From: an uncultured Flavobacteriales bacterium
GTDB lineage: Bacteria; Bacteroidota; Bacteroidia; Flavobacteriales_D; CAJJDF01
Assembly (NCBI GenBank): GCA_938009745.1
Contig: CALLII010000012.1
Span: 1-56,001 of the forward strand
Length of the DNA stretch: 56,001 bases
Reading direction: 5' to 3'
The position numbers were made by a program, and so were the translations under genes. Under the pieces are notes generated by a model, which saw nothing but the letters and a program-made list of their open reading frames with translations, was not told the origin of the DNA and made no database searches. Below are positions 1-56,001 of the stretch, piece after piece. Positions within the stretch are counted from its first letter, which is position 1, and each line of letters begins with the position of its first letter.

Positions 1-3000
1 ACTAACACTAGTGAAAGAAGAAAAGCTATTAGCTGTTTTAGGTCCACCAATTGCTTGAGGATATAAATTCCTATACAACCTGTAAGTAAATCTTTGATCA
101 ACTGTGTTGGAGGTTAATTCTCTTCCGCAGGCATTTCTAAATGGTAATGCAGCTTGTAAATGATCTCTTGCTCCAAAAGCATACCTTTTTGCTAAGGAAT
201 CCATATATACTACTACTTCATTAGAAGAAATAATTCGCACAAATCTTTTAGGCATTACTAAAGTATTTACGGTAGAAGCTATATTGATACCACCATAATA
301 GTATCTAGTAAAATAGTAGGTTTCGGTAGTGTCAAAATAATAGACCGACTCATCCCAAGAGATATAAACAGAATCAAATTCAGTATAAGGCTTATATTCA
401 GCAGGATCAAATTTAGGGGTAATAGGTGTAGCTGGATTACTTGTTGAGCCTGCATCAAGATAAGAGAAACCAATGTCCATCCAAAAAACTCTTGAGCAAC
501 TTCTCCAACCATAGTTGTCAGTTCTTCTAGATATTCTTTCTGATTCGTGATCGATTTCTATTTGTGCGCCCCTGTAAATACAAGTAGGAATAGCTGCTTT
601 AGTAGCAAGATTATCATAAGCTAAAAGTTGTGCATTTATGTTATAATCACGGTATTGATCTCCATACATTATGAATTCCAATTCAATAGTATCATTAGTA
701 AAGACAGAGCTTCCTGCGTCACCTCCAAATTGATATAATGGATTACCTGTAGCAGTTCGCATACTATTTCTTAAGGCTGATAAATCTAGCCTTAGGGTTT
801 TTTCTGTGGTACTTTGAGTACTTTTTGTTACAGTAAAGTTGGTAAAAGTGAATGTGCTACCAGAACTAACATCTTTTATAGTAACATTATTTCCAGTCGT
901 TAAATACTCTATTGGATCTACAGTTGAAGCTAAGTGTGTATAGTTTATATCAAAAAACAAATTATCCAGAGCTGTATCTTGAACAACAATAGTGGCCGAA
1001 AGCCGAATAGAATCAAAAGGATGAACTTTATCTAAAACTACACCAGGAGTGTTTTCATTTACTTTAGTGGCTCTTGTTTCATCTGTCCAACCAAACGTAG
1101 CTCTTTGCAGTTTTTGGGAAATGATATTATATCCCTTAATCCTAGAATCACAATCTTTTATAATTGTAAGTGTTCCACAACCAATAGGCGAAACATAACA
1201 AGGGTCTGTAATGTCTCCCGAATCTATCCACACAAAAGAGCTGGCTTCAATCACTAATTCAGAACAAGTATCAAGATTTAAAGAACAATCATTTACAAAA
1301 TCTAAAGTAAAATTATCATCACTATTATTTGAACCTCTCATTCTATCAGTAAATACGCTTATTGTATCAAATGTAGCTCCAGGTTTTGTAATGATGTTAT
1401 AATTTACAGCACCATTATTAGTTACTCCATTCCATACAATATTAACTGGCGAAGCAACAGAAACACCTTTCGGCACTATAAACCTTTTTTCTAAACGTAC
1501 TTTTGTCCAATCAAATCGAGCAAACTGTGCCCATTCATTAAAGTTTATGGAAAATGGTGTTCCATTTGAAGCACTTGTAGATGAGGATAAAGTCCTCGAA
1601 TTGAAATCAAGATATTGATAATAACTTTGTCTACGAAACTGGTTCATAGGTTCACCACACATATTATTGAAATCAACATATAAAGCTTTGTGAGCATAGA
1701 AATAAATTATTTTCCTTCCACTTGTTCCTGTATTACAAGTAAAGTTTGGCCCAATGTTTCGATAAAATACTTCTACTGTAATGGAGCTATCCGATTTTAA
1801 ATCGTTTATGAATCCATCCCCATTTTCATCAGTTAATCCTCCGTTACTATAATCTGCTGCAGTAAGTGAATCTACCAATGGATATAGACCAAAAGCTCCA
1901 GCCTTAAATGGAACATTTTGTCCATTGATAAGTACTGAGTCATAAATTTTTGTATTAGGAAAAGAAGCAGGATTGTACATGGTACTATTGTTCCTTACCA
2001 TAGGTAACTGAATCACTAAATCAAAGGCATAATCGGCTAAAGTACCAGTAGCATTTTGACTATTTCTTACTGTAAAAGAGTAGCTTTTATTTAATAAACA
2101 GTAATCCGTTAGGTTGGAGCTAGTAGCTACATAAGAAATCACAGGATTAGAAACCACAATAGTTCCTAGAGTAGTAATTCTAGTAGCTTGACAACTATTA
2201 CCTTCGCATCCCCATGTTAATTCTACATCAGAATCTATAGAACGTGATGTGGATGGGCAGTTTATAAATTCAACCGAATCTGAAAAGTAAAATACATTAT
2301 TTGTTGGGCTCAATGGAGAGCCTCCAAAATCAGGTATTTTAAATTTATAAAGAATACTATCTCCTGTTAAAGATAGTGAACTTGTTCCTCCTGAGACCCA
2401 AAATATATCATGGTATAATTTTTCAACTATAACTTCAACAGAATCTATATCCCCAACAAGTGAAGTATAATCTACCTTAAAAGTTCGTATATATTTTTGG
2501 CCTAGTACCAACTGAGAAAGATCAACCCCAATTTGATTTCCAGTATTAGTATTAACAAATCCAGTTAAAATAACATTAGGTTGATCAGCATTTATTTGAG
2601 CAGAAATAACAGTATTGCCAAGTGGTAAGCCAAATGAATCGAAAAGTGTGAATTGAAGCGAACTAGAAACAGAACTACAATTAGACTTAATTAAAAACTC
2701 AATAGTATCTACTCCACCAATAGGAATTGTTATAAATTCAAATTCAGGAGCATTTTTATTTGTAGTGTCTACAATTGTAATATTAGAGTTTGGAATAAGT
2801 GACACAAACTCAAAGTTGTTTGTAAGGTTTGTTTCTAACTTTACATTACTAGCCCCATTAACAGAGTAAACTATCACATAAACCGTATCCGCTTCTCCAC
2901 AAGTAACTATAGAAGTAGGTACACTATTCCCAAAAATATCTGTTTGAGAAAATGAATAACTAGATATAATAGTCATTATAGAAATAACTATTAATTGGTA

Positions 3001-3018
3001 CAAAGACCTAAAATTCAT
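1..3018 (-). CDS. Large secreted cell-surface protein, N-terminal part (partial, runs off left edge)
   Basis: I read an uninterrupted minus-strand frame from an ATG at 3018 to base 1, at least 1006 residues with no stop, so the gene continues off the window. The N-terminus (MNFRSLYQLIVISIMTII then SSYSFSQ) is a typical Bacteroidota Sec signal peptide ending in S-Q. The rest is Ser/Thr/Asn-rich and beta-strand-like, with paired cysteines (for example around WGCEGNSCQ) and one calcium-loop-like DENGDGFIND segment. This resembles very large surface adhesins or gliding-associated proteins exported by T9SS. The C-terminal sorting domain that would prove it lies outside the window. No enzymatic motif was recognised. 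It follows fabF on the same strand after about 105 bases and is probably a separate unit. The reading frame is sure; the function is only inferred. Confidence 0.85.
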   Translation of the reverse strand, partial: MNFRSLYQLIVISIMTIISSYSFSQTDIFGNSVPTSIVTCGEADTVYVIVYSVNGASNVKLETNLTNNFEFVSLIPNSNITIVDTTNKNAPEFEFITIPIGGVDTIEFLIKSNCSSVSSSLQFTLFDSFGLPLGNTVISAQINADQPNVILTGFVNTNTGNQIGVDLSQLVLGQKYIRTFKVDYTSLVGDIDSVEVIVEKLYHDIFWVSGGTSSLSLTGDSILYKFKIPDFGGSPLSPTNNVFYFSDSVEFINCPSTSRSIDSDVELTWGCEGNSCQATRITTLGTIVVSNPVISYVATSSNLTDYCLLNKSYSFTVRNSQNATGTLADYAFDLVIQLPMVRNNSTMYNPASFPNTKIYDSVLINGQNVPFKAGAFGLYPLVDSLTAADYSNGGLTDENGDGFINDLKSDSSITVEVFYRNIGPNFTCNTGTSGRKIIYFYAHKALYVDFNNMCGEPMNQFRRQSYYQYLDFNSRTLSSSTSASNGTPFSINFNEWAQFARFDWTKVRLEKRFIVPKGVSVASPVNIVWNGVTNNGAVNYNIITKPGATFDTISVFTDRMRGSNNSDDNFTLDFVNDCSLNLDTCSELVIEASSFVWIDSGDITDPCYVSPIGCGTLTIIKDCDSRIKGYNIISQKLQRATFGWTDETRATKVNENTPGVVLDKVHPFDSIRLSATIVVQDTALDNLFFDINYTHLASTVDPIEYLTTGNNVTIKDVSSGSTFTFTNFTVTKSTQSTTEKTLRLDLSALRNSMRTATGNPLYQFGGDAGSSVFTNDTIELEFIMYGDQYRDYNINAQLLAYDNLATKAAIPTCIYRGAQIEIDHESERISRRTDNYGWRSCSRVFWMDIGFSYLDAGSTSNPATPITPKFDPAEYKPYTEFDSVYISWDESVYYFDTTETYYFTRYYYGGINIASTVNTLVMPKRFVRIISSNEVVVYMDSLAKRYAFGARDHLQAALPFRNACGRELTSNTVDQRFTYRLYRNLYPQAIGGPKTANSFSSFTSVS

Positions 3019-3123
3019 ACTTAATTATTTGGTATTAAATACGAAAGTACTTCTATTTGGTTGGTTATTGAGTTAATTATATCTTATCTTTTAACTACAA
3101 GATGTTGATATAGTAAGTGTTAT

Positions 3124-4374
3124 TTACTTATACTTTTTGATAATTAAAGTGGCATTATGACCTCCAAATCCAAATGTATTTGATAGCGCATAATTCACTT
3201 CTCTTTCTTGAGCTTTATTGAATGTAAAATTCAATTTTTCGTCAAGTTCAGGATCCACTTCTGTGTGATTAATTGTAGGTGGAACAATATTTTCAGTCAC
3301 AGCTAAAACACAAGCAAGAGCTTCAATAACACCAGCAGCACCTAATAGGTGACCAGTCATTGATTTTGTTGAGCTAATGTTTAGGTTGTAAGCATGTTCT
3401 CCAAATACTTTTTGAATCGCTTTGGATTCTGCAATATCTCCAAGTGGAGTAGAAGTACCGTGTACGTTAATATAGTCAATCGCACTTGGTTCAATATTGG
3501 CCTCTCTAAGAGCTTCATTCATTGAATTACGAGCGCCTAATCCTTCTGGATGTGGAGCAGTAATATGATGTGCATCACCTGATGCGCCACCTCCAACTAC
3601 TTCTGCATAAATTTTGGCTCCTCTTGCAATGGCATGGTCATATTCTTCAAGCATCATAGCCCCTGAACCTTCACCTAATACAAATCCATTTCTATTTTTA
3701 TCAAATGGTCTTGAGGCTGTCTGTGGACTCTCATTACTTTGTGATAATGCATGCATAGCATTGAACCCACCAACACCTGTTTCGGTAACAGCAGCTTCAG
3801 ATCCACCAGCAAGAATAGCGTTAGCTTTTCCTAATCTGATGTAATTAAAAGCATCAATTAAAGCATTGGTTGAGGAAGCACAAGCCGATACCGTGGCAAA
3901 GTTTGGCCCCATAAAACCATATTTAATTGAAATGTGACCTGCAGCAATATCTGCAATCATTTTTGGTATAAAAAAAGGGTTGAATTTTGGTGTTCCATCT
4001 CCACTAAAAAAGTTTTCACACTCGTCTTGTAAAGTTTTTAGACCCCCAATTCCTGCTCCCCAAATTACACCTATTCTAGTTGTATCAACTTCTTCTAAAT
4101 TCATTCCTGAATCTAATACAGCCTCATCTGCTGTAACAATAGCATATTGAGAAAATACATCTAGTTTTCTTGCTTCTTTTCTGTGAAGATGATCTTCTAT
4201 ATTGAAGTTCTTTATTTCACAAGCAAATTGTGTTTTGAATTTCTCGGCATTAAATTTAGTAATTTTTGCTGCCCCTGAAACTCCTTTTTTCAAGGAATCA
4301 AAATAATCGGAAGCATTATTCCCAATTGGGGTTAATGCTCCGATTCCAGTTATTACAACTCTTTTTAATTCCAT
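3124..4374 (-). CDS. fabF: 3-oxoacyl-ACP synthase II (FabF/KAS II)
   Basis: Condenses malonyl-ACP with acyl-ACP in cytosolic fatty-acid elongation. At 416 residues it has the usual family length. The nucleophile Cys165 sits in TVSACASSTNAL, the first catalytic His305 in NVHGTSTPLGD and the second, His342, in STKSMTGHLLGAAG, with Lys337 just before it. The glycine-rich C-terminus (NTFGFGGHNATLI) is also typical. The start is the ATG at 4374, 12 bases after the acpP stop, so the two are cotranscribed and enzyme and carrier are made together. Nothing unusual is visible. Confidence 0.97.
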   Translation of the reverse strand: MELKRVVITGIGALTPIGNNASDYFDSLKKGVSGAAKITKFNAEKFKTQFACEIKNFNIEDHLHRKEARKLDVFSQYAIVTADEAVLDSGMNLEEVDTTRIGVIWGAGIGGLKTLQDECENFFSGDGTPKFNPFFIPKMIADIAAGHISIKYGFMGPNFATVSACASSTNALIDAFNYIRLGKANAILAGGSEAAVTETGVGGFNAMHALSQSNESPQTASRPFDKNRNGFVLGEGSGAMMLEEYDHAIARGAKIYAEVVGGGASGDAHHITAPHPEGLGARNSMNEALREANIEPSAIDYINVHGTSTPLGDIAESKAIQKVFGEHAYNLNISSTKSMTGHLLGAAGVIEALACVLAVTENIVPPTINHTEVDPELDEKLNFTFNKAQEREVNYALSNTFGFGGHNATLIIKKYK

Positions 4375-4386
4375 AGGAAGCTAATT

Positions 4387-4620
4387 TTATTTAGCGTCAT
4401 TAATGAATGTTACTGCATCTCCAACTGTAGCAATTTTTTCTGCTTGGTCGTCTGGTATTGCAATATTGAATTCTTTTTCAAATTCCATGATTAGTTCAAC
4501 AGTATCCAATGAATCTGCTCCTAAATCGTTTGTAAAGTTAGACTCTAGAGTTACTTCAGATGCATCTACACCTAATTTATCTACTATAATCGCTACTACT
4601 TTATCTTGTATTTCTGCCAT
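4387..4620 (-). CDS. acpP: Acyl carrier protein
   Basis: Small acidic carrier of the growing acyl chain in fatty-acid synthesis. Ser37 in the [10 protein letters not shown] motif is the 4'-phosphopantetheine attachment site. I chose the ATG at 4620 (77 residues, [10 protein letters not shown]...), which matches the usual ACP length. An upstream in-frame ATG at 4653 would add 11 basic residues foreign to the family, and it lies inside the putative promoter. First gene of an acpP-fabF pair. Confidence 0.96.
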
Positions 4621-4650
4621 TTTCTTTTTTATTTTAATGTTTAGATTGTG

Positions 4651-4681
4651 CAAATAAAATTAATTAATTCCTATTAACCAA
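4651..4681 (-). promoter_or_regulatory. Putative acpP promoter (Bacteroidota type)
   Basis: On the minus strand a TTG (4681-4679) is followed after 20 bases by TTTATTTG (4658-4651), seven of eight matches to the Bacteroidota -7 box TAnnTTTG. The spacing fits the known 17-23 base range. A transcript would begin near 4643, leaving a leader of roughly 20 bases before the ATG at 4620. That supports the shorter acpP start. Confidence 0.4.
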
Positions 4682-4727
4682 GAATTCGCACACTACTTTC
4701 TTAACAAAGTCTGTTCCAAAAAGATTT

Positions 4728-5468
4728 TTATGCCTTCGCTTTAATCAGCTCTCTGTTCATTCTTGCTATGTTATCAAGGGATATCCCTTTAGGACATTCT
4801 ACTTCACAAGCCCCTGTATTTGTACAGTTTCCGAATCCTTCGATATCCATTTGGTTTACCATGTTTATTACTCTGTCTTTAGCTTCAACTTGCCCTTGTG
4901 GCAGTAATGCGTATTGAGACACTTTGGCAGAAACAAATAACATTGCTGACGAATTTTTACAAGTCGCTACACATGCTCCACATCCAATACATGTTGCTGC
5001 ATCCATTGCTAAATCAGCATCAGCCTTAGGAATTGGTAATGAGTTTGCATCTTGCGTATTTCCAGAAGTATTTACCGAAATATATCCTCCAGCTTGCTGA
5101 ATTCTATCAAAAGCACCTCTATCTACCATTAAATCCTTTACCACAGGAAATGAATTTGCTCTAAAAGGTTCAATATGGATAGTTTCTCCATCTTTGAACA
5201 TTCTCATGTGCAACTGGCAAGTTGTAACTCTTCTATCAGGTCCGTGAGCCTCTCCGTTAATGTACATAGAGCACATTCCACAAATTCCTTCTCTACAATC
5301 ATGATCAAATGCAACAGGCTCTTCTCCTTTTTCAATTAATTCATCATTAAGAATATCCATCATTTCAAGAAAGGACATGTGTCCTTCTATATTAGAAATA
5401 GGATATGTTACCATTTTTCCTGGTGACTTAGCATCTTTTTGACGCCATATTTTAAGTGTTAAATTCAT
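4728..5468 (-). CDS. sdhB: Succinate dehydrogenase/fumarate reductase iron-sulfur subunit
   Basis: Electron-transfer subunit linking the flavoprotein to membrane quinone. At 246 residues it shows the N-terminal [2Fe-2S] ligands ([12 protein letters not shown] and a later TTCQLH) and two C-terminal cysteine clusters, [11 protein letters not shown] and [15 protein letters not shown], which bind the 4Fe and 3Fe centres. It lies five bases after sdhA and ends the sdhCAB operon. The gene order C-A-B and the subunit lengths match the Wolinella/Bacteroides type B enzyme, so the direction of the reaction in vivo cannot be told from sequence. Confidence 0.95.
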
Positions 5469-5473
5469 ATCAA

Positions 5474-7489
5474 TTATTTATAAGATCTTTGCTTTAACTC
5501 AATATTTTCGTATTTCAATTCTTCTTTGTGAAGTACTGCATCTGACGGTAAACCTTTATATTCCCATGCAGAAACAAATGTATAGTTTTCATCATCTCTT
5601 TTTGCTTCTCCTTTTTGTGGACCATCAATTTCAACAGACTCTTCTCTAAAGTGTCCTCCACAAGATTCTTCTCTTGTAAGTGCATCTTTAGCAAATAGTT
5701 CTCCTAGTTCAAGGAAATCTGCTACTCTTCCAGCTTTTTCAAGCTCTCTGTTTACTTCGTGAGTTCCTCCTGGTACTCTTACGTTTTTCCAGAAATCTGC
5801 TCTTAGTTCTTGAATTTCAGCAATCGCTTCTTTCAATCCAGTTTCATTTCTAGACATCCCAACTTTGTTCCAGATAATGTTACCAAGTTTTTTGTGAAAA
5901 TAATCTACAGCTTTTGTTCCGCCAGTATTTACTAACTTATCAAGGGTATCTTTCACTGAGTTTTCTGCTTCTTCAAATGCAGTAGTATCTGTCGGTATAG
6001 CTCCAGTTCTAATATCATGAGATAAATAATCTCCTATTGTGTAAGGAAGTACGAAATATCCATCAGCTAATCCCTGCATTAACGCAGATGCTCCAAGTCT
6101 ATTTGCTCCGTGATCAGAGAAGTTTGCTTCTCCAATTGCGTAACAACCTTTTACAGTAGTCATCAAGTTGTAATCTACCCACAATCCCCCCATGGTATAG
6201 TGAGTTGCTGGATAAATCATCATTGGTGTTTTGTATGGATCCTCATCTACAATTTTCTCATACATCTGGAATAAGTTACCGTATTTTGCTTCTACAATAT
6301 CTTTTCCTAAATCATAAATTCTCTGAGCAGAAGCATTTTCTTCATTATGAATTTTTGCTTGCTCTTTTCCGTATCTTTCAATAGCCGATTTAAAATCTAA
6401 ATAAACTGCCTCTCCAGTTTTGTTTACTCCAAATCCAGCATCACACCTTTCTTTTGCAGCTCTAGACGCTACATCTCTTGGTACTAAGTTTCCAAATGCA
6501 GGATATCTTCTTTCCAAGTAATAATCTCTTTCATCTTCAGATAAATCGGTTGGCTTTTTCTTTCCTTCACGGATAGCCTTTACATCTTCTAATTTTGCAG
6601 GAACCCAAATTCTTCCGTCATTTCTTAATGACTCAGACATCAATGTTAATTTAGATTGATAATCTCCCGATCTTGGAATACAAGTTGGGTGAATTTGTGT
6701 AAAACAAGGGTTAGCAAAGTAAGCTCCTTTTTTGTGCGTTTTCCATGCGGCAGTTACGTTACTTCCCATTGCATTAGTAGAAAGGAAATATAAGTTTCCA
6801 TATCCTCCAGATGCTATTACAACTGCGTGAGCTGAGTGTCTTTCTAGTTCTCCAGTAATGAGGTTACGAGCAATAATCCCTCTTGCTTTACCATCAACCT
6901 TTACTATATCCAACATTTCGTGTCTGTTGTACATTTCAATTTTACCTCTTGCAATTTGTCTGTTCATTGCTGAGTATGCTCCGAGTAATAACTGTTGTCC
7001 AGTTTGTCCTTTTGCATAAAAAGTTCTTGAAACTAATACTCCTCCAAAAGATCTGTTATCCAACAATCCTCCATAATCTCTTGCAAATGGAACTCCTTGG
7101 GCTACACATTGATCAATTATATTAGATGATACTTCTGCAAGTCTGTAGACGTTTGCCTCTCTAGATCTGTAATCACCACCTTTTACTGTATCGTAAAATA
7201 AACGGTAATTAGAATCTCCATCTCCTTGGTAATTCTTGGCTGCATTAATTCCACCTTGTGCCGCAATTGAATGGGCTCTTCTTGGTGAATCTTGGTAACA
7301 AAATGCTTTTACATTATAACCTTGCTCGGCAAGTGTAGCTGAGGCAGAACCACCAGCAAGACCAGTACCAATTACGATAATGTCAATTTTTCTTTTGTTA
7401 GCAGGGTTTACTAAGTCAATTTTATCTTTATAAGTTGTCCATTTATCTTTTAATGGACCTCCTGGGACTTTTGAATCAAGTGTACTCAT
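5474..7489 (-). CDS. sdhA: Succinate dehydrogenase/fumarate reductase flavoprotein subunit
   Basis: Catalytic FAD subunit that interconverts succinate and fumarate. It has an N-terminal Rossmann motif ([19 protein letters not shown]), the flavin-attachment region [14 protein letters not shown] and a C-terminal [13 protein letters not shown] stretch typical of the family. I chose the ATG at 7489 (671 residues, MSTLDSK...). The longer frame from 7525 adds 12 non-family residues and overlaps sdhC. The chosen start lies seven bases beyond the sdhC stop, so the genes are translationally close. Confidence 0.95.
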
Positions 7490-7496
7490 AGTCTTA

Positions 7497-8180
7497 TTAA
7501 TGTTGTAAATGATGATAAATTGCAATGAAAATGAATCCTAATGGAACAACTATTGCAAAAGCGTTTCCGAATTTTTTGATAAAGTTTTTTCCTTTGCTGA
7601 CTCCAACTGACTGGAAAGACGATTGAAATCCATGCATCAAATGAAGGGCTAATAGCACAAATGAGATGATATAAATAATTACTCTGATTGGGTCTTCAAA
7701 TTTCATGACCAACTCTTCATAATATCTATATCCACTGTTTGGGTCATTTGGATTAATCAATCCTGTCATGTCTCCACCAGCATATTTCACTGTCATTTCA
7801 TGAACCCAAAAATCGTAAAAGTGTAATCCTAAAAATGCTAACACTACTAATCCAGTAACAATCATGTTTCTTGATATCCAAGATGAATTTGTTCCTGGTT
7901 TGCTATAGGCATACTTTACAGATCTTGCACTTCTATTTTGTAATTCAAGAACAATCCCCATAATAAAGTGAAAAAACACAGCAAATATTAATACTGGTTG
8001 TAGTGCAAATTGAACAACTGGATTAGTTCCCATGAATTGAGACACTTCATTAAACATATCTGGGCTCACAACTGAGAGCATATTGATTGTTAAATGCTGA
8101 AGCAGGAAAAACATTAGAAAGAATCCTGATAGAGCCATTAATATTTTTCGGCCTATTGTAGTGAATTTTGATTTAGACAT
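7497..8180 (-). CDS. sdhC: Succinate dehydrogenase cytochrome b subunit, type B
   Basis: Membrane anchor that carries heme b and passes electrons to or from quinone. The 227-residue protein has about five hydrophobic segments. Histidines lie in or near them ([39 protein letters not shown]), as expected for a single-subunit di-heme anchor. It is the first gene of the operon, and no separate sdhD is present, as is normal for this enzyme type. An 8-base TATTTTTG on the minus strand at 8258-8251 could be its -7 promoter box, but no -33 TTG is seen at the right distance. Confidence 0.92.
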
Positions 8181-8303
8181 TTTTGAAATTAGTTTTTTCT
8201 TAAGTGTAGTAAAAGTAACTTTTGCTTAAATTTAAAGCAAGTATTAAACACAAAAATACGTTATTTATATAGATTCTTGATAAAAACTTTATCTTTGGTT
8301 CCA

Positions 8304-8825
8304 ATGAATTTTATTGATATTTTTATTCTGGGTATTTTAATTTGGTTTGGATACAAAGGCTTTAGGAAAGGTCTTGTTTTTGAATTAGTTAGTATAATCG
8401 CTTTGGCATTAGGGATTTATGGTGGTTTAAAATTTTCTGACACCACAGCCGAGTATTTAGCATCCTATATAGATTCTGAATATTTAGAAATAATTTCTTT
8501 TACAGTCACTTTTTTAGTCATTCTTCTTTTGGTTTTTGCTGCAGGTAAAGTAGTAGAAAAAATAATAAATCTTGTTGCCCTAAAATTAGTGAACAAACTC
8601 CTTGGTGCTTTTTTTGCTATTATTAAAATAGGATTAGCATTAGCTGTACTCATTACTATAGTTGAGTCTTATGATCAAAAACTAGAATTTATTCCTAAAG
8701 AAGTTAAAAGCGAATCACTTACGTATGAGCCTTTGTTAAATGTAGCGAATACTGTTTTGCCAGAAATTGAAAAGAATAATTTATTTAAAGAGCTTAAGTC
8801 AACTTCCTTAGGAGAAACCGAATAA
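8304..8825 (+). CDS. CvpA family membrane protein
   Basis: Inner-membrane protein of the CvpA (colicin V production) family. About four hydrophobic helices are visible, starting with NFIDIFILGILIWFGYKGFR, the characteristic family opening (D-I followed by G-x-x-K-G). The ATG at 8304 gives 173 residues; a TTG at 8277 is possible but adds nine residues outside the family. Its role is poorly defined in general (envelope stress and cell-surface effects are reported for relatives). It reads into the next gene after about 30 bases and diverges from sdhC. Confidence 0.85.
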   Translation: MNFIDIFILGILIWFGYKGFRKGLVFELVSIIALALGIYGGLKFSDTTAEYLASYIDSEYLEIISFTVTFLVILLLVFAAGKVVEKIINLVALKLVNKLLGAFFAIIKIGLALAVLITIVESYDQKLEFIPKEVKSESLTYEPLLNVANTVLPEIEKNNLFKELKSTSLGETE

Positions 8826-8857
8826 GTAATTTGGTTTTTTGTAGATTTACTTTAATA

Positions 8858-11800
8858 ATGAAAATAAAGATTACATATTATTCAGCACTAATTCTTCTTT
8901 TAGTTTTGTTGTCCTATAATTCTCGAAGTCAGTTTTATAATGGTTCCTTTCAAGAGTTTGGAAAGAACAGAGTTCAGGAAACAACTTTCTTTTGGCAATA
9001 TTATGATTTTGAAAGATTTAAGGTTTATTTCTACGGAGATGGAGCTACAAATGCCGAATATGCAGCAAAATCTATTCACAAAAACTTACAGGAATTAGAG
9101 CTTTTTTTTGAAACTCAACTCGATTCTAAGTTTGATGTTTTGGTGTTTAATAAACATACTGATTTTAAACAAAGTAATGTTGGACTCACCAATGAGCTAT
9201 CGTCAAATGTGGGAGGAAGAAACTCAATTATTGGGAATAAAATATTTCTTTATTTTGAGCAAGACCATCCTGATTTTGACAAACAAATAAGAGCTGCATT
9301 AACTGAAGCTCTAGTGTCAAGAATGGTGAATCAAACTAGTTGGAAACAGGTAGTCAGAAATTCATCTGCAGTAGAAATGCCTAGTTGGTTTGCAGAAGGT
9401 TTGTATTCTTACATGGGTGAGAATTGGAGCGCAACTATCGAAACTGAAATAAAAGATGGAATTATTTCTGGGAGATATGATAAGCTTGGAAGGCTAGAAA
9501 ATATTGATGCTAAACATGCTGGTCATGCAATGTGGAATTATATTGCTCAAGTATATGGAGATGAGGTAATACCACAAATCATTTATTTATTGAGTGTTTC
9601 TAAGAGTTTTGAATCTAGTTTTAGGTTCGTTTTAGGAAAATCAACAAAGAGTTTAAACAATGATTTTGTTAACTATTACAAAAAGTCTTTTGAAGAAAAA
9701 GATGAGAACAAAGCTCAGCCATTACAACAAGAAATTGAAATAAAAAAGCGAAAGAAAAAAGGAAAAATTACTCAATTTTCACTTAGCCCTGATGGCACTA
9801 AATTAGCATATACAGCTAATGAAATTGGGAAATATAAAGTATGGATTTATGATATTCCAACAAAAACTTACACAAAAGTAAGGGCAAGAGGATTTAAAGC
9901 TGAGAGGGCTACAGACGAATCTTTTCCTTTAATTGATTGGCATCCAAATGGCAATACCCTTGCATTTATTGAGGAAACAGATGGAGAAGTTTATTTTAAT
10001 TTTTATGATCTTGAATCTAAAAAAACTACAAAAAGAGCTGTACAAAATGTAACCAAAGTAACCAGTTTTAGTTATAATGAAACAGGTACGCAATTTGTTT
10101 TTTCTGGAATTCAAAAAGGACAAACAGACCTATATCTATATACCATTATTGGAAATGGTTATAAAAAATTAACTGACGATTTTTCGGATGACAGAGATCC
10201 TCGATTTATTGAGAATTCGACTAAAATTATATTTTCATCTAACAGAAAAAATGATTCTTTATACGTTAAAGCACCAATAAAGCCTATTGCCAATTTGTAT
10301 GATATTTATATCTACGATTTAAATAAAAAGTTCCAACCAACATTAAAAAGAGTGACAAATACTCCTAATATTAATGAGATGGCTCCTTACGAGTTAGAAA
10401 GGTTTAAGTACACATATTTATCAGATGAAAATGGACTAATTAACAGATATGTTGCTGTTTTCGATAGCGTTATAGCTTCAGTAGATACAGTTATTAATTA
10501 TCGTTATTTTTCTAAATCATCTGAAGTAACCAACTATAACAAAGGAATTTCATCAATAGATTATTCTGATGTTACTTCTGAAGTTGGAATGGTACTGAAA
10601 GAAGATAACAAGTACCTTTTTTATAAAGGAGATCTTTCAATTGATCAGATTTCAGATAAAGAAACTGATGATGGTGAGGGTAACACTGAAATAAAAGAAT
10701 CTGAAAAAAGAAAGAGTACTGTTGAAATTATTTCAATTAAGCCTAAAACAACTGATGAAGAAGTGATAGAAATATCCAACTATCAATTTGAACGGGAAAA
10801 GCCAAAAGAGGAAGTCAAAAAGAAAGAAGATTTAGTGTTTTTGAATCCTGAAAATACCCTGACTAAGAAGGAACTAATAAGTTATGAATTTAGACTTCCA
10901 ACTAGAAAATTATATAACATTAATTTTACTTTAGATGAGGTCACATCTCAAATAGATAACAATTTTTTGAATGGAACCTATCAAGTTTTTAATCCTAATA
11001 ATCCAGTCTTTAATAATCAAAATGTGAACCTATTCAACATGGTTCAAATTAAAGATTTAATGGAAGATTATAGATTAATTGGAGGGGTAAATTTATCGTT
11101 TAACCTTCGTGACAATGATTACTTGCTTTCTTTCGAAGATTTATCTCAAAGATTTGATAAAAAATATCTGTTTACAAGGCAGGTATATTCTACTGACATT
11201 AATTTTATTCCTGTTCGTACTAGAATTCATGAATTTAAATACCGTTTGAAATATCCTTTTAACGAAATTTCTTCTTTGGCAGTTACATTTAATTTGAGGA
11301 ATGATAACACGATAATTTCTGCGTTAAATAGACAGACACTAGAAGCTGAAGGAACTTCTAGAAACATGGGTGGAGCAAAATTGGAGTACGTTCTTGATAA
11401 TACATTCGATAGAGGAATAAACCTAAGAGAAGGAACTAGATTAAAACTTTTTGGTGAATATTATCAAGAGATATATGAAGCTGAAACTGACTTTTTTGTT
11501 GTTGGAGCTGACATACGTCACTATCAAAAGATTCACAGAGAGATGATATTTGCAGGTAGAGTTGCAGCAAGCTCTTCTTTCGGAAATAGGAAACTTGTAT
11601 ACTATATGGGTGGTGTTGATGGTTGGTTAGGAGCAAGGTCTAATGAATCAATTGTTATTCCAACTGATCAAGGTTTTGCGTTTCAAACAATAGCTACTCC
11701 AATGAGAGGGTTTTTACAAACTACAAGATTTGGTAACAGCTTTGCAGTGGCTAACACAGAAGTTAGATGGCCAGTATTTGAGTATTTTAGTGAGTACCCA

Positions 11801-12094
11801 GTTCAGAGTAAATTTTTATCTACGTTTCAAATTGTTGGATTTGCTGATGCAGGAACAGCTTGGACAGGAACAAATCCTTATTCTGAAGAAAATTCGTTTA
11901 ACATTACTCAAATATCTCAAAAACCAATTAATGTAATTATCCAAAACCAAAGAGAACCAATTATTTTTGGATATGGATTTGGATTAAGAGCCGAGCTATT
12001 TGGTTATTTTGTCAGATATGATTGGTCTTGGGGAGTTGAGGATGGAGTTGTACAAGGCCGTATCAACTATTTTTCTCTATCTTTAGATTTTTAA
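8858..12094 (+). CDS. Signal-peptide protein with pseudo-peptidase, TolB-like propeller and BamA-like beta-barrel
   Basis: The ATG at 8858 gives 1078 residues beginning with a clean signal peptide (LILLLVLLSYNSRSQ). A TTG at 8831 is rejected because it buries this signal. Residues about 30-285 resemble the gluzincin/peptidase MA fold: a helix at the place of HExxH reads ALTEALVSRM, with no histidines, followed by MPSWFAEGLYSYMGE with its conserved glutamate. Residues about 300-520 carry TolB/WD40-like blades (SLSPDGTKLAYTANE, WHPNGNTLAFIEE). A charged linker follows (about 600-670). The C-terminal 400 residues are an outer-membrane barrel of the Omp85/D15 type (GGVDGWLGARS, FGYGFGLRAEL) ending in F. 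Likely an outer-membrane protein. Function unknown; the protease part appears dead. Confidence 0.8.
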   Translation: MKIKITYYSALILLLVLLSYNSRSQFYNGSFQEFGKNRVQETTFFWQYYDFERFKVYFYGDGATNAEYAAKSIHKNLQELELFFETQLDSKFDVLVFNKHTDFKQSNVGLTNELSSNVGGRNSIIGNKIFLYFEQDHPDFDKQIRAALTEALVSRMVNQTSWKQVVRNSSAVEMPSWFAEGLYSYMGENWSATIETEIKDGIISGRYDKLGRLENIDAKHAGHAMWNYIAQVYGDEVIPQIIYLLSVSKSFESSFRFVLGKSTKSLNNDFVNYYKKSFEEKDENKAQPLQQEIEIKKRKKKGKITQFSLSPDGTKLAYTANEIGKYKVWIYDIPTKTYTKVRARGFKAERATDESFPLIDWHPNGNTLAFIEETDGEVYFNFYDLESKKTTKRAVQNVTKVTSFSYNETGTQFVFSGIQKGQTDLYLYTIIGNGYKKLTDDFSDDRDPRFIENSTKIIFSSNRKNDSLYVKAPIKPIANLYDIYIYDLNKKFQPTLKRVTNTPNINEMAPYELERFKYTYLSDENGLINRYVAVFDSVIASVDTVINYRYFSKSSEVTNYNKGISSIDYSDVTSEVGMVLKEDNKYLFYKGDLSIDQISDKETDDGEGNTEIKESEKRKSTVEIISIKPKTTDEEVIEISNYQFEREKPKEEVKKKEDLVFLNPENTLTKKELISYEFRLPTRKLYNINFTLDEVTSQIDNNFLNGTYQVFNPNNPVFNNQNVNLFNMVQIKDLMEDYRLIGGVNLSFNLRDNDYLLSFEDLSQRFDKKYLFTRQVYSTDINFIPVRTRIHEFKYRLKYPFNEISSLAVTFNLRNDNTIISALNRQTLEAEGTSRNMGGAKLEYVLDNTFDRGINLREGTRLKLFGEYYQEIYEAETDFFVVGADIRHYQKIHREMIFAGRVAASSSFGNRKLVYYMGGVDGWLGARSNESIVIPTDQGFAFQTIATPMRGFLQTTRFGNSFAVANTEVRWPVFEYFSEYPVQSKFLSTFQIVGFADAGTAWTGTNPYSEENSFNITQISQKPINVIIQNQREPIIFGYGFGLRAELFGYFVRYDWSWGVEDGVVQGRINYFSLSLDF

Positions 12095-12103
12095 ATCTAG
12101 TTT

Positions 12104-12505
12104 ATGGTTTTAGATACTCAAACAATAATTTATCTCATTTTAATAGGGATTACAGCAGGTGTTGTATCAGGTTTTATTGGTATTGGAGGAGGTATTATTA
12201 TTGTTCCTGCTTTAATATATTTAGTAGGATTGTCACAATTACAAGCACAAGGAACGAGTTTAGCACTCATGTTACCACCAATTGGTATTTTGGCATTTAT
12301 GCAATACTACAAAGCCGATAACGTAGATATTGATTTAAGAATGGTAGCAATAGTAGCTACTACATTTATAGTTGGAGGATTATTTGGAGCAAAATTAGCT
12401 CTCAAGATAAATGTAAACTTGGTCAAAATTATATTTGGTGTAATTATGTTATTAATCGCCTTAAAAATGATTTACAGTGGTTACAAACTATATTTTGCTA
12501 AATAA
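12104..12505 (+). CDS. Half-size TSUP (TauE/SafE) family permease
   Basis: Membrane protein of 133 residues with about four hydrophobic helices. The family motif GFIGIGGGIIIVPAL appears near residue 25 and a second G-A-K-L segment near 95. Full TSUP carriers have about 250 residues made of two such halves. This one has a single half and would have to dimerise, as half-size members are thought to. Substrate unknown (the family includes sulfite, sulfonate and other organic-anion carriers). It starts nine bases after the barrel protein and ends two bases before the amidohydrolase ATG, so it is part of one transcript. Confidence 0.85.
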   Translation: MVLDTQTIIYLILIGITAGVVSGFIGIGGGIIIVPALIYLVGLSQLQAQGTSLALMLPPIGILAFMQYYKADNVDIDLRMVAIVATTFIVGGLFGAKLALKINVNLVKIIFGVIMLLIALKMIYSGYKLYFAK

Positions 12506-12507
12506 GT

Positions 12508-13695
12508 ATGAACAAGAATTTACTTCAAAATATAAAACAACTCTCCAAAAATTATCTTGAGGAAGTAACTGCTATCAGAAGGCACATTCATCAAAATCCT
12601 GAATTATCTTTTGAGGAGCATAAAACTTCTGCTTTTATTCAGTCTAAATTAACTGAATTTGGTATTCCGTTTAAAACCGGATTCGTAAAAACCGGAATTG
12701 TAGCTTTAATTGAAGGGAAAAATCCATCAAAAAAAGTTATTGCTCTTAGAGCAGATATGGATGCACTTCCTATCATGGAAGGAAATGAGGTGAGCTACAA
12801 GTCACAAAATGAAGGAGTAATGCATGCTTGTGGTCATGATGTACATTCGTCTAGTTTACTAGGAGTAGCAAAAATTTTAAATCAGATAAAGTCTGAATTT
12901 GAAGGAACAATTAAGCTTATTTTTCAGCCAGGAGAAGAGAAATTACCTGGAGGAGCATCATTAATGATAAATGAGGGAGTACTTAAAAGTCCAGCTCCAG
13001 AAGCAATTGTTGGACAACATGTTTTTCCTGATTTACCATACGGTAAAGTAGGATTTAGAGGAGGAATGTACATGGCATCATGTGATGAAATTTATGTTAC
13101 AGTAAAAGGGAAAGGCGGACATGCTGCATTGCCACATAAGTTTGTAGATACAGTATTAATTTCTTGTCAAATAATTAATTCTTTACAACAAATAGTTAGC
13201 CGAAAAGTTAGGCCAGATATCCCTTGCGTATTATCTTTTGGCAAAATAAATACTACTGGTGGAGCTACTAATATTATTCCTGATGAAGTTAAAATAGAAG
13301 GTACATTTAGAACCATGAATGAAGAATGGCGAAATGAGGCTCATACATTAATGGTGAAAATGGCCGAAGATATCGCTAAATCTATGGGGGGAACCTGTGA
13401 CTTTGATATCCACAGAGGTTATCCTTTCCTTAAAAATGATATAAATACCACTGAAATCTCAAAATCAAGTGCTCAAGAATATTTAGGGAAAGAAAATGTT
13501 ATAGACCTTGATTTAAGAATGACAGGAGAAGATTTTGCTTATTATACTCAACACATTCCTGGTTGTTTTTATCGACTTGGGACTGGAGAAAGCTCAGGAC
13601 TTCACACTTCTACTTTTAATGTAGATGAGCAATCCTTAGAGATTGGAATGGGATTAATGAGTTGGATAGCAATAAATCAACTGCAAAGGCAATAG
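12508..13695 (+). CDS. M20 family metallo-amidohydrolase (N-acyl amino acid hydrolase-like)
   Basis: Cytosolic binuclear zinc hydrolase of 395 residues. Metal and catalytic residues are visible: Cys108 and His110 in HACGHDVH, the glutamate pair at 143-144 in FQPGEEK, His170 in VGQHVFP and a late histidine in SGLHTSTF. The satellite dimerisation domain lies around residues 185-300 (GKGGHAALPH). Relatives remove acyl groups from amino acids such as hippurate or indole-acetyl conjugates. The exact substrate cannot be told. It has no signal peptide. The ATG at 12508 is two bases after the previous stop. Confidence 0.93.
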   Translation: MNKNLLQNIKQLSKNYLEEVTAIRRHIHQNPELSFEEHKTSAFIQSKLTEFGIPFKTGFVKTGIVALIEGKNPSKKVIALRADMDALPIMEGNEVSYKSQNEGVMHACGHDVHSSSLLGVAKILNQIKSEFEGTIKLIFQPGEEKLPGGASLMINEGVLKSPAPEAIVGQHVFPDLPYGKVGFRGGMYMASCDEIYVTVKGKGGHAALPHKFVDTVLISCQIINSLQQIVSRKVRPDIPCVLSFGKINTTGGATNIIPDEVKIEGTFRTMNEEWRNEAHTLMVKMAEDIAKSMGGTCDFDIHRGYPFLKNDINTTEISKSSAQEYLGKENVIDLDLRMTGEDFAYYTQHIPGCFYRLGTGESSGLHTSTFNVDEQSLEIGMGLMSWIAINQLQRQ

Positions 13696-13733
13696 TAGGA
13701 ACAGTATTCCGTTACAGAATTTAAACCAATGAT

Positions 13734-16103
13734 ATGCTCAAGAGATTACTATTTTTTTCAATTTACTTTCTTATCTGTATGGCTATTCAAGCCCAAGGGG
13801 TGGGGCTTGGTAAGTGGAAAAACTATTTTCCTTTTCGTAATGTAATTCAAGTTATTAGTAATGGAGATAAGGTATACGGAGCAACACGAAACGGAATAAT
13901 CGTTAATGATTATGAAGACGGAACTACGGAGCAATTAACCGAAATAAATGCTCTTTCGGATAATAACATTTCTGCTATTGGCTTTAATACTGATAACAAT
14001 GCTCTTATAGTAGGTTATGAAAATGGTAATGCAGATATTGTTATCGATAATGAAACGACTAATCTTTTTCAAATTAAAGAGAGTAATGTAACTGGAGATA
14101 AAGGGATTAAAAGTATTTTCTGTAAAGATGATTTGGCATATCTTTCATGTGGATTTGGAATTGTAGTTTTTGATATTGCAAAAAAAGAAATTAAGGACAC
14201 CTATATTTTTGGACCTGGTGGTTCTCAAATAAAAGTAAATGCTGTTTATGTAGAAAGTGGTTTAATTTATGCAGGAACCGAAAATGGATTGTATACAGCT
14301 TCTGAAACTAGTGCTTTCCTTACTGATTTTAATTCTTGGTCAGTTCTTAGTTCAATCCCAAGTGGAAATAGAGAGATTGATAATATTTTAGAATTTGATA
14401 ATAAGCTACTGTTTAATACGCAAAACTCGATATCCTCAGATTCAGTTTATTGGTATGATGGATCTAATTGGGGAAGAATAACCTCTCTTTCTGATGAAAA
14501 GAACAATTCTATTGTCGCCTCTGAAAACGAATTGATTATTAGTCGTTTTGATTCCATTTATATATTGGATAATTCCTTTACTCAAATAAAATTATTTGAT
14601 GATTATGATGGGTTTTGGAAACCAAGATCTAATTATGTTATTAAGAACAATAACACTTATTATGTTGGAGATAGCGAAAATGGAATAATTTCTCTTACTT
14701 CCAATGGTAATGGAAGTTTTAACCAACCCAATTCAATTTTTTCGAATAACATTTTTGATATTGAAGCGGTTAATGGGAATCTATGGGGTTCATCTGGAAG
14801 CTTAGTAGGAGGAGGATGGAACAAAACATTTAATAATGATGGAAGTTTTCACTACAACATAACAGAAGATAACTGGACCATATATGGAATTGCATTTTTA
14901 AATACCCAGTTTTGTTTTCCAGAGAGTTGTAATCCAATTACCTCAACTCCAGTTAGTTGTGTAAATGATTTAGTTGGTATGGCAATAAACCCAGCTACTC
15001 CTGATAAAGGATATGCTTGTTCATTTTCTAATAAAGGAGTTTTAGAATTGCAGGATAACAAAATAGTAAAAGCTTATGATACATGTAACTCTAGTCTTCA
15101 AATTAGTTCAGTTCATAATGATCGAATTGCAATTGCGGATGCCGAGTTTGATGGAGAAGGGAATTTATGGGTAATAAATTCTTGGGCTGGTAATTCTTTA
15201 TCAGTTAAAACTGTAGATGATGTCTGGAAATCATTTGACTGTGGTGCAAGTAGTTCTAACATTATTGGATCAAAAATAATAGTAGGTGAAACAACAGGCT
15301 ACAAATGGATTATTTTTAAAGATCAGCATTTACTTGCCTATAATGACAATGGAACTATTGATGATGAATCGGATGATGAGTTTCAACTCATTAATGGAAT
15401 AGCCTCAAACGGTAGCTTAGATGAGACTCCAACTTCAGTTGCCGAAGATAAAGATGGCGAAATATGGATTGGTACCGAAAAAGGAATATTTGTAATTTTT
15501 ACACCAAACGAAATTTTTAATTCAGGTAATTTTACAGCTCAAAGAATAAAAGTAGAACTCGAGGGAAATATAGAGCTTTTGCTTGAAAATGAGTTTATTA
15601 CTTCGGTACAAATAGATGGGGGAAACAGAAAATGGATAGGTACACAATCATCAGGAGTATTTTTATTATCTGCAGATGGAACTGAACAAATCCAAAATTT
15701 CACTAAAGAAAACAGTCCTTTATTATCCAACAGTATCAATGATATTGCTATTGATGGAGAGAGCGGAGAGGTTTTTATTGCTACTGATCAAGGTTTAATT
15801 TCGTACAAAGGTGATGCGACAGAGGGAAAACAAACCTACCAAGATGTATATGCTTTTCCTAATCCAGTTACTCCAGGATATGATGGAAAAATTGGAATTA
15901 GAGGTTTAGTAGAAAACTCTGATGTAAGAATAACTGATGTTGCAGGTAACGTAGTTTTTGTGACTAAGTCACTTGGAGGTCAAGCAGTTTGGGATGGAAG
16001 AACACTAGAAGGAAACAAAGTTAGTTCAGGTGTTTACCTTGTGTTTATGACAAACGAAACTGGAACAACAGATGAAGTAACCAAAATTTTATTTATTAAA
16101 TAA
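13734..16103 (+). CDS. porZ: T9SS protein PorZ
   Basis: Surface component of the type IX secretion system, part of the complex that works with the sortase PorU to process and anchor cargo. The 789-residue protein has a signal peptide (MLKRLLFFSIYFLICMAIQAQ) and an opening GKWKNYFPFRNVIQV. Repeated two-component-regulator-type propeller blades follow (VYGATRNGIIV, IYAGTENGLYTA, IWIGTEKGIFVI, KWIGTQSSGVFLL). The C-terminal domain has the PorZ-type signature YAFPNPVTPGYDGKI, then ITDVAGNVV and GGQAVWDGR. That domain resembles a T9SS signal but in known PorZ is retained. It lies 38 bases after the amidohydrolase. Confidence 0.92.
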   Translation: MLKRLLFFSIYFLICMAIQAQGVGLGKWKNYFPFRNVIQVISNGDKVYGATRNGIIVNDYEDGTTEQLTEINALSDNNISAIGFNTDNNALIVGYENGNADIVIDNETTNLFQIKESNVTGDKGIKSIFCKDDLAYLSCGFGIVVFDIAKKEIKDTYIFGPGGSQIKVNAVYVESGLIYAGTENGLYTASETSAFLTDFNSWSVLSSIPSGNREIDNILEFDNKLLFNTQNSISSDSVYWYDGSNWGRITSLSDEKNNSIVASENELIISRFDSIYILDNSFTQIKLFDDYDGFWKPRSNYVIKNNNTYYVGDSENGIISLTSNGNGSFNQPNSIFSNNIFDIEAVNGNLWGSSGSLVGGGWNKTFNNDGSFHYNITEDNWTIYGIAFLNTQFCFPESCNPITSTPVSCVNDLVGMAINPATPDKGYACSFSNKGVLELQDNKIVKAYDTCNSSLQISSVHNDRIAIADAEFDGEGNLWVINSWAGNSLSVKTVDDVWKSFDCGASSSNIIGSKIIVGETTGYKWIIFKDQHLLAYNDNGTIDDESDDEFQLINGIASNGSLDETPTSVAEDKDGEIWIGTEKGIFVIFTPNEIFNSGNFTAQRIKVELEGNIELLLENEFITSVQIDGGNRKWIGTQSSGVFLLSADGTEQIQNFTKENSPLLSNSINDIAIDGESGEVFIATDQGLISYKGDATEGKQTYQDVYAFPNPVTPGYDGKIGIRGLVENSDVRITDVAGNVVFVTKSLGGQAVWDGRTLEGNKVSSGVYLVFMTNETGTTDEVTKILFIK

Positions 16104-16209
16104 AAATTGGCACATCTCGCTTTTAGTATAGATAACTATGAGACTGTGAATCATTATTTTTTCGAAAATATCTCGTAAGTTAGTCGCTTATTAAAGCAGA
16201 ATAAATAAA

Positions 16210-18027
16210 ATGAAGAACATTTCTTTTTCACTTTCCACCTTGGCGCTTATCTTATCCATAGTTTTTGTGGTAGGATATAGAAGTGCTAATGTATCTGAAA
16301 ATGAGATGTCTTGGGATGTCTTAGGGTATTACCTTCCACTTCCTGCAACTTTTATCTATGAAGATGCTTTACTTGAAAATCCTACTTGGATTAAAGAAAT
16401 AAATGAGGAAAAACAGCTTACTGGAACCTTGTATCAAATCTCAACAAATGATGAAGGCGAACCTATTTATTTCTTCTTGCTAGGAATGGCTATTCTTTAT
16501 TTACCTTTCTTTTTAATTGGTCATGGAGCAACCTATATTACTGGCTATCCACCAGATGGATTCAGTTTGCCTTATCAATATGCAATGGTTTTTGGTGCAA
16601 TGATTTACACCATTGTTGGGCTCATTTATTTACGAAAAATACTAAACCATTATTTGCCTGATAAAATTACTGCAGCAGTGATTTTAATAGTAGTTTTTGC
16701 AACTAACTACTCCCATCACCTTACTCTTAAAAACCTAGAGACCGTTAACGTTCTTTTTATGTTTGTGTGTCTTATTATTTGGAATACCATTAGATGGCAT
16801 CAAGATTTTAAATTAAAAAATTTAATAGCCATAGGATCATTTATTACCCTAATGGCAATGGTTAAACCAAGCGAAATAATGATAGTATTCGTTCCGCTTT
16901 TATGGGGAGTATTTTCTAAGGAAACTTTTTATAACAAGCTTAATTTAATAAAGCAATATCGGAAGCAGTTTATGGTTGCAATACTTTGTTGTTTGCTATT
17001 AGCTCTGCCTCAAATGAGTTATTGGTTAATACGAACAGGCCATTTGTTTTATGATAGTTACAAAAACCCGGGAGTAGGGTTAGATGTATTCTCACCTTAT
17101 TTATTTCAATCTTTATTTAGTTATAAAAAAGGTTGGCTTATATACACACCAGTAATGATTCTGGGTGTAGTTGGATTGTTTTATTTATGGAAAAAAATGA
17201 AGAAAGAGAGACTAGCTCTTTTGGTTTATTTCCTAATAGCATTTTGCATAATTATTAGCTGGACCGAATGGTGGTACGGAGCAGGATTTTCTAATCGTCC
17301 GTTAATTACTGCATATCCAATATTAGCCTTGGCAATAGGGTTTTTACTGTTAAAAATCAGTGAAAGTAAGTTTTGGATTAAAACTTCAGTAGTCGCTTTT
17401 GTTTTTGTCGCTTTGTTTTTTAATCAGTTTCAATGGTGGCAATTACGAGCAGGAATCCTTGAGCCGTATAGAACTACCAAAGAGTATTATTGGGCAAGTT
17501 TTTTAGCAACTTCGGTAACTCCTGAAGACAAAGAAAAGCTATCTCTTTACAGAGATTTTGATGGAGACCAAGCCTTTACTGATATCGATAATTACAAGTT
17601 AATTAAAACGATACTGCTAGATTTTGAAGAATCAGAGGAGGAATATGTATTAACAGATTCAACTAATAATAAATTTGCTAGTCTTTCACCAGAAATTGAA
17701 TACTCCAAAACAATACAAGTTCCCTATCGCGATCTTACATCTAAAGATCATCTTTGGGTTAGAGTTTCAGTAGATTCTAAATTACAAACAAAGAACAGCA
17801 AAAAGCCAGTTGTTATAATTTCAATGGAAAGAAAAAATGGAGCTTATGGCTATACAGGAAAAGAAATTAATAGTATTGGCCTAACATGGTCTAATTTTCA
17901 ATTTGAATACCTCACACCACCAATCCGAAGTAGTAAAGACAAATTGAAAGTATTTGTTTGGAACATGGAAAAGTCTAATTTTGATATGGACAACCTGAAA
18001 ATAGAAATTTTTGAAAAGAAAGATTAA
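16210..18027 (+). CDS. GT-C type membrane glycosyltransferase-like protein
   Basis: Inner-membrane protein of 605 residues with roughly eleven hydrophobic segments in the first 410 and a soluble extracytoplasmic tail (about 420-605). An acidic residue in the first periplasmic loop (SWDVLGYYLPLPATF) resembles the catalytic Asp of polyprenyl-phosphate-sugar dependent GT-C enzymes such as ArnT/PMT (GT39-like). I cannot name donor or acceptor. It overlaps the next GT-C gene by 17 bases, so the pair is cotranscribed and probably acts on the same envelope glycan or lipid. The start at 16210 is an ATG in front of a good first transmembrane helix. Confidence 0.75.
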   Translation: MKNISFSLSTLALILSIVFVVGYRSANVSENEMSWDVLGYYLPLPATFIYEDALLENPTWIKEINEEKQLTGTLYQISTNDEGEPIYFFLLGMAILYLPFFLIGHGATYITGYPPDGFSLPYQYAMVFGAMIYTIVGLIYLRKILNHYLPDKITAAVILIVVFATNYSHHLTLKNLETVNVLFMFVCLIIWNTIRWHQDFKLKNLIAIGSFITLMAMVKPSEIMIVFVPLLWGVFSKETFYNKLNLIKQYRKQFMVAILCCLLLALPQMSYWLIRTGHLFYDSYKNPGVGLDVFSPYLFQSLFSYKKGWLIYTPVMILGVVGLFYLWKKMKKERLALLVYFLIAFCIIISWTEWWYGAGFSNRPLITAYPILALAIGFLLLKISESKFWIKTSVVAFVFVALFFNQFQWWQLRAGILEPYRTTKEYYWASFLATSVTPEDKEKLSLYRDFDGDQAFTDIDNYKLIKTILLDFEESEEEYVLTDSTNNKFASLSPEIEYSKTIQVPYRDLTSKDHLWVRVSVDSKLQTKNSKKPVVIISMERKNGAYGYTGKEINSIGLTWSNFQFEYLTPPIRSSKDKLKVFVWNMEKSNFDMDNLKIEIFEKKD

Positions 18028-19456
18028 TTATATTTTAAACCAGTATTGGGAGTTTCTACTGTTTTCAGTGTTGCTTACAATTCTTGTATTAAGTTGTGGT
18101 GATCATATTTTCTTTTGGGATACTGTTCAGCTTGGAGCACGCCATGCTACTTTTTATTATGAAAATGGGTTAAGTCTTGAGTTTTTACCAAACCAAATTG
18201 ATAGTGGTCATATTCCTAGTTTTGGTTATTTACTAGCCTTATGCTGGACAATATTTGGTAAATCATTATTAGTTAGTCATTTTTTTGTTTTGCCTTTCGC
18301 AATAGGAATTGCCTGGCAAGCTCATAGATTTTTGAGTAATTTTATTAGTAAAAAAAATCTCATCTGGGCAATGCTTTTATTGCTTTTAGACACCACTTTT
18401 TTAAGCCAAGTATCGCTAGTTTCTCCAGATATCCCTCTTCTCTTTTTCTTTCTATTAGGTTTAAACTCTATCTATTCCAACAAAAGGTTGAGTGTAGCCT
18501 TAGCCTTTTCATTTCTATTTTTAGTTAGCATGAGAGGAATGATACTTACAGTTCCTTTATTTTTATTTGATGTCTATCTTAATTCAAATTTTAGTTTCAA
18601 GAAACTAAAAATCTCGATTTTAGGACTATTAAAATTGGGGATTCCTTATCTACCAGCAGCTTTTATTTTTATTGGCTTTAGTTGGTTTCATTATAATCAA
18701 AAAGGATGGATAGGTTATCATGAAGATTCACCTTGGGCTATATTTTTCCAAAGAGTAGGAGTTTATGGAGCAATAAAAAATACAGCAGTTTTTGGTTGGA
18801 GATTATTAGATTTTGGGCGAGTTTTTATTTGGATGATTGGTTTAGCTAGTCTTGTTTGGATTTGGAAAAATAAATTCAAATTTTCTGTTAAAGCTAAACA
18901 GCTTTCAGTATTATTTATACTCATTATTTCGTTTTTATCAATTCCGGCAATTATTTATTTTGATTTAAAAGGACACAGATATTTTATGCCTATTTACTTT
19001 AGCGTTACGATTTTAGTAAGCTATCTTATTTTGGAAATAGTAGATAATAATCGATTCAAAAAAATCACAGTCTCATTAGGCTTAATAGGATTGATAACCG
19101 GAAGTTTATGGGTTTATCCCAGTCATATTGCTCAAGGATGGGATTCTACATTAGGTCACTTGCCGTATTATCAATTAAGAGAAAACATGATTAAATTTAT
19201 GGATGAAGCAGGAATTGATAAATCAAAAGTAGGGTTTGATTTTCCGGGTGGATACGAACAAAGATTTCTAGATTTATCTGGGGAAACATGGTTTTTCCCT
19301 GAGGTAAATATTGATAATCAAAACTATATTTTATATTCCAATGTTGTGAATGAATTTTCTGATGAAGAGTTAATAAATTTGCAAAACAATTGGGAGATTA
19401 TTCATGAAGAAAAATCTATGACAGTTGAGTTTATATTGTATCAAAAGGTACAATAA
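18011..19456 (+). CDS. GT-C type membrane glycosyltransferase-like protein (TTG start)
   Basis: Multi-pass protein of 481 residues with about ten hydrophobic helices. The first loop has GDHIFFWDTVQLGARHATF and then DSGHIPSFGYLLAL. The latter strongly resembles the D-x-GHPP-x-x-x-x-L-A element of ArnT/PMT-like GT-C transferases, though one proline is replaced (GHIP). The start is a TTG at 18011 inside the end of the preceding gene; no ATG occurs before the first helix, so a non-ATG start is needed. Likely uses a lipid-linked sugar on the periplasmic face; substrate unknown. Confidence 0.75.
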   Translation: MKRKINYILNQYWEFLLFSVLLTILVLSCGDHIFFWDTVQLGARHATFYYENGLSLEFLPNQIDSGHIPSFGYLLALCWTIFGKSLLVSHFFVLPFAIGIAWQAHRFLSNFISKKNLIWAMLLLLLDTTFLSQVSLVSPDIPLLFFFLLGLNSIYSNKRLSVALAFSFLFLVSMRGMILTVPLFLFDVYLNSNFSFKKLKISILGLLKLGIPYLPAAFIFIGFSWFHYNQKGWIGYHEDSPWAIFFQRVGVYGAIKNTAVFGWRLLDFGRVFIWMIGLASLVWIWKNKFKFSVKAKQLSVLFILIISFLSIPAIIYFDLKGHRYFMPIYFSVTILVSYLILEIVDNNRFKKITVSLGLIGLITGSLWVYPSHIAQGWDSTLGHLPYYQLRENMIKFMDEAGIDKSKVGFDFPGGYEQRFLDLSGETWFFPEVNIDNQNYILYSNVVNEFSDEELINLQNNWEIIHEEKSMTVEFILYQKVQ

Positions 19457-19458
19457 TC

Positions 19459-19486
19459 TTGAATTTCATTTTTTTTACTAAATTTA
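19459..19486 (+). promoter_or_regulatory. Putative promoter of the phosphorelay operon
   Basis: A TTG at 19459-19461 is followed after 17 bases by TAAATTTA (19479-19486), seven of eight matches to TAnnTTTG. A transcript would start near 19493, giving a leader of about ten bases before the ATG at 19505. Plausible but short of a full match. Confidence 0.3.
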
Positions 19487-19504
19487 CCCATTAATTCCGA
19501 TCCT

Positions 19505-20242
19505 ATGTCTAGAAAAATGACTTGCATATTAGTTGATGATGATGAAACCTCAAGGTTTATCATAACTAATTTAGCTAATAAGAATGATAATATTCAATTA
19601 GTTAAATCATGCAGTAATGCTCGTGAGGCGAGAGAAACATTAGATGAACGAGACATAGATTTAATGCTCTTGGATATCGAAATGCCTTATGAAAATGGGA
19701 TTGATATGCTCGAGAAATTAGAAAAAAAACCTCAAGTAATTTTTATTACTTCTCAAACTAAACATGCTATAAAAGCATTTGAGTTTGATGCAATTGACTA
19801 CATTGTAAAGCCACTGGATTACAGCAGATTAAATGAAGCATTGGAAAAAGCCAAACGAAGAATATTTGGTTTGCCTACTGAAAATGTGGAGAATTTATCA
19901 GATGAGTTTTTATTGATAAAAAAGAACAGAGAGACTCAGAAAATGGGTTACAATCAAGTTCATTTTATCGAAGGTTCAAGTAGTTACGTAACTTATCATA
20001 CCTCAGAAGGTAAAATAACAACAACAGGAATACTAAAACAAATCGAAGAAACTATTAATACGGAAGTTTTTGTGCGAGTTCACAGGTCTTTCTTGGTGAA
20101 TATCAATAAGATAGTAAAAATTAGTTCAGAAGAAGTGGTAGTTCGGCAACAATCTCTCCCTTTGTCTCGTAAGTACAGAAAGGAAGTGATACAAAAGTTT
20201 AATGAACTAAACCAAGCAGTAAATGAGAATAGCATTAATTGA
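19505..20242 (+). CDS. LytTR family response regulator
   Basis: DNA-binding regulator of 245 residues. The receiver domain (about 5-125) has the acidic cluster VDDDE, phospho-acceptor Asp57 in LLDIEMPYENG, a switch Thr/Ser in FITSQT and the conserved lysine in IVKPLD. The LytTR domain (about 140-240) shows NQVHFIEGSSSYVTYHT and VFVRVHRSFLVNINKI. No LytS-type kinase gene lies next to it. It overlaps a lone receiver by 20 bases, and that gene in turn overlaps an HPt gene, which points to a multi-step phosphorelay. Targets are unknown. Confidence 0.93.
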   Translation: MSRKMTCILVDDDETSRFIITNLANKNDNIQLVKSCSNAREARETLDERDIDLMLLDIEMPYENGIDMLEKLEKKPQVIFITSQTKHAIKAFEFDAIDYIVKPLDYSRLNEALEKAKRRIFGLPTENVENLSDEFLLIKKNRETQKMGYNQVHFIEGSSSYVTYHTSEGKITTTGILKQIEETINTEVFVRVHRSFLVNINKIVKISSEEVVVRQQSLPLSRKYRKEVIQKFNELNQAVNENSIN

Positions 20243-20579
20243 TGATGATGCAACTACTAATTTTATTAATAAAAGTAAATTAGTAAAACAAGTAGAAAAG
20301 TGCGAAGTGTTTCCATTTTCAAATGGAAAAGAGGCAATTGATTTTTTAGCTTCTGGAAATAAGATTGATGCAGCATTGTTGGATATGAATATGCCTGTAA
20401 TGAATGGGTTAGAGTTTCTTAAGGCTCATTCCGAGCTTCCTGAAGATAAAAAAATCACTAAAGTATTTTTGTTTGTTGAACAAAATGTAGACGAAACTTT
20501 TAAAGAAAAATTTAAGTTATTTCAAGTTTTTAAAAAGCCTCTAACTGCTGAAATCATAGATCTTATTACTAATGATTAA
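20223..20579 (+). CDS. Stand-alone receiver-domain protein
   Basis: A 118-residue single receiver domain with no output domain. Acidic residues Asp7-Asp9 (LIDDDA), phospho-acceptor Asp54 (LLDMNMPVMNG) and the lysine at 104/105 (FKKPL) are present. The switch Ser/Thr is missing: the strand reads KVFLFVEQN where S or T would stand. That suggests a phosphate shuttle or sink rather than a classic switch. It starts with ATG inside the previous gene and overlaps the HPt gene by eight bases, so the three are translationally coupled. Confidence 0.88.
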   Translation: MRIALIDDDATTNFINKSKLVKQVEKCEVFPFSNGKEAIDFLASGNKIDAALLDMNMPVMNGLEFLKAHSELPEDKKITKVFLFVEQNVDETFKEKFKLFQVFKKPLTAEIIDLITND

Positions 20580-20901
20580 TCCAAGTATTATCGAAGACCT
20601 TGGCGAAGATATATTCCGTCAGGCTCTTGTCATTTTTTTAAAAAATTGTGAAAATGACATACAAAGTTTAAATCAATCATTTCTTACTTCTAATTTTAAA
20701 GAAGTAGAAGCACTAAGTCATAAATTGACTGGTACTTTTGGTTCAATGAGAGTTGAAAAAATCCCTAATCTTTTACGTGAAATAAATGAAGAGGCTAGCG
20801 CCTCAAATTTAAAAATTGAAACTTTTGAAAAAGTAAAAGAACTTTATATAGACTTAAAAATCTATATAAAAGACAATTTTTCTATTGAAACTCAATCTTA
20901 A
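20572..20901 (+). CDS. HPt (histidine phosphotransfer) domain protein
   Basis: All-helical protein of 109 residues. His50 in EALSHKLTGTFGSM matches the HPt core (H-x-L/K-x-G-s-x-x), so it probably receives phosphate from a hybrid kinase and gives it to a receiver. The nearest receivers are the two genes directly upstream, which it overlaps. No hybrid kinase is in the window; it must be encoded elsewhere. The tail is acidic and polar. The fold is inferred from this motif and helical pattern only. Confidence 0.82.
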   Translation: MINPSIIEDLGEDIFRQALVIFLKNCENDIQSLNQSFLTSNFKEVEALSHKLTGTFGSMRVEKIPNLLREINEEASASNLKIETFEKVKELYIDLKIYIKDNFSIETQS

Positions 20902-20943
20902 AACTTAAAAAAATCCTTTACTTTGAGGTAAATATTACAAGTA

Positions 20944-21912
20944 ATGGCAAGAATTTTAACAGGAATACAAAGCACAGGAACACCTCATTTAGGTAATTTG
21001 TTAGGTGCAATTATTCCAGCAATAAAAATATCGGAAGACAAAAACAATGAGTCATTTTTATTCATTGCAAATTTGCACACTTTAACTCAAATTAAAGATG
21101 CAGAGGTTCTTAAAACAAATACGCTAAACACAGCAGCTGCATGGCTAGCATTTGGTTTAAATGTGAACAAATCAGTGTTTTATCGCCAAAGTGATATTCC
21201 TCAAGTAACAGAACTTACTTGGTATTTAAATTGTTTTTTTCCTTACCAAAGATTAAAATTAGCTCACTCTTTTAAAGATAAAGCCGATAGACTAGAAGAT
21301 GTAAATGCAGGACTTTTTGATTATCCAATGTTGATGGCTGCAGATATATTGTTGTACGATTCGGAGATTATTCCTGTCGGGAAAGACCAGATGCAGCATA
21401 TTGAGATTACGAGAGATGTAGCCAATAGATTCAACAACCAAATGGGCGAAACTTTTGTGATTCCTGAAGGAAAAGTGGAGAAAGAGACCCAATTGATTCC
21501 CGGTACAGATGGAACTAAGATGAGCAAATCAAAAGGAAATTTGATTAATATCTTTTTAGCTGACAAGAAGTTACGTAAGCAAATAATGGGAATAGAAACG
21601 GATAGTACACCACTAGAAGAACCAAAAAACCCAGATACGTGTAACTGTTTTACTTTGTATAAGTTACTTGCAAATGATGAGCAAACAGCTGAAATGAGAA
21701 AAAATTACTTAGCTGGTGGTTATGGATACGGACACGCCAAACAGGCTCTTTTTGAATTGATAATCGAATTGTTTAAAGAAGAAAGAGAGAAGTTTAATTA
21801 CTATATCGAGAACCCACATTTAGTTGAAGAACAGCTCATGATTGGAGCTAAAAAAGCTACTATAATTGCTAATGAGGTGCTTGCTAAAGTAAGATTAAAA
21901 TTAGGGTATTAA
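20944..21912 (+). CDS. trpS: Tryptophanyl-tRNA synthetase
   Basis: Class I synthetase charging tRNA-Trp; 322 residues, the usual bacterial length. The HIGH-like element is TGTPHLGNLLGA near the N-terminus and the KMSKS loop is GTDGTKMSKSKGN. AMIDQ-type motif equivalents are seen in MLMAADILLYDS and VGKDQMQHIE. The ATG at 20944 lies 42 bases after the HPt gene. It may be cotranscribed with the regulators, but no terminator or promoter is clear between them. It is followed by a palindromic repeat. Confidence 0.96.
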   Translation: MARILTGIQSTGTPHLGNLLGAIIPAIKISEDKNNESFLFIANLHTLTQIKDAEVLKTNTLNTAAAWLAFGLNVNKSVFYRQSDIPQVTELTWYLNCFFPYQRLKLAHSFKDKADRLEDVNAGLFDYPMLMAADILLYDSEIIPVGKDQMQHIEITRDVANRFNNQMGETFVIPEGKVEKETQLIPGTDGTKMSKSKGNLINIFLADKKLRKQIMGIETDSTPLEEPKNPDTCNCFTLYKLLANDEQTAEMRKNYLAGGYGYGHAKQALFELIIELFKEEREKFNYYIENPHLVEEQLMIGAKKATIIANEVLAKVRLKLGY

Positions 21913-21930
21913 GACTTTTTTTATTCGTCT

Positions 21931-22013
21931 GTCATTCCATACTTGATACGGAATCTAAAGTTGATCCAGACTGAGCTTTTAATTAATAGATTCTGAATCA
22001 AGTTTAGAATGAC
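21931..22013. repeat. Imperfect palindromic intergenic repeat
   Basis: Two 27-base arms, 21931-21957 (begins GTCATTCCATACTTGAT) and 21987-22013 (ends AAGTTTAGAATGAC), are inverted copies with 23 of 27 positions matching. The spacer is 29 bases. The arm ends and the GGAATCT / AGATTC core resemble the REP-like or MITE-like elements that are often scattered between genes in Bacteroidota. It sits just after trpS and could act as a transcript end or mRNA stabiliser. No second copy was noticed in this window. Confidence 0.75.
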
Positions 22014-22039
22014 TTATTTATTTTAATTCAAAACTAATT

Positions 22040-22324
22040 ATGAATTTTGAAGAAATAAAATCAAAATTTAAAACATTCACTTCGGAAATCAAAGAAGAAA
22101 ATTTTCTGATTTTCTATGATAAGTTTCATAAAGAAATTTCAGAGTATAAAAAATCTGGTGGTTTAGGTAAGCCACTACGTAATTTTCTCTATAATTTATG
22201 GAAAGAAAATGAGGGTGATATTTATAAAGATGAAGTTTTAGGAGAGATTCTAAATAGAATGGAAGGATATTGTTCGCCTCAATTTAAACTTGTTTTTAAA
22301 GATTTTAAAAAAGGAAAATACTAA
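22040..22324 (+). CDS. Small hypothetical protein (94 aa)
   Basis: Charged, helical protein of 94 residues, rich in Lys, Glu and Phe, with no signal peptide or membrane segment. I do not recognise a family. It has its own ATG at 22040, after a palindromic repeat, and runs four bases into the convergent rnhA stop. Base composition and the Phe/Lys/Glu-rich make-up look like real coding rather than a chance frame. Confidence 0.65.
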   Translation: MNFEEIKSKFKTFTSEIKEENFLIFYDKFHKEISEYKKSGGLGKPLRNFLYNLWKENEGDIYKDEVLGEILNRMEGYCSPQFKLVFKDFKKGKY

Positions 22325-22803
22325 AACAACCCTTTCTCCTCTTTCTGAGAATCTTCATACCCTTTATCCACATTGTGGCTTTTTGAGTCATTGGCAGCAG
22401 CAACTGCAAGTTGGTCGCAAACCTCATTGTATTTATTTCCTGCGTGTCCTTTTACCCAAATAAATTCTACTTGGTGTTTTGGGTAAATCTCTAAAAAACG
22501 TTTCCATAAATCGGCATTTTTTTTGCCTTTAAAATTCTTTTTTACCCAGCCAAAAACCCACTTTTTCTCTACAGAATCTACCACATATTTACTATCCGAA
22601 AATATACGGACTTTATACCCTGGTTTTTTCAGCATTTCTAGTGCTACAATCACACTTAATAGTTCCATTCGGTTGTTGGTAGTGTGGCGAAACCCTTCTT
22701 TTATTTCCTTGTAATGTTTCCCTGCCATCATTACTATTCCATAGCCTCCTGGCCCAGGATTACCTAATGCAGAACCATCCGTATATACATTTACTTGGCT
22801 CAT
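22321..22803 (-). CDS. rnhA: Ribonuclease HI
   Basis: Cleaves RNA in RNA-DNA hybrids; 160 residues. The catalytic acids are visible: Asp in VYTDGSALGNPGPGGYG, Glu in NNRMELLSVIVALE, Asp in IFSDSKYVV and the late Asp in NEVCDQLA after WVKGHAGNKYN. Its ATG overlaps the purN stop (ATGA), so it is translationally coupled to purN. It ends against a convergent small gene with a four-base overlap. The C-terminal 20 residues are a short charged extension. Confidence 0.95.
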   Translation of the reverse strand: MSQVNVYTDGSALGNPGPGGYGIVMMAGKHYKEIKEGFRHTTNNRMELLSVIVALEMLKKPGYKVRIFSDSKYVVDSVEKKWVFGWVKKNFKGKKNADLWKRFLEIYPKHQVEFIWVKGHAGNKYNEVCDQLAVAAANDSKSHNVDKGYEDSQKEEKGLF

Positions 22804-23372
22804 TGGGTAAGTAGTTTTTCGATTACTACAGGAAAGTGCTCATGCTCCAATTGCTGAATTTTACTCTCTAAATCTTCCCAAGTATCTTTTGGGTTTATTT
22901 CACACTCAAACTGTTCAATGATATTTCCTTCGTCATAATTCTCATTTACATAATGAAAAGTAATACCCGATTTAGTTTCTCCAGCCTCTATAACTGCCTT
23001 ATGAACGTGTTTTCCATACATTCCTTTTCCGCCAAACTTTGGAAGGAGCGAAGGATGAACATTCACTATTTTGTTCTCAAAATGAGAAGTAAACTCTATA
23101 GGAATTTTAAGTAAAAACCCTGCTAGTACTATTAAATCTATGTTCAATAAATCTACTAACTCAGTTACGTTTCCATCTTCTAGTTCTTGTTTGGAAAATG
23201 TTACCGTATTTACTCCAGCTTTTTGAGCATTGATTATTCCCAAGCACTCTTTTTTATTAGAGAAAACAGATTCTACATCAATGTCAGGATTGGAATCAAA
23301 ATGAGCAATTAAATTACTCATATTACTCCCATTTCCGGATACAAAAATCACTATGTTTTTTGGGTTTTTCAT
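22800..23372 (-). CDS. purN: Phosphoribosylglycinamide formyltransferase (GART, PurN)
   Basis: Transfers formyl from 10-formyl-THF to GAR in purine synthesis. I chose the ATG at 23372 (190 residues, MKNPKNIVIFVSGNGSN), the family's usual beginning. Longer frames from 23396 or 23453 add basic residues not expected. The signature HPSLLPKFGG, the substrate loop VSGNGSNMSNLI and ITFHYVNENYDEGNIIEQ with the catalytic His and Asp are present. It is the first gene of purN-rnhA and diverges from yebC. Confidence 0.94.
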   Translation of the reverse strand: MKNPKNIVIFVSGNGSNMSNLIAHFDSNPDIDVESVFSNKKECLGIINAQKAGVNTVTFSKQELEDGNVTELVDLLNIDLIVLAGFLLKIPIEFTSHFENKIVNVHPSLLPKFGGKGMYGKHVHKAVIEAGETKSGITFHYVNENYDEGNIIEQFECEINPKDTWEDLESKIQQLEHEHFPVVIEKLLTQ

Positions 23373-23432
23373 TGAATTTAGGGCCTGAAAAATCATTTTC
23401 AGATTAAGTCTGATTTTCTTAACTTTACGATT

Positions 23433-23440
23433 CAAAGATA
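23433..23440 (-). promoter_or_regulatory. Putative -7 promoter box of purN-rnhA
   Basis: The minus strand reads TATCTTTG here, an exact match to TAnnTTTG. Transcription would start near 23425, about 50 bases before the purN ATG at 23372. No TTG is found at the expected -33 distance, so support is partial. Confidence 0.35.
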
Positions 23441-23488
23441 AGAGATTAATCATATTCTGCCTAAAGCAGATTACAAATAAATACTAAG

Positions 23489-24253
23489 ATGTCAGGACAC
23501 AGTAAATGGTCATCCATTAAGCACAAGAAAGGAGCGAAAGATGCAAAGAGAGGAAAAATCTTTACGCGTATAATCAAAGAAATTACGATTGCAGCAAGAG
23601 ATGGAGGAAGTGGAGACCCTGATATGAATCCAGCTTTGAGAGTGGCAATCCAGAATGCTAAAGGTGCCAACATGCCTAAAGACACTATGGAACGTGCCAT
23701 TAAAAAAGGTTCAGGAGAAGAGGCAGCCAACTTAGTAGAATATACTTTTGAAGGTTACGCATCTAATGGAATTGCAGTATTTGTAGAAGCAACTTCTGAC
23801 AATAACAATAGAGTAGTAGCAAACGTAAGAGCTGTTTTTAGCAAATACGGAGGAGAACTTGGAACTCACGGTTCACTTTCTTTTATGTTTGACAGAAAAG
23901 GAGTGTTTACAATTAATAGAGAATTATTGAAAGATTGGGAATTAGAAGACTTAGAATTTGAATTGATTGACGCAGGATTAGAAGAAATTGATGTGCAAGA
24001 AGAAGATGTGTTTATCTATACTTCGTTTGATAGTTATGGAGAAATGCAGAAGAAATTGGACGAAATGAAATTGGAAGCCAAGAGCCAAGAGCTCCAAAGA
24101 ATCCCAACTACCACAATGGCTTTGGAAGTAGATAAAGCTAAACAAGTACTAAAGTTAATTGATAAAATGGAAGAAGATGATGACGTAAATGTGGTGTATC
24201 ATACGTTAGAAATGACAGATGAATTGGCTGCAGCACTTGAGGCTGAGGATTAA
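23489..24253 (+). CDS. YebC/PmpR family protein
   Basis: Highly conserved bacterial protein of 254 residues. Members have been described as DNA-binding regulators and, more recently, as factors easing ribosome stalling. The opening GHSKWSSIKHKKGAKDAKRG is the family signature, followed by KANMPKDTMERAIKKG-like and YEGYAPNG-like segments (here GANMPKDTMERAIKKG and TFEGYASNG). The C-terminus has the usual acidic tail. The start is an ATG at 23489, divergent from purN. Confidence 0.95.
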   Translation: MSGHSKWSSIKHKKGAKDAKRGKIFTRIIKEITIAARDGGSGDPDMNPALRVAIQNAKGANMPKDTMERAIKKGSGEEAANLVEYTFEGYASNGIAVFVEATSDNNNRVVANVRAVFSKYGGELGTHGSLSFMFDRKGVFTINRELLKDWELEDLEFELIDAGLEEIDVQEEDVFIYTSFDSYGEMQKKLDEMKLEAKSQELQRIPTTTMALEVDKAKQVLKLIDKMEEDDDVNVVYHTLEMTDELAAALEAED

Positions 24254-24273
24254 AAACACTTTGAAAAAAAAAT

Positions 24274-24834
24274 TTGAATAACAAAGAGGTTAAAATAGCA
24301 ATAATTGGTGCATTTGCAGGAATTGTTTTTACGGCACTTTATGATTTATTTAAATCTAAACCGATTTTATCAACTTTATGGAATTGGCTAAGATGGATTT
24401 GGAATAATATTTTTGAATTTGAACTAACGTTTTGGCAAATAATACTTGGTATTGTAGTTTTAATTATCATTTCTAATTTTTTAAAGAATAGAAAAAGTTT
24501 ATCTCAAGAATTCCAAATGTATTGGGGCTCTTACTGCAAGGATAAAATTCACGATATGAATTGGAGTTGGTATTGGGAAAAAGACCCTTTAAGCGGAAAA
24601 TGGAGTATAAATGATTTAAGACCAGTTTGTGATTCATGTGAAACCAAAATGCATTTAAATGACAATAATAGTTGGGATAAAAAATTTGCTGATTGTCCGA
24701 GGTGCGGTCAAGTTTATAACGAAAGAAAAGATTTGAGGAAAGTTGAAGCGGTAATAATTGATAACCTTGAAAGAGGAATTTTTCCAAAAGGAACAGATAT
24801 TTCTATCCCAAAGAATCAAATACCTCGCAAATAA
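24274..24834 (+). CDS. Membrane protein with zinc-ribbon-like cysteines (TTG start)
   Basis: Protein of 186 residues starting with a TTG at 24274, 20 bases after yebC. It has one hydrophobic stretch near residues 8-25 and a second around 50-70 (FWQIILGIVVLIIISNFL). A cytoplasmic part with CDSCETKMHLND and CPRCGQVYN follows, four cysteines spaced like a rubredoxin/zinc-ribbon site. The family is not recognised. Its last 32 bases overlap the 3' end of the convergent aminotransferase gene. It may depend on the yebC promoter. Confidence 0.65.
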   Translation: MNNKEVKIAIIGAFAGIVFTALYDLFKSKPILSTLWNWLRWIWNNIFEFELTFWQIILGIVVLIIISNFLKNRKSLSQEFQMYWGSYCKDKIHDMNWSWYWEKDPLSGKWSINDLRPVCDSCETKMHLNDNNSWDKKFADCPRCGQVYNERKDLRKVEAVIIDNLERGIFPKGTDISIPKNQIPRK

Positions 24835-25987
24835 CCCCACAAACAGTTTCAATTTCCTTCGTAGTAATAGTAAGTGGTGGCGCTAATCTAAAACTTGCAG
24901 GGCAGGATAAAAACCAAAAGGCAATAATTCCTTTTTCCATGCAACCTTCTACTACTTGTTGAGTAATTTCTTCGTTTTCGAGATCAATGGCAAGCATCAA
25001 TCCTATTTGCCTAATTTCTTTTACCAAGGAATGAGAAAGTAATTGGTTCATCAAAGCTCCCTTTTCGTGAACATCATCCACCAAGTTTTCTTCTTGAATT
25101 ACGTTAATGTTAGCAATAGCAGCAGCACAATTTACTGGATGTCCACCAAAAGTGGTAATGTGGCCAAGCATTGGATTGTGTGTAAGGCAATCCATAATTT
25201 CTTTACTAGAAACAAAAGCGCCAATTGGCATTCCACCACCAAGGGCTTTTGCAATTACCAAAATATCTGGAGTAATTCCGTACTGCTCAAAAGCAAAAAA
25301 GCTTCCTGTTCGTCCAAATCCAGTTTGTATTTCATCCAGGATTAACAAAGTACCCGTTTCGGTACATTTTTCTCTTAGTTTTTGAAGATAACATAGTTCT
25401 GGAATCCTAACTCCAGCATCACCTTGCACGGTTTCTATAATTACGCAAGCTGTATTTGTGGTTATTTTATCTAGCTCAGCTAATTCGTTAAATTCAATAA
25501 AATGTACATCTGGCAAAAGAGGTTTAAAAGCAGATTGCTTCACTGGATTTCCCGAAACACTTAAGGCTCCATGTGTACTTCCATGATAGGATTTGTTGCA
25601 AGCAATAATTTCTTGCCTTCCAGTATATCTTTTAGCCAATTTAAGCGCACCTTCCACAGCTTCGGCACCAGAATTAACAAAGTAACTTGTTGTTAAGTTA
25701 GCAGGCAAAATTTCATTTAATTTCTCGGCTAATTCCAATTGTGGAGTTTGGATAAATTCTCCGTAAGGCATCACGTGTAAGTGAATATCGAGCTGTTTTT
25801 TAATGGCTTCAATCACTTTTGGATGCCTGTGTCCTATATTAGTCACAGCCAATCCAGATACCAAATCATAATACGCTTTACCAGCTTTATCATAGATAAA
25901 TAAACCTTCGGCACGGCTTATTTCCAATCCGATTGGGAAAGGAGTTGTTTGCGCTTGTAGGTTATGAAATATCTCTTTGTTATCCAT
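24803..25987 (-). CDS. Class III pyridoxal-phosphate aminotransferase
   Basis: PLP enzyme of 394 residues. The PLP-lysine region is DILVIAKALGGGMPIGAF. The cofactor-binding acid is in LILDEIQTGFGRTGSFFAFE and the phosphate-binding element in VNSGAEAVEGALKLAKRYTGR. It is close to acetylornithine/ornithine/4-aminobutyrate aminotransferases. No arg or gab genes are next to it, so the substrate is open. Its 3' end overlaps the convergent zinc-ribbon gene by 32 bases. Confidence 0.93.
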   Translation of the reverse strand: MDNKEIFHNLQAQTTPFPIGLEISRAEGLFIYDKAGKAYYDLVSGLAVTNIGHRHPKVIEAIKKQLDIHLHVMPYGEFIQTPQLELAEKLNEILPANLTTSYFVNSGAEAVEGALKLAKRYTGRQEIIACNKSYHGSTHGALSVSGNPVKQSAFKPLLPDVHFIEFNELAELDKITTNTACVIIETVQGDAGVRIPELCYLQKLREKCTETGTLLILDEIQTGFGRTGSFFAFEQYGITPDILVIAKALGGGMPIGAFVSSKEIMDCLTHNPMLGHITTFGGHPVNCAAAIANINVIQEENLVDDVHEKGALMNQLLSHSLVKEIRQIGLMLAIDLENEEITQQVVEGCMEKGIIAFWFLSCPASFRLAPPLTITTKEIETVCGVICEVFDSLG

Positions 25988-26015
25988 AAATCAAAAGTAT
26001 AACTATTTTCTAAAC

Positions 26016-26059
26016 AAAAAAATCCCTTTGATAACACTTAAGGCTATCAAAGGGATTTT
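26016..26059 (-). terminator. Rho-independent terminator after the sigma-factor operon
   Basis: A perfect stem, AATCCCTTTGATA (26021-26033) with its inverted copy at 26045-26057 and two more A-T pairs at the base, has an 11-base loop. Read on the minus strand it is followed by seven Ts (26022-26016). It lies just past the stop of the Spy-like gene at 26080. Confidence 0.9.
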
Positions 26060-26079
26060 GATTAATATCTAATTAGAGT

Positions 26080-26574
26080 TTATCTATCAGAAGGCTGCAT
26101 GTTTTTTTGAGGCCTATTTCCCTCAGGTCTGTCTCCTTTTTTTCTATTTTCTTTCATGTGGTTCCACATTTTACGTTCCACCATGTATAGCTTTGCTACC
26201 TTTTTCATTGGTAATACTGCTTTAAACTTTTCGTGGTATTTCTTTTTAAGGTCAAGCTCTTTTTGTTTCATTTCAAATGAGGCTTGCATTACTTCATCAA
26301 GTTCAGCATCACTTAACTCTTCCATTTTCTTTCCTTTTTGTCTCATTGCTTTAGAAGCAGCTCTCAAAGCTCTTTTTTCTGTTTGAAACTGATCGTATAC
26401 TGGAAAGAATGCTGTTTTTTCTGCTTCTGTTAATTCTAGTTTTTCTGATAAGTAAGCTTCCATTTGAGCTTTTTTCTCAGCCATGTTTTCAGCTTTTTTT
26501 TGCCCTTTTTGAGCCATTAATCCGCTACTTGCTAAAGCAAATAGGGTAATAAGTGTGATTTTTAAAGTTTTCAT
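26080..26574 (-). CDS. Spy/CpxP-like periplasmic protein
   Basis: Secreted helical protein of 164 residues. It has a signal peptide (MKTLKITLITLFALASSGLMAQ), then a charged helix-rich body with ELTEAEKTAFFPVYDQFQTE and AVLPMKKVAKLYMVERKM, and a polar Arg/Pro/Asn-rich tail. It resembles the small LTXXQ-like or sensor-of-ECF proteins that follow ECF sigma genes in Bacteroidota. Genes for a sigma factor and a one-helix membrane protein lie directly upstream, so it likely senses or buffers envelope stress. It ends in a strong terminator. Confidence 0.8.
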   Translation of the reverse strand: MKTLKITLITLFALASSGLMAQKGQKKAENMAEKKAQMEAYLSEKLELTEAEKTAFFPVYDQFQTEKRALRAASKAMRQKGKKMEELSDAELDEVMQASFEMKQKELDLKKKYHEKFKAVLPMKKVAKLYMVERKMWNHMKENRKKGDRPEGNRPQKNMQPSDR

Positions 26575-26609
26575 AATCGTATTGTATTTAAGTGTTATTA
26601 TTTGTTGTG

Positions 26610-26963
26610 TTAGTTCATTGCTATTTCGTCAAACTGCAATGCATCTTCTAGCTCTAAGTCTATCTCAGAGAAGTCTTCTAAGTATTCATTTACTGTCATT
26701 TCTCCAAATAATTCAGTGGTCGATTCATTATCATTCCCAAAGAAAAAAGTAGAGGAAATTCCTACAACTATCGCAATAGAGGCTGCATAAGCAAACACTC
26801 TGTAAATAGATGTTTTCTTCTGCTTAGGCTGTTCAGTTGTCTGTTCCATAATGGAAGAAGACAGTGAATCAAAAAATCCTTCAGGAGTATTCATTCCTTT
26901 AGCAGTTTTTAACTTATCCAAAGTTGGAAATTCGTTTTCTATATGTTCGTTAGTCGTTTTCAT
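26610..26963 (-). CDS. Putative anti-sigma factor, single membrane helix
   Basis: Protein of 117 residues from the ATG at 26963; a TTG at 26984 would add seven residues. It has an acidic N-terminal segment with the FPTLDKLKTAKGMNTPEGFFDSL element common to Bacteroidota ECF partners. One transmembrane helix follows near residues 60-80 (VFAYAASIAIVVGISSTFFF), then an acidic periplasmic tail. There is no zinc-binding HxxxCxxC motif. Position between the sigma gene and the Spy-like gene is the main evidence for an anti-sigma role; it is an inference. Confidence 0.7.
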   Translation of the reverse strand: MKTTNEHIENEFPTLDKLKTAKGMNTPEGFFDSLSSSIMEQTTEQPKQKKTSIYRVFAYAASIAIVVGISSTFFFGNDNESTTELFGEMTVNEYLEDFSEIDLELEDALQFDEIAMN

Positions 26964-27001
26964 TTCGTGTTGTTTCTTTGACAATAGTTTTTGTAAAAGG
27001 T

Positions 27002-27541
27002 TTAATCGGTATTGGTTAAATGTGCTTCAATCTTCTTTTGAGCATGGTGGTAGGAGGCTTTTAAGGAGCCAACTGATCCACCAAGTATATCTGCAATTTC
27101 AGTATATTTTAATTCTTCAAAGTACTTCATGTTAAACACTAACTTTTGCTTATCGGGTAAAGTTCCAATTGCTTTATAAAGTTTAGCTTCTATTTCCTCT
27201 CCTGAGAAAAATGAATCATCTTTTCTGTTTTCAATCTGAATATCATCAATAGATTGAGCCACACGTTTTTTATTTGATTTAATAAAGTTAAGAGTTTCGT
27301 TAGTTGCAATTCGGTACATCCAAGTGAATAGGTTTGCTTCTTTTTTAAATTTAGGCAATCCTTTCCACACTTTAATAAAACTGTTTTGAGTTACATCATT
27401 AGCATCCTCATGGTTAATCACCATTTTACGAATATGCCAATATAAACGCTCTTGGTATTTGTTAACCAAGTGTCCAAAAGCAATTTGTTCTTTGCCTTTA
27501 GTTGTAAATAATGTTAATATGTCTTGGTCGTCCAAATGCAA
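27002..27541 (-). CDS. ECF RNA polymerase sigma factor
   Basis: Alternative sigma factor of 179 residues. Region 2 has FGHLVNKYQERLYWHIRKMV and DVTQNSFIKVWKGL with FTWMYRIATNETLNFI. Region 4 has LPDKQKLVFNMKYFEELKY followed by the helix-turn-helix IADILGGSVGSLKASYHHA. No ATG lies before region 2, so it starts with TTG at 27541 or, two codons later, TTG at 27535. First gene of a three-gene unit with an anti-sigma-like and a Spy-like gene. Confidence 0.93.
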   Translation of the reverse strand: MHLDDQDILTLFTTKGKEQIAFGHLVNKYQERLYWHIRKMVINHEDANDVTQNSFIKVWKGLPKFKKEANLFTWMYRIATNETLNFIKSNKKRVAQSIDDIQIENRKDDSFFSGEEIEAKLYKAIGTLPDKQKLVFNMKYFEELKYTEIADILGGSVGSLKASYHHAQKKIEAHLTNTD

Positions 27542-27674
27542 GGATAATTCGTTTTATAAATAAGTTACAATTCTTAGACCAAAGAAAAGATAAAAGGTTT
27601 AATTGACTAATAAATTTAAAATATATAATAAACCGAAAAGAGTGTCGTTATAGATGCATAACCAAAACATATAT

Positions 27675-27881
27675 ATGGATAAAAAAATTACTCTAAACGA
27701 CTTAACGGAATTTTACAAAAATGAAAAGAAACTTTCTCAATTCCTTATGGATATGAAGGATTCTAGTTCATATTTTAATCCAGTAAGCAACACTACAATT
27801 TCTAACATTATGGCTTATGCAAAGGCTTTAAGTGTAAGAAATTCCAAACATTTAGGTAAAATTGATTTTGTATTAAATTGA
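27675..27881 (+). CDS. Small hypothetical protein (68 aa)
   Basis: A 68-residue protein from the ATG at 27675; an ATG at 27654 would add seven residues. It is polar with a KNEKKLSQFLMDMKDSSSYFNPVS segment and a helical end (NIMAYAKALSVRNSKHLGKIDFVLN), with no membrane segment. I do not recognise it. The gene has its own terminator directly downstream and is divergent from the ECF sigma gene, which argues that it is a real transcription unit. Confidence 0.7.
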   Translation: MDKKITLNDLTEFYKNEKKLSQFLMDMKDSSSYFNPVSNTTISNIMAYAKALSVRNSKHLGKIDFVLN

Positions 27882-27900
27882 TTTTTACCTTGCCCTAATT

Positions 27901-27938
27901 AAAAAGAGTGTTTCCATTTCGGTACACTCTTTTTTTTT
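27901..27938 (+). terminator. Rho-independent terminator
   Basis: AAAAAGAGTGT (27901-27911) pairs with ACACTCTTTTT (27924-27934) around a 12-base loop, followed by a run of Ts to 27938. It closes the small gene ending at 27881. Confidence 0.9.
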
Positions 27939-27952
27939 GTTAACCTTGTACT

Positions 27953-29185
27953 ATGAGTATTGTTTACGCACTTATTATTCGTTTTTATCGCATCATGATT
28001 AGCTTGGTTTCATTATGGAACCCAAAAGCTAAAAGGTGGATTGCAGGCAGAAAAAAATGGGAAAGTAACTTATCTAAAGCAATAGGAACCAAAGAAAATA
28101 TTCATTGGTTTCATTGTGCATCATTAGGAGAATTTGAACAAGCTCGTCCTCTTATCGAAAAGATAAAAAAAGAGAAACCTGACACTTCAATTTTAGTCTC
28201 TTTTTTCTCTCCATCTGGATATGAACAAAGAAACAATTACGAGCTTGCTGATTACGTTTGTTACCTCCCTTTGGATACAAAATTGAATGCTAAAAAGTTT
28301 ATTTCTGGTTTAAATATTACCAAAGCATTTTTTGTAAAATACGAAGTTTGGCCAAATTATTTTAAGCAGCTAAACAAACAAAAAATAGATTTTTACATCA
28401 TTTCGGCAACTTTCCGTAAGAGTCAAATTTACTTTAAACCAACTGGGGTGTGGTTCAAGAATTTATTGAAATTACCAACACAAATTTTTGTACAAGATGA
28501 AGCTTCTAAAACATTATTATCAATGAATAATATTGACTGTATTGTTGCAGGAGACTCAAGATATGATAGAGTTTTATCTACTGCTAAAAAAGCCGTTCCA
28601 AACAAAATTATTGAGCAGTTTTGTAGCAGTAAATTTACGCTTGTAGCTGGCAGTAGTTGGGAAAAAGAAGAAGAGCTTATTTTAAAAGCTTTTTACAACT
28701 CAGATAAGTTTTTTAAGATTGTTTTTGCTCCTCATGACATCAGTGAAAGCCATGTAAAAGGAATACTTGATAAAATAAAAAAAGATACAAAATTCATTCG
28801 ATATTCTGATGTAAAAGAAGGTGTAAATTTACAGAATTTTGATATTTTAATTTTAGATAATATTGGGCTACTTTCCAATGCGTATCAATATGGATCGGCA
28901 GCATTTGTTGGAGGAGGTTTTAATAATGCACTTCATAATATTTTGGAGCCAGCTACTTTTGGTCTACCAGTTTTTTATGGAAATAATCATGCTAAATTTC
29001 CCGAAGCAAACGACATGAAAAAGAATGGAGCTGGAGTTGATATTGAGGGTTATCTTGATTTTGAAATGGAACTAGGATTAATTCTCGAAAACAAAAAAGT
29101 GTTGGCCAGAAAAATAGATTTAAACAAAAATTTTATTCAATCTAGAACTGGGGCAACAGACCTAATTTATACCGATTGTATATAA
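27953..29185 (+). CDS. waaA: 3-deoxy-D-manno-octulosonic acid (Kdo) transferase
   Basis: Adds Kdo to lipid A precursor at the inner membrane; 410 residues. It has an N-terminal membrane anchor (IVYALIIRFYRIMISLVSL), the IHWFHCASLGEFEQARPLIE motif with the catalytic-region Glu, and a C-terminal nucleotide-sugar binding site, AAFVGGGFNNALHNILEPATFGLPVFYG. This shows a lipopolysaccharide-making envelope. The ATG at 27953 lies 15 bases after a terminator, so its promoter must lie within or just before the hairpin. Confidence 0.95.
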   Translation: MSIVYALIIRFYRIMISLVSLWNPKAKRWIAGRKKWESNLSKAIGTKENIHWFHCASLGEFEQARPLIEKIKKEKPDTSILVSFFSPSGYEQRNNYELADYVCYLPLDTKLNAKKFISGLNITKAFFVKYEVWPNYFKQLNKQKIDFYIISATFRKSQIYFKPTGVWFKNLLKLPTQIFVQDEASKTLLSMNNIDCIVAGDSRYDRVLSTAKKAVPNKIIEQFCSSKFTLVAGSSWEKEEELILKAFYNSDKFFKIVFAPHDISESHVKGILDKIKKDTKFIRYSDVKEGVNLQNFDILILDNIGLLSNAYQYGSAAFVGGGFNNALHNILEPATFGLPVFYGNNHAKFPEANDMKKNGAGVDIEGYLDFEMELGLILENKKVLARKIDLNKNFIQSRTGATDLIYTDCI

Positions 29186-29272
29186 GCTAAGTGGTATAAA
29201 ATTAAGATTTATTCGCTTTGTCAATCCGTTTATCTTTAATACATTCACACTTCAAAAATTTTTATTCATACT

Positions 29273-31588
29273 ATGAGGAATTTTTTTTCAATTCTACTTG
29301 CTTTATTTATTACTTTAAGTTCTTTTACTCAAGAAGGAACAATTAAAGGATTTGTTTATGACAAAGAGTCTGGAGAGCCCGTTATTTTTACTACGGTAAT
29401 GTTGAAAGGGACATCCATTGGAATTTCTACAGATGTAAATGGGTATTACAGTATTACTAAAATTGCTCCAGGAGAATACATACTAACTGTAGCTAACTTA
29501 TCCTATCAAACTTTTGAATTTCCTGTTACTATAGGTAGTAATACTATCATTTCTAAGAACATTTATTTGACAGAAGATACTAAGATGTTGGATGAATTTG
29601 ATGTAAGTGCGGAGCAACAAGAAGCTAGGACAGAGATAAAAATGTCAATGACCAAAGCAACTGGTGATGATATAAAAGATATTCCTGCAATTGGAGGTGA
29701 TGCTGATATTGCAACCTATTTCCAAACTGTGCCAGGAGTTGTAACAACTGGTGATCAAGGAGGGCAAATGTATGTAAGAGGTGGTTCTCCAATTCAAAAC
29801 AAAGTATTACTTGATGGAATGATTATTTACAATCCATTTCACTCAATTGGTTTTTTCTCCGTTTTCGAAACAGAAATTATTCGAAATGCTGACATTTACA
29901 CTGGTGGATTTAATGCTGAGCATGGAGGTAGAATTTCTTCTATAATGGATATTACTACGCGTGATGGAAATCCAAATTCTACTAAAGCAAGGTTTTCTGC
30001 ATCACCATTTATGGCAAAGGTAGTTCTTGAAGGACCATTAAAAAAAGCGAAGAAAGAAGGAGATGGAACTATATCTTATGTTTTAACTGGTAAGCACTCA
30101 TACTTAGATCAAACTTCTAAAGTATTGTATCCATATATTGATACCACAGGGGAAGGATTACCTTTTGGATTCACTGATTTATATGGAAAACTAACTTTCA
30201 AAAGTAGAAATGGAAGTAAATTTAACTTATTTGGATTTAACTTTAGGGATAATGTAAATTACCGATCTATCTCAAACTTAAGTTGGGGTTCTTGGGGAGT
30301 TGGATCAAATTTCTTATTGGTTCCAGGTTCCTCTAGAGTATTGATTGAAGGTAAATTCTCTATTTCGGATTATAACTTAAACCTAACTGAGCTAAATGGT
30401 CAAACACGTTCTTCTGGGATAAACAGTTTTAATTTTGGGTTTGATTTTAAATACTTCATTAAGGAAAGTGAATTAAAATACGGTATTGAAGTTTCGGGTT
30501 TTGGAACAGATTTTAGTTATGTGAATTCTACCAATGCAACAATATCTCAACAAGAAAATACTACAGAGATTGGTTCATACATTTCCTACAGAATTGTAAA
30601 AGGATTGATGGTAATTGAGCCAAGTTTTAGGCTTCAGTATTATGCAACATTAAAGGAAGCTTCCCCTGAGCCAAGATTAGGGTTCAAGTATAACGTAGAT
30701 GAAAACTTTAGAATTAAGTTAGCAGCCGGGATGTATTCTCAAAACTTAATTGCAGCAAACTCTGATAGAGATGTGGTAAACTTATTTTACGGTTTCTTAT
30801 CAGGACCAGAAAATTTACAAAATGAATTTACTGACGAAGATGGAAATACTAGAGATGTAACGCACTCGCTACAAAAAGCAAATCACTTAATCGTAGGTGC
30901 TGAGGTAGATTTATCTAAAAAGGTAAGTATAAATGTAGAAGGTTATTACAAAAGGTTTACTCAGCTTACTAATATAAATAGAAACAAAATTTTTAACGAA
31001 AGTGATAATTTAGATGTTCCTGAAATCTTGGTTAAAGATTTTGTAATTGAAACTGGTGATGCTTACGGAGTAGATTTTGTTACAGAATACAACAATAAAA
31101 AACTTCGTTTGTGGGGAGTTTATTCGCTTGGTAAAGTAACAAGATGGGATGGTGTAAGAACATACGCTCCTGTATTTGATAGAAGACACTCGATTAACTT
31201 TTTGGGGACTTACAAATTTGGAAAAAAAGAAGATTGGCAAATAAATGCTAGATGGAATTTTGGAACTGGATTACCTTTTACTCAAACTCAAGGTTATTAC
31301 CAAAAGATTGATTTTGACGAAGGAACAGGAACAGACATTACACAAGCTAACGCAGACGAATTAACTGCTGTTTACGCTAATCTTAACGAAGGAAGATTGC
31401 CAACTTACCACAGGTTTGATGTAAACATCAAAAAATTGATAGAGCTAGAAAATTCTGAGTTGGAACTTAACTTTGGAATCACAAATATCTACAACCGTGA
31501 AAACATTTTTTACGTAGATAGATTAACTGCTGAAAAAGTATACCAACTACCAATACTACCAAGTTTTGGAATTGCTTGGAGTTTGTAA
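29273..31588 (+). CDS. TonB-dependent outer-membrane receptor
   Basis: Gated outer-membrane importer of 771 residues. It has a signal peptide (MRNFFSILLALFITLSSFTQ) and a carboxypeptidase-regulatory-like domain at about 22-105 (GTIKGFVYDKESGEPVIFTTVMLKG is its opening region). The plug domain lies about 125-230 (GQMYVRGGSPIQNKVLLDGM) and the barrel follows, ending in a short aromatic strand (FGIAWSL). No SusD partner is adjacent, so it is not a Sus-type glycan system. Substrate unknown. It stands alone between waaA and a convergent gene. Confidence 0.93.
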   Translation: MRNFFSILLALFITLSSFTQEGTIKGFVYDKESGEPVIFTTVMLKGTSIGISTDVNGYYSITKIAPGEYILTVANLSYQTFEFPVTIGSNTIISKNIYLTEDTKMLDEFDVSAEQQEARTEIKMSMTKATGDDIKDIPAIGGDADIATYFQTVPGVVTTGDQGGQMYVRGGSPIQNKVLLDGMIIYNPFHSIGFFSVFETEIIRNADIYTGGFNAEHGGRISSIMDITTRDGNPNSTKARFSASPFMAKVVLEGPLKKAKKEGDGTISYVLTGKHSYLDQTSKVLYPYIDTTGEGLPFGFTDLYGKLTFKSRNGSKFNLFGFNFRDNVNYRSISNLSWGSWGVGSNFLLVPGSSRVLIEGKFSISDYNLNLTELNGQTRSSGINSFNFGFDFKYFIKESELKYGIEVSGFGTDFSYVNSTNATISQQENTTEIGSYISYRIVKGLMVIEPSFRLQYYATLKEASPEPRLGFKYNVDENFRIKLAAGMYSQNLIAANSDRDVVNLFYGFLSGPENLQNEFTDEDGNTRDVTHSLQKANHLIVGAEVDLSKKVSINVEGYYKRFTQLTNINRNKIFNESDNLDVPEILVKDFVIETGDAYGVDFVTEYNNKKLRLWGVYSLGKVTRWDGVRTYAPVFDRRHSINFLGTYKFGKKEDWQINARWNFGTGLPFTQTQGYYQKIDFDEGTGTDITQANADELTAVYANLNEGRLPTYHRFDVNIKKLIELENSELELNFGITNIYNRENIFYVDRLTAEKVYQLPILPSFGIAWSL

Positions 31589-31596
31589 AGAGATTG

Positions 31597-32058
31597 CTAG
31601 TTTTCTAGATTCTTAAATATCTCTCCAAAATCATCCCAGAAATCATGGGCGCTCACAATATTTTTTTCTAGAAACTGAAAGGTTTCTTGCCAAGTATCTT
31701 TGTTAAAAATTGATACGTTATGTAGCTCCACATATATCCTTGAAACATCCCCATAATCCCTATCATAATTTGGTTCCCAAATAAGATTGTGCTCAAAAGA
31801 ATCAGTAATTACTGATTTTAATTCTTCAAACTGCTCATAAAACAAAGCACGCAAACCGTCATCATTGTGTTGAATATCAAAAGAGAAAAAAGCCTTTTTC
31901 TTGGTAACATCTAACCTAAAGTAAATGTCTTTGCACTTGGTGTTGTAATTTACCCACCTTATTTTATTTTCATATTGATGGTTGTACTTTTTCATGTATA
32001 TCCCAAATGAGGTCCAGAAGTCCTTTCGTAGTCTTTTACTTTCTTCTTTTGAGTACAT
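31597..32058 (-). CDS. DUF4268 domain protein
   Basis: Cytosolic protein of 153 residues that opens with SKEESKRLRKDFWTSFGIYM and has WVNYNTKCKDIYFRLDVTKKKAFFSFDIQH in the middle. I recognise this as the DUF4268 type seen in Bacteroidota, often as a stand-alone gene. Activity unknown. It converges with the TonB receptor gene, with only eight bases between the stops. Confidence 0.8.
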   Translation of the reverse strand: MYSKEESKRLRKDFWTSFGIYMKKYNHQYENKIRWVNYNTKCKDIYFRLDVTKKKAFFSFDIQHNDDGLRALFYEQFEELKSVITDSFEHNLIWEPNYDRDYGDVSRIYVELHNVSIFNKDTWQETFQFLEKNIVSAHDFWDDFGEIFKNLEN

Positions 32059-32123
32059 AGTTCAATTATAATATGAAAACGTAAAGAAACTAATTTTTTG
32101 ATAAACATAAAATTCTTTACCAA

Positions 32124-32213
32124 TTACCGTTTAATCAATAATGCCTCCCACTGGCTCAAAATTAGGGTAGATACACCAAAAACCATTAACAAAGCGCTAA
32201 CAATTACGTACAT
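32124..32213 (-). CDS. Possible very small membrane protein (29 aa)
   Basis: The minus strand from an ATG at 32213 reads MYVIVSALLMVFGVSTLILS followed by QWEALLIKR and a stop. This is one hydrophobic helix with a positive C-terminal end, the typical shape of a small membrane protein. It lies between the DUF4268 and LytTR genes. A 29-codon frame can occur by chance and no promoter is clear, so it is only a candidate. Confidence 0.3.
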   Translation of the reverse strand: MYVIVSALLMVFGVSTLILSQWEALLIKR

Positions 32214-32247
32214 TATGGTATAATAACGATCTTAAAAACAACAGGCT

Positions 32248-32982
32248 ATGAAACTTAATACTATCATAATTGATGATGAAGCAAATGCTAGAGAAAATTT
32301 GCAAATACTTATAAATGATTATTGTCCAAGCCTAAATGTTGTAGGAATGGCAAGTAATGTTAATCAGGCCAAGATTCTTATTAATCAATTTAATCCCGAA
32401 GTTGTTTTTTTAGATATTGCAATGCCCGGAGGAGATGGTTTTTCTCTTTTAGACCAATATGACGACAGAAAATTTTCAGTAGTGTTTACAACAGCTCATT
32501 CTGAGTTTGCTCTTAAAGCTTACAAAGCTGATGCGATTGACTATATCCAAAAACCAATAGATATTGACGAATTACAAAAAGCTCAAGAAAAAGTAATGAA
32601 ATTGAGTAACATAGTATGGGATGACCTACATAAAAACCAAGCTACTACCGAAGATGAAATTGCTAAAATTGCAATTCCTACTCGAAGTGGATATATGTTC
32701 ATTGAGAATAAGGATATATTATATTTTAAAGCAAGTGAAAATTATACTGAAATATTTTTGACCTCTGGTAAAAAGATTATAAGTAGTAAGACGATTAAGA
32801 GATATGAAGAAAAAGTTAATCCTCATATTTTTTATAGAGTTCATAAGTCCTTCATTATTAACAAACACAATCATTTGAAAGAGCTTTCAAGACAAATGGG
32901 TAATTTTGCAGTAATGACTAATGGAGAGCACATTCCAATAGCTCGAAGACGTTTAACGGATTTCATGAAAGAAATTGCATAG
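32248..32982 (+). CDS. LytTR family response regulator
   Basis: DNA-binding regulator of 244 residues. The receiver (about 1-120) has IIIDDEANARENL, phospho-acceptor Asp56 in VVFLDIAMPGGDG, switch Thr in VVFTTAHSEFALKAY and Lys in YIQKPIDIDEL. The LytTR part (about 140-244) has KDILYFKASENYTEIFLTSGK and IFYRVHKSFIINKHNHL. No histidine kinase gene is adjacent. It resembles the regulator at 19505 but lacks its phosphorelay partners. Confidence 0.93.
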   Translation: MKLNTIIIDDEANARENLQILINDYCPSLNVVGMASNVNQAKILINQFNPEVVFLDIAMPGGDGFSLLDQYDDRKFSVVFTTAHSEFALKAYKADAIDYIQKPIDIDELQKAQEKVMKLSNIVWDDLHKNQATTEDEIAKIAIPTRSGYMFIENKDILYFKASENYTEIFLTSGKKIISSKTIKRYEEKVNPHIFYRVHKSFIINKHNHLKELSRQMGNFAVMTNGEHIPIARRRLTDFMKEIA

Positions 32983-33037
32983 TATTAAACTCACTAATTA
33001 TTGTTATATTTAAGTCTAACAAAAAAAATAATTAGAA

Positions 33038-33529
33038 ATGAGTTTAGAAGATATTCAAAGAAAAGCAGCTGAAGCAGCTCGAAATGCACAAGCTAATTTA
33101 AATAATGCAGAAAGTGAAGTTAATTCGCAAATTGCAGAAGCACAAAATTTTATTCAAGCAAGAGGAGTAGATACTTCGAGAATGGAATTTCAATTTGAAA
33201 ACAATACTTTTCATTTAGGCGGTACTGTAGAAACAGGAGAGCAACTTCAGAAATTAGCTGAGGTTACTACTAATTCTGGCTCAACTAGTGCAATTGTAAA
33301 TAATGTAGAATTAGAAGATTTAACTCCAAGAAACATTATGATGAAGGTTGTTACTAAAGGAAGTAACCTTAATGTAAGAGGAGGTGCTGGAACTGACCAT
33401 GACGTAGTTGGAAAATTTCCTAACGGAAGCCAAGTACAAATTGTAAAAAAACCACAAAGTGATTGGTATCATGTAAAAAGTAATGATGTTGAAGGATATT
33501 GCCACACAAATTTCTTGAAAGAAATTTAG
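33038..33529 (+). CDS. BON-like plus bacterial SH3 domain protein
   Basis: Protein of 163 residues. An Ala-rich helical start (residues 1-45) is followed by a BON/LysM-accessory-like domain (about 46-103, FHLGGTVETGEQLQKLAEV). A bacterial SH3 domain comes last (about 107-163, GSNLNVRGGAGTDHDVVGKF, ending DVEGYCHTNFLKEI). SH3b domains commonly bind peptidoglycan or peptides, yet no signal peptide or membrane helix is visible. Either the protein is cytosolic or it leaves by a non-Sec path. It has its own terminator. Confidence 0.8.
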   Translation: MSLEDIQRKAAEAARNAQANLNNAESEVNSQIAEAQNFIQARGVDTSRMEFQFENNTFHLGGTVETGEQLQKLAEVTTNSGSTSAIVNNVELEDLTPRNIMMKVVTKGSNLNVRGGAGTDHDVVGKFPNGSQVQIVKKPQSDWYHVKSNDVEGYCHTNFLKEI

Positions 33530-33554
33530 AAAGTAGTTTAAATAGTTTAGAATT

Positions 33555-33581
33555 AAAGAGGTGTTTTACACCTCTTTTTTT
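33555..33581 (+). terminator. Rho-independent terminator, overlapping the recQ stop
   Basis: AAAGAGGTGT (33555-33564) pairs with ACACCTCTTT (33568-33577) around a TTT loop, and Ts run to 33581. It ends the SH3 gene on the plus strand. The stop codon of the convergent recQ gene (33566-33568) begins within the loop, so recQ reads through the hairpin. On the minus strand only a short T tract follows. Confidence 0.88.
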
Positions 33582-35488
33582 GTGAGTTTTAATTGGTGAT
33601 TTTCTGTTTGGGCAAGTTCATTATTGTCTAGCTTCCATTGAATTACTTCAATAACTTCTTTTTCACCAAAAGAGCCTAGGCTGTTAACCAAATCTTTAAT
33701 ACTTTTTGATTCAGATTGTAATAGAGCAACAAGTTTTTTATCAATGAAAGAAAAAGTGTTATTGGAAATAGACTTCTTGGTTTGAGCTATGCAGATATCA
33801 CAAATACCACAGTTTTCGAATTCTGATTCATCAAAATAAGACAGTAGTAATTTACTTCTACAAATTACTTCCGACTCACAGTATTTAAACATAAAATCCA
33901 ATTGAGATTTCTTGATCTTCTTTCTATCAGCATAAATCTCTTTAGGAATTCTTAACCTGTCTTCATGAACTCTATCTTGGGTATAAGTAAGCAAAGGAAC
34001 ATCCGAAGCTGGCTGATAATCAATTATCTCTATAGAAGTTAAGTGAGCAAGCATTGTTTCTACTTCCTTTTCAGTCTTTTTAAGAGCGTTACCAATTAGG
34101 TAAGGAGATATTTTACAATAACTATCAAAAATTCCTTCATTCTTCCTCAATAAGAACTGAATTAACCCCTCGTATGGAGCATTTCTTACTTGAAACGTAT
34201 AAAGCTCCGAATTAGAAACTATAGATTTAACTCTTGGGTGACGATAAATAGCTTCTGATAAAAAAACATAATCAGCCAATGATAAAATAGATAGACAATG
34301 ATGTGCAACAATTACCTGAAAATTAAACTGATTACAAAACTCAGTAATGTTAAATTCATAATTAGTAAACTGTCCGCCACCAATTGCCAACCTAAAGTAG
34401 TTCCCAAGTGCATTATATACTTTTTTGATCATATCTAATTCTGGAAACTCCAGTTCATGAAATCTTTCTAGGCTTAGTTTATCACTTGGTTTGTAAAGTA
34501 ATGCCGCAAAAGACTTTTTACCATCTCTTCCTGCTCTCCCTGCCTCTTGAAAGTAAGCTTCAGGTGAAGCTGGTAGTTCCATATGTACAACTACACGAAC
34601 ATTCGGTTTGTCAATTCCCATCCCAAAAGCATTGGTAGCCACAATGGTTTTTACTTTTTCGTCAATCCAGTTTTTCTGTTTTTCATCTCGGTCTTGTTGC
34701 CCTAAACCACCATGGTAATAATCTGCAGAAATACCATTTTGGGTTAAGTATTGAGCAACTTCCATAGTGCTTTTTCTTGTATTGGTATACACAATGGAAG
34801 AGCTGTTTGCCTTTTTCAAAATCTTAATAAGTCGTTCTCTTTTATTCTCTTCTTGCAGAACTAAATATCCTAAATTTTCCCTTGCGAAACTTTGTTTTAT
34901 GATGTTCTCTTTTTCGATAGATAATTGCTCCGAAACATCTTCAATCACTCGCTTATTAGCCGTAGCAGTAACTGCCAAAAAAGGAACAGACTTATCTATA
35001 ACCTCTCTTAAATCCTTAATTTTTTGATAAGCTGGTCTAAAATCGTGACCCCATTGCGAAATACAATGAGATTCATCTACCGCAATTAAATTCACTTTCA
35101 TTTTAGCTACTCTGACCTGAAAAATCTCAGTTTGCAAGCGCTCAGGAGAAACATATAGGAACTTGTAATCGCCATACACACAGTTATCTAGTGCAATGTC
35201 TATTTCTCGTTTATTCATTCCCGAGAAAATAGCCAAAGCCTTTATTCCTCTTTTGTTCAGGTTCTCAACCTGATCTTTCATAAGAGCAATAAGGGGAGAA
35301 ACTACAATGCATATTCCTTCATTAAGCATTCCGGGAATTTGATAGCATATAGATTTACCTCCTCCAGTTGGCAACAAAGCTAGTGTATTATTCCCATCCA
35401 AAACGGAGTTAATAATATCTTCTTGCGAATCACGAAAAGAATCGTAACCCCAATATTGTTTTAATATGTCGTGACTATTTTGGATCAT
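33566..35488 (-). CDS. recQ: ATP-dependent DNA helicase RecQ
   Basis: Superfamily 2 helicase for DNA repair and fork rescue, 640 residues from the ATG at 35488 (MIQNSHDILKQYWGYDSFRD). A TTG at 35530 is less likely. Walker A is LLPTGGGKSICYQIP, the DEAH-type box VDESHCISQWGHDFRPAY and motif VI YFQEAGRAGRDG. The RecQ zinc site has Cys residues in CESEVICRSK and ENCGICDIC. The C-terminal 110 residues are a poorly conserved extension rather than a clear HRDC domain. Many Bacteroidota have two recQ paralogs, so this may not be the only one. Confidence 0.95.
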   Translation of the reverse strand: MIQNSHDILKQYWGYDSFRDSQEDIINSVLDGNNTLALLPTGGGKSICYQIPGMLNEGICIVVSPLIALMKDQVENLNKRGIKALAIFSGMNKREIDIALDNCVYGDYKFLYVSPERLQTEIFQVRVAKMKVNLIAVDESHCISQWGHDFRPAYQKIKDLREVIDKSVPFLAVTATANKRVIEDVSEQLSIEKENIIKQSFARENLGYLVLQEENKRERLIKILKKANSSSIVYTNTRKSTMEVAQYLTQNGISADYYHGGLGQQDRDEKQKNWIDEKVKTIVATNAFGMGIDKPNVRVVVHMELPASPEAYFQEAGRAGRDGKKSFAALLYKPSDKLSLERFHELEFPELDMIKKVYNALGNYFRLAIGGGQFTNYEFNITEFCNQFNFQVIVAHHCLSILSLADYVFLSEAIYRHPRVKSIVSNSELYTFQVRNAPYEGLIQFLLRKNEGIFDSYCKISPYLIGNALKKTEKEVETMLAHLTSIEIIDYQPASDVPLLTYTQDRVHEDRLRIPKEIYADRKKIKKSQLDFMFKYCESEVICRSKLLLSYFDESEFENCGICDICIAQTKKSISNNTFSFIDKKLVALLQSESKSIKDLVNSLGSFGEKEVIEVIQWKLDNNELAQTENHQLKLTKKEV

Positions 35489-35522
35489 TACAAGGATAAA
35501 AATACGAAATGCCAGTTGTTTT

Positions 35523-35555
35523 TTGTTCAATTGTTTCCATTCATTCTTATCTTTG
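35523..35555 (+). promoter_or_regulatory. Promoter of flavin reductase-like gene
   Basis: TTG at 35523-35525 (within TTTTG) and an exact TAnnTTTG box, TATCTTTG (35548-35555), are 22 bases apart. Transcription would start near 35562, about 12 bases before the ATG at 35574. It lies in the divergent gap before recQ. Confidence 0.5.
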
Positions 35556-35573
35556 GTAAAACAAATTTTAATT

Positions 35574-36467
35574 ATGCTTACAATTACTCCTTCAGAAATT
35601 ACTGTACCAAAATTACATCACTATTTATTGGGAGCAGTTGGACCTCGTCCAATAGCTTTTGCAAGTACAATTGATAAAGATGGGAACAAAAATTTAGCTC
35701 CATTTAGTTTTTTCAATGTATTTAGTGCTAATCCACCAATTATGGTGTTTTCTCCAGCTCGTAGCGGACGAACTAACACTACTAAAAATACATTTGATAA
35801 CGTAAAAGAAGTGGCTGAAGTAGTAATTAATATTGTGAATTACAGTATTGTAGAGCAAATGTCTTTAGCTAGTTCACCTTTTGGTGCAGATGTTGATGAA
35901 TTTGTAAAATCGGGATTAACTCCAATAGCTTCGGAAACTGTGAGGCCATTCAGAGTAAAAGAATCTCCCGTACAATTTGAGTGTAAAGTAAACGAAGTGG
36001 TAGAGTTAGGAACCGAAGGAGGTGCAGGAAACTTAGTAATTTGCGAAGTAACCAAAATTCATATTGATGAATCTATTTTAGACGAAAACGGAGCAATAGA
36101 TCAGCACAAAATTGATTTAGTATCCCGAATGGGAGGAAACTGGTATTGCAGAGCAAATGCCGAATCCATGTTCGAAATTAAGAAGCCAATTATGACAATT
36201 GGAGTAGGTTATGATGCTATCCCAGAAGACATTAAAAACAGTAAAATCTTATCAGGAAACGACCTTGGTAAATTAGGAGGAATAGAAGAATTACCTAACG
36301 AAACAGACGTAAACGACCATAAATTAATTGAATTAAGTGAGTTGTTTGTCGATTTAGAAGACGAACAAGATAAGCTAGAATTGGAGCTTCACAAAAGAGC
36401 CAAACAAGAATTGAAAGAAGATAGGCTGAAAGAAGCTTGGATGACGCTTTTGGCTTTTAATGAGTAA
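35574..36467 (+). CDS. Flavin reductase-like FMN-binding protein
   Basis: Protein of 297 residues from the ATG at 35574; the upstream TTG at 35523 lies in the promoter and is not used. The first ~200 residues are a flavin-reductase-like split barrel (LLGAVGPRPIAFASTIDKDG, FSFFNVFSANPPIMVFSPA), expected to bind FMN. The remaining 90 residues are helical and charged with no known motif. Partner and substrate are unknown. Confidence 0.88.
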   Translation: MLTITPSEITVPKLHHYLLGAVGPRPIAFASTIDKDGNKNLAPFSFFNVFSANPPIMVFSPARSGRTNTTKNTFDNVKEVAEVVINIVNYSIVEQMSLASSPFGADVDEFVKSGLTPIASETVRPFRVKESPVQFECKVNEVVELGTEGGAGNLVICEVTKIHIDESILDENGAIDQHKIDLVSRMGGNWYCRANAESMFEIKKPIMTIGVGYDAIPEDIKNSKILSGNDLGKLGGIEELPNETDVNDHKLIELSELFVDLEDEQDKLELELHKRAKQELKEDRLKEAWMTLLAFNE

Positions 36468-36526
36468 TTGTTGATATATTGTGAGTATCGGGTTAGATTA
36501 ATTATCAAAATCTTGATATGAATTAA

Positions 36527-36534
36527 TACCTTTG
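36527..36534 (+). promoter_or_regulatory. Putative -7 promoter box
   Basis: TACCTTTG is an exact TAnnTTTG match, 31 bases before the ATG at 36565. The -33 element is not at a normal distance, so this is moderate support only. Confidence 0.35.
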
Positions 36535-36564
36535 TAGAATCTTAAATAATATAAAAAATAAGGA

Positions 36565-36933
36565 ATGGAATTAGCAGGAAAAGTAAAAGTGATATTTGAC
36601 AAACAAACGTTTGGAAGTGGATTTGAAAAAAGAGAAGTAGTAGTTACTACTCAAGAACAGTATCCACAAGACATTAAGTTTGAAGTGTACAAAGAAAAAT
36701 GTGCTATGTTAGATAACTTCGCAGTAAACGAAGATGTAACAGTGCATTTTAATCTAAGAGGAAACGAATACAATGGAAAGTATTTTGTGAATCTTAACGC
36801 ATGGAAAATTGATAAAGGAGCAGCAGGAGCTTCACCAGAAGGAAATGTAGTGCCAGATAATGCCGCACCATTACCAACTTCTGAATCACCATTTGATTCT
36901 GGAAGTGATGGAGGAGATGATTTACCGTTTTAA
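36565..36933 (+). CDS. DUF3127 (OB-fold-like) protein with SSB-like acidic tail
   Basis: Protein of 122 residues. The body (about 1-90) matches the DUF3127 type (GKVKVIFDKQTFGSGFEKRE, YPQDIKFEVYKEKCAMLDNF), a short OB-like domain thought to resemble single-strand DNA binding proteins. The end reads PFDSGSDGGDDLPF. This is very like the acidic DDxPF tail with which SSB recruits repair proteins. The match suggests a role at single-stranded DNA. It lies 97 bases after the flavin reductase gene and has a strong terminator. Confidence 0.85.
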   Translation: MELAGKVKVIFDKQTFGSGFEKREVVVTTQEQYPQDIKFEVYKEKCAMLDNFAVNEDVTVHFNLRGNEYNGKYFVNLNAWKIDKGAAGASPEGNVVPDNAAPLPTSESPFDSGSDGGDDLPF

Positions 36934-36957
36934 CTAAAAAAGTAAATATTGAAAATG

Positions 36958-36986
36958 AAAGGGACGATTTTATCGTCCCTTTTTTT
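36958..36986 (+). terminator. Rho-independent terminator
   Basis: GGGACGAT (36961-36968) pairs with ATCGTCCC (36972-36979) around a three-base loop, extended by A-T pairs at the base and followed by Ts to 36986. It ends the DUF3127 gene. Confidence 0.92.
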
Positions 36987-37017
36987 GTAACTTGTTTCTT
37001 TAAATTAACTTAATTAA

Positions 37018-38595
37018 TTGCCTCATACTATTTCAGATATAATTGATTTTTCTCCCTTCAAAAAAAAGAATGGAGTAATCTACATTTCGGAAGTTGAGCA
37101 GGAATTTGAATCACTTTATATTGATACTCGAGATAAAGAATCTAGAGTTTTATCAGATGATGAAGTTAAGCTTTTACCAAAAACCAGTTCTGTTTATAAA
37201 TTACACAATGAATGGGAATTAAGAGAAAATACCACAACTCGATTTTCATCCTATTTAGTTAAAAAAGACGTAAAAAACATATTAGATTTAGGTTGTGGAA
37301 ATGGTTGGTTTACAGCTGCAATGGCAAAAGTAAAACCAAACTCTAATGTTATTGGAGTTGATTTAAATATAACAGAATTAGAGCAGGCAGCTCGCATCTT
37401 TAGTTCAGAAAGTATTAAGTTTTTGTATCACAATATTTTTGATGAATCAACAATGTTTAATAATAAATTCGACTTAATTACATTAAATGCTTCTGTTCAA
37501 TATTTTCCTGACTTTGATATTTTATTTGATAAATTAAAAGAGTTTTTAATACCAAATGGAGAAATTCATATTCTGGATTCTCCCTTTTATGGTTCTAATG
37601 AAATTATGAAAGCTGAGGAAAGAACTAAATTCTACTACAAAAGTTTAGGTAATGAAAAACTAAGTGACTATTATTTTCATCACAACATAAACTCTACTAA
37701 AAGCTTTGATGTTCTTTATAAACCTAAAAATGGAAAATGGGCGAAATTATTTAATAGCAATCAATCACCTTTTTTATGGTTAAAGTATATCAATAATGAG
37801 CAAGAAACTTCGGTTAAAAAAGGATTCTCTAAAATTGCTCAAGAATATGAGGACTTAGAAGAAAACTCTACTTTAATTCAGTATAAAAGAAAAAAAATAC
37901 GGGCGCATTTACTCACTAGGTTAGAGCCAAATAGTTCGGTTTTAGAGATAAACTGTGGTTCTGGATTAGATGCACTTTATCTCGCCAAAAAAGGACATAA
38001 AGTTTTGGCAACAGATATTGCAGAAGGGATGCTTAAGGAGGTTGAAACTAAAATAGCTATCAATAATTTACAAGAAAACCTAAGCTGTAAAAAACTATCG
38101 TTTGAGAATTTAAGAAGCTTTGAAGAAGAACAGTTTGGAGGATTGTTTTCTAATTTTGGAGGATTAAATTGTATTGATTTTCCTGCTTTGACTGATATTT
38201 TAAAAGATGCAAGTAAGATTATAAAACCGAACGGAGTAATCACTTTAGTTATAATGCCAAAAATTACTTTTTACGAATGGTTTAAGATTTTTAAAGGAAA
38301 AAAATCCGCTTTTAGGAGATTAAAAAAAGGAGGAGTGATTGCAAATGTTGAGGGAGAAAAAGTAAGAACTTTCTATCATTCAGCCCAAGCTGTAAGTAAA
38401 ATCTTAAAAAAAGATTTTAAAGAAATTAAAGTAGAAAATGTGTTTACAATTGGCCCCTCTGGTAGCTCATATAACTTTCCTGTAAACCACAAAAGATCAT
38501 TTATTTTCCTTACTAAATTTGATGCTTTTTGCAACAGAACAGGATTTCTGAAGGGTTTTGGTGATTATTATGTAATTAGTGCCAAAAAGAAATAA
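37018..38595 (+). CDS. Tandem class I SAM-dependent methyltransferase (two domains)
   Basis: Protein of 525 residues from a TTG at 37018; no ATG lies before the first domain. Domain one (about 85-190) has the SAM motif NILDLGCGNGWFTAAMA with the acidic VIGVDLN strand end. Domain two (about 270-400) has SVLEINCGSGLDALYLAKKG then VLATDIA, resembling UbiE/MenG-like enzymes. Two complete SAM folds in one chain are unusual. It is followed after 97 bases by a radical SAM gene, and shares direction with three further genes. Substrate unknown. Confidence 0.85.
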   Translation: MPHTISDIIDFSPFKKKNGVIYISEVEQEFESLYIDTRDKESRVLSDDEVKLLPKTSSVYKLHNEWELRENTTTRFSSYLVKKDVKNILDLGCGNGWFTAAMAKVKPNSNVIGVDLNITELEQAARIFSSESIKFLYHNIFDESTMFNNKFDLITLNASVQYFPDFDILFDKLKEFLIPNGEIHILDSPFYGSNEIMKAEERTKFYYKSLGNEKLSDYYFHHNINSTKSFDVLYKPKNGKWAKLFNSNQSPFLWLKYINNEQETSVKKGFSKIAQEYEDLEENSTLIQYKRKKIRAHLLTRLEPNSSVLEINCGSGLDALYLAKKGHKVLATDIAEGMLKEVETKIAINNLQENLSCKKLSFENLRSFEEEQFGGLFSNFGGLNCIDFPALTDILKDASKIIKPNGVITLVIMPKITFYEWFKIFKGKKSAFRRLKKGGVIANVEGEKVRTFYHSAQAVSKILKKDFKEIKVENVFTIGPSGSSYNFPVNHKRSFIFLTKFDAFCNRTGFLKGFGDYYVISAKKK

Positions 38596-38692
38596 TAACT
38601 CAATTCAATATTGTTTATCTTGTAAGCACAAATTACACTATCCCATCGGTTAGTATAAAAAACTGATAATTAGATTTTACTAAACTTATTAA

Positions 38693-39778
38693 ATGAGTAC
38701 AGCAGACGTTTTAAAAAATTTAAATAAAAAAGTGCTTCCACAGAAGTACTTATTCCCACCTGCTTATATAGTTTTAGGTGTAAATAATGTATGCAACTTA
38801 CATTGTAAAATGTGTGATGTTGGGACAAAAAATCTTGATAGTAATTTTGCTCAGAACTTAGTTGGAACCCACCCAATAAACATGCCTTTAGAGCTAATTT
38901 CTAATGTGATAAATCAAACTGCCGAGTATTTTCCTAAGACTAAGTTGGCTTATGCTTTTACAGAACCAATTGTATATCCTCATTTAATTGAATCTTTACA
39001 ATTAGCCAGAGATAAAAACTTATATACATCAGTCACTACTAATGCATTAAGTTTAAAACAAAAAGCCATTCAATTATCAGAAGTTAAATTAGATGAATTA
39101 TTTATTTCATTGGATGGTCCACAAGATATTCATAATGAAATAAGAGGGCACAAGAAATCTTTTCAGAAAGCAATTGAAGGAATAGAATTGATTTCTGCAC
39201 AAAAACATGTTCCAAAAATATCAGTAATTTGTGCAATTACTGAATGGAATATTGGGCATTTAAAAGAATTGTTAACCGCATTGAAACCTTATCCAATCCA
39301 TGAAATTGGGTTTATGCATACTCAGTTTAATACTAAAGAATCAGCTCAAATTCACAATGAATCAAAATGGGGCATAGACTATCCAACCTATGATTCAAAT
39401 GTTGATTTGATAGATTTTTCTAAAATGGACTTGGAATTATTATACAAAGAGATAAAAGAAATTAAAAGTGATTTATACCCATTCAACATATTTTTTTCGC
39501 CTGAACTCCAGTCTATGGCAGCATTGAAAAATTATTATTTCAATACAACAAAATTCATAGGGAAATCATGCAATGCAGTATTTACAAATTTGATGATAAA
39601 ATCGGATGGAAGTGTAATACCTGCTCATGGAAGATGTTATAATCTTTCAGTAGGAAATATTTATGAATCTTCATTAAAACAGATTTGGCAATCGGAAGTG
39701 TTATCAAAATTAAGAAAAGATCTTAGTTCAGCAGGAGGATTATTCCCTGGTTGTAGTAGATGTTGTAGTGCAGTTTAA
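38693..39778 (+). CDS. Radical SAM/SPASM domain protein
   Basis: Protein of 361 residues. The radical SAM cluster motif is C34-x3-C38-x2-C41 in VCNLHCKMCD. A C-terminal SPASM-like region has Cys at about 294 and 318 and the end GCSRCCSAV, likely to hold extra iron-sulfur clusters. SPASM enzymes often modify peptides, but others act on small molecules. No precursor peptide gene is evident beside it. It is nine bases before the B12-type radical SAM gene, so the two are cotranscribed. Confidence 0.9.
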   Translation: MSTADVLKNLNKKVLPQKYLFPPAYIVLGVNNVCNLHCKMCDVGTKNLDSNFAQNLVGTHPINMPLELISNVINQTAEYFPKTKLAYAFTEPIVYPHLIESLQLARDKNLYTSVTTNALSLKQKAIQLSEVKLDELFISLDGPQDIHNEIRGHKKSFQKAIEGIELISAQKHVPKISVICAITEWNIGHLKELLTALKPYPIHEIGFMHTQFNTKESAQIHNESKWGIDYPTYDSNVDLIDFSKMDLELLYKEIKEIKSDLYPFNIFFSPELQSMAALKNYYFNTTKFIGKSCNAVFTNLMIKSDGSVIPAHGRCYNLSVGNIYESSLKQIWQSEVLSKLRKDLSSAGGLFPGCSRCCSAV

Positions 39779-39787
39779 ATAATTAAA

Positions 39788-41308
39788 GTGAAAAATAAAA
39801 TAATAATATTCAATCCGAGAAGTGCTAATGCAAAGCATAGAATTCCTAACTCTATACTTCAAGTTGGAGCATCTATTCATGGTAAATTTGAGTACGTATT
39901 TGTAGACGGAAACTTAGAGAAAGATCCTTATAAAACAATTGAAAACTATTTTAAAACAGGAGAATTCAAATACTTCTGTTCTACAGTAATGCCAGGTCCT
40001 CAGTTACAGCAGGCAATACCTTTCACTAAAAAAATAAAAGAACAATTTCCAGATTCAATTACAGTTTGGGGAGGATATTTTGCAGCAAACCAATATAAGG
40101 TTTCTATCAATTCTGGATATGTAGATTATATCGTGAGTGGTCCCGGAGATGTTGCTTTTCCATCCTTGATAGGGGCTTTAGAAGAAAACAAGTTGGATGA
40201 GATACCTAAAATCAAAAATCTTATTTACTTAGAAGAGAACAATACTATAACAAAAACCGTTAAAGAGGCTTTATTGAACCAAGACAAATTACCCGATTTA
40301 CCTTACGAATACCTCAATGAATTTTATCCTCTTGAAGGATATTTATCTAAGACTTTCATGGGTAAGAAAACATTTGCATATCACTCTAGTATGGGATGTC
40401 CTTTCTCCTGTTCGTTTTGTGCGGTAGTGCCAATTTACAATGCAAGATGGCAAGGAAAATCAGCAGAGTCTATTTATAAAGACGTTAAGTTTTTTAAAGA
40501 TTCATATGGAATTGATGCAATAGAATTTCACGACAACAACTTTTTTACTTCTCGAAAAAGGGTAATGGCTTTTTGTGAATTAGTAAAGGATGATGGAATT
40601 CAGTGGTGGGGAGAAGGAAGAATAGATACATTAAATAAATATTCAGATGAAGAACTGAAATTAATGCGTGAAGCAGGTTGCGTAATGATATTTTTGGGTG
40701 CTGAAACAGGAAATGATGAAGTGCTAAAGCAAATGAATAAAGGAGGCACTCAAACTGGAGCTATGATTGAGGAGTTTGTACTAAGAATGAAAAAAGCAGA
40801 CATTATTCCAGAATTATCTTTCGTTTTGGGATTACCTTTAGAAACTGAAAAACAAGTATTTGACCAAATAAACTGGGATATTAATTTTATTAAAAAGATT
40901 AAAAAAATAAACTCACAAGCAGAGATTATTATTTATTTATACAGTCCTGTTCCAACTGAAGGCTCGGAACTTTATAAAACCATAACTGAAGCAGGGTTTA
41001 ACTTTCCAGAGAAATTAGAAGATTGGATTTCGCCAGTTTGGGAAAATTTTGACTTAAGAAAAAATCCTCTTACACCATGGTTAACTCCTAAAATGATAAG
41101 TCGAATTAAAGATTTTGAAACGGTATTACAAGGAGTTTTCCCTACAGTATCGGATTTTAGAGTAACTAAACTTAAAAGAGCAATAGTAAGAACTACTGCT
41201 GTTGCAAGATATAAATTAGGATGGTATTCTTACCCCTATGAAATAAAAGCATGGCTTAAGATATGGAAATACCGTCAGCCAGAAATTGAAGGATTTTATT
41301 CTGAATAA
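39788..41308 (+). CDS. B12-binding-type radical SAM protein
   Basis: Protein of 506 residues. Residues 1-140 have the Rossmann-like cobalamin-binding arrangement (IIFNPRSANAKHRIPNSILQ, TVWGGYFAANQ, DYIVSGPGD). The canonical DxHxxG motif is absent, as in many of this class. The radical SAM triad is C204-x3-C208-x2-C211 in SMGCPFSCSFC. Such BchE/HpnH-like enzymes often catalyse methyl transfer or ring chemistry at unreactive carbons. The first codon is GTG (39788). Its TAA directly abuts the next ATG. Confidence 0.9.
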   Translation: MKNKIIIFNPRSANAKHRIPNSILQVGASIHGKFEYVFVDGNLEKDPYKTIENYFKTGEFKYFCSTVMPGPQLQQAIPFTKKIKEQFPDSITVWGGYFAANQYKVSINSGYVDYIVSGPGDVAFPSLIGALEENKLDEIPKIKNLIYLEENNTITKTVKEALLNQDKLPDLPYEYLNEFYPLEGYLSKTFMGKKTFAYHSSMGCPFSCSFCAVVPIYNARWQGKSAESIYKDVKFFKDSYGIDAIEFHDNNFFTSRKRVMAFCELVKDDGIQWWGEGRIDTLNKYSDEELKLMREAGCVMIFLGAETGNDEVLKQMNKGGTQTGAMIEEFVLRMKKADIIPELSFVLGLPLETEKQVFDQINWDINFIKKIKKINSQAEIIIYLYSPVPTEGSELYKTITEAGFNFPEKLEDWISPVWENFDLRKNPLTPWLTPKMISRIKDFETVLQGVFPTVSDFRVTKLKRAIVRTTAVARYKLGWYSYPYEIKAWLKIWKYRQPEIEGFYSE

Positions 41309-41971
41309 ATGAGAAATTTAATTAAAAAAATAGCTCATCCTTTTCTAAAGTTTCTTTCGTTTAAGTTCCATAGCAAACCAAGAAAATATTCATACAAAGA
41401 AATATCTGTTTTGGTCCATCCCGAAGTTTTTCCACCTCACTTTACAATCAGCACAAAGATTTTATTGGATTACATTAATGAGCTGGATTTAACTAACAAA
41501 TCAGTTTTGGAATTAGGTTGTGGTTCAGGTATTATTTCTTTGTTTGCAGCTTCTAAGGGAGGAGTTGTAACGGCAAGTGATATAAACCCTATAGCAATAG
41601 ATTTTTTAAATAAAGCTGCCAGTAAAAATGAGCTAAAAGTTAATGCTTTAGTCTCCGATTTATTTCAAAATATTTCACAAAAAGAATTCGATTATATTAT
41701 AATTAATCCACCTTATTACCCCAAGAATCCTTCAGAAATGAAAGAGATGGCTTGGTTTTGCGGAGAGGATTTTATTTATTTCGAAAATCTGTTTATTCAA
41801 TTAGCATCCTTTGTTCCCAATTCTACCATTTTAATGATATTATCAGAAGATTGTGAAATTGAAACAATTAAGGCAATTGCAAGTAAAAATAAACTTGAAT
41901 TTCTGAAAGTGCATGAGACAAAAGTTTCGTTTGAACGGAATTTCATATTTTCAATTACAAAAACAGACTAA
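41309..41971 (+). CDS. HemK-like SAM methyltransferase
   Basis: Protein of 220 residues. The SAM motif is SVLELGCGSGIISLFAASKG and the N-methylation motif is NPPYY (in YIIINPPYYPKNP). That motif occurs in enzymes acting on glutamine, adenine or guanine nitrogen and in related small-molecule methyltransferases. It starts at the base after the upstream stop, so it belongs to the radical SAM operon. Its target is not known. Confidence 0.88.
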   Translation: MRNLIKKIAHPFLKFLSFKFHSKPRKYSYKEISVLVHPEVFPPHFTISTKILLDYINELDLTNKSVLELGCGSGIISLFAASKGGVVTASDINPIAIDFLNKAASKNELKVNALVSDLFQNISQKEFDYIIINPPYYPKNPSEMKEMAWFCGEDFIYFENLFIQLASFVPNSTILMILSEDCEIETIKAIASKNKLEFLKVHETKVSFERNFIFSITKTD

Positions 41972-41976
41972 AATAC

Positions 41977-41984
41977 TATCTTTG
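41977..41984 (+). promoter_or_regulatory. Putative -7 promoter box of the VOC gene
   Basis: TATCTTTG, an exact TAnnTTTG match followed by CAACC, lies 24 bases before the ATG at 42008. No TTG at -33 is found (the region reads TTTTCAATTAC). Confidence 0.4.
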
Positions 41985-42007
41985 CAACCTAATTCAAAAC
42001 CAACAAA

Positions 42008-43066
42008 ATGGAGAAGATAATTAGTGGAATCCAGCAAATGGGAATTGGAGTTCCTGATGTAGAGAAAATATTTGCTTGGTACCGAGAAATGTTTGGGATA
42101 GATATCAAAGTGTTTGAAGAAGCTGCGGAAGCTCCTTTGATGATTGATTATACAGGCAACAAAGTACAAAGTCGTACTGCAACTCTTGCATTGAACATGG
42201 AGAGTGGAGGTGGTTTTGAGATATGGCAATACACTTCTCGTAATACCGAAAAAGCTGAATTTGATATTCAATTGGGCGATTTAGGTATCTACAGCTGCAA
42301 GATTAAGTCAAGAGATGTAAAAGCAACTTTTAATTTTTTAACTAAAAAGGGAGTAGATATTTTAGGAGATATTACTAAGAATCCTGTTGGAGAAGAAAAC
42401 TTTTTTGTAAAAGATCCTAATGGAAACATATTTAACATAGTAGAAGGAAAAGGATTTTTTGTAGATACCAAGCATCCAGCAAAAACTGGTGGAGTTGCAG
42501 GAGCAATCCTGGGAGTATCTGATATGGAAAAATCATTGAAGCTATACCAAGATGTTCTGGGTTACGAAACCATTGATTTTGATGAAACAGCAGAATTTTC
42601 CTGTTTCAAAGGATTGCCATCTGGAGGAAAAACTTTCCGTAGAGTTCAATTGTCACACAAGAAAGACAAAGTAGGAGCATTTGCAAAATTATTAGGCCCA
42701 ACTACAATTGAATTAGTTCAAGAAATAGGAGGGAACCCAAGAAAAATATTTGAAAACAGATTTTGGGGAGATTGGGGATTCATTCACTTATGTTTTGATG
42801 TACAAAGAATGGATATGCTTAAAAAAGACTGTGAATCTGCAGGATTTCCTTTTACAGTAGATAGTGACAACTCATTCGATATGGGAGAAGCAGCAGGAAG
42901 GTTTTCTTACATAGAAGACCCAGATGGAGCGCTTATTGAGTTTGTAGAAACTCACAAAGTTCCACTAATGAAAAAAATAGGTTGGTACATTAATCTCAAA
43001 AAGAGAGATCCAGAAAAGAGCCTGCCAACTTGGATGCTTAAAGCCATGAAAATGAGCCGAGTTTAA
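42008..43066 (+). CDS. Tandem VOC (glyoxalase/dioxygenase-like) protein
   Basis: Protein of 352 residues built of two vicinal-oxygen-chelate modules: about 5-150 (MGIGVPDVEKIFAWYREMFG) and about 158-315 (GAILGVSDMEKSLKLYQDVL). Possible metal ligands in module two are the His in GFIHLCFDV and the Glu in ALIEFVETH. The first module has a Glu in GGFEIWQY but no early His. The length is near 4-hydroxyphenylpyruvate dioxygenase, but the diagnostic HPPD features were not found, so I leave the reaction open. It follows the radical SAM cluster but has its own likely promoter. Confidence 0.82.
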   Translation: MEKIISGIQQMGIGVPDVEKIFAWYREMFGIDIKVFEEAAEAPLMIDYTGNKVQSRTATLALNMESGGGFEIWQYTSRNTEKAEFDIQLGDLGIYSCKIKSRDVKATFNFLTKKGVDILGDITKNPVGEENFFVKDPNGNIFNIVEGKGFFVDTKHPAKTGGVAGAILGVSDMEKSLKLYQDVLGYETIDFDETAEFSCFKGLPSGGKTFRRVQLSHKKDKVGAFAKLLGPTTIELVQEIGGNPRKIFENRFWGDWGFIHLCFDVQRMDMLKKDCESAGFPFTVDSDNSFDMGEAAGRFSYIEDPDGALIEFVETHKVPLMKKIGWYINLKKRDPEKSLPTWMLKAMKMSRV

Positions 43067-43074
43067 TAATAAGA

Positions 43075-43114
43075 AAGAAACAAGAGAAAAGAAATAAGAA
43101 GCAAGAGAAAAGAA
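43075..43114 (+). repeat. Purine-rich direct repeat, 21-base period
   Basis: AAGAAACAAGAGAAAAGAA (43075-43093) recurs as AAGAAGCAAGAGAAAAGAA (43096-43114), one mismatch in 19, with a 21-base period. All bases are A or G apart from single Cs. It lies in the gap before gltX, followed by repeated ATTCTA words. Function unknown; similar tracts are common between genes of Bacteroidota. Confidence 0.7.
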
Positions 43115-43179
43115 TGTTACAAGAGCTAACATAACTTAAATTCTATAATTCTAGATTCTAACATTCTAAGAAGAAAAAT

Positions 43180-44691
43180 ATGTCAGAAAAAGTAAGAGTA
43201 AGATTTGCACCAAGCCCAACAGGACCACTTCATATAGGAGGAGTAAGAACAGCATTGTTCAATTATTTATTTGCTAAACAACACGGAGGAGATTTTATAC
43301 TTCGAATAGAAGATACAGATCAAAAAAGATTTGTTGAAGGAGCAGAGGAATATGTAATTAACTCATTGAAATGGGCAGGAATTCCTCATAACGAGGGGCA
43401 AGGAGTAGGAGGAGAATATGGTCCTTACAAGCAAAGCGAAAGAATGCATTTATATAAGGAATATGCAGATTTTTTGTTGGATAACGACAGAGCTTATTAT
43501 GCTTTTGATTCATCAGAAGAATTAACAGAAGCAAGAGAAAGAAGCCAGAAAGAAGGAAAAACTTTTGCTTATGATGCAATTACTCGACAGTATTTAAAAA
43601 ACTCGACAAGCTTATCGGCAGATGAGGTTACACAAAGAATTGAAAGTGGTGAGAATTACGTTATCAGAATGAAGCTTCCGAGAAATGAAGAAGTAAGATT
43701 TCATGATGAAATTAGAGGATGGGTAGTAGTTAATACTGCCAATATGGATGATAAAGTTTTATTCAAATCGGATGGATTACCAACTTATCATTTAGCCAAT
43801 ATTGTAGACGATCACTTAATGAAAATTACTCATGTAATTAGAGGAGAAGAATGGTTGCCATCTGCACCACTTCACGTATTGTTATACCAGTATTTAGGAT
43901 GGGAAGACTCTATGCCAAAGTTTGCTCACTTACCATTAATCCTAAAGCCAGATGGTAAAGGGAAATTAAGCAAAAGAGACGGAGCAAAAGGAGGTTTTCC
44001 AGTATTCCCATTAGAATGGAAAGACCCTGCTTCAGGAGAAATTTCTGCAGGTTACAGAGAAGATGGATATTTTAAAGAAGCTTTTGTAAATATGTTGGCT
44101 TTTTTGGGATGGAATCCTGGGACAGAGCAAGAGATATTTAGTTTAGATGAATTGGTTCAAGCTTTTTCTTTGGAAAGAGTAGGGAAGTCTGGAGCAAAAT
44201 TTGACCCAGTAAAAACAAAATGGTTCAACGAGCAATTTTTAAGAATGAAATCTAACGAAGAGTTAGCCTCATTATTAAAGCCTTTATTAGATGTTGAAGT
44301 AGAAGATGAATACTTATCTAAAGTTTCGGAGTTATTGAAAGAGAGAGCTGTTTTTGTTGCTGATATGACCGAAGATGACTTTTATTTTAAAGCTCCTTCA
44401 GAATTTGATGCTAAAACTATTAAAAAGAAGTGGAAAGAAACTACTCCAGCAATTATTGAAGCATTAATTGTAAAGTTCGAAGAAATAACTGATTTTTCTG
44501 CAGAAAATGTTGAGGTAGCTTTTAAGGATTACCTAACAGATAATGAACTAGGGATGGGTGCTGTGTTGCCTAATTTCAGGGTTTTAGTTACTGGTAAAGG
44601 AATGGGGCCTTCAATGTTCCAGATTGCAGCTATACTTGGGAAACAAGAGACTGTAGATAGATTAAAGTCTGGTTTACAAAAGGTTAATTAA
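43180..44691 (+). CDS. gltX: Glutamyl-tRNA synthetase
   Basis: Class I synthetase of 503 residues charging tRNA-Glu. The HIGH-type motif is RFAPSPTGPLHIGGVRTALF and the KMSKS-type motif is GKLSKRDGAKGG. The ATG at 43180 is in a clear context. Whether it also charges tRNA-Gln cannot be told here. No other synthetase gene is adjacent. Confidence 0.97.
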   Translation: MSEKVRVRFAPSPTGPLHIGGVRTALFNYLFAKQHGGDFILRIEDTDQKRFVEGAEEYVINSLKWAGIPHNEGQGVGGEYGPYKQSERMHLYKEYADFLLDNDRAYYAFDSSEELTEARERSQKEGKTFAYDAITRQYLKNSTSLSADEVTQRIESGENYVIRMKLPRNEEVRFHDEIRGWVVVNTANMDDKVLFKSDGLPTYHLANIVDDHLMKITHVIRGEEWLPSAPLHVLLYQYLGWEDSMPKFAHLPLILKPDGKGKLSKRDGAKGGFPVFPLEWKDPASGEISAGYREDGYFKEAFVNMLAFLGWNPGTEQEIFSLDELVQAFSLERVGKSGAKFDPVKTKWFNEQFLRMKSNEELASLLKPLLDVEVEDEYLSKVSELLKERAVFVADMTEDDFYFKAPSEFDAKTIKKKWKETTPAIIEALIVKFEEITDFSAENVEVAFKDYLTDNELGMGAVLPNFRVLVTGKGMGPSMFQIAAILGKQETVDRLKSGLQKVN

Positions 44692-44794
44692 TTGTTAACC
44701 TGTCAAATGTTAAAATTTGATAACTTTTGTTAAGACCATGCAATAGTTCATCTTTTTTGACGTATTTTAGATTCAACAAAAAAAGGCGATAACT

Positions 44795-44980
44795 ATGTTA
44801 GAACTAAGTAAAACTATTCTCAGTAAAATCAGTTTCGACAAATATCTTTTCAGGAAAGAGCTTAAGAAAGCAGTAAAATGGGTTAAACCAAATGAAGCTT
44901 TAGTCCTTAAAGTATGGTGCTTAGCTCAATTCGGTCACATGTACAAAGATGTGATTTTAGAAGTATTTGATGCGAACTAA
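44795..44980 (+). CDS. Small hypothetical protein (61 aa)
   Basis: Basic, helical protein of 61 residues with FDKYLFRKELKKAVKWVKPNEALVLKVWCLAQFG. I cannot name a family, though its pattern looks conserved-type (two helices with aromatic residues). It has an ATG at 44795 and a perfect terminator 24 bases beyond the stop, which supports a real, separately ended transcript. Confidence 0.72.
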   Translation: MLELSKTILSKISFDKYLFRKELKKAVKWVKPNEALVLKVWCLAQFGHMYKDVILEVFDAN

Positions 44981-45004
44981 AAAATTATAAATCATTAAAA
45001 ATAA

Positions 45005-45040
45005 AAAACCCGACTCGATATTATCGAGTCGGGTTTTTTT
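45005..45040. terminator. Bidirectional terminator
   Basis: CCCGACTCGAT (45009-45019) pairs with ATCGAGTCGGG (45023-45033) around a three-base loop. A runs on the left and seven Ts on the right make it work both ways: for the small gene at 44795 and for the convergent protease gene ending at 45063. Confidence 0.93.
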
Positions 45041-45062
45041 GTACTAAATTCTTATTAGATAT

Positions 45063-47129
45063 TTAGTTGATAATTAATTTTTTCATGCTCATGTTTCCAT
45101 TTACATTTATTTGGACAAAATAGACACCTTTTGATAATTGGTTCTTTTGGATTTCAAATGTTGTATTTCCTTCATTTAATGTTTGACCTGCTGATATTAC
45201 ACTCACAGTTTGACCAACAGCATTAATTAAGTTTACCGTAACTTCTGATTGTTTAATTAAATCTAACGACAATGTAGTGTTACTAACCATAGGATTTGGA
45301 TATATAGTTGCAGATGATAAGAAATTAGTTTCTTCAACACCAACAGTAGAACTAATGTTTATATCATCAATAAAGAAATTATTTCCACCACCACTAGCCA
45401 TTCTTATTTTAAATCTAAAATTTGGAGTAAAGTAACTATTGTTAATGTTATAGTTTACAGTAGACCAATTAGATGGAAAAAACTCAGAATCAGTAGCTCC
45501 GGTAGTTTGATTTAGACCTCTGGCAATTATCCAATTCTCTCCGCAATCGTTAGATATTAATAATTGTACAACCTCTACCCCAGTAGTTGATTTTCTAGCA
45601 TATGCATATTTAAATGATAAATTTGCAGCACTCATTCCACCGAGGTTAAATGTTCTACTACCTAGTTCACTTGTTGCTCCATTAATGATATTATAGTTAT
45701 TCAACATAGCGCTTTTAGTTCCGCTTGAGCTAGAGTTACTTAGTTTCCAGAAGGTAGTGTCTCCAGAAGTATTTTCCCAATTATCTTCGAACTGAAAGTC
45801 GCTTGTTTCAAATCCTTCGCTAAATGGTGCGCTAGCACCCCAAGAAGAAACAACCCTTATATATCTTTGCTTTGCAACACTTTCTGTTCCACTAGCATTA
45901 GATACTGTTAGGCTTACAGAATGCCTTCCAGGGCTGTTGTAAACCACTATCGGATTTTCTAAATTACTTGTAGAAGGAGTACCTCCTTGGAAAGTCCAGT
46001 TCCAACTTGTAGCATTGTGATAAGAATTATCATTGTACTGAACCGGATTACCTTGGCATACTGTAGTATTTTCAGTGTAAATATCGGCTTTACAAATAAT
46101 GTCAGAAAAAATTCCTGTTGCAGCTTGGTTAGCAGCACTTATTAAATTATTTCTTCCTCCAACACCTGAAAGTAATGCAGATCTCATTCTAGTTTTTTGA
46201 CCTTCAGTAAACATTTTAGAACAATAAGAATATTCCATTACATTTTCTACGTTATCAAGGCTATTACATGTAGTACCGCCTACATTACAGCTTGTCCATC
46301 CAATTGTGTTTGGGGTATCAGATACACCATCATCACCATTACAGTTACTAGCAATACCAGGATTATTAGAGTTACCCCAAGTATGGGCTAAATTAAGCCA
46401 ATGGCCTGCTTCGTGAGCTATTGTGGTATTAAAACCTGGTTGAATAGAAGTTCCAATATTTCCTAAGTATGTATGTAAAACATGTATTCCATTTCTCATA
46501 TCAGCTTGGTATGGAGGTCCAGGTCTAAATGTATAACCTGCGGCACCAGTCGTTCCAAAACTTTTTACAATATAAATATTCATGTATTTGTTTCCAGGAA
46601 AATCTCCATGGGTAGCTTTTACTGCATCTGCGGCAGTGTTTCCACCAGTATTAGCTGCAGCAGAGTTAAAAGTTCTTGTAATTCCACTAAAGCAACTTCC
46701 ATCATTCTTTTTTTGCGCGAATCTAAATTCTATCTCAATATCAGCAGATATATTTCTAAATGCAGGAACAACATTACTTACGTTAGTATTTCTTTTTCTA
46801 AATATATCATTCAAATCATCTAAATCAGATTTTACTTGTGCATCTGATATGTTTTCTGGACCACCTTCGTGAAGTATGTGATAAACTACAGGGATGTAAT
46901 AAACTGTGGCTCTATTTGCAGAATTATTTGCAATGTAGTTAGCAATTGCTGCATTTTGAACAGCTTCAATAGAATCTATTTCTCTTTTAAATTCAGGGTC
47001 AGTTTTAACCCTTTCGTATAATTCATGATCGTGATCACAAAAATTGGATCTATCATTTTGAGAGAACCCTGTTATTGAGGTTAAAGCCAAAAAAGTGGCA
47101 GTAATAAATGTGTTAAAGTTAATTTTCAT
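45063..47129 (-). CDS. Secreted M43-type metalloprotease with PKD domain and T9SS sorting domain
   Basis: Pappalysin-like protease of 688 residues from the ATG at 47129; the ATG at 47153 would add eight residues ahead of the signal peptide FNTFITATFLALTSITGFSQ. The zinc site is H239-E-A-G-H243 with H249 in HEAGHWLNLAHT. The Met-turn is near M298 (NVMEYSYC). A PKD domain follows (about 355-435, YNDNSYHNATSWNWTFQGG), then a MAM/jelly-roll-like region (about 440-600) and a type A T9SS C-terminal domain (about 610-688, YPNPMVSNTTLSLDL, ending SKGVYFVQINVNG). Likely cargo of the T9SS. Confidence 0.94.
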   Translation of the reverse strand: MKINFNTFITATFLALTSITGFSQNDRSNFCDHDHELYERVKTDPEFKREIDSIEAVQNAAIANYIANNSANRATVYYIPVVYHILHEGGPENISDAQVKSDLDDLNDIFRKRNTNVSNVVPAFRNISADIEIEFRFAQKKNDGSCFSGITRTFNSAAANTGGNTAADAVKATHGDFPGNKYMNIYIVKSFGTTGAAGYTFRPGPPYQADMRNGIHVLHTYLGNIGTSIQPGFNTTIAHEAGHWLNLAHTWGNSNNPGIASNCNGDDGVSDTPNTIGWTSCNVGGTTCNSLDNVENVMEYSYCSKMFTEGQKTRMRSALLSGVGGRNNLISAANQAATGIFSDIICKADIYTENTTVCQGNPVQYNDNSYHNATSWNWTFQGGTPSTSNLENPIVVYNSPGRHSVSLTVSNASGTESVAKQRYIRVVSSWGASAPFSEGFETSDFQFEDNWENTSGDTTFWKLSNSSSSGTKSAMLNNYNIINGATSELGSRTFNLGGMSAANLSFKYAYARKSTTGVEVVQLLISNDCGENWIIARGLNQTTGATDSEFFPSNWSTVNYNINNSYFTPNFRFKIRMASGGGNNFFIDDINISSTVGVEETNFLSSATIYPNPMVSNTTLSLDLIKQSEVTVNLINAVGQTVSVISAGQTLNEGNTTFEIQKNQLSKGVYFVQINVNGNMSMKKLIIN

Positions 47130-47314
47130 AAATATATTCGCTTTTATAATCAAACAATTTCTGTTTTTGACTGACGTAAATGTAATAATTTAATTACACT
47201 ATTATTATTAAAAAAAAGGTAAAAAGTATACTAGCCTACCAGTAAAAAACTATCTTTTTATTATTTATCCCCAAAAACCTCCTTAAATGTTAACGTGATT
47301 AATCAATAAATGTG

Positions 47315-47322
47315 TACATTTG
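47315..47322 (+). promoter_or_regulatory. Putative -7 promoter box
   Basis: TACATTTG matches TAnnTTTG exactly and is followed by CAG. It lies 30 bases before the ATG at 47352, which supports that start over the ATG at 47310. No -33 TTG is seen at 17-23 bases. Confidence 0.4.
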
Positions 47323-47351
47323 CAGTTCTAAATTCATCAGGTAATAAAGTT

Positions 47352-48137
47352 ATGGCAAAAAAAATTCAAACGGTAGAAGATAAGTTAAGAGCAATTTATA
47401 CGCTTCAACTTATTGATTCAAGTATTGATAAGATTAGAACAATCAGAGGGGAATTACCTTTGGAAGTTCAAGATTTGGAAGATGAGATTGTTGGCTTAAC
47501 AACTAGAAGAGACACTATTGAGGCTGATTTAGAGTCAGTTGAGACTAATATTTCTGATAGAAAAAACATGATTGTTGATGCTAAAGAAATAATCGAAAAA
47601 TATAAAACTCAACAAGGAAACGTAAGAAACAACAGAGAGTTTGATTCTTTATCAAAGGAGATTGAATTTCAGGAATTAGAAATCCAATTGTGTGATAAAA
47701 AAATTAAAGAATTCAAATATAAGATTGAAAGTAAAAAAGAAGTCTTGATTGAAGCTGCTGAGAGATTAAAAGAAAAACAAGATCTTTTGGATCAGAAGAA
47801 TAAGGAATTAGATGAAATAATTTCTGAAACTGAGAACGAAGAAAAAATCTTACAAGGTAAGTCTGAGAAAGAGGCTAACAAGGTAGATGAAAGATTACTA
47901 AGAACTTACAGAAGAATTAGAGGAGGGGCTAAAAACGGATTAGCAGTTGTTCCTGTTGAAAGAGGAGCGTCTGGAGGATCGTTCATTAGTATCCCACCAC
48001 AAAGACAAATTGAAATTGCTTCGAGAAAGAAAGTGATTTATGATGAGCACAGTGGAAGAATTTTGATTGATGCTGAAATGGCTGAAGAAATCAATGCTGA
48101 TATTGATAAAATGATTACCAAGTTACTGAAAAAGTAA
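47352..48137 (+). CDS. Zinc-ribbon family coiled-coil protein without the zinc cysteines
   Basis: Protein of 261 residues from the ATG at 47352 (MAKKIQTVEDKLRAIYTLQL). Residues about 30-185 are a long antiparallel coiled coil. The C-terminal domain keeps the family frame NGLAVVPVERGASGGSFISI then PPQRQIEI and GRILID, as in the CT398/DR0291-type zinc-ribbon proteins. The four zinc Cys appear replaced: family CxxC is S207-x-x-S210 and the second CxxC is D231-x-x-S234. The fold is probably kept without zinc. Cytosolic; function in the family is not firmly known. It ends with a terminator hairpin. Confidence 0.85.
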   Translation: MAKKIQTVEDKLRAIYTLQLIDSSIDKIRTIRGELPLEVQDLEDEIVGLTTRRDTIEADLESVETNISDRKNMIVDAKEIIEKYKTQQGNVRNNREFDSLSKEIEFQELEIQLCDKKIKEFKYKIESKKEVLIEAAERLKEKQDLLDQKNKELDEIISETENEEKILQGKSEKEANKVDERLLRTYRRIRGGAKNGLAVVPVERGASGGSFISIPPQRQIEIASRKKVIYDEHSGRILIDAEMAEEINADIDKMITKLLKK

Positions 48138-48164
48138 TCTCATAATAGAAACCTTAATGATAAT

Positions 48165-48195
48165 GGCTAACTTTGCAAAAGGTTAGCCATTTTTT
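48165..48195 (+). terminator. Rho-independent terminator overlapping an exporter promoter/start region
   Basis: GGCTAAC (48165-48171) pairs with GTTAGCC (48182-48188), and after one A a run of six Ts (48190-48195) follows. It ends the zinc-ribbon family gene. A TAACTTTG -7-type box (48168-48175) lies inside the hairpin. Confidence 0.8.
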
Positions 48196-48217
48196 ATTAA
48201 ATTTATCAAAAAAAATT

Positions 48218-50758
48218 TTGGGAGAAAAACTCGCACATTTTATACTAAGTTTTAGGATCCCTATCCTGCTATTCTTAGCGTTAATTACATCTTTTTTTGC
48301 ATATCATGCTACCTCTGTTGAGCTGGATTATGAAATGCCAAAGCTACTTCCTCAGGACCATCCTGACAACATTGCTTACCTTGAGTTTAAGGAGATGTTT
48401 GGTAATGATGGTTTCAATATTTTAATTGGAATAAAAGATTCTGAATTTTATACAATTGAAAAATTCAATAATTGGAAGAAGTTTGGAGAAGAATTATCCC
48501 AAATAGAAGGAATTGATTCCTCTTTTTCTGAAGCAAATTTTTATACAATTGAAAAACCAGATAGTAATAAGCCTTTTGCTATTTTGCCAATTTCGCCCGA
48601 TACTGTTAAAAATTCTGCCGAGTTAGATTCAATAAAAAAGAAAATTAGAAGTCTCCCTTTTTATAAAGGAAGCGTTTTTAATGATAAAGAGAACTTCCAT
48701 GCTATGTTACTCATGGTTAACCCAGATTTTTTCAACTCCAAGGAAAGAGGAACTTTTGTAACCAAAATTACTGAGATAGGAGATAAGTATGAAAGTAAAT
48801 TTGAAGGAGAAGTTTACTACACAGGACTTCCTTTTATAAGAGCAAACAACATGATGAAGATTAGCTCTGAGCTAGCTAAATTTATGGTTTTGTCTTTATC
48901 AATTACTATTTTAGTGTTGTTCTTTTTTTTTAGATCTATACGTGTTGTTGGAATATCAGTGCTTATTGTTATGATTGGTGTTGTATGGTCAATGGGAATT
49001 GTTGGGCTCTTAAATTATAAGTTAACAGTTATAATGGGACTTCTTCCTCCTTTAATTATTGTAATAGGAATACCCAACTGTGTGTATTTGGTAAATAAGT
49101 TTCAGCAGCTTTATCTTGAATCAAATGATAAAGAATATGCATTAAAGAATGTAATCACTAAAATAGGTCACATTACTTTTCTTACCAATGTTACCACTGC
49201 ATTTGGTTTCGGAACTTTTATTTTTACAAATAGTAGTTTGCTAGCAGAGTTTGGATCTGTAGCATTTTTCAGTATCATTCTATTGTTTTTACTTACTACT
49301 CTGCTTATTCCAATTTTGTTTAGCTTTTTTAAACCACCAAAAGAGAGGCACATGAGGCACCTCGAGAAAAACTGGATAGGAAAGTTATTGTCTATATTGA
49401 GGCATACCGTAAGGCATAAAAAAAATCAAGTTTTTTGGGCTTCAGGTATTCTTGTAGTAATCTGTATTTTTGGAATTACCTTTCTTAAGCCTTCAGGTAA
49501 AATGGTAGACGATTTACCAAACGGAGATAAGGTGAAAACTGATTTAATTGTATTTCAGGAAAACCTTGCGGGAACAATGCCTTTTGAAGTTGTACTAGAT
49601 GTAAAAACTGAAAAGAATAGGTTTAGAAGAAGTGTATTAACTAAGATTGATAGTGTTCAAAGATATTTAGAATCATTTAACGAAGTATCGAGAACAACCT
49701 CTATGGTTGATGCTCTTAAATTTGTAAACCAATCGGTTATTTATAATGGTAATCCAGAAGATTATAAAATTCCAGAGAATAGATATTTACGCGAAATCTC
49801 TAAAAGACTTGATGCGGATACTATTACTACTGTAGGTATTTCTTTAAGTATGTTTATGGATTCTACCGGAACTAAAACTAGAATTACCTCACAAATTAAG
49901 GATGTGGGAATTGATAGGTTAGACAGTATAATTAATTCGGTTGTGCCTAAAGTAGATGAAATTCTTAATCCAGATAAAGCTCAAATTTTAATCTATTTAG
50001 ATAAAGTTAAGACTGGTAACAAGGAAGAAAAGGTTGCTTACATGGATTCAATGATGTATCAATTTAGAGCAGTTGAATATTCTTATTTAGCAATTTTGAG
50101 AGAATCAGAAAGTCCTATGTATGAAAAGTACGATTTGGATGGTTTGGATTATGCTGAAATTGCATTTAATGATCTTGAAAATCTTGAACAAGCTATAGAG
50201 AACACTTTTATTGGAAACCAAGTAACTGGATTTATTGTACCATTTGCCAAGGGAACTAAGTATTTAATAATTAACTTATTAATCAGTTTGTTGTTAGCTA
50301 TTTTTGGAATTGCATTATTAATGGCATTCTTATTTAGGTCTTTTTGGATAGTTCTTATTTCGGTAGTTACAAATGTTATTCCCCTTCTTTTTACAGCAGG
50401 ATTAATGGGATATTTTGGAGTGGATTTAAAGCCATCAACTATCTTGGTCTTTAGTATTTCACTTGGAATTGCAGTTGATGACGCAATTCACTTCTTGGCT
50501 AAGTTTAAGCAGGAATTAAAACTCAATAACAATGATATCAGCATAGCAGTATACAATGCATTAAAAGAGACAGGTGTAAGTATGTTTTATACGTCAATCA
50601 TTTTGTTTTTTGGGTTCTCAATATTTATTGCATCAAGTTATGGAGGAACGCAAGCGCTAGGTATTTTAGTTTCCATAACACTATTGGTAGCAATGCTTTG
50701 TAACTTGGTTTTATTACCTTCTTTACTTTTAAGATTTAAAAAACGAATAGAAAGATAA
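48218..50758 (+). CDS. RND/MMPL-family exporter
   Basis: Inner-membrane transporter of about 846 residues with around twelve helices in two halves. A large extracytoplasmic domain follows helix 1 (from VELDYEMPKLLPQDHPDNIAY) and another follows helix 7. Helix 4 has VIGIPNCVYLVNKFQ and helix 10 GIAVDDAIHFLAKFK, the latter with the acidic pair used for proton coupling in MMPL/SSD-like pumps. The start is uncertain: TTG at 48218 (LGEKLAHFILSFR) or TTG at 48173, which lies inside the terminator. I prefer 48218. Substrate unknown (lipids or hydrophobic compounds in relatives). The lnt ATG lies two bases after its stop. Confidence 0.88.
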   Translation: MGEKLAHFILSFRIPILLFLALITSFFAYHATSVELDYEMPKLLPQDHPDNIAYLEFKEMFGNDGFNILIGIKDSEFYTIEKFNNWKKFGEELSQIEGIDSSFSEANFYTIEKPDSNKPFAILPISPDTVKNSAELDSIKKKIRSLPFYKGSVFNDKENFHAMLLMVNPDFFNSKERGTFVTKITEIGDKYESKFEGEVYYTGLPFIRANNMMKISSELAKFMVLSLSITILVLFFFFRSIRVVGISVLIVMIGVVWSMGIVGLLNYKLTVIMGLLPPLIIVIGIPNCVYLVNKFQQLYLESNDKEYALKNVITKIGHITFLTNVTTAFGFGTFIFTNSSLLAEFGSVAFFSIILLFLLTTLLIPILFSFFKPPKERHMRHLEKNWIGKLLSILRHTVRHKKNQVFWASGILVVICIFGITFLKPSGKMVDDLPNGDKVKTDLIVFQENLAGTMPFEVVLDVKTEKNRFRRSVLTKIDSVQRYLESFNEVSRTTSMVDALKFVNQSVIYNGNPEDYKIPENRYLREISKRLDADTITTVGISLSMFMDSTGTKTRITSQIKDVGIDRLDSIINSVVPKVDEILNPDKAQILIYLDKVKTGNKEEKVAYMDSMMYQFRAVEYSYLAILRESESPMYEKYDLDGLDYAEIAFNDLENLEQAIENTFIGNQVTGFIVPFAKGTKYLIINLLISLLLAIFGIALLMAFLFRSFWIVLISVVTNVIPLLFTAGLMGYFGVDLKPSTILVFSISLGIAVDDAIHFLAKFKQELKLNNNDISIAVYNALKETGVSMFYTSIILFFGFSIFIASSYGGTQALGILVSITLLVAMLCNLVLLPSLLLRFKKRIER

Positions 50759-50759
50759 T

Positions 50760-52397
50760 ATGGGAAAACGTTTCGCCCTATCTATATCAAGTGGTTTAAT
50801 CCTAGGATTATCGTGGGTAGAAATAACAGGGTTTTTTCCTCTAGTTTTTATTGCTTTAGTTCCTTTTTTAATTTTAGAAGAAGAGATTCTTACAAAGAAA
50901 TTATCATCAGGTAAAGTATATGTTCATGCTTTAGTAATTTTTATACTCTTCAATTTTGTCTCTACTTGGTGGATTTACCACTCGTCTCCAGAGGGATCTA
51001 TTTTAGCTTTTTTATTAGGTTCAGCTCTTGTTGCAATTCCGTTTTGGTTTTTTCATTTAACAAGAAGATATATTGGAAAAAAAGAAGGGTACATAGCTTT
51101 TGTTGCTAATATATTAGCCTTTGAGTGGATTGATTATAATTGGCCACTTTCTCATCCTTGGCTTCCTTTTGGAAATGCCTTTGCTGGCTTCCCCGATATA
51201 ATTCAGTGGTATGAGTATACTGGAACAGAAGGAGGTTCGCTTTGGGTCATTTTAATTAATTTACTAGCTTTTTCTATTTGGAAAAAATATAAACAAGAAC
51301 GAACTATCAAAGCCATAAAAGGACAATTAGTTTTAATAGCTGCTTTATTAGCATTGCCTATTTCTATATCCTATATTATTTTGAATGCTGTTGATACTGG
51401 TGAAAATAATCCAACAATTGGGGTTGTTTTATCACAGCCTAATATCGATCCTTATACAAAGTTTGTTGGTGGTCTATCCGCTTTAGAGCAAACAAAAAAT
51501 ATATTGAAAGTAAGCCAAAGCTCTATTGATGATAACACAAGATTAATTATAGCTCCAGAAACTGCTTTGCCTTCTTCTTTGGAAGAAACGAATATTCAAT
51601 ATTCTGATGAGGTCCAAATGTCTCAAATTTTCCTGAAAAAACATCCCAATGTTAGCTTGTTGACTGGAGCATCTACTCATGAGTTTTTTGATAAAGAAAA
51701 CTCCTCCGCTTCTAAAGCAATGGAGAGTGGTGGTTTTTACGAATCATATAATTCTACTTTACTTATCAATCAATCTGATTCGGTTTCTATTTATCATAAA
51801 ATGAAACTTGTATTAGGTACCGAAACTTTACCCTTTCAGTTTATAACTAAACCTCTAGAAGCTTTTTTCGACTTAGGAGGAACTAGTGGAACTTTGGGGA
51901 CAGAAAAAGCTCCAAAGAACTTTAAAATAGGAAATGCAGTTATAGCCCCTACTATTTGTTACGAATCTATTTATGGAGAGTTTATGGGTGAATTCTCTGT
52001 AAAAGGAGCTAATATGATTTCGGTAAGTACCAATGATGCTTGGTGGCACAATCATAATAAATGCATAGCAAATGGAGGAGATAACAATCAACCATGGCAC
52101 GATACGCCAGGTTACAGACAGTTATTGGCCTATACTCAATTGCGAGCAATAGAAAATAGAAAGTGGATTGCAAGATCCGCTAATACAGGTATTACTTGTT
52201 TCATTAACCCCAAAGGGGAAATAGTTAAATCTGCAGAGTGGGGAATAGCTAATTCTATTGGAATGGATGTTCCATTAATGGAAGGAACTACTTTTTATGC
52301 CCGTAACGGAGATTATATTTCTAGAATAGCATTATTTATAGCTCCATTCCTACTTTTACTTACTTTTGTAAGGCGATTTAAAAATGGTAAAGTTTAA
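50760..52397 (+). CDS. lnt: Apolipoprotein N-acyltransferase
   Basis: Adds the third acyl chain to lipoproteins in the inner membrane; 545 residues. About eight hydrophobic segments come first, then a nitrilase domain (about 215-510). The catalytic triad is visible: Glu267 in IAPETALP, Lys347 in YHKMKLVLG and Cys400 in PTICYESIYG. The ATG lies two bases after the exporter stop, so the two genes are cotranscribed. Confidence 0.95.
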   Translation: MGKRFALSISSGLILGLSWVEITGFFPLVFIALVPFLILEEEILTKKLSSGKVYVHALVIFILFNFVSTWWIYHSSPEGSILAFLLGSALVAIPFWFFHLTRRYIGKKEGYIAFVANILAFEWIDYNWPLSHPWLPFGNAFAGFPDIIQWYEYTGTEGGSLWVILINLLAFSIWKKYKQERTIKAIKGQLVLIAALLALPISISYIILNAVDTGENNPTIGVVLSQPNIDPYTKFVGGLSALEQTKNILKVSQSSIDDNTRLIIAPETALPSSLEETNIQYSDEVQMSQIFLKKHPNVSLLTGASTHEFFDKENSSASKAMESGGFYESYNSTLLINQSDSVSIYHKMKLVLGTETLPFQFITKPLEAFFDLGGTSGTLGTEKAPKNFKIGNAVIAPTICYESIYGEFMGEFSVKGANMISVSTNDAWWHNHNKCIANGGDNNQPWHDTPGYRQLLAYTQLRAIENRKWIARSANTGITCFINPKGEIVKSAEWGIANSIGMDVPLMEGTTFYARNGDYISRIALFIAPFLLLLTFVRRFKNGKV

Positions 52398-52434
52398 TCA
52401 AATTTAAATTCTATTAAATGCACCTCTAAAACTT

Positions 52435-52463
52435 TTGCATTTTATAAATAAAGTATATATTTG
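52435..52463 (+). promoter_or_regulatory. tRNA-Phe promoter
   Basis: TTG (52435-52437, in TTTTG) is followed after 18 bases by TATATTTG (52456-52463). Both boxes match the Bacteroidota consensus exactly and at the right spacing. Transcription would start near 52470, inside a small hairpin (52466-52488) that lies ahead of the mature tRNA. Confidence 0.7.
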
Positions 52464-52495
52464 CACTCCTTATTGCAAAATAAGGGAGCAAGGCT

Positions 52496-52568
52496 GGTTC
52501 CTTAGCTCAGTTGGTAGAGCAATGGACTGAAAATCCATGTGTCCCCGGTTCGAATCCGGGAGGAGCCA
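52496..52568 (+). tRNA. tRNA-Phe (GAA)
   Basis: A 73-base cloverleaf. The acceptor stem GGTTCCT pairs with AGGAGCC (one U-G pair). The D arm is GCTCAGTTGGTAGAGC. The anticodon stem-loop ATGGACTGAAAATCCAT gives anticodon GAA at 52529-52531, and the T arm is CCCCGGTTCGAATCCGGGA. The discriminator is A and the 3' CCA is not encoded, so it is added after transcription. It stands alone between lnt and a terminator. Confidence 0.97.
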
Positions 52569-52578
52569 CAAGTCTAAT

Positions 52579-52615
52579 AAAAAATCCCTTCCACGAAAGT
52601 GTGAAGGGATTTTTT
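52579..52615 (+). terminator. Terminator of tRNA-Phe
   Basis: AATCCCTTC (52583-52591) pairs with GAAGGGATT (52603-52611), with an inner CAC-GAAA-GTG stem-loop. A tract precedes it and Ts run to 52615. Confidence 0.9.
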
Positions 52616-52713
52616 GGTTTTATAGGTTTATCTTATAATATGAGTTTAGTTGGGTGGTTTAATTACCTTAACACCTTAAGTTGCGTGGGATCTTCTAAAC
52701 TCATTTTTTGTTC

Positions 52714-55700
52714 CTACTGAAACAAATTCACTCTCACTGCGAAACCAACATTCTGGTTCATAGTTGGGAAAGAGGTAGAGATATAAGGAGTATTCATTAC
52801 TCTGTCGTAAAAGAAACGTAAAGTAAATTGCTTGTTAAGTACATAAGTAGCATTTGCTTTAATCGCAATATATCTTTGTCCTGCAGTAATCAAGGTTTGT
52901 TGTTGATCAATTTTTCTGATGATTGTTTTGTTGTTTCTAAATGAAACATCAATTCTACAGTCGATATCACTAATCGGTTGTTTTTTACCAATTTTAATAG
53001 GGAATTTTACATTTTGAAATCTGTATCCTGTTCCAATAGTAATGTCCGTTCCTTTTAATTCGGTAATTTGATTGTTGGTAAGCGATAGCGAAATGTTTCT
53101 GTTAGATCTGTATTCAAACTTAGTAATTAAACTATTTTGCCATGTTGCATCTACTCCAATCAATGGATTAAATTGCTCGGTAATTGCTGCAGCTAATATT
53201 TGTTGTTCTGGTCTAAAGTTATTTGATGCATCACGAGCTTGAGCAGAACCATCTGTATCAATTACAGCTTCTAAATCAGTAGTAAATGATGCAACAGTAA
53301 ATGTAGAGTTGTAGGCATGCTTAAATACAATGTTTCTGAATACTTTTTGTATTGCAGGAAGTCTAGTTAAACCGTCAAAAGTTAATCTCCAGTTTAAGTT
53401 TGGTAGAGCTTCTAATGGATTTAAACTTCTTTTTCCTATCTCTTTTCCAGAATAGGCTGATATAAAGGCAGCTAATATTACTTCTTGCTGATTTCCTCCA
53501 TATCCATCAAAAAATCCATCAGTATCAGTAGCTCTAGTTGAATTTAGATTTCCTCTACTTAGCTCATTAGATGCAATTAGCCTGTTGGCTAATAAATCAG
53601 AAAATAAACTAGATATTCCGTTAGAATCTTCTCTTACAAAAGCAGTTCTTAATGAGTTAAATGAAGAACTAACATTTCCGGATCGCATTGTATTAAAGTT
53701 TCCATAACTTCCTGCAGAGTCATTCCAAATGAAATTCTCATTCATATTTTCGGAATATAAATAGTTAGCAGAAAGTTCTAGTCTTATTCCTTTAAATGGC
53801 TCCAATACTGCTGTTCCATTAAAGTTTTTAGAGTGATTTGTTGTTCTTTGAACGTTTATGAATTTACTTGTTTCACCTACAAGCCATCCGTTAGCAGCAG
53901 CTTGCTGAGCAAAATCACTACCAGTTTGGTTCCCAAAAAAGTCTCTTTCTTGCTCCCCTCCAAATACAAATCCTAGTCCAGGTGTATTCAAATTAGCAGA
54001 TCCAAATAAGTTTGATTCTTGCGCATATCCAGGAAGGAATTGTCCATCAATTGTGCTGTAGCTTAAAGATACTGTTTGAAGCGACATTAATACCTTAGCA
54101 AAATTATCAGCAACCGTCAATTTGTTCGGATCCTTTTTCTTCTTTTTCTTTTCATCTTCCTCACCTTCTTCAGTTTCTTTCCCTTTATCAGTTTCAGAAT
54201 TAGACGAAACTGATCTTGTAGGTCTTTTTCGTGCGTTAGCTCTACTTTTCTGATTTACTTTTTTAAGATATGCTGACTTATTATAAAGTGTACTCATTCT
54301 TAATTGAGCATTCCAAGAGATATTTCTTGAGTTTTGGATAGTATTTCCAAGAGAATCTTGAGACAAAGGAGCTCTTTGCCAATCGTAAGTTGCCTGATAT
54401 TTTGTAGTTAAATCTAAGAAACTAAGGACTGGGATTTTTTTCAATGGCCAAGTATAAGTGATGTTAGCCGATTGTAAGTAGTGGTTGTTTTCACCAAAGT
54501 TTCTTATACTTTCCATCACACTGTCTTTCACAATTTGGAACTCATTAGGATACTTTTCTCTGTCAACTTTTAAGTCACCCGGTTCAGTAATAAATGCTTG
54601 GTTATTGGCAACAAAGTTTAATCTCAATCCCTGCATTATATTCCAATTCACATTGTAGTTTCTGTCCCAAGTAAATGTTTTGGTAAACTGAGGTATTATT
54701 AATGCGTTTCCTGTAATGTCTCTGGCACTAGTTTCTGTATAGGTTCGGTTGATGTTTGTGTTAAAGGCAATCTCTTTAGGTAAGGGATTAATATTTATAT
54801 CTCTTATTATTTGAAACCAAGGAGATGACCTTAAAGATTTAGTATTTCTAAACGGAGTGTAGGGTTTTAGTTTTGTTTGATACGTATAGTTTAAAGCACC
54901 ATTATAGGTTCTACTAACGTTATACTCAGTTTGTATATCTCTCATATACAATTCGTTATAAGCATATGAAAATCCAAAGTTCTGTATGTCCCAAGGGAAC
55001 ATTTTCTTCGATTTCTTAACTGGAGATATCCTCACATTAGTTAAGTTCATACTTTTCCTAACAGTTAAGTCTCGGGCATCTCTAATTCTTTGTAGCTGAT
55101 CCTCCCGTGAGTCGTTTGCAATAGATTGATCAAACTCAATATCTGGGTTAAGTGGATCAAATTGTGGGTCAATTACTCCTTCAGAAAAACCAAGGAATAA
55201 GGGCAATTGAACTCCTGCATTTGGACCAAAAAACTTACCCAATTGGATTGCAGTTGTTGCATCTACTTGTCTAATCGTTTCTCTTTGTCTTTCACTTACT
55301 CTGTCTTCAATTCCTCCAAAACCTGGTGTGCTTAATTGCCCTGCCAAAGAAACCACTGCAAAATCAGCTAAGTTTGCTTGTACTCTTGATTGAACAGCCC
55401 AACCACCTTGGTTATCAAAATCAGACATTCTTAATTCATTCACCCACACCTTTACACATTTATCAGCACCATCATCCGGTTGCCAAGGGTGGTCATTGTC
55501 ACTATTAGGATTTCTTACACCAATCATAATAGTTTTTAAATCTCTTAAGTTAGGATTACCAATTACCTTAATTAAGTGATCTGGTTTTCCAGGAACTGCT
55601 TGTTCAAATACCGAAAGAATATTTGCTGCAGATGAACTTAAAGCATTGTTTCTAGCGATTTTTAAATTCTTTAAATCTTGAAGTATAATTACTAATTCGT

Positions 55701-56001
55701 TTTCATCTGGCCAAACAGTTTCAGTTGTTGACGAACCGTAAGCACTCATTTTAATTGGCATTTCGTACTCGTAGTAATTATTCTGGAAATCTGTTCCTAT
55801 TCTTACAAAAATAGTTACATCATCATCCTGCACTAATTCGTTAGTAATAGTATGTTGCTCTCCGTGAACATACATTTTAATTTTTTTGTAGTTAAGTACA
55901 TCAAAATCTACTGTTCTAAAAGCTGCTTTGGCAACACCATCTTCAAGTCCACAAACTTCTAGTTCTAAAGACTGCTCATTAAGCTGTGCACCAACTACTG
56001 A
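52714..56001 (-). CDS. sprA: T9SS outer-membrane translocon SprA (C-terminal part; 5' end beyond right edge)
   Basis: SprA (Sov) forms the giant beta-barrel channel through which T9SS cargo leaves the cell. The window holds the last 1095 residues of a protein that is usually about 2300-2400 long. The frame stays open to base 56001, and the ATG at 55875 is internal. Upstream codons read ...VDFDVLNYKKIKMYVHGEQ, a SprA-type motif. Other landmarks are KVWVNELRMSDFDNQGGWAV, many aromatic-polar barrel strands and the terminal strand GFAVRVNLF-Q. A highly charged Lys/Glu/Asp insertion interrupts the barrel strands (codons about 54121-54240). It is convergent with the tRNA-Phe unit. Confidence 0.93.
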   Translation of the reverse strand, partial: SVVGAQLNEQSLELEVCGLEDGVAKAAFRTVDFDVLNYKKIKMYVHGEQHTITNELVQDDDVTIFVRIGTDFQNNYYEYEMPIKMSAYGSSTTETVWPDENELVIILQDLKNLKIARNNALSSSAANILSVFEQAVPGKPDHLIKVIGNPNLRDLKTIMIGVRNPNSDNDHPWQPDDGADKCVKVWVNELRMSDFDNQGGWAVQSRVQANLADFAVVSLAGQLSTPGFGGIEDRVSERQRETIRQVDATTAIQLGKFFGPNAGVQLPLFLGFSEGVIDPQFDPLNPDIEFDQSIANDSREDQLQRIRDARDLTVRKSMNLTNVRISPVKKSKKMFPWDIQNFGFSYAYNELYMRDIQTEYNVSRTYNGALNYTYQTKLKPYTPFRNTKSLRSSPWFQIIRDININPLPKEIAFNTNINRTYTETSARDITGNALIIPQFTKTFTWDRNYNVNWNIMQGLRLNFVANNQAFITEPGDLKVDREKYPNEFQIVKDSVMESIRNFGENNHYLQSANITYTWPLKKIPVLSFLDLTTKYQATYDWQRAPLSQDSLGNTIQNSRNISWNAQLRMSTLYNKSAYLKKVNQKSRANARKRPTRSVSSNSETDKGKETEEGEEDEKKKKKKDPNKLTVADNFAKVLMSLQTVSLSYSTIDGQFLPGYAQESNLFGSANLNTPGLGFVFGGEQERDFFGNQTGSDFAQQAAANGWLVGETSKFINVQRTTNHSKNFNGTAVLEPFKGIRLELSANYLYSENMNENFIWNDSAGSYGNFNTMRSGNVSSSFNSLRTAFVREDSNGISSLFSDLLANRLIASNELSRGNLNSTRATDTDGFFDGYGGNQQEVILAAFISAYSGKEIGKRSLNPLEALPNLNWRLTFDGLTRLPAIQKVFRNIVFKHAYNSTFTVASFTTDLEAVIDTDGSAQARDASNNFRPEQQILAAAITEQFNPLIGVDATWQNSLITKFEYRSNRNISLSLTNNQITELKGTDITIGTGYRFQNVKFPIKIGKKQPISDIDCRIDVSFRNNKTIIRKIDQQQTLITAGQRYIAIKANATYVLNKQFTLRFFYDRVMNTPYISTSFPTMNQNVGFAVRVNLFQ

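Follow-up and report, generated by a model that had tools for sequence, protein, structure and literature searches.

Four radical SAM and methyltransferase genes of a Flavobacteriales bacterium as likely tailoring machinery of a split surface-polysaccharide cluster

Introduction

The window analysed here is a stretch of 56,001 nucleotides from an uncultured Flavobacteriales bacterium (GenBank assembly GCA_938009745.1, contig CALLII010000012.1). Between a DUF3127 gene and a VOC-gltX gene pair it carries a module of four genes, all on the forward strand (positions 37018 to 41971), encoding enzymes that use SAM for methyl transfer or radical formation. What do these enzymes act on, and do they form a pathway of their own? 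RiPP and antibiotic clusters often encode SPASM and cobalamin-type radical SAM enzymes, and most of the radical SAM enzymes known to modify sugars belong to antibiotic pathways. We consider it likely that the four genes serve to tailor a surface polysaccharide of the Wzx/Wzy type, be it exopolysaccharide, capsule or O-antigen, the genes for which are split over two places in the genome.

Layout of the module

A sequence-only reading of the same DNA had assigned enzyme types to four same-strand genes and noted gaps of nine and zero bases between the last three. ORF calling and Pfam searches bear out both points (Table 1); the gap between the first two genes is 97 bases. Where that reading had counted four of the five catalytic modules as SAM-dependent, the Pfam domains show that all five are. 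The module ends at the stop codon of the HemK-like gene, 5 bases upstream of TATCTTTG, which we take to be a promoter box of the Bacteroidota -7 type. The hairpin at the left edge is common to the window and congener G001; congeners G002 and G003 have other stems.

Table 1. Coordinates of the module genes and of the elements that flank them
Feature	Position	Strand	Description
Terminator-like hairpin 3' of the DUF3127 gene	36958..36982	.	AAAGGGACGAT/ATCGTCCCTTT stem, terminator scan; marks the left boundary of the variable slot
Fused double class I methyltransferase (ORF 1)	37018..38595	+	525 aa, TTG start; two class I methyltransferase domains (Pfam)
Radical SAM/SPASM enzyme (ORF 2)	38693..39778	+	361 aa; Radical_SAM 7.5e-16, SPASM 1e-9 (Pfam)
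Cobalamin-type radical SAM enzyme C (ORF 3)	39788..41308	+	506 aa, GTG start; Radical_SAM 3.8e-15 (Pfam)
HemK/N6AMT1-like methyltransferase (ORF 4)	41309..41971	+	220 aa, NPPYYP motif; MTS/HemK-like (Pfam)
Promoter-like box TATCTTTG of the VOC gene	41977..41984	+	box conserved in the slots of all four congeneric genomes; not part of the module

In the NCBIfam search each of the four ORFs stayed below the curated cut-off for all families shown, and therefore no named pathway fits. The SPASM enzyme scores below the cut-off of every curated model. Its CX3CX2C motif (C34, C38 and C41) is invariant, as are C293, C315, C354, C357 and C358.

A recurring glycan cluster in Bacteroidota

Relatives of the module were fetched with C as the query, which yielded 411 loci in GTDB genomes. 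The 80 that were kept come nearly all from Flavobacteriaceae, with some from Cytophagales and Saprospiraceae; neighbours were counted over about 10 kb in the 69 with a full upstream flank. ORF calling and clustering of these loci place C at the far end of a larger cluster, which starts with an NTase-like gene (300 aa), followed by B12rSAM A (487 aa), the methyltransferase MT3 (260 aa), B12rSAM B (460 aa) and the methyltransferase MT29 (250 aa). Membrane glycosyltransferases, GT2/GT4 genes and a Wzx-like or ABC-type exporter typically come next, and C and HemK close the cluster, optionally preceded by an FkbM methyltransferase or a SPASM enzyme. Winogradskyella echinorum and Flavobacterium terrae, both culturable, are examples of species in which the cluster is intact. 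The enzyme set thus recurs in synteny across Bacteroidota, and the genes are not scattered among relatives; in 79 of 80 loci C is followed immediately by HemK.

Glycosyltransferase or flippase genes lie within about 10 kb of C in 63 of the 69 loci, a flippase or ABC exporter in 42/69, and a SPASM homologue in 25/69. At least one of A, B, MT3 and MT29 is near C in 54/69, and none of them is in the fetched flank in 15/69. Two variants of the middle part were found, one with MT29 and GT39/GT4-type genes, the other with a CxxCH lipoprotein, GT2 and GT87. The lipoprotein-like gene, present in 39/69 loci, was considered as a universal partner and rejected, as it is absent from the window's own genome and from five of six relatives tested. 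Like the module enzymes, A and B pass no curated NCBIfam cut-off, so that naming C, the SPASM enzyme, the HemK-like enzyme, A or B after a known family was rejected. The window module is the split-off end of such a glycan cluster, and not a self-contained pathway.

A partner operon in the same genome

The window's genome encodes A at positions 21190-22650 of another contig (C70), as the last gene of an eight-gene operon. The operon starts with genes for a Wzz-like protein (named by position and length; no Pfam match), Wzx (Polysacc_synt), Wzy_C and GT4, and ends with a DUF1972 rhamnosyltransferase-like gene, a Wzy_C fused to Bac_transf, an NTase (Polbeta) and A. The Bac_transf part is an initiating sugar-phosphate transferase (PHPT). 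The junctions are tight (-11, -4, -4, -4, -4, +1 and +48 bases), and B was not found in this genome. The sequence-only reading had seen no transporter, which is correct for the window; the genome nevertheless has a Wzx flippase and Wzy polymerases in the partner operon. Flippase, polymerase, initiating transferase and glycosyltransferases are all absent from the module and all present on C70 together with A, so that the module is better seen as a partner of a Wzx/Wzy locus than as such a locus itself.

Among 399 genomes of the order, C is present in 22, A in 24 and both in 21 (hypergeometric p ~1e-30, ignoring relatedness), with search hits for A and C kept apart by a 1e-120 threshold. Counted by genus, both occur in exactly the same 10 of 70 (p ~2.5e-12). 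In 16 of the 21 genomes one contig carries both genes, 2-21 kb apart; the other five, that of the window among them, are draft assemblies in which A and C fall on separate contigs. Each of the 14 genomes with MT29 also has A or C. Some versions of the cluster can do without C, as congeners G001 and G003 have retained A but lack C. In a phylum-wide sample C was detected in 14 of 296 genomes, that of the window included.

In the fused methyltransferase of the module, residues 1-253 are of the MT29 type and residues 254-525 of the MT3 type, which are separate genes in other loci, and its C-terminal half is the best MT3 match in the window's genome. The same fusion (60% identical, with TTG at the matching place) occurs in G001, and was seen in these two genomes only. 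In G003, MT3 and MT29 directly follow A in the equivalent operon; accordingly, the double methyltransferase of the window is a fusion of two polysaccharide-operon genes.

The cobalamin-type radical SAM enzyme C

In the structural model of C (mean pLDDT 80.6) a five-strand sheet at the N-terminus (predicted strands 4-9, 36-40, 60-67, 91-96 and 114-116) and a hairpin (145-156) precede the radical SAM barrel. This is the layout of class 1 cobalamin-radical-SAM enzymes (PMC13331322). The cluster motif, C204-X3-C208-X2-C211, is present in all homologues checked; residues 200-219, around the cluster-binding loop, are poorly modelled. The B12-binding Pfam match reaches 19.6 bits, below the cut-off of 32.1, and it is the predicted fold that suggests cobalamin binding by C. 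The genome encodes a B12-dependent MetH and hence uses cobalamin.

The best PDB match of C is AprD4 (6fd2; 4.3e-13 by sequence, 2e-15 by Foldseek), followed in fold by TsrM, MgmA, OxsB, TokK and CysS. The fold matches are remote (12-25% identity; 14% in the fold alignment with AprD4). To our knowledge, AprD4 is not cobalamin-dependent. It is a radical SAM diol-dehydratase of apramycin biosynthesis, whereas C is found in a polysaccharide cluster, and on the NCBIfam AprD4 model (NF033070) C scores 61.5 bits against a cut-off of 500. TIGR04295 (B12_rSAM_oligo), with a cut-off of 400 bits, gives 30.7 for C, 82.1 for A and 76.4 for B, all below.

C shares the five-strand sheet, hairpin, barrel and CX3CX2C motif with the class 1 enzymes OxsB, TsrM and TokK, in which the loop after strand 3 sits under the cobalt (PMC13331322). 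In contrast to these enzymes, for which Asn, Arg or Trp sites are reported, C has VMPGPQ in this loop, as do 97 of 98 C sequences, a set that includes repeat fetches of a few loci. GPGD is found in 96 of the 98, at the place where A and B, of which A is a distant homologue of C (~30% identity), usually have GEGE. The conservation of the VMPGPQ loop and the GPGD motif across the C sequences argues that C is a distinct radical SAM subfamily.

The HemK-like methyltransferase

The model of the HemK-like enzyme (pLDDT 89.9) matches N6AMT1, RsmC and PrmC, and also a gentamicin N-methyltransferase (5tyq) and the carbamoyl N-methyltransferase Asc-Orf2 (9l4q). With these it shares the fold and the NPP(Y/F) motif, which is kept in 24 of 24 aligned homologues. 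The profile matches are led by MJ0882, N6AMT1/HEMK2 and RsmC. The enzyme differs from the HemK, N6AMT1 and RsmC families in that it has an extra N-terminal helix in the model, is nearly always paired with C, and falls below the named NCBIfam cut-offs; scores on the PrmC/HemK models are 64.3 bits against 199.1 (TIGR03534), 53.7 against 115.5 (TIGR00536) and 70.0 against 87 (TIGR00537). Because a carbamoyltransferase-like gene is near C in 18 of 69 loci, we speculate that a carbamoyl nitrogen may be one of its targets.

A variable slot and its origin

The place that the module occupies in the window differs in content between congeners. In G002 it contains no gene, and neither A nor MT29 was detected in that genome at the search thresholds; in G003 it holds a GT2-type glycosyltransferase on the opposite strand, and in G001 a fused methyltransferase with a GT4 gene. 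The downstream tandem VOC gene, which the sequence-only reading had left as a doubtful member, does not belong to the module: its identity across the three congeners is 92-95% irrespective of slot content, and it is therefore part of the backbone, with a conserved promoter-like box of its own.

Horizontal gain or exchange is the probable origin of the slot genes, which is what one would expect for genes by which surface glycans are varied. In a maximum-likelihood tree the window's C falls in a set of 39 rows that is otherwise from Flavobacteriales, nearly all Flavobacteriaceae (support 99/89), one evidently mislabelled bin being the exception. It stands apart from the C of G004, which is of the same family, and from other members of its own order. 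The long end branch of the window's C makes the donor uncertain. With this caveat the tree is better evidence of transfer than base composition, which was considered and is not decisive (GC 29-33% in the module, 31-36% in its neighbours).

Proposed role and alternatives

We hypothesize that the C70 operon would supply the Wzz-like protein, Wzx, Wzy, the initiating transferase, two glycosyltransferases, the NTase-like protein and A, and that the window would supply their partners, namely the fused methyltransferases, the SPASM enzyme, C and the HemK-like methyltransferase. The enzymes may act on the sugars of the repeat unit, or on a lipid- or nucleotide-linked precursor, before flipping by Wzx. 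Radicals that C and the SPASM enzyme generate at unactivated carbons would lead to C-methylation, deoxygenation or epimerisation. The NPPY enzyme would transfer a methyl group to nitrogen, in an amide, a carbamoyl group or an amino sugar, and additional methylations would fall to the two class I domains.

A surface polysaccharide is favoured by the position of A at the end of the Wzx/Wzy operon, the co-occurrence of A and C, the glycosyltransferases and flippases near C, and a slot that is empty in G002 and holds glycosyltransferases in G001 and G003. The grouping of C with Flavobacteriaceae, apart from its own family and order, points the same way, as do the best fold match of C, AprD4 being a radical SAM enzyme solved with a sugar substrate, and the gentamicin and carbamoyl N-methyltransferases among the matches of the HemK-like model. 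Against it stand the separation of the window genes from the Wzx/Wzy operon, which is on another contig of the draft assembly, the retention of A without C in G001 and G003, the remoteness of the fold matches, and the 15/69 loci without A, B, MT3 and MT29. From the sequence-only reading we retain a SAM-dependent tailoring set without a described pathway, which recurs in synteny and in which C, the SPASM enzyme, A and B stay below NCBIfam cut-offs; a small-molecule or peptide cluster fits poorly with partners that are glycosyltransferases, flippases and the genome's own Wzx/Wzy operon.

That the cluster instead makes or modifies a lipid part, an unusual carrier lipid or glycolipid anchor that is altered by the radical SAM enzymes and methyltransferases and then glycosylated and flipped, appears unlikely. 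A, B and C recur in loci that differ in their glycosyltransferases and exporters, which would fit a constant part other than the sugar chain; the HemK-like protein has its N-terminal helix, and membrane transferases of the GT39/GT87 type recur. A and B also score on the lipid-type models HpnJ, HpnR and TIGR04072, and on BchE. However, these HMM scores are all far below cut-off, the clusters as read contain no recurring fatty acid, isoprenoid or ligase gene, and the partner operon resembles standard Wzx/Wzy polymer assembly.

It is improbable that C and the HemK-like enzyme modify protein or RNA and that the glycan neighbours only reflect shared variable slots. Protein and rRNA methyltransferases are among the leading profile matches of the HemK-like enzyme, MgmA, a protein glutamine methylase, is among the fold matches of C, and the CxxCH lipoprotein-like gene recurs near C. 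Yet that gene is absent from the window's own genome, folds of the NPPY type also act on sugars and carbamoyl groups, patchy presence (22/399 genomes of the order) is unexpected for core translation targets, and the co-occurrence with A, which sits in a polysaccharide operon, is near-perfect. We give very little credence to a free-standing secondary-metabolite or RiPP pathway, towards which the sequence-only reading leaned, since, for all the frequency of SPASM and cobalamin radical SAM enzymes in such clusters, the window proteins match ApyD, WgkB and TIGR03975 weakly and, like all RiPP maturase models of NCBIfam, far below cut-off, the recurring partners are glycosyltransferases and flippases, and the short gaps leave no room for a conserved precursor gene inside the module.

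A surface polysaccharide cluster is of a known kind. The Wzz-like, Wzx, Wzy, initiating transferase and glycosyltransferase genes of the partner operon are those of clusters for exopolysaccharide, capsule or O-antigen, and the relatives of the window genes among glycosyltransferases and flippases, the patchy presence and the variable slot are likewise shared with such clusters. Unusual here is the number of radical SAM enzymes: up to three of the cobalamin type and one SPASM enzyme, together with three class I methyltransferases. We raise as a tentative possibility that these loci specify a widespread, undescribed class of Bacteroidota surface polysaccharide (or carrier lipid), built with up to four radical SAM enzymes together, three of them cobalamin-type. 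Its building blocks would carry C-methyl, deoxy or rearranged carbons of kinds for which there is no report from bacterial glycans, and C would represent a new subfamily of radical SAM enzymes, with VMPGPQ and GPGD as marks of a distinct cobalamin environment. A search of open-access full text, with most subscription journals outside its scope and thus weak as evidence of absence, found no paper describing such a cluster.

A conserved radical SAM set tied to surface-polysaccharide assembly in many Bacteroidota (411 related loci) would predict glycan chemistry that standard sugar analysis misses, and would link cobalamin supply to the composition of the cell surface. The present comparison defines two gene sets, the C-HemK pair and the NTase-A-MT3-B-MT29 core.

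A variable slot, apparently for glycan genes

At the window locus and at three others (L107, L123 and L124), the interval from DUF3127 to VOC-gltX is a slot that varies within the genus. It contains nothing, one GT2 gene, a methyltransferase fusion with a GT4 gene, or the four genes of the window, and appears to be a site where glycan genes insert.

Proteins of the recurring glycan cluster

The Polbeta/NTP_transf_2-like core protein, encoded next to the cobalamin-type radical SAM enzyme B12rSAM A, has the motif GSLSKG...DxD in L105 and its relatives, and near its C-terminus the stretch KS...SKHHPxxFQ is strongly conserved; inspection by eye revealed no obvious third catalytic acid. In one cluster variant, the gene for a lipoprotein-like protein with a heme-type CxxCH motif separates B12rSAM B from the GT2/GT87 genes. 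Homologues occur in 39 of the 69 loci, and the protein has no match in Pfam or NCBIfam.

B12rSAM A is present in both G001 and G003, congeners of the window genome. Because neither genome has a match to PF02965 (B12-dependent methionine synthase activation domain), their gene content raises the question of whether A truly needs cobalamin there.

Atypical records

Clusters of the Bacteroidota type were found in L021, L087 and L090, with record titles naming Bifidobacterium, Saccharospirillaceae and Verrucomicrobia. The cobalamin-type radical SAM enzyme C of L087 is identical to that of G004, a genome from the same family as the window's. These records are probably mislabelled or mis-binned metagenome assemblies. 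The interrupted C homologue of G431 either is decaying or owes its stop codon to an error in sequencing.

Coordinates of the features described, including two adjacent genes elsewhere in the window
Feature	Location	Remark
DUF3127 to VOC-gltX slot	window 36958-42008	
Polbeta/NTP_transf_2-like core protein	L105 15246-16142	
Lipoprotein-like protein, CxxCH	L014 5432-6562	~375 aa
C homologue	G431:C1:3010017-3011513	internal TAA stop
PorZ-type protein	window 13734-16103	type IX secretion system, PF21544
PMT_2-type membrane protein	window 16210-18027	next after PorZ-type gene
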